A stretch of DNA of 19,990 nucleotides from Legionella longbeachae (GTDB taxonomy: Bacteria > Pseudomonadota > Gammaproteobacteria > Legionellales > Legionellaceae). How positions within the stretch are numbered: position 1 is the first letter of the stretch; every line of letters begins with the position of its first letter. Under the pieces are notes generated by a model, which was not told where the DNA came from, ran no database searches, and saw only the letters and a list, made by a program, of their open reading frames with translations. Both the position numbers and the translations under genes were made by a program. Location of the stretch: positions 1 through 19,990 of the forward strand of contig JACPOX010000201.1 of the NCBI GenBank assembly GCA_016191305.1. Direction: 5' to 3'. Below are positions 1 to 19,990 of the stretch, one piece after another.

Positions 1-2229
1 GTTTAACTTTATATTGGAGCGAATATCTTCATTGATAAACATTTGAAACGCGGAAGCAGTTTGAGTAAGAACGGTAACTTTTTCAGATTCAACAAGTTGA
101 TAAAACTGCTTAGTATCTCGGGTGACTTCATATGGAATTACTAGCAAAGTCCCGCCAAATAAAAATGCCCCCCAAATTTCCCAAACAGAAATATCGAAGC
201 AAAAAGTATGAAAAAGACTCCATACATCTTGGGGTGAAAACTCAAACTGTTTTTTTAGGGATTCAAACAAACAAATAATATTCTCATGTGAAACACCAAC
301 CCCCTTGGGTTTACCAGTCGAGCCAGAAGTATAAAGAACATAGGCTAAATCCTGTGGATTCACCTGATGATTTATAGGCTTATTAACAAAACTGGCTGAC
401 TGGGTTATTTGCTCGTCATCCATATAGATAATTCGTTCAGCCATAAAGTCAAGATTTAAAGCATCATGTATTTTATGAGTTAACAGTAACGAGGCATTAC
501 TATGATTAATCATGTAATTAATGCGTTCCTGAGGATACTTGGGATCAATGGGAACATAGGCCGCCCCCGCTTTTAGAATCCCAAGGATCCCAAAAATCAT
601 GTCCTGGCTTCTATCAACACATAAAGCAATTAGGGTGTCAGGTGGCAATTCACATCCATATAATTGCAGGTATTGTTCTCTAATATAGGATGCCCATTGA
701 TTACTACGTTCTTGTATCGTTGCATAGTCATATCGATTGGCCTCGTAAACCAAGCCTATTTGTTGTGGATGCCGAGAAACAGTATCTGCAAACAATTCAC
801 CTAGTGAGGCAGTGACTACCCGGTCAAGTTTTGCAGTAAAATACTTCTCTTTCATCCGTTGCATTTCAATATCATCTATTAAACGAAATGATGAAACCAA
901 TCCTTCGGGATTATTCAGAATATTTTTTAACAAAATCATAAAACTACTGGCAATTCGCTCAATAATTTCTTGTTCAAATAATGCCTCTCTGTATTCAAAG
1001 TAGGCTGTGATGCTTTCCTTACTTTCTTCCAACATAAAAAGAGAGAGATCAAACTTGGCTGTTTTAGAAAAATAATGATGTTCTTGTTCTGATGTTAATC
1101 CTTCGAGCATCAATTTTACTTTCCCAGTATTAGCCCAAACAAACATGGTTTGAATTAATGGATGTTGTCCTGAAGCTTTTCTGGCAATATTTAATTTAGG
1201 AGCGATATGTTCAAATGCTACTTCCTGTTTGCAAAGAGAAGAAAAAACTTGTGATTTTACTCGTGACAACAAATCAAGAAAATGTTCCTCTTCCTTTAAA
1301 ATAACTCTCACGGGTAAAGTATTGATAAAATAACCCAAGATTTGTCGTTCAAGATCATGTTCCCTATTTGCAAAAGGAACACCAATAAGGATGTCTTGGC
1401 TGCGCGTATATTGACTTATTAAAATGCAGTATGTGGCGTAAAGAACATGAAAAACAGTCATTCGATGCGCTTGTGCAAATTCATTCATCTTAACGCAAGT
1501 TGCTTTATCCAAACTAAAATAAACACGATTTCCGGAAAAAATATCGACCTTCTTTTGACTCTGAGGTGTTGTTAAAAAATTTAATCCTGAGTATCCTTTT
1601 AATGTTTCAGCAACAGCATCCACTTTTTCACGGTAAGCTGAAGATAAAAAATGCTCCTTTTCAACCTGAATGTGCTTAAAATAAGAGGACTTAGATTGTT
1701 TGCAGACAATTTCCTCTCCTCTCATGAATTGGTTGTAAAAACCATTCAAATCATTAACAAGAATAGAGAATGATGTTCCATCAGTAATAATGTGATGGAT
1801 AACGATAATCAGGATAAACTCATGATCACTTATTTTAACGAGTGACACACGCATCAAGGGGGCACGTTTTAGATCAAATCCATTACTAATTTGCTTACAA
1901 ATATACTCATCTATATGTTCCGTATTCAGTTCACTTATGACTTCAAAATCTAACACTGCCTGTTGATGTAACGTCTGAAAGATATTTCCTTGCTGATCTT
2001 TATCAAAAGAGGTGCGCAATATTTCATGCTTCTCCATTAAAGCATAAAATGCCTTTTTTAATGTGTTTATAGAAAGAAAGCCTTTAAGAGAATAAATCAG
2101 ATGTTCGTTATATGCTGATCGAGCTGCACCGTCCATTGAATGAATAAACCATAGTTCTTTTTGACCAATGGATAGCTCATATTTTTGTACTTCAAGCTCT
2201 TGTCGATTTGTAAGTATTATTTCAGACAT
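1..2229 (-). CDS. Nonribosomal peptide synthetase, condensation-adenylation (C-A) part; 3' end beyond the window
   Basis: The minus strand is open without a stop from an ATG at 2229 to the window edge, 743 codons. Residues 1 to about 430 are a condensation domain with an intact HHIITDG catalytic motif (145-151), then GVPFANR and GYFINTLPVR core motifs. An adenylation domain starts near residue 470, with the P-loop motif YTSGSTGKPKG near 630 and FDISVWEIWG further on. It breaks off before the YGPTE motif. The start is supported by AAGGTGG just upstream. The first 8 bases overlap the end of the preceding AT-remnant/PCP frame, which suggests translational coupling. The Asp in FDIS is the residue that usually holds the substrate amino group, so an amino acid is the likely substrate; the rest of the specificity code is outside the window. 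It should condense the upstream carrier-bound intermediate with a new amino acid. Confidence 0.93.
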   Translation of the reverse strand, partial: MSEIILTNRQELEVQKYELSIGQKELWFIHSMDGAARSAYNEHLIYSLKGFLSINTLKKAFYALMEKHEILRTSFDKDQQGNIFQTLHQQAVLDFEVISELNTEHIDEYICKQISNGFDLKRAPLMRVSLVKISDHEFILIIVIHHIITDGTSFSILVNDLNGFYNQFMRGEEIVCKQSKSSYFKHIQVEKEHFLSSAYREKVDAVAETLKGYSGLNFLTTPQSQKKVDIFSGNRVYFSLDKATCVKMNEFAQAHRMTVFHVLYATYCILISQYTRSQDILIGVPFANREHDLERQILGYFINTLPVRVILKEEEHFLDLLSRVKSQVFSSLCKQEVAFEHIAPKLNIARKASGQHPLIQTMFVWANTGKVKLMLEGLTSEQEHHYFSKTAKFDLSLFMLEESKESITAYFEYREALFEQEIIERIASSFMILLKNILNNPEGLVSSFRLIDDIEMQRMKEKYFTAKLDRVVTASLGELFADTVSRHPQQIGLVYEANRYDYATIQERSNQWASYIREQYLQLYGCELPPDTLIALCVDRSQDMIFGILGILKAGAAYVPIDPKYPQERINYMINHSNASLLLTHKIHDALNLDFMAERIIYMDDEQITQSASFVNKPINHQVNPQDLAYVLYTSGSTGKPKGVGVSHENIICLFESLKKQFEFSPQDVWSLFHTFCFDISVWEIWGAFLFGGTLLVIPYEVTRDTKQFYQLVESEKVTVLTQTASAFQMFINEDIRSNIKLN

Positions 2230-3337
2230 GTTCCACCTTTTTTGTACTTATATAACGAAGCATTTCTCCAAATTCATTATTTTGGATTACTTCTTCTAAA
2301 TTCATATCAATGAGCAATGAGGTTTTAATGTGTTTCAGTAAATCAATAAAAGACAATGAATCGCCTCCAAGCTCTAGGAAATGCGAAGAATCATTTAGTT
2401 CTGCTGCAGATACTCCAAGAACCTTTGACCACATGTCTTTCAACTGATCTTGCAGAGGTAGATCTGGAGCCACAGATACATTCTCATTGTAAACTGTTGT
2501 TTGATTTGAATTTGACCTTTCAATCACATATTGTTTTTTTGTAAAACAATAGCTCGGGATACGTACTTTTCGTGAACTTTCTGGAGTAACATTGATAGAA
2601 TCCCAAACTATAGGTAAACCATTAGACCATAACCAGCCTATTGCTTTTAGAAAAACAAACTCGGCACTTTGTTCTTTTTCCGGAAGAATATGAACTATTG
2701 TATCCAAAGAACAATCTACGTTCTGCGGCTTGTCCGCGGAATTCAGCGATAGTACTAAATTCCTGGATCCCGCGGACAAGCTGAGGGACGTAGAAGCACA
2801 GAAATTCTGGTAGAAACTTTTATCTTCTTTAACCTCACCCGCCAATAACCCCACAAGTGCATCCTCAAAAGAAATATCACCTGCAAGTACTTCAGCTAAA
2901 TAAATTCCAGAACCCTGAGCAATTAACTGATAAGACTCTACTTTTGTTGAAAGCAATAATTGCATCATTGCGTATTGAATCGAAAAAGACACACATTTGG
3001 AAAAAAATTCAGTGGACGAATCAGATGACTCAATTTTAATATCAATACCATACTTATCCTGAATAATCCCAACACAAAAATCAAAAGAGTCTTTAAATTT
3101 TGGATATTTATGATACAAGCATTCAAATGGATCAAATGTGACGATTATATAGTCTGACAATATAAAAATAACTTGTGGTGTTTCTTGAAAATCTCTTTCA
3201 TGAAGATACGAAGAACAAATACGAGCATTGTATTTTTGCTCATCATCACTAACAATGAACAGTCCTCTCTCTTGAAATTCTGCTCGGCCTTGCTGAGCCG
3301 TAAAGGCAATATGAGGCAACGTAGTCGGTTCAATCAA
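2222..3337 (-). CDS. PKS fragment: degenerate acyltransferase remnant plus carrier (PCP/ACP) domain; probably the broken 3' part of the gene at 3352-6483
   Basis: This is a 371-residue frame from a TTG at 3337. The frame is open back to 3367, but contains no ATG and no ribosome binding site. Residues 7-30 match the KS-to-AT linker (LPHIAFTAQQGRAEF, compare LADVAYTLQxGRxAF). Residues 55-265 resemble an acyltransferase: VIFIL where VFxFPGQG is expected, a LYHKYPKFKDSFDFC stretch, AQGSGIY (140-146) where GHSxGEY is expected, and a typical AT tail (PSYCFTKKQYVIE). The nucleophile Ser, the GQG loop and the central part of the domain are missing, so the AT cannot be active. Residues 295-365 are a carrier domain with the phosphopantetheine motif LGGDSL (Ser327). 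About 27 residues (around 180-206) are encoded by an inserted palindromic element at 2715-2794. The downstream C-A gene overlaps it by 8 bases. Confidence 0.8.
   Translation of the reverse strand: MIEPTTLPHIAFTAQQGRAEFQERGLFIVSDDEQKYNARICSSYLHERDFQETPQVIFILSDYIIVTFDPFECLYHKYPKFKDSFDFCVGIIQDKYGIDIKIESSDSSTEFFSKCVSFSIQYAMMQLLLSTKVESYQLIAQGSGIYLAEVLAGDISFEDALVGLLAGEVKEDKSFYQNFCASTSLSLSAGSRNLVLSLNSADKPQNVDCSLDTIVHILPEKEQSAEFVFLKAIGWLWSNGLPIVWDSINVTPESSRKVRIPSYCFTKKQYVIERSNSNQTTVYNENVSVAPDLPLQDQLKDMWSKVLGVSAAELNDSSHFLELGGDSLSFIDLLKHIKTSLLIDMNLEEVIQNNEFGEMLRYISTKKVEHV
2715..2794. repeat. 80-bp GC-rich palindromic element inserted in frame in a coding region
   Basis: The two halves are mirror images about position 2754.5. 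The arms begin TCTACGT (2715-2721) and end ACGTAGA (2788-2794). They contain a perfect 12-bp pair, GCTTGTCCGCGG (2728-2739) and CCGCGGACAAGC (2770-2781). Most of the remaining positions pair directly or as G-U, so the RNA could fold into a hairpin of about 36 bp. It is far richer in GC than its surroundings. It adds no stop codon to the minus-strand reading frame, and the segment it encodes has no counterpart in acyltransferases. In-frame palindromic insertions are known as Rickettsia palindromic elements; a dispersed family of this type is the likeliest explanation here. Confidence 0.75.
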
Positions 3338-3351
3338 ATCAATGTGTTTTT

Positions 3352-6300
3352 TTAATTTATTAGTGTTTCAAAATTTAATGTTGCTGGAAGAACTTTATGC
3401 TTTAAGGCAAAAACTGTCTTCATTAACCCAAAAACACCAGCCGCAGAATCGGTATGCCCTATATTGGTCTTAACTGATCCGATTGTACATCTACCTTCCT
3501 GATCAGTATATTTTTGATATACATTATGAAGCGCAGTCCATTCAATCGGATCTCCTAACTGAGTGCCTGTGCCATGCGCTTCAATATAACTAATATTATC
3601 TGGTGAACAATTTGCATTCTTAAGTGCTTTTTCAATAACAGCCGATTGTCCATCAACACTTGGCGCTGTAAAAGCCATTTTAGAGGAACCATCATTATTT
3701 ATAGCCCCACCTTTAATCACTGCATAAATAGTATCTTTCTGTTCAATCGCATCACTAAGTCTTTTTAAAACAACAATACCCACTCCGCTCGTTACGACAG
3801 TACCTTTAGCACGAGCATCAAATGCTCGACAATAACCATCAGGGGATTCAATCATATCTTCTTGATATTCATATCCATGATTATAAAAAAGCGAAACGCC
3901 GCCAGCCAAAGCCATATCGGAACTACGAGTTTTAAGACTTTCACAAGCCATCTGCACTGCAACAAGAGAACTAGAACAAGCTGTTTGCAAAGTAATACTT
4001 GGCCCAGTCAAATTTAATTTATATGATGCCTTGGTGCTGAGAAAATCCTTTTCATTGCCAAGAATGGCTTGAAACCAATTAGTCTGCGCTATTGGTGAAG
4101 CATAAAGGTGATTCATAAAATAGTCATTTCTACCTTGAGTAGCAAAAACGGCAATATCTCCTTTAAACTTTTCAGGAACATTTCCACTATATTCTAAAGC
4201 TTCCCAGGCACACTCTAAAAACTGCCGCTGTTGTGGATCCATAATTTCGGCATCTTTTACTGAGTAACCAAAAAAACTTGCATCAAAGCTAAAAGGATCC
4301 TCATAAATTGCGCCTCGTTTTACGTAAGTATCACGGGCAAGTAAAGATTCGTTTATAGAGTTTGCTCTGAGTTCTTCTGCAGATAATTGACGTAAATTAG
4401 TTCCCTCATTAATGAGAAGCTCCCAAAAAGATTCAGGATCCTTTGCTCCTGGAATTCTACATGCCATTCCTACGATGGCTATAGGCTCATTAAACTGAAA
4501 CTCTGCTGTTGTTTGTTGCTCAATTTTTTGCTCTTCCATTTGATTGGAGTTTTTCTTGGAGGTCGCAATGAGTGCTGAAACTCGCTCTGATAGCTGCGTC
4601 AATGTTGTATGTTGAAATAGTTCAACAATATTAAGTGTTATGGCAAAAGCATCCTCAAGTTCTTTTCTAACCATCATCGCCGCTAAGGAGTTACCACCTA
4701 AATTAAAAAAGGAGGCATCCTTTCCGAAATGATTAAGATTTAGAATTCTGGACCAAATTGAAGAAATAGTCTGTTCAATTGATACCGATTTAGCTTGTGA
4801 GCTATTTGTATTCTCTAATTGAAACTCGGGAGTCGGTAATGCTTTTCTGTCTAACTTACCATTAGTGGTCACAGGCAATGTATCTAAATAAATAAAGATA
4901 CTGGGAATCATATAATCCGGTAATATGGATGCTAGATGTTTACGAATCAGATTATCATCAAATTTATTATCTGCTACGTAATAAGCAACCAAGTAGGAAA
5001 GACTATCATTTTTGTGAAGTAGCACTACGCTATGTTTTATTCCTGGAAATTCTAATACCTTGGTTTCTATTTCCGCTAATTCAATACGATATCCTCGAAG
5101 TTTCACTTGAAAATCATTGCGTCCGGCATATTCAAGATTACCGTCTGGCAACCATTTTACCAAATCATTGGTTTTATAAATTCTTGGATATCGCGCACCA
5201 CTTTGATTAAAAAATGGATTAGCAATAAATCGTTCTTGAGTCAATTCAGAATTATTTAAATATCCTCTAGATAAACTAGGTCCTCCAACATAAAGCTCAC
5301 CAATAGCACCGATAGGCAACAGCTGGAGGTATTTATCAACAACAACACCAATTCGATTTGAGTAAGGTCGACCTATGGGAACTGAATTTAATAAACTAAA
5401 ATCATCATGAAGCACATATGTAGTACAGAAAGTACTATTTTCTGTTGGTCCATAAGCATTGATTAAATTTTTGGGTTTATATTCAGAATTGAGTAAATTA
5501 AGCATTATATTTTTAGTTAATGCTTCACCACCAACCAGTAAAAATTTTAATGGAGCAAACACTGTTTCATCAAGCGTATACAATAAATCAAACAATGCCC
5601 TTGTTATCAGTAAGATGCTAAGGTTTTTTTTATCAATTGTTTCTTTAAATAGAGTTGGATTAGATAATAATTCGAAAAAATTATCTGGAATAAACAAGCG
5701 CGCCCCATTTAATAATGAACCCCATAGCTCGAATGTGGTTGAATCAAAAGAGACATCGGAAAAAAATGCCATTGTATCTGATTCATCCGCGCAAAAATAA
5801 TTTGCACATACTACTTGTGATATCACATTGGCATGTTGCGCTAATACACCCTTAGGCGTCCCAGAGCTTCCAGAAGTGTAAATAACATATGCTAAATCAG
5901 TTGGGCTAAGATGAATATATAAATTACTCGGATCTTCTTTCAAGAATAATCGCTCATCAAGCAAAATCTGCTGGAGAGCAGTATGATTTTTTTTAAATTG
6001 TTCCGATAAATGACTCTCCGTCAAAATGAGTTTGCTGTTTATATCCGTTAAGATATGTTGGATACGATTGACAGGATAGTCTGGATTAACTGGCACATAA
6101 GCCCCACCTGCTTTTAATATGCCTAATATTCCAATAATAAAGTCCGCACTTCGTCCTACACTAATGGGAATCAATGTATCTGGTTTTAATTCTTTTTGTG
6201 TTACTGATTTGTATTGACGCCGGATATATCGGGCTAATTGATTTGATAATTCATTAAGTTCGGAGAAGCTAAGGACCACATCTTTATACTCTATTGCAAT

Positions 6301-6483
6301 GTGATTTGGTGATCTGGCCACTTGTTCTTCAAAGAGTTGGCATAGTGTTTTGAATTCATAAGACATCGATTCAACTGCCTTATAATCGTAAACTTTTTTG
6401 CTATATTTCTCGGGAGTCAGGTAAGATTCCTTTTTCAAATCAGCACCAGTTTTTTCTATTATTTTTATATTGTTTGATGACAA
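3352..6483 (-). CDS. Hybrid NRPS-PKS: adenylation, peptidyl carrier and C-terminally cut ketosynthase (A-PCP-KS)
   Basis: This is a 1043-residue product. The TTG start at 6483 is supported by GAGGGAG 7 bases upstream. The adenylation domain spans about 45-555: YTSGSSGTPKG (202-212), FDSTTFELWG (246-255), AYGPTE (343-348), GELYVGG (395-401) and the catalytic Lys in NGKLDRKALP (541-550). The PCP has LGGNSL with Ser599. The KS begins at EPIAIVGMACRIPG (666) and has the catalytic Cys836 in TACSSSL, His970 in EAHGTGT and His1010 in KTNIGH. It ends at residue 1043 after LPATLNFETLIN, without the FGxGGTNAH segment that completes the fold. Reading A-domain pocket positions by alignment to GrsA from memory gives D-S-F-L-L-G-A-T-F, close to Val/Ile-type codes, so an aliphatic amino acid is likely. 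The gene would load it and extend it with a ketide unit. An MFS exporter gene lies 76 bases upstream on the same strand. Confidence 0.92.
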   Translation of the reverse strand: MSSNNIKIIEKTGADLKKESYLTPEKYSKKVYDYKAVESMSYEFKTLCQLFEEQVARSPNHIAIEYKDVVLSFSELNELSNQLARYIRRQYKSVTQKELKPDTLIPISVGRSADFIIGILGILKAGGAYVPVNPDYPVNRIQHILTDINSKLILTESHLSEQFKKNHTALQQILLDERLFLKEDPSNLYIHLSPTDLAYVIYTSGSSGTPKGVLAQHANVISQVVCANYFCADESDTMAFFSDVSFDSTTFELWGSLLNGARLFIPDNFFELLSNPTLFKETIDKKNLSILLITRALFDLLYTLDETVFAPLKFLLVGGEALTKNIMLNLLNSEYKPKNLINAYGPTENSTFCTTYVLHDDFSLLNSVPIGRPYSNRIGVVVDKYLQLLPIGAIGELYVGGPSLSRGYLNNSELTQERFIANPFFNQSGARYPRIYKTNDLVKWLPDGNLEYAGRNDFQVKLRGYRIELAEIETKVLEFPGIKHSVVLLHKNDSLSYLVAYYVADNKFDDNLIRKHLASILPDYMIPSIFIYLDTLPVTTNGKLDRKALPTPEFQLENTNSSQAKSVSIEQTISSIWSRILNLNHFGKDASFFNLGGNSLAAMMVRKELEDAFAITLNIVELFQHTTLTQLSERVSALIATSKKNSNQMEEQKIEQQTTAEFQFNEPIAIVGMACRIPGAKDPESFWELLINEGTNLRQLSAEELRANSINESLLARDTYVKRGAIYEDPFSFDASFFGYSVKDAEIMDPQQRQFLECAWEALEYSGNVPEKFKGDIAVFATQGRNDYFMNHLYASPIAQTNWFQAILGNEKDFLSTKASYKLNLTGPSITLQTACSSSLVAVQMACESLKTRSSDMALAGGVSLFYNHGYEYQEDMIESPDGYCRAFDARAKGTVVTSGVGIVVLKRLSDAIEQKDTIYAVIKGGAINNDGSSKMAFTAPSVDGQSAVIEKALKNANCSPDNISYIEAHGTGTQLGDPIEWTALHNVYQKYTDQEGRCTIGSVKTNIGHTDSAAGVFGLMKTVFALKHKVLPATLNFETLIN

Positions 6484-6559
6484 TTTAAAACTCCCTCTTA
6501 TCTACAGATTGTGGCTCTTTCACCTAAGTATAAAAAACCATCCTTTTTGGCATTCAGGA

Positions 6560-7813
6560 CTACTGACTACCCGTACGTGCAAACCCAATGCTTTTACTTT
6601 TTACCGTTAATTTACGTAAACTAAAAATACTTATAATGAGCAGCGCAGTGCAAAATAAGAATGCGATGCCTACACCATAAAAATTCAAACCACCAGTCAA
6701 TAACGGACCGATACCCCAGGTTATAGAGGATAAGGCAGCGACAACGCCCATGACACGTCCTTGCCAATTGCTTTCAGTTGTATCTGAAATAAGGGTTAAA
6801 AGTGCTATATACATCAAGCCCGTAGCAGCTGAGATGCAGGTGAATAAAATCACGTTTAATACAAAAGAATGAATGCATAGAGAGATGACAAAATAAGCGA
6901 TCTATTGAATAAGCAAAGTACAAAAAACAACATTTATTTTTTCAAAATAATTAAAGAGGTATTTGCCGCCAAACATCAAGGTGATTGAAAAAATGATTGC
7001 TTCCATACTTAATAGCATGTCCGTCGATGAACTTTGAGAAGGAAAATACCGACTTAAAAAAACAGGGATATCTGAGAAGAATAAACCAAAGGCCACCATA
7101 GAAAATAAGACTGCGAGTAAATAGTTATTTAAGACAGGCTTACTAAATGCAATTTTAATATTTGCAAAATCTTTTATGAGGTTAAATTGTTCTTTCGATT
7201 TTTTAGGGATATACGTTTCTTTAAAAAATAATTGAATGCTAACAAATCCAATCGCACTCATAATAGCACCGATTAAAAAAGTAGAAGCACCAACAGGGCC
7301 TATATTCACAAGCATTAAAAGCCCGCCTAAAATAGGACCCAAAGAAAATCCAAGGCAATTGGCAAGCATCAAAATCGAGAGATAAAATGACTTATTTTGA
7401 GGAGTGCTTATATCTACCGCTGCAGCTTGAGCCACAGACAAAGATCCCGCAGTCATTCCTGAAATAATTCGACCAAAAATTAAAAACCAAATACTACTCC
7501 AGTAACAACCCATTGCACTCAAAACAAAGCCTATTGTTAAACCTAACATTGAAATTTTTAGGCCAGGCTTTCGACCATATCGATCGGCAATCCCACCTAA
7601 AATAGGTGCAAAGAAAAACATGAACACACTGTAGATCGCCAATAAAAATTCATAGAGCATGTATCGAGACGTAGATGAAACTGTATCAGGTATGATAGTA
7701 GTATGCTCTTTTAAAAAAAGGGCTGCAAAAATGGAGAAAGCTATACCCCATCCCATTGAGTCTACGAAGACAACCCAAATTAGGGATGCTATACTTTTCT
7801 TTTTATTATTCAT
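6560..7813 (-). pseudogene. MFS drug/metabolite exporter interrupted by an in-frame TAG
   Basis: Two open stretches in one frame (7813-6905 and 6901-6560) are separated only by a TAG at 6904-6902. Read through, they give a normal-sized MFS protein of 417 residues. The stop falls inside a hydrophobic segment (TLLIQ, stop, IAYFVISL), and the sequence beyond it is clearly the last four or so membrane helices, including NWQGRVMGVVAALSS. The N-terminal half has the motif A loop GGIADRYGRKPG between helices 2 and 3. The start chosen is the ATG at 7813, which has GGAG 9 bases upstream. The longer GTG/ATG starts at 7876 and 7867 overlap the -10 box. The TAG is one base from CAG. Its place ahead of the NRPS/PKS genes suggests export of their product. 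The protein is probably inactive unless the codon is suppressed or is a sequence error. Confidence 0.85.
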
Positions 7814-7865
7814 TAGTACATTCTCCATATGTCTTGATTTTAAACACTGAGTGTTTATCAAAGGC

Positions 7866-7895
7866 ATTATATACACTTATAATAAACAGGCGCAA
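7866..7895 (-). promoter_or_regulatory. Candidate sigma-70 promoter of the MFS-NRPS/PKS operon
   Basis: On the minus strand a perfect TATAAT (7871-7866) is preceded, after 18 bases, by TTGCGC (7895-7890), which matches half of the -35 consensus. Transcription would begin near 7859, leaving a leader of about 45 bases before the ATG at 7813. The -35 match is weak. Confidence 0.4.
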
Positions 7896-7963
7896 CTTTA
7901 AATCGCGCAAAAAAATCAATTTTAACTCTTTCAATTTAAAAGATTTAGGTGTACTGAATAAGG

Positions 7964-7982
7964 CAAGTCGCAGGACGTAGAA
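7964..7982. repeat. Half copy of the palindromic element found at 2715-2794
   Basis: CAAGTCGCAGGACGTAGA (7964-7981) matches 16 of 18 positions of the reverse complement of the left arm of the 2715-2794 element (CAAGCCGCAGAACGTAGA). It lies between two genes, just downstream of the phosphatase stop codon. No opposite arm is visible next to it, so it looks like a decayed or solo arm. Confidence 0.45.
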
Positions 7983-8001
7983 ATCTGAATTGAAACAGCG
8001 C

Positions 8002-9510
8002 CTAGTTAAATTCAGGAAGACGCTTTATCAAAGATAAATTGAGTTTTTCTTTAACTTCAACTGGAGTTAAAACTGAATAACGTACTGAAAATCCGCTTTG
8101 ATGAATGGTACGATAATCACCATTACTTAATTGACATTGCACTAATTCATTACCTGGAAGCAACTTGCCAATATAGTGTTCATCCAGCACTTTACCTTGC
8201 ACTATTTTAAGCACAGTAGAAACACGCTCTTCGGTTAATAAGCATGCATCGATGTCTATCTTGATTTGATTATGCTCAGAAAAAATTTGCATCGTATGAG
8301 AAACTGGGCCACGAGTATCATGTTCATTTTTAGCTGCCGCATTAGCATAACCGGTATCACCGTTAATAAATACGACTCGCTCATCATCACTACGTATAAC
8401 AGCAGGATGATCTCCGCAAGGCTGATGCCCCATAAGTACCACTGAAATATCATTTTTTATTAAATAAGAACTCACCGCTTCCGGGACCGAAATAAATTGC
8501 CTATTATCATCAAGCATTGATGCAGTCACAACCGTTCTAAATGGGGATGGAATTGTTATTGAAAAAGTATCTAAAGGAGAACTCGCTGCTCGTAATTGCA
8601 AAGGTTGTTCTCCAGGATCTGAATCAAGCCATTTTTTTACTTCTTTTTGAACCCAGCGATTAAATTGATTTATCCAAACTCTTGCATCGCTAATAGGCTT
8701 ATCCGTAGGTATCATCCCAGGAATTCGGCCTGTATTAATTGGAGTTAGTCCTCCATGAACGGCTAAAATCCCCGTATTGGGAATAATAACACCCGCTTGG
8801 GCATGTTTGAGATACTCTCCCATCAAGCCATTTGGTGAGGTCAGCTTAAGAAAACTGTCAAGCACCATATGATCTGAAACCTCATGAAGCTCTTTTCCTA
8901 ATTGAGTTGCCAATTGTTGGGCATGATAAGAAAATGTATATGGACAACTCAAGTTCTCCTCTAGCATCCATTTTAAATAGATAAGTTGACACTCTTTAAG
9001 ATGTAACAAATTGACATAGTCATTGATATCATTCCCACTTTTAGGAAATTTACCGTTTTTAATCATATGTTTTTTAACATAATCTGATGGCACGGTATGT
9101 GGAGCGGACTGCAACCAGTAAGGAGCCGTTCCTCTAATTAAGCGTTCACGAATATATTTGGGATGCAATTCTGTATGAAAACGAGTTTTGCTTGCTTCTC
9201 GATTTCCCGCCAACAAAAATACTCGCTCAGGATGGCGCTTTTTGAATGCAACTAAACGTTCCAGTAATTCTAAGTCCCCTACCCCACGATCCGTCAAATC
9301 ACCACCATAAATAAAAAAAGGATTTTTTGCCATGGGCTGGAAATTTAAGTGTCCTAGCTTATCGAACTCTACAATAGAGCTACGAATGATTGAATTAGCA
9401 AATGACGAATAATCTCCTTCACTATCAGTAATATGAAGAACACTAGTTGCATCCGCAAGATGAAGATTAAATTTGACTTTAACTTTAGAACCAAATAAAG
9501 CTCGAAACAT
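8002..9510 (-). CDS. Calcineurin-like (PPP-fold) metallophosphoesterase, divergent active site
   Basis: This is a 502-residue protein. The ATG at 9510 has AAGGGGA about 10 bases upstream. PPP-family motifs appear in order: DSEGD (29-33; usual GDxHG), GGDLTDRG (69-76; GDxxDRG), GNREA (102-106; usual GNHE), AVHGGLTP (250-257), GHQP (361-364) and FINGDTG (381-387). The fold and several metal ligands (D29, D71, N103, H252, H362) are present, but the His of motif 1 is Glu and the catalytic His of GNHE is Arg. No signal peptide or membrane segment is seen. A long insert at about 105-235 separates the motifs, and a C-terminal region of about 110 residues follows. Its length and fold recall the Legionella Dot/Icm effector phosphatases WipA and WipB, but orthology cannot be judged here. 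It appears monocistronic, diverging from the gene at 9696. Confidence 0.85.
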   Translation of the reverse strand: MFRALFGSKVKVKFNLHLADATSVLHITDSEGDYSSFANSIIRSSIVEFDKLGHLNFQPMAKNPFFIYGGDLTDRGVGDLELLERLVAFKKRHPERVFLLAGNREASKTRFHTELHPKYIRERLIRGTAPYWLQSAPHTVPSDYVKKHMIKNGKFPKSGNDINDYVNLLHLKECQLIYLKWMLEENLSCPYTFSYHAQQLATQLGKELHEVSDHMVLDSFLKLTSPNGLMGEYLKHAQAGVIIPNTGILAVHGGLTPINTGRIPGMIPTDKPISDARVWINQFNRWVQKEVKKWLDSDPGEQPLQLRAASSPLDTFSITIPSPFRTVVTASMLDDNRQFISVPEAVSSYLIKNDISVVLMGHQPCGDHPAVIRSDDERVVFINGDTGYANAAAKNEHDTRGPVSHTMQIFSEHNQIKIDIDACLLTEERVSTVLKIVQGKVLDEHYIGKLLPGNELVQCQLSNGDYRTIHQSGFSVRYSVLTPVEVKEKLNLSLIKRLPEFN

Positions 9511-9695
9511 AATAATGTCGTCCCCTTACGATTAAAAAATACTTATCCAGAATTCCGCTGCATGGTATCAAAGTCGATTGTTATTGGGAATTTATTAAAT
9601 GGCTAACAAAAATGCAATCGCGGTGGAACGTAGTCCTATATATTTCAATCTATAGATTATTAGGTTAAAGTAATATATTTTGACAGGGAATAATT
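9511..9695. other. Divergent intergenic region with a 12-bp palindrome
   Basis: This 185-base region separates the phosphatase gene (minus) from the Gln-rich protein gene (plus) and must carry both promoters. AATCTATAGATT (9647-9658) is a perfect 12-bp palindrome about 40 bases ahead of the plus-strand start and could be an operator. No well-spaced -35/-10 pair stands out. CAATCGCGGTGGAACGTAG (9615-9633) weakly resembles the palindromic element arm at 7964. Confidence 0.3.
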
Positions 9696-10055
9696 ATGAA
9701 AATTATAGCTAAGTCACTTTTTTGTTCTTTTTTTTTTGCAAATATAGCTTTTGCCGATGATCAAATTTCGCAATTTAATACACAAATACAAAGTCAGTTA
9801 AGACAACTACAAGCACAACAGCAGCAACAAACACAACAAATGAACACTCAGATTCAAGATCAAATGAAAAAGCTACAAGCTGATTTACAACAACAAATAC
9901 AAACAACACATAATCAGCTTCAAAATCAGATAAAAACCCTCCAAAACCAATTACAAACACAAATCCAAACTGTAAATACTCAAGTACAACAATTAAAACA
10001 AAATATAAAAATACCCGTTACCACCCCAAATCCAGCTTCTCAAGTAAAGAGTTGA
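9696..10055 (+). CDS. Small secreted Gln-rich coiled-coil protein
   Basis: This is a 119-residue protein with an ATG preceded by AGGGA. Residues 1-20 form a signal peptide ending AFA, with cleavage expected before DDQ. There is no lipobox, so a soluble periplasmic or exported protein is likely. The mature 99 residues contain 35 Gln and almost no aromatics. They form repeated amphipathic units of the type xIQxQLxxLQ over about residues 24-102, consistent with a long helix or coiled coil. A short Pro/Thr tail follows (residues 104-119). The low-complexity composition makes homology assignment unreliable. No specific function can be given; a structural or cell-envelope role is a guess. Confidence 0.8.
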   Translation: MKIIAKSLFCSFFFANIAFADDQISQFNTQIQSQLRQLQAQQQQQTQQMNTQIQDQMKKLQADLQQQIQTTHNQLQNQIKTLQNQLQTQIQTVNTQVQQLKQNIKIPVTTPNPASQVKS

Positions 10056-10089
10056 TAATTTTTAAGTTAGAGTTCTATCAACAGCACAA

Positions 10090-10166
10090 GGTTTAAACCG
10101 GGACATAGATGGATTTACTATTTACATTTACTTTGCTAAGCAAAAATTGTTTTCAAGGTATATAAT
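10090..10166 (+). promoter_or_regulatory. Candidate control region of the GGDEF-EAL gene
   Basis: TATAAT (10161-10166) lies 63 bases ahead of the ATG at 10229. No good -35 lies at 16-18 bases; instead TTTGC-TAA-GCAAA (10132-10144), a short inverted repeat, sits just where it would be. GGTTTAAACC (10090-10099) is a perfect 10-bp palindrome further up. The arrangement could mean activator-dependent expression, but each element is short enough to occur by chance. Confidence 0.25.
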
Positions 10167-10228
10167 TTATAGTACGTAGAATTACATAATAACTTTACTC
10201 GCTGCAACGAGGATATTGGTGAGGGAAC

Positions 10229-12530
10229 ATGGGTAGACAGAACATAGACTATCAAAAAGTTGCCAGGGCTGCCGAAAAAGTTAAAAAACACGGCAAAGAA
10301 CCATCTCTGACTAATGTATGCGAAGAATTAGGAATCATTACACCTACTCCCTAACTTATCTTCTCTCCTTGAGAAATGGTATCATACCCGTCCTGAATTC
10401 CAACGTTCGATTAATGCACCACTTTCTGCAAATATTAATATTAAAACGCATGATATTCTCGAAAAAAATATTGAACTGGAAAAGTCTTTATCCTTGTTAC
10501 GAGCTACTCTTGAATCCACTGCAGATGGTATAATGATGGTTAATGGTCAAGGACAAGTGGTGGATTGGAACCAAAAATTCGTTGAAATGTGGCGAATCCC
10601 TTCTCATATGTTGGAGTCAAGCACGGAAAGTATTAGCTTTGAATATATTTTAGAACAACTTACTGATCCAGAAACAGTAATCGCTGATGTAAAATACCTC
10701 TATGATAATCCTGATTGGCAAGGGGAGTTACCAGTTTTACATTTTAAGGATGGGCGGATTTTCGAGCGATTTACACAGCCTCAGCGAGTTGGTTCCGAAA
10801 TTGTAGGGCGAGTGTATAGTTTCAGAGATATCACCCAAAAACTATTGGAAGAAGATCAGCTGCGTGTTAGAGAAAGGGCTATTGAAGCAAGCACACATGG
10901 TGTAGCAATTATTGATATTACTAAATCTAATTTACCAATCATTTATATTAATAAAGCGTTTGAACGCATTACTGGATATAATCAACGACAAATATTAGGC
11001 CAAAATATATCCCTTCTACATGGTAGTGGCATAGAACATGTGAATCACAAACGTATTACTTTGGCTATAAAAGAGTTACGTGAGGAAACAGTTGAGCTTG
11101 AAAGTTATCGGCGTGGAGGTGAATCTTTTTGGAGTGAATTGAGCGTGGCCCCGGTGAGAGATTCATTTGATAATGTAAAACATTTTATCTGCCTTATTAA
11201 TGATATCACTCAACGTCGTGAAATGGAGGACCAGTTACTTCAACAGGCTACCCATGACTCTTTAACTGAATTACCCAATCGGGTTTTATTAATAGACCGC
11301 GTAGATCAAGCAATTTTACAGGCAAAGAAAAAAGGATCTCTATTGGCTTTTTTATTCCTTGACCTTGATCATTTCAAGATGACTAATGATACCTTAGGCC
11401 ACAGTATTGGTGACAGGCTTTTACAAGCAGTATCCAATCGCTTGTTAATTGCAACTAATGATTTTGATACCGTCTGTCGCTTGGGTGGTGATGAGTTTGT
11501 CATTTTATTGCATGATATCGCTACCGAACAACAAGCACAACAAATGGCAGAGGAAATACTAAAATCCATCTCAAGATCAATTCAGATTGACCAACACAGT
11601 CTAAAAATAACAGGCAGCATAGGTATTAGCTATTTTCCTAAAGATGGCGATGATTATGAATCCTTGATGAAAAGCGCTGATTTATCAATGTATCATGCCA
11701 AAGACAGTGGTCGAAATACTTTTCGTAGCTATGATAAAGAAATGAACATGCGCGTTATTAACCGTATGCAACTAGACAATGCCTTACGCGATTCACTTAA
11801 AAAAAATGAATTTCATCTGGTATATCAACCCCTTATGCATTTAGCTAGTAATAAAATAATTGGTTTTGAGGCATTATTGCGTTGGAATAGTCATTTATTA
11901 GGTAATGTGCCTCCTAATGAATTTATTGCTATGGCCGAAGAAAATGGCTTAATATTGGAAATTGGCATGTGGGTTTTAAAAGAAGCATGCAGTCAGCTAG
12001 TAAGATGGCATAAACAGGGGTATGATCAATTATCTGTTGCAGTAAATATTTCAGGTCGGCAATTTAGGCAAGCTCATTTGTCTGAAGTGATTGAAAAAAC
12101 TCTTCTTGAAACTGGCTTAGCTGCAAAATTCCTTGAATTGGAACTCACTGAAAGCTTGCTCGTTGATAACGTCAAACATGCTGTTGAAACCATGTATGAA
12201 TTGAAAGACATGGGAGCAAAGCTTGTCATTGATGATTTTGGTACGGGTTATTCCAGTTTATCTTATTTAAAACAATTCCCTGTAGATAGATTAAAAATTG
12301 ATCGCTCTTTTATTAGTGAGTTAGTGAATAAAGAAAATGATGCCGCCATAACTAGGGCGATCATCAACTTAGGACACAGCTTAAATTTGGAAGTATTAGC
12401 AGAGGGAGTAGAAACAGAGTTACAACGAGAATTCATCATAAAACACGGTTGTGATTATGCACAAGGATATTTTTTTAGTACCCCCAAAAAAGCTGATGAG
12501 CTAATAAATTTCCTTATCGAATACCACTGA
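10229..12530 (+). CDS. Cyclic-di-GMP protein: KfrA_N-like head, PAS-PAS-GGDEF-EAL; split by a +1 frameshift at 10349-10355
   Basis: The first frame (ATG 10229, GAGGG upstream) gives 41 residues, MGRQNIDYQKVARAAEKVKK onward, and stops at TAA 10352-10354. They resemble the KfrA N-terminal DNA-binding motif. The coding sense continues in the +1 frame from 10353 (NLSSLLEKWYHTRPEFQR) to 12530. Counting residues from the TTG at 10494, PAS1 lies at about 1-115, PAS2 at 125-240, GGDEF motif intact at 331-335 and EAL motif at 459-461. Other EAL motifs (LTES, DDFGTGYSS at 580-588, AEGVET) are also intact. The inhibitory RxxD site is NDFD, so product feedback is unlikely. Both diguanylate cyclase and phosphodiesterase activity are possible. 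Without the frameshift the protein would have about 766 residues. If the frameshift disrupts expression, internal initiation at TTG 10494 has no evident Shine-Dalgarno. Confidence 0.85.
10349..10355 (+). other. Frameshift site CCC-TAA-C
   Basis: In the initiating frame the codons are ACT CCC TAA. A +1 slip re-reads the Pro tRNA on CCT and continues AAC, joining the KfrA-like head to the PAS region without loss. A Pro codon CCC followed by a stop codon is a recognised type of +1 slippage site, as in phage genes with CCC-TGA. A one-base insertion or a sequence error would look the same. Confidence 0.5.
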
Positions 12531-13066
12531 TTCTATTCTAGACCTCAACAAAAAACCTTTAAACTAAAAATTAGTTGACCTATAGCGTCATCCACTGAGC
12601 TTTATACTTTCTAAACGTCCGTTCGGAGTTTTCTAAGATTAAAGTAAAATGGGTATGATTCTTGCTGGGTAAAATAATATTTGACTCAATGAGAGTATTA
12701 TTATGTTTAAATAACTTAAACTATATCGCATTAGCCACTTAGTTTTAGACGAGGCACACGTTCATTTAAATGAATTTTAGCGGAATGTAAAGCTGGGTAA
12801 GTATCGCGGTAGATAAATTAAATAACATGAACTATTCAGCCGAAGAAGTGCTTTAACGCGTCTCGAGAGTTTACGAGACTTGATGAAGAGACCTTGAGTT
12901 ATAGAATGTTCTCAGCACGAATGGGTTCATATAAAATCATTATTATCTAGGAATAAAATATTCTTAGGTTTTGGCTTGGCTTGTATGCAGGCTACCCGTT
13001 ACATTGAAAACATATTAGAAATTGACGTTATTTAGATTTGCATCACTTAGTCCCAAGGAGATTGGC
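12531..13066. other. 536-base gene-poor region with a small hairpin and possible gene remnants
   Basis: No complete gene is visible. On the minus strand a stretch of about 46 codons without a start (about 12720-12580, ending RKYKAQWMTL then TAG) has protein-like composition and may be a remnant. On the plus strand, frames near 12830-12950 are broken by several stops. GTCTCG (12860-12865) pairs with CGAGAC (12874-12879) across an 8-base loop, with no T-run after it, so it is not a standard terminator. The right end must hold the kmo promoter; TTGAAA near 13002 is a possible -35, but no good -10 follows. Confidence 0.35.
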
Positions 13067-14416
13067 ATGAAAAAGGTAACCATAATTGGTACCGGTTTGG
13101 CAGGAGCCTTAATCGCACTCTATTTGGCAAAAAGAGGTTATCTACTTGAATTATATGATTCAAGACCTGATATAAGATTAATAGAAAAAGATAATGGGCG
13201 TTCTATCAATCTTGCCTTATCATGCCGTGGAATAACCGGTTTGGCTGGTGTAGGTATCATATCAGAAGTCAAAAAACTTATGGTCCCCATGCGTGCACGT
13301 GCTATTCATGAAATTGAGGGACAAATTAAGTATCAATCTTTTGGCCGATATCATGATGAATATATCAATGCCATTCAAAGAAATGAATTAAATAGATTAT
13401 TGCTGAATGAGATAGAGAAGTTTAAAACAGTTAAAATCAATTTTGATACCAAATTAATTGATGTGGATTTTGAAAGAAAAATAGCAATTTTTACATCAAA
13501 AAACGGGGAGCACCAACAGCTAGGCTATGAATGCTTAATCGGAGCAGATGGAGCTGGTTCCTGTGTTCGTGAAAAATTACAGACAAAACAACTCATTCAT
13601 GCAACACGCAACTTTTTACCCTATGGTTATAAGGAACTATCTATTGGTGAACCTGCACAAAACCATTTGGCACCTGAGCATTTGCATCTCTGGCCCAGAG
13701 ATGCTTTTTTATTATTAGGTAATCCTAACCTGAACCAATCCATTACTGGTTCTTTATTTTTGGCTTATGAAGGAAAAAACAGTTTCGCTGAGTTAGAAAA
13801 TGAGCTAAAAATTAATACTTTTTTTAAAGAATCTTTTCCTGATGCATATACTGAAATGCCTCATTTAATTGAAGAGTTCACAAGTCATCCTACTGGCAAT
13901 ATGAGTACAATTAAATGCGACCCATGGTATTACCAGGATCAATGTCTGTTAATTGGAGATGCAGCTCATGGAGTTGTACCTTTTTTTGGTCAGGGAATGA
14001 ATAGCGGATTTGAAGATTGCCGCATTCTAAATCAACTTTTGGATCAATATAAGGATGATTGGATAAAAGTAATGCCGGCATTTTATCAAGCAAGAAAAGT
14101 AAATACGGATGCTGTCGCACAAATGTCTATGGATAATTTTCATGAGATTCAAACCGACATTAGAGATAAACGATTTAACTTAAAAAAGGAGCTTGAGCAT
14201 GTTTTAATGCAAAAATACCCAGAACATTATATTTCAAAACATGTATTAGTTATGTTTACCAATACTCCATATGCAGAAGCTCAGGCACATGGGGAGTTAC
14301 AAGCCGTATTTTTAAATAAAATATGTGAGAATGTGGAGAAAATCGAAGACATTAATTGGGATAAAGTAGAAAATGAATTAAAACATTACGACAAGAAATT
14401 GGCGAAAATAATTTGA
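13067..14416 (+). CDS. kmo: Kynurenine 3-monooxygenase
   Basis: This is a 449-residue FAD/NADPH aromatic hydroxylase, predicted to convert L-kynurenine to 3-hydroxykynurenine. The dinucleotide motif GTGLAG is at 8-13. GRSINLALSCRG (44-55) is the KMO signature, although the usual LSHRG is LSCRG here. MRARAIHEIEG (75-85), GADGAG (159-164), YGYKELSI (187-194), LHLWPRDAF (206-214) and GDAAHGVVPFFGQGMNSGFEDC (297-318) all follow the family order, and the length is normal. The C-terminal about 70 residues, which contribute a membrane or lid helix in the family, are present. The ATG at 13067 is chosen over the upstream TTG at 13022 because AAGGAG lies 6 bases before it. The next gene is 218 bases downstream with its own promoter. 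Kynurenine pathway partners are not visible in the window, so the fate of the product is open. Confidence 0.93.
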   Translation: MKKVTIIGTGLAGALIALYLAKRGYLLELYDSRPDIRLIEKDNGRSINLALSCRGITGLAGVGIISEVKKLMVPMRARAIHEIEGQIKYQSFGRYHDEYINAIQRNELNRLLLNEIEKFKTVKINFDTKLIDVDFERKIAIFTSKNGEHQQLGYECLIGADGAGSCVREKLQTKQLIHATRNFLPYGYKELSIGEPAQNHLAPEHLHLWPRDAFLLLGNPNLNQSITGSLFLAYEGKNSFAELENELKINTFFKESFPDAYTEMPHLIEEFTSHPTGNMSTIKCDPWYYQDQCLLIGDAAHGVVPFFGQGMNSGFEDCRILNQLLDQYKDDWIKVMPAFYQARKVNTDAVAQMSMDNFHEIQTDIRDKRFNLKKELEHVLMQKYPEHYISKHVLVMFTNTPYAEAQAHGELQAVFLNKICENVEKIEDINWDKVENELKHYDKKLAKII

Positions 14417-14493
14417 ATTTTTAAATAAATCGAAAATTCAAGGGATTACTTTGTCAAATTTTTGACGCGTGAGTCTATTTTTTGTCATTTTTT

Positions 14494-14538
14494 ACTATTT
14501 TTCATCCTTTCATAGGGCGAAAATAGTTCTAAAATAGT
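14494..14538 (+). promoter_or_regulatory. Three copies of an AAAATAGT octamer upstream of the sigma-54 promoter
   Basis: ACTATTTT (14494-14501), AAAATAGT (14520-14527) and AAAATAGT (14531-14538) lie 40-85 bases before the -24 element. The last two are direct repeats spaced exactly 11 bases apart, one helical turn; the first is inverted. This could be the binding site of an activator or of a bending protein. The sequence is AT-rich, so chance cannot be excluded. Confidence 0.35.
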
Positions 14539-14576
14539 ACTTATAGCTGTTTTTTTAACGAGAATGGCCAAAAAGC

Positions 14577-14592
14577 TGGCATGCGAGATGCA
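14577..14592 (+). promoter_or_regulatory. Sigma-54 (RpoN) promoter, -24/-12 type
   Basis: TGGCATGCGAGATGCA matches the RpoN consensus TGGCACG-N4-TTGCA with exact spacing between GG and GC and only two mismatches. Transcription would start near 14603, leaving a leader of about 32 bases before the ATG at 14635. The fit between promoter, leader and ribosome binding site supports both calls, and it excludes the longer reading-frame start at 14581, which lies inside the promoter. Confidence 0.6.
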
Positions 14593-14634
14593 TTGTTAAT
14601 ATTGTCCAACAAATTCATTCTCATGGAGATAGCT

Positions 14635-15393
14635 ATGAAAACCATACAAGATTACATTGATTCAAAACAACAAGAATTTATGAATCATTCATTTTTTAAA
14701 TTACTTGAAGAATTAAGAAGTTTAGAAGAGCTAAGTTACTTTGTTCCAGAATTAACCTTTTGGGCTATGACCTTCCAAGATATATTAAGGATCAATGAAG
14801 AAAAAGTAACCGACCCCTACCTGAAAAAGGTTGCTCGTCACCACAGACTAGAAGATGCAGGCCATGAAAAATGGTTTCTACATGATAAAAAATACATGGG
14901 TGCCATCCATATAGACACAACTAGTGATACTAATGATGTCAGTTGGCTCTACAGTAAAGAAAATCAATTAACTCGTGATGCTGCTTACGCTATTCTTGCG
15001 GAAATTTACAAAGCAGATGATCAAATTCTCAATATTGTTCTACTCTTAACTATAGAGTCATCTGGTCATGTTTTCTTTGAAAAAGTTGCCAAACAAGTGA
15101 AAAATACTGGAGAAGATAAAAATCTCAAATATTTTTCCACCTCGCATCTAGAAGTAGAAATGGCACATGCTTTATTCGAAGAAGAAATGGAACGCTCTTT
15201 ATTTTCGCGAAAAGTAGCGATCAATACAAGACGAGAGGCGTTAAAAATGGTTGACCGCTGCTACGACGCGTTTAATAAAATGTTCGATGGATTGATCATA
15301 GCTTGTAATCGAAAACTCGAGCTGGCTAAACAAAGGAACCAAAATGCCGCAAACAAAGAACAAGTGGAATACATTTCACATAAAGCAGTGTAA
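14635..15393 (+). CDS. Heme-oxygenase-like diiron oxygenase (HDO/CADD/PqqC-like)
   Basis: This is a 252-residue, all-helical protein without a signal peptide. The ATG at 14635 has GGAG 6 bases upstream. The spacing of candidate metal ligands follows the CADD-type fold: His70/Glu73/His77 in HHRLEDAGH, Glu141 in TIESSGH, and His171-x3-Glu175-x2-His178 in SHLEVEMAH. The last triad has the same spacing as H-x3-D-x2-H in CADD. The position that is Glu in CADD, seven residues before His77, is His70 here. Family members activate oxygen at a diiron site for N-oxygenation, C-C cleavage or desaturation; the substrate cannot be told from sequence. It heads an operon with the FAD oxidase, whose start follows after 19 bases, under the sigma-54 promoter. 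Its neighbours suggest an oxidative step on a small metabolite. Confidence 0.75.
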   Translation: MKTIQDYIDSKQQEFMNHSFFKLLEELRSLEELSYFVPELTFWAMTFQDILRINEEKVTDPYLKKVARHHRLEDAGHEKWFLHDKKYMGAIHIDTTSDTNDVSWLYSKENQLTRDAAYAILAEIYKADDQILNIVLLLTIESSGHVFFEKVAKQVKNTGEDKNLKYFSTSHLEVEMAHALFEEEMERSLFSRKVAINTRREALKMVDRCYDAFNKMFDGLIIACNRKLELAKQRNQNAANKEQVEYISHKAV

Positions 15394-15412
15394 AAAAAAG
15401 ATAGGACAAGCG

Positions 15413-16723
15413 ATGCTCAGCGATGAGTCTTCGCTTGTTTTTTTTCGTGAAGATTTCGGTAAACTAATTCATTCTGATCCAATGGCTGCCTGTGAACCTA
15501 CAAACACTGAAGCTGCCCAACTACTTATCCAATATGCTCATGAAAATCAACTGCCCGTGACCCTTCGTGGAAATGGAATGAGTCAAAGTGGACAATCTCT
15601 CGCAATTCCAGGGGGATTAATTCTTAGTATGAAACATTTTAACCGTTTAACAGAACCTGATTCGCATTCTATTTGGGTTGAAGCTAACGCTACCTGGGCC
15701 TCTGTATTGGATAACACGTTGAAACATAGATTGGTTCCCTTTGTCGTGCCATATAATTGTAATTTATCAGTTGGAGGGGTTATCTCTGCAGGAGGTATCG
15801 GTGCTTCCTCATTCAAATATGGTAGTGTGACTACACATATCAAAGGACTTGAAGTGCTGCAAGCGAATGGCGAATTGACTCAGGTTGGTGAGCAATCTCC
15901 TTTACTGCAGGCCTGTTTGGGTGGCCAAGGACGCTTTGGTCTTATAACTAAAGCCAATATTACTCTAAGACCTTGTTTAAAGTCTGTCAGAACGTTTTTC
16001 TTAGTTTATTTAGATAAGAAAAGATGGCTGCATGATATGCTTCTATGCAAAACAAAGACGGACTATATAGAATCATTTTGTACTCCAGCGATACAAGGAG
16101 CGAAATTATCGGAAAAAGGACGAGCCCCTTTTGCCCAATGGCTCTATGCAATTCATGCATCATTAGAATATGATAACCACGCCCCTAATTTCATTGATTT
16201 GGGATTAAATCCATGGCAATTACTGCATACCCAGGATGAATTAATTCATTCCTATTTACATCGCCATGATTCACGATTTAGTGCAATGAAAATGACAGGT
16301 CAATGGGAATTGCAACATCCATGGTATGAGTGTTTTATTCAAGGTACACAATTAGAAAATCTGGAAGAATTATTAGCTACATTACCCGTACATTATGCAA
16401 ATGTAGTTCATATTGTTCCAATTGCCCCATGTTCTTCAAGCGGATTTTTTCAACTTCCCAAGAACAAAGATATTTTTTCATTAATGATTCTCAATCCTGG
16501 ATTACCTCCATCACTGATTCCAAGCTGTTTGGAAACAATCAAAAAGCTGGATGGAACTTTTTTAGATCAAGGTGGAAAACGCTATCTTTCTGGATATTTA
16601 GGTGAATCCCCAGATATAAAATTTTGGCGAAATCATTTTGCAGAACATTATAGTGATTGGATTAAACTAAAAAAACTTTATGATCCCCAAAATATTTTTT
16701 GCTCTGTTTTGCATCATACTTAA
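15413..16723 (+). CDS. FAD-linked oxidase (PCMH-type, cytokinin dehydrogenase-like)
   Basis: This is a 436-residue protein. The ATG at 15413 has AGGA 6-7 bases upstream. The frame opens earlier, but that would overlap the diiron gene. The FAD-binding domain covers about 20-190: RGNGMSQSGQSLAIPGGLIL (52-71), LSVGGVISAGGIGASSFKYG (118-137) and GGQGRFGLITKANI (170-183). In cytokinin dehydrogenases and berberine-bridge enzymes the first motif is GxGHS, with His bound covalently to FAD; here it is Met56, so the flavin should be non-covalent. The substrate domain follows, ending in the family-typical KLYDPQNIFC. No signal peptide is present, so it is cytoplasmic. It likely oxidises a C-N or C-O bond of a small molecule and is co-transcribed with the diiron protein. 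Confidence 0.85.
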   Translation: MLSDESSLVFFREDFGKLIHSDPMAACEPTNTEAAQLLIQYAHENQLPVTLRGNGMSQSGQSLAIPGGLILSMKHFNRLTEPDSHSIWVEANATWASVLDNTLKHRLVPFVVPYNCNLSVGGVISAGGIGASSFKYGSVTTHIKGLEVLQANGELTQVGEQSPLLQACLGGQGRFGLITKANITLRPCLKSVRTFFLVYLDKKRWLHDMLLCKTKTDYIESFCTPAIQGAKLSEKGRAPFAQWLYAIHASLEYDNHAPNFIDLGLNPWQLLHTQDELIHSYLHRHDSRFSAMKMTGQWELQHPWYECFIQGTQLENLEELLATLPVHYANVVHIVPIAPCSSSGFFQLPKNKDIFSLMILNPGLPPSLIPSCLETIKKLDGTFLDQGGKRYLSGYLGESPDIKFWRNHFAEHYSDWIKLKKLYDPQNIFCSVLHHT

Positions 16724-16910
16724 AAAGACTTCTAATAAGACTGGGGCATTCTTGTACGGGCGCTGAGGAATCTTATCATTTCATTGAGTAGTATGGGTTA
16801 AGGGCAGCACAAGGAACAAAAAAATGATTCTTCTTTAATTAATAGGACATTTAAGTTGCCACTACATAACAGCACACAATCACTAACCCGTGTATATCCA
16901 AATCAAAAAT
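16724..16910. other. Convergent gap between the FAD-oxidase and HEAT-protein genes
   Basis: In these 187 bases both neighbouring genes end. I see no strong hairpin followed by a T-run on either strand, no promoter and no start codon with a ribosome binding site. Confidence 0.4.
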
Positions 16911-17795
16911 TTATAAGTTAGGAAGCAAATGCAAGGCGACTTCGACACTTTCTCGTATAACCACATCTTTATCTAATAAAAACTCTCTAGCTAAATCATT
17001 TGCTTTTTTAGATTTCATTTCACCCAATGCTTCCGCGCAAACATGACGCACAATGCAATCATTTGAATCATTTGATAGTTTACGATAAAGCACATCGATC
17101 GACTCTTTAGTTGGAACATTGAGTAAAACAAATGCAATATCGTGCCCAAGCAACGGATTATCATATGAATCTAAGGCGTTAATAAGAATGGAGTTGGTTT
17201 CATCATTATCAAAGTTTCGAAGTGTAAACATCGCTCTAAACCGTTCCCATGTGTTTTCAGAACAATCGAATATAATTTTCTCTAATGTTTTGATGTCTTT
17301 CTTCTCTTCATAAGATGGAGCCGCATCACCATGCGGAATTATTGTATTTCCGTTCATATAGGTATGTATATATTCAATTTGACGGATGGCTAATTCACAA
17401 GTCTCTGAAATTTCGGGAATGGGATCATTTAAAAATTTCTTTAAAACAGGCAAAGACTTCCTGAGACCAAGCCCTCCTAGCATTTCCCCAGCTTCATGCC
17501 GCACGATCAAATGTTCATCCATTTTTCCAAGTGTTAAACATAACGTTTCATGAGCAACCGTGGAAACGTTTGTCTCTGGTCGTAAGTAGGCTATCTGCCC
17601 TAAGCGAAAAATAGCTTTGTGCTTCAGCAACTCTGAACGATCATCAAGACACTTTACAATTTGGTTGACAGACTCTATTTCTGCAATGGCACCAAGGACA
17701 TCTAGAGCAAAACATCTAGATGGCAATCCTGCCGTCTTATTGTTTAATATATCACCAAAATAATCGATTGTTTTATTAAGATTAGTTGATCTCAC
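16911..17795 (-). CDS. Deoxyhypusine hydroxylase-like HEAT-repeat protein with altered metal motifs
   Basis: This is a 294-residue protein; human DOHH has 302. The GTG at 17795 is preceded by AGGAGG with a 7-base spacer; the nearer ATG at 17800 stops after two codons. HEAT repeats form two halves joined by a linker with DAAPS (compare DPAPP in DOHH). DOHH landmarks are clear: LLKHKAIFRLGQ (57-68), VRHEAGEMLG (98-107), ETCELAIRQIEY, RFRAMFTLRN (185-194), LLGHDIAFVL (215-224), VRHVCAEALG (249-258) and VIRESVEVAL. The four His-Glu pairs of DOHH appear as H59-K, H100-E, H218-D and H251-V. All four His remain, but the iron ligand equivalent to human Glu241 is Val252. Iron binding may be weakened or changed. 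Bacteria lack hypusinated eIF5A, so the substrate is unknown. It follows the MFS gene but has its own candidate promoter. Confidence 0.8.
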   Translation of the reverse strand: MRSTNLNKTIDYFGDILNNKTAGLPSRCFALDVLGAIAEIESVNQIVKCLDDRSELLKHKAIFRLGQIAYLRPETNVSTVAHETLCLTLGKMDEHLIVRHEAGEMLGGLGLRKSLPVLKKFLNDPIPEISETCELAIRQIEYIHTYMNGNTIIPHGDAAPSYEEKKDIKTLEKIIFDCSENTWERFRAMFTLRNFDNDETNSILINALDSYDNPLLGHDIAFVLLNVPTKESIDVLYRKLSNDSNDCIVRHVCAEALGEMKSKKANDLAREFLLDKDVVIRESVEVALHLLPNL

Positions 17796-17927
17796 GTCAT
17801 TACCTCCTGTTAAATAATGAAGCTAATGTCTTTGTCATTCAGCATTGCTAAGAGACCGCCGATTAGTAGTTGCTCAGCTCACCTAAACCAGCTAAAAACA
17901 GCTATCAAACACCCCTCTTTTAATTAA

Positions 17928-17956
17928 ATTATAATAGACTATTTTTGCTTTTTCAT
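17928..17956 (-). promoter_or_regulatory. Candidate sigma-70 promoter of the DOHH-like gene
   Basis: On the minus strand ATGAAA (17956-17951), 4 of 6 to consensus, is followed after exactly 17 bases by a perfect TATAAT (17933-17928). The leader to the GTG at 17795 would be about 125 bases. The spacer contains the octamer AAAATAGT also seen upstream of the sigma-54 promoter. Confidence 0.45.
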
Positions 17957-17962
17957 TTACCT

Positions 17963-19186
17963 TCATTTATACATAGCGTTGCATTCCTCTGTCCTGCGCC
18001 ATAACAATACAGACAGTATCACTGCAAAAAAAGAAAAAAGAACGACCAGGGAACTTGCTTTTTTATAATCTCCAGAAAAAACATCCAATAATTCACCGAC
18101 TATAGGTGTTAGTAACATTCCCAACAAAAGTTGCAACATGTTTACGAGCCCGATTGCGGTTGCTAATAAACTATTATCGACGAGCCGTTTAATAAGAGAA
18201 AAACAAAGAGTCACTGCACTTGTGAAGAAGCCCACGAAAAAATAAAAAATTATTTTCGTAACAATATGAGTGACAACAAAATGACATGTAAATAATAAGA
18301 CGAATTCTATGATTGCAGAAATCATGATGAGCAGAGTAATTTTTTGTGTTTTCATCGCCATTAAGCCATAAAGTGGCCCACCAATTATATAGCCAACTAT
18401 AATGTATCCGTTAGTAATAGTAGCGTCATACTGGCTAAGATGATAATGTGCTTCAAGAAAATCAACTCTCCAAACATTCGTCAGGACAATCATGTGGGCG
18501 AACGCAAACCCACCATAGAGAGCACAAAGCCAAAGATTTTTATTTTTAGAAAGACTTTTAAAATTTGTTATAACCGTATTTATTTTAAGAGAACTGGATT
18601 TTGAAACATCGATAATAGTTAACCAAAACAATGTTGTTAAACCTAAACAAAAAATAAAATTAATTAAAATCAAAGAGGACCAATCGACAAAGTGGAGTAG
18701 GTAATTTGAAATTAAAACAATGATAAAAACACCTGACACTGACATCATTTCAGTTAAGCTGACTGCGAGTTGATAGAACTTCTTTGGAAGCCATAAATTA
18801 GCTAAATATAATGTACCAATAAAGCCACTACTCGCTGCCGCCCCCATACAAAAGCGCCCTGAAACATATAATAAATAATTACTCATCTGGTTTGAAAAAA
18901 ATATCATCAAAGTTCCGAAACTAAAAAGTAACATAGCGCCAATAAGAATTTTTCTTACACTATAATTATCAATTAAAATTCCAGCTACAATCTGTAACAG
19001 TGCATAGGGTAATAAATAGGAGGTATTTAACATACCAATTTCAAAGTCATTAATAAGATAATGACTTTGTAGATAAGGAATTTTTATACTTGGTAAAACT
19101 TGAATGCCATATTGGTAAAGCATAAAAAAAGCAGGCAAAAACCAAATGACCCAACCTCTTAATAAACTAGGGAGCTTATTATTCAC
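17963..19186 (-). CDS. MFS transporter
   Basis: This is a 407-residue, strongly hydrophobic protein with about 12 membrane segments in two halves separated by a polar loop (around residues 190-210). The loop after helix 2 is ILIDNYSVRKILIG, a variant of MFS motif A, and GRFCMGAAASSGF is helix 4. The GTG start at 19186 is supported by GGGA 8 bases upstream and lies 19 bases after the stop of the methyltransferase gene, so the two are probably co-transcribed. The layout is close to that of bacterial nutrient and metabolite carriers; Legionella has many such proteins (the Pht family), but membership cannot be judged by eye. The substrate is unknown. It could export or import the compound handled by the neighbouring methyltransferase and oxygenases. 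Confidence 0.85.
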   Translation of the reverse strand: MNNKLPSLLRGWVIWFLPAFFMLYQYGIQVLPSIKIPYLQSHYLINDFEIGMLNTSYLLPYALLQIVAGILIDNYSVRKILIGAMLLFSFGTLMIFFSNQMSNYLLYVSGRFCMGAAASSGFIGTLYLANLWLPKKFYQLAVSLTEMMSVSGVFIIVLISNYLLHFVDWSSLILINFIFCLGLTTLFWLTIIDVSKSSSLKINTVITNFKSLSKNKNLWLCALYGGFAFAHMIVLTNVWRVDFLEAHYHLSQYDATITNGYIIVGYIIGGPLYGLMAMKTQKITLLIMISAIIEFVLLFTCHFVVTHIVTKIIFYFFVGFFTSAVTLCFSLIKRLVDNSLLATAIGLVNMLQLLLGMLLTPIVGELLDVFSGDYKKASSLVVLFSFFAVILSVLLWRRTEECNAMYK

Positions 19187-19205
19187 TATAAAATTCCCAT
19201 TGCAG

Positions 19206-19990
19206 TCATACAGGTTTGAATTCCATTAAGGTAAATAAACTATTGGTTGCATAACTGTTTTTAAACTTAAAACCAGTGGGTTCAATTGATTTTTGCCATT
19301 CGCTTAAAGTACGTTGTCTTCCTCCTAATAATACCATCATAACAATATCCATGGTTTTATTGGGATGAGGTTTGTCATCATCAGGCATAACTTGTTCTGC
19401 AATAAATAATGTGGCATCTTTTGACATTTGTCGTGCGCAGTTTTTTAATATTTTGCTCATCATATCATCATTAAAGTCATGCAAGACTCCTTTAAAAATA
19501 TAAGCCTCCGCTTGAGGAATAGTCGCAAAAAAATCACCCTCTTGTAGTAAAACCTTATCAGAAAAATCCTTTGAATCTAGGTGTCGAATCACTGATGAAG
19601 TAGCAAAAACAATGGCTTGCAAATTGGGGTATTGGTTTGTAATTGCTTTAACCAGTCCTCCTCTTCCTCCCATATCAACAAGCCTGGAAAAAATTGCGAA
19701 ATTAAATGCATTACTAATTGCGCGATCATCATATGAAGAGAGTTTAGCCATTCCTTTATCAAAATTTTGTTGTTTCTCAGGATTTTTACTAAGATAGCTA
19801 AAAAAATCATCCCCATTTTGTATTTCAAAAGCAGATTTTCCGCTCTTTAAGCTTTCATCAAGCTGAGAAAAAGATTGCCACCAACTGTCATCCACCATAC
19901 ATAAGACATCGCGCATGGAATGTGGATCATCATTCCGAAGTGTTTTAGATAATTCAGTCAATGAATAAGAACCTTTATCATAATTAAATA
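19206..19990 (-). CDS. SAM-dependent O-methyltransferase (Methyltransf_2 type); 5' end beyond the window
   Basis: The frame is open from the right edge to the stop at 19206, 261 codons. The in-frame TTG at 19961 is not a credible start, because residues before it (YDKGSYS) continue the winged-helix dimerisation domain of this family, which should extend about 70-90 residues further. The SAM-binding motif is LVDMGGRGGLVKAI, where most members have VDVGGGxG. Next come QEGDFF, the catalytic His in VLHDFNDD, and the C-terminal signature MMVLLGGRQRTLSEW. Relatives methylate phenolic hydroxyls of small aromatic molecules such as N-acetylserotonin or antibiotic precursors. A hydroxylated aromatic such as 3-hydroxykynurenine from the nearby kmo would be a suitable type of substrate, but this is inference. 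An MFS gene follows after 19 bases in the same operon. Confidence 0.88.
   Translation of the reverse strand, partial: FNYDKGSYSLTELSKTLRNDDPHSMRDVLCMVDDSWWQSFSQLDESLKSGKSAFEIQNGDDFFSYLSKNPEKQQNFDKGMAKLSSYDDRAISNAFNFAIFSRLVDMGGRGGLVKAITNQYPNLQAIVFATSSVIRHLDSKDFSDKVLLQEGDFFATIPQAEAYIFKGVLHDFNDDMMSKILKNCARQMSKDATLFIAEQVMPDDDKPHPNKTMDIVMMVLLGGRQRTLSEWQKSIEPTGFKFKNSYATNSLFTLMEFKPV

What the first reader, a model, noticed from the sequence alone, without database searches (positions are those of the whole stretch)
2715..2794. In-frame palindromic element that codes for about 27 residues
An 80-bp near-perfect palindrome, much richer in GC than its context, sits inside an open reading frame without breaking it. 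It adds a Ser/Leu-rich segment absent from acyltransferases. This is the behaviour of Rickettsia palindromic elements, seen here in a different-looking genome. Its RNA would form a long hairpin in the middle of the message.
Basis: partly seen in the sequence, partly recalled or inferred. Interest (0 to 1): 0.7.

Follow-up and report, generated by a model that had tools for sequence, protein, structure and literature searches.

The report
Palindrome paired with a GIY-YIG nuclease
A 78-base palindromic repeat sits in frame inside a polyketide-synthase gene of what is likely a Legionella bacterium, and the same repeat brackets small nuclease genes in nine genomes of its genus, so that nuclease is likely what moves it, which would answer what spreads a large class of bacterial palindromes whose mover has been left open.

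Summary
Window 2716-2793 is a 78-bp head-to-head pair of hairpins inside a reverse-strand ORF (PKS acyltransferase remnant plus carrier protein). It is repetitive: 16 matches in its own genome, matches in 37 of 45 genus genomes. Of 108 paired sites read, 8 lie deep inside genes. All 8 are in PKS/NRPS genes and exactly 78 bp (20 of 100 others are). In one adenylation domain 120 of 120 listed homologs lack at least half of the insert. This is behaviour like that of Rickettsia palindromic elements.

The larger result is a partner. The same halves flank a small GIY-YIG nuclease gene: of 36 close copies 34 carry the right half 16-18 bp past the coding match, 30 both halves. Divergent relatives in other bacteria carry other, mostly CGTC-type palindromes: 46 of 73 loci, against 0 of 439 displaced controls and 0 of 18 loci of another GIY-YIG clade. 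Palindrome and nuclease sequences co-vary (rho 0.49; 0 of 2000 permutations). CGTC repeats were said in 2013 to lack a dedicated transposase; I propose this nuclease as mobiliser. Mobilisation is untested, genome-level co-occurrence is not significant, and the window gene looks decayed.

The parts
2716..2793 (.). 78-bp palindromic element: two hairpin halves head to head (26 codons of the host frame)
2716..2746 (+). first half: tag CTAC, 9-bp stem, 5-nt loop CTTGT, tail TCAG
   Evidence: family layout
2747..2762 (.). 16-nt spacer between the halves
2763..2793 (-). second half (read on the reverse strand): tag CTAC, 9-bp stem with a mismatch, 5-nt loop CTTGT, tail CCAG
2222..3337 (-). host ORF, 371 aa: acyltransferase remnant with the insert, then carrier-protein domain (PF00550); no PF00698 match
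3352..6483 (-). upstream ORF of the same NRPS/PKS gene (adenylation, carrier, ketosynthase); frame broken between the two ORFs

Best explanation
The element at 2716-2793 is one copy of a dispersed palindromic repeat, two hairpins placed head to head, that sits in frame in a polyketide-synthase gene and is likely the short, gene-less form of a mobile cassette whose full form carries a GIY-YIG nuclease gene between the same two hairpins. Shown: the repeat, hairpin covariation, in-frame copies in PKS/NRPS genes, nuclease genes bracketed by the same halves, and co-variation of palindrome and nuclease sequence. Inferred: the nuclease recognises and nicks its own hairpins (perhaps as single strands or cruciforms during replication), and repair of the break copies either the cassette or the short pair to a new place. 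Copies that land in genes would survive only if they keep the frame, and long modular synthases with tolerant linkers would keep most of them.
For: Copies: (37 of 45 genus genomes). Hairpin as the unit: 68 doubly compensated cells of 1062 in 118 distinct halves, shuffle mean 16.8, maximum 29 of 1000; 60 stem pairs changed on both sides between the two halves of one copy with both hairpins still paired. In frame: 8 deep in-gene sites all 78 bp against 20 of 100 others, Fisher p 9e-6; hosts PKS/NRPS by Pfam. Clean insertion: 120 of 120 listed homologs have 0-13 residues opposite the 27. Nuclease: of 70 loci fetched, 36 are close copies (14 genomes, 20 of the 36 from G049); 34 of 36 have the right half 16-18 bp after the match, 30 of 36 both halves (9 genomes); Y1-transposase loci 0 of 30 bracketed. 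Outside the genus: 20 of 26, 10 of 20 and 16 of 27 loci flanked by inverted repeats; controls 0 of 439 and 0 of 18. Strict CGTC-type motif on both sides 23 of 77 against 1 of 213. Co-variation rho 0.49, 59 bracketed loci; 0.56, 47 loci outside the genus; 0 of 2000 permutations each. Near-invariant Y5, Y16, G18, R26, H30, E51, E63. Of eight named records chosen from 30 listed, five score 17 or more and a sixth 15, one cassette lying between sufB and sufC. PMC12308824, section 6: 11 mutation hotspots beside GIY-YIG genes in evolved L. pneumophila.
Against: No cleavage or movement was observed. Across 45 genomes palindrome and nuclease do not co-occur beyond chance: 30 both, 7 palindrome only, 6 nuclease only, 2 neither, Fisher p 0.65. 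In Legionella many nuclease copies ride in a 1.3-kb IS5-family element with its own transposase, which can explain their spread. Not all nuclease loci are bracketed: 27 of 73 outside the genus and 18 of the 31 divergent loci within it stay under the score of 17. The displaced controls fall partly in genes, where palindromes are rare anyway, and the gene-flank control has only 18 loci. The permutation test does not remove shared ancestry of neighbouring taxa, and its 12 loci from the genus were picked by me from bracketed ones. The sites were drawn by similarity to the window copy, which may favour 78-bp copies. Of 216 stem pairs that differ between the halves of a copy, 104 are unpaired in at least one half.
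Confidence: 0.62

Rival explanations
1. The nuclease gene is the guest. Palindromes spread by other means, and GIY-YIG genes home into them because a palindrome is their cut site, so the nuclease does not spread the palindromes.
For: Palindromes without a nuclease relative in 7 of 45 genomes; classical GIY-YIG homing endonucleases behave this way (established knowledge). In A. lipoferum a whole palindrome pair stands on each side of the gene.
Against: The right half sits 16 bp after the match in 30 of 34 close copies and 17-18 bp in the other 4, and the gene lies inside the pair, as if in its spacer; palindrome and nuclease sequences co-vary, though homing to a preferred site would also give that.
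Confidence: 0.25
2. The palindrome is a subterminal part of an IS5-family insertion sequence and the short pairs are its miniature derivatives, moved by the IS5 transposase.
For: G049 holds many copies of up to 1343 bp with 15-17 of 17 matching bases at each end, an IS5 transposase (NF033580, seen in L117) and the nuclease. Two short pairs, L077 and L079, carry the IS terminal repeats.
Against: Only 2 of 108 short pairs have IS-type ends on both sides. Outside the genus the bracketing palindromes were sought, and found in 46 of 73 loci, within 300 bp of the gene on each side, which leaves no room for a transposase gene between them.
Confidence: 0.12
3. The window copy is a neutral fossil: it landed in a gene already dying and is in frame by chance.
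For: The host gene is split, with about 80 residues missing between the ketosynthase ORF and the ORF with the insert relative to orthologs; the MFS gene next door is split as well. The draft is 82% complete in 323 contigs, so assembly error is possible.
Against: Eight deep in-gene sites are all of frame-keeping length 78, seven of the eight in the same frame, and the other hosts read open across the whole fetched 3 kb.
Confidence: 0.4

Closest known systems
CGTC-tagged REPs (Di Nocera and colleagues 2013, PMC3733652; abstract and passages seen)
   Same: Hairpin with 8-9 bp stem, 4-5 nt loop and CCA tail, mostly head-to-head dimers; includes R. conorii RPE-4 and RPE-6 and Neisseria dRS3
   Different: Tag here is CTAC, not CGTC, in both window halves and in 94 of 170 halves read (CGTC in 2 of 170). 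The paper's main text contains neither Legionella nor GIY-YIG and reports no dedicated transposase
Rickettsia palindromic elements
   Same: Palindromic, dispersed, enter ORFs in frame and add a peptide
   Different: Other host group; 78 bp against about 150 bp in the review seen (PMC10969869, passages); no sequence comparison with RPEs was made; deep in-gene copies seen here only in PKS/NRPS genes
REPIN / RAYT systems (largely recalled; titles and abstract starts, RAYT passages)
   Same: Short inverted pair of REPs plus a matching enzyme gene flanked by the same REPs
   Different: Enzyme here is a GIY-YIG nuclease, not a Y1 tyrosine transposase; 0 of 30 Y1-transposase loci of the genus carry these halves in bracketing position
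QMITE1 / QMITE2 of Coxiella (PMC5896051, passages seen)
   Same: Miniature inverted-repeat elements that add in-frame residues to genes in a related gammaproteobacterium
   Different: QMITE2 is 150-190 bp and contains a GTAG REP; no GIY-YIG in the paper's main text

Membership tests
CGTC-tagged REP | tetranucleotide tag CGTC at one end | tested here: not met
   both window halves carry CTAC; family-wide CGTC in 2 of 170 halves
CGTC-tagged REP | 8-9 bp stem, 4-5 nt loop | tested here: met
   9-bp stem, loop CTTGT in 146 of 170 halves; 1416 of 1530 stem cells paired
CGTC-tagged REP | unpaired CCA tail | tested here: inconclusive
   CCAG in one window half, TCAG in the other; CCAG in 128 of 170 halves
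CGTC-tagged REP | head-to-head dimers | tested here: met
   the window copy and 107 other pairs; single halves also occur
Rickettsia palindromic element | in-frame insertion into ORFs | tested here: met
   8 of 108 sites deep in genes, all 78 bp; clean insertion in L059
Rickettsia palindromic element | sequence relation to a named RPE family | not tested
   no RPE sequence was fetched; Di Nocera 2013 places RPE-4 and RPE-6 in the CGTC superfamily
REPIN/RAYT | Y1 tyrosine transposase gene flanked by the same REPs | tested here: not met
   0 of 30 PF01797 loci fetched from the genus bracketed; 1 of 30 has any half within about 1.5 kb
IS5-family MITE | terminal inverted repeats of the parent IS | tested here: not met
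   2 of 108 short pairs have IS-type ends on both sides; the window copy is not among them

The most novel reading that the evidence does not exclude
CGTC-type palindromes of proteobacteria, including dRS3 and the Rickettsia elements that belong to that class, are the gene-less forms of a second REP system driven by a small GIY-YIG nuclease instead of a RAYT transposase; each nuclease lineage co-evolves with its own palindrome, and in Legionella the palindrome is also a source of new in-frame linkers in polyketide and peptide synthases.
Probability: 0.45. Interest if true: 0.88.

Novelty: new variant of a known kind. Interest (0 to 1): 0.8.

Why it matters
[quoted passage not shown] A small nuclease gene that sits between two copies of the same palindrome and co-varies with it is a concrete, testable candidate. 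It would make a second enzyme class, besides Y1 transposases, able to keep REP populations alive. It could also bear on the mutation hotspots next to GIY-YIG genes reported in evolved L. pneumophila (PMC12308824). Separately, the in-frame copies in PKS/NRPS genes show a route by which a repeat can add linker peptides to modular enzymes.

Tried and rejected
Clean empty site in the window gene: not found. The L. jamestowniensis ortholog is of about equal length at the site and the other relatives are too diverged. Y1 transposases as movers: 28 of 45 genus genomes have them, but 0 of 30 loci fetched are bracketed by the palindrome. Rfam: no family at gathering score in the window. Plasmid records: no DNA match to the window gene or to the palindrome. 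Genome-level co-occurrence: not significant. PHROGs: no family for the nuclease. Long cruciform as the conserved unit: less likely, because the halves of one copy often differ at stem positions while each keeps its own hairpin. Four of the ten spanned sites (L056, L058, L069, L186) and L320 lie near an end of an open frame, probably outside the real gene, and were not counted as in-gene; this was judged by position only.

Rows dropped before counts: loci with less than 150 bp on a side (3 of 29 and 1 of 28) and 2 of 20 loci of the other GIY-YIG clade without a tblastn hit; L327 had a half but no pair; of 70 nuclease loci in the genus, 31 under 74% identity and 3 not reaching query residue 90 are outside the 36; 2 of 87 pairs removed as duplicates. 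The names COG2827 and YhbQ in my notes are recalled, not from a call.

Print searches. Those that paired GIY-YIG with repeat or REP terms (23, 27, 28, 41, 52, 75) showed in their listings (titles and abstract starts) no paper linking GIY-YIG nucleases with REPs; some searches listed 12 of 18, 25 of 107 and 25 of 217 papers, so this is no proof of absence. Of papers holding Legionella and GIY-YIG I saw passages or sections of PMC12308824 and a passage of PMC6193728, which do not mention palindromes there.

Full report
What is there. The reverse-strand ORF 2222-3337 holds a near-perfect palindrome. Against other copies its limits are 2716-2793, 78 bp, made of two 31-nt halves head to head with a 16-nt spacer. 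Each half is itself a hairpin: tag CTAC, 9-bp stem, loop CTTGT, tail TCAG or CCAG. The host ORF is an acyltransferase remnant followed by a carrier domain (that it is an acyltransferase remnant is read from the alignment with L. jamestowniensis and from recalled motifs, since PF00698 does not match). Together with the ORF at 3352-6483 it is one broken NRPS/PKS gene: L. jamestowniensis and eight other relatives continue through a stretch of about 80 residues that the window lacks between the two ORFs. The genus is likely Legionella: the one locus found in the named genome collection is L. jamestowniensis, and other named relatives are L. quateirensis and Tatlockia. The tools give the window's genome no name.

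Repetition. The window genome has 16 blastn matches to the element (two sites on both strands) and 15 matches to its 12-nt core with up to one mismatch (3 for the reversed control pattern). In the genus 37 of 45 genomes match, with up to 40 matches each. I read 108 distinct pairs, drawn from the best matches and from the window genome, so not a random sample. The stems co-vary: in 118 distinct halves 68 cells of 1062 are changed on both sides and still paired, against 16.8 on average and 29 at most in 1000 shuffles. Of 216 stem pairs that differ between the two halves of a copy, 112 are paired in both halves, 60 of them changed on both sides. The hairpin is therefore better conserved as a unit than the long palindrome.

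Inside genes. Arbitrary 80-bp stretches of genus DNA are spanned by a long open frame in 1424 of 2000 draws; of the first 85 sites 10 are, and of the next 23, 3. Four of the ten, and one of the three, are near an end of the frame and probably outside the real gene. That leaves eight deep in-gene sites of 108: the window, L054, L059, L061, L062, L193 and two in L325. All hosts are PKS/NRPS proteins by Pfam (window; L054, L059, L061, L062, L193; L325). L054 and one L325 site lie at similar places of related genes and may be one insertion by descent, so the eight are not all independent. PKS/NRPS-like DNA was 0 bp of 400 kb in 20 arbitrarily placed stretches of genus DNA (tblastn E 1e-20, six query proteins). 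All eight are 78 bp; of the 100 other pairs 20 are 78 bp and 27 have a length divisible by three (Fisher p 9e-6 and 7e-5). Seven of eight are read in the same frame, giving peptides like ATSRGLSAGSNDAAIFLDPVDKPRDVG. In L059 the insert lies in an adenylation domain, and 120 of 120 homologs (the listed best of 7883) have only 0-13 residues opposite its 27 (29 have none). In the window gene no such clean comparison was possible. Seven of the nine relatives aligned lack nearly all of the acyltransferase remnant, so the place is tolerant.

The partner. In G000 contig C162 two halves in inverted orientation bracket 1.2 kb with an IS5-type transposase remnant and a small ORF that Pfam calls GIY-YIG. 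This gene is multicopy in the genus: 36 of 45 genomes match, with 23 matches in G049. I fetched 70 loci. Of the 36 with at least 74% identity that reach the C-terminus, from 14 genomes, 34 have the right half 16 (30 loci), 17 (2) or 18 (2) bp after the last matched codon, and 30, from 9 genomes, have both halves. Twenty of the 36 are from G049, so they are not independent. Of the six without both halves, L089, L096 and L131 are close to contig ends, and L092 carries a diverged palindrome on both sides. Many G049 copies are an IS5-family element of up to 1343 bp with the palindrome just inside its terminal repeats; shorter ones (453-601 bp, here also from G005 and G010) have no transposase-length ORF. 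Among 31 more divergent nuclease loci of the genus 13 score 17 or more for an inverted flank, 12 with other palindromes and one (L144) with IS-type ends; 18 do not (null 99% quantile 14.5, maximum 16.25 in 600 draws).

Other bacteria. With one test (best ungapped inverted match between 300 bp before and after the gene, score 17 or more) 20 of 26 class loci, 10 of 20 more distant class loci and 16 of 27 phylum loci are bracketed, 46 of 73 together. Displaced positions in the same loci give 0 of 439 (88 of these beside the other clade), and another GIY-YIG clade (30-38% identity) 0 of 18. The repeats are mostly of the type CGTCATTCC..GGAATCCAG. A stricter motif test gives 23 of 77 against 1 of 213. 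Among 59 bracketed loci the similarity of the palindromes follows the similarity of the nucleases (rho 0.49; 47 loci outside the genus 0.56; 0 of 2000 permutations each). Active-site-like positions are near invariant in these 59; that they are catalytic is established knowledge of the GIY-YIG fold. One search found 34 plasmid-collection records; of eight that I chose from the 30 listed, Sinorhizobium meliloti, Azospirillum lipoferum, Novosphingobium aromaticivorans, Neisseria gonorrhoeae and Rhizobium sp. CIAT894 score 17 or more, Planktothrix agardhii 15 with a visible inverted repeat on both sides, and Photobacterium sp. GJ3 and Rhizobium tumorigenes are not bracketed. In A. lipoferum the cassette stands between sufB and sufC.

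Literature. Di Nocera 2013 (PMC3733652; abstract and passages) defines CGTC REPs, places R. conorii RPE-4 and RPE-6 and Neisseria dRS3 among them, names S. meliloti, A. lipoferum and N. aromaticivorans as carriers, and states that they apparently lack a dedicated transposase; its main text mentions neither GIY-YIG nor Legionella. PMC12308824 (section 6 read) reports eleven mutation hotspots beside GIY-YIG genes in evolved L. pneumophila; its authors treat them as possible recombination hotspots and say nothing of palindromes there. Searches that paired GIY-YIG with repeat or REP terms listed no paper joining the two; three of these lists were capped.

Against. Palindrome and nuclease do not co-occur beyond chance over 45 genomes (30, 7, 6, 2; p 0.65; counts, test). 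Different nuclease clades carry different palindromes, and remnants may outlive their source, which may explain this, but that was not tested. The IS5 element can account for the nuclease copies in G049. Nothing here shows cutting or movement. The window copy carries CTAC, not CGTC, so I do not file it as a CGTC REP. I file it as a CTAC-tagged relative by architecture, with a partner enzyme of a kind not described for REPs in the papers I saw.

Noticed in passing
window 6560-7876 (-): An MFS-like transporter gene is split into two ORFs (6560-6853 and 6902-7876; named by eye); with the break at 3337/3352 this suggests a decaying biosynthetic cluster or draft errors.
   Followed up: no
L332 1489-1782 (Azospirillum lipoferum 4B plasmid AZO_p3): A GIY-YIG gene with palindrome pairs on both sides lies between sufB and sufC, inside an Fe-S assembly gene cluster.
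   Followed up: partly
L325 1517-1938 and L062 1496-1573 (G016:C54): Three in-frame copies lie in PKS genes of one contig within about 10 kb.
   Followed up: partly
L077 1435-1541, L079 1429-1535: Short pairs with a 45-nt spacer carry IS5-type terminal repeats, so they look like miniature forms of the IS5-GIY-YIG element.
   Followed up: partly
L002, L003, L005, L008, L021; L189-L191, L204-L207; L194-L200, L203: Groups of pairs sit inside different larger repeats (CCTTAAGGCA, CTCTTGATC and TTAAGTTAAG types), as if the pair sits within several kinds of outer element.
   Followed up: no
window 9696-10055 (+): ORF for a short, extremely Gln-rich protein with a signal-like N-terminus.
   Followed up: no
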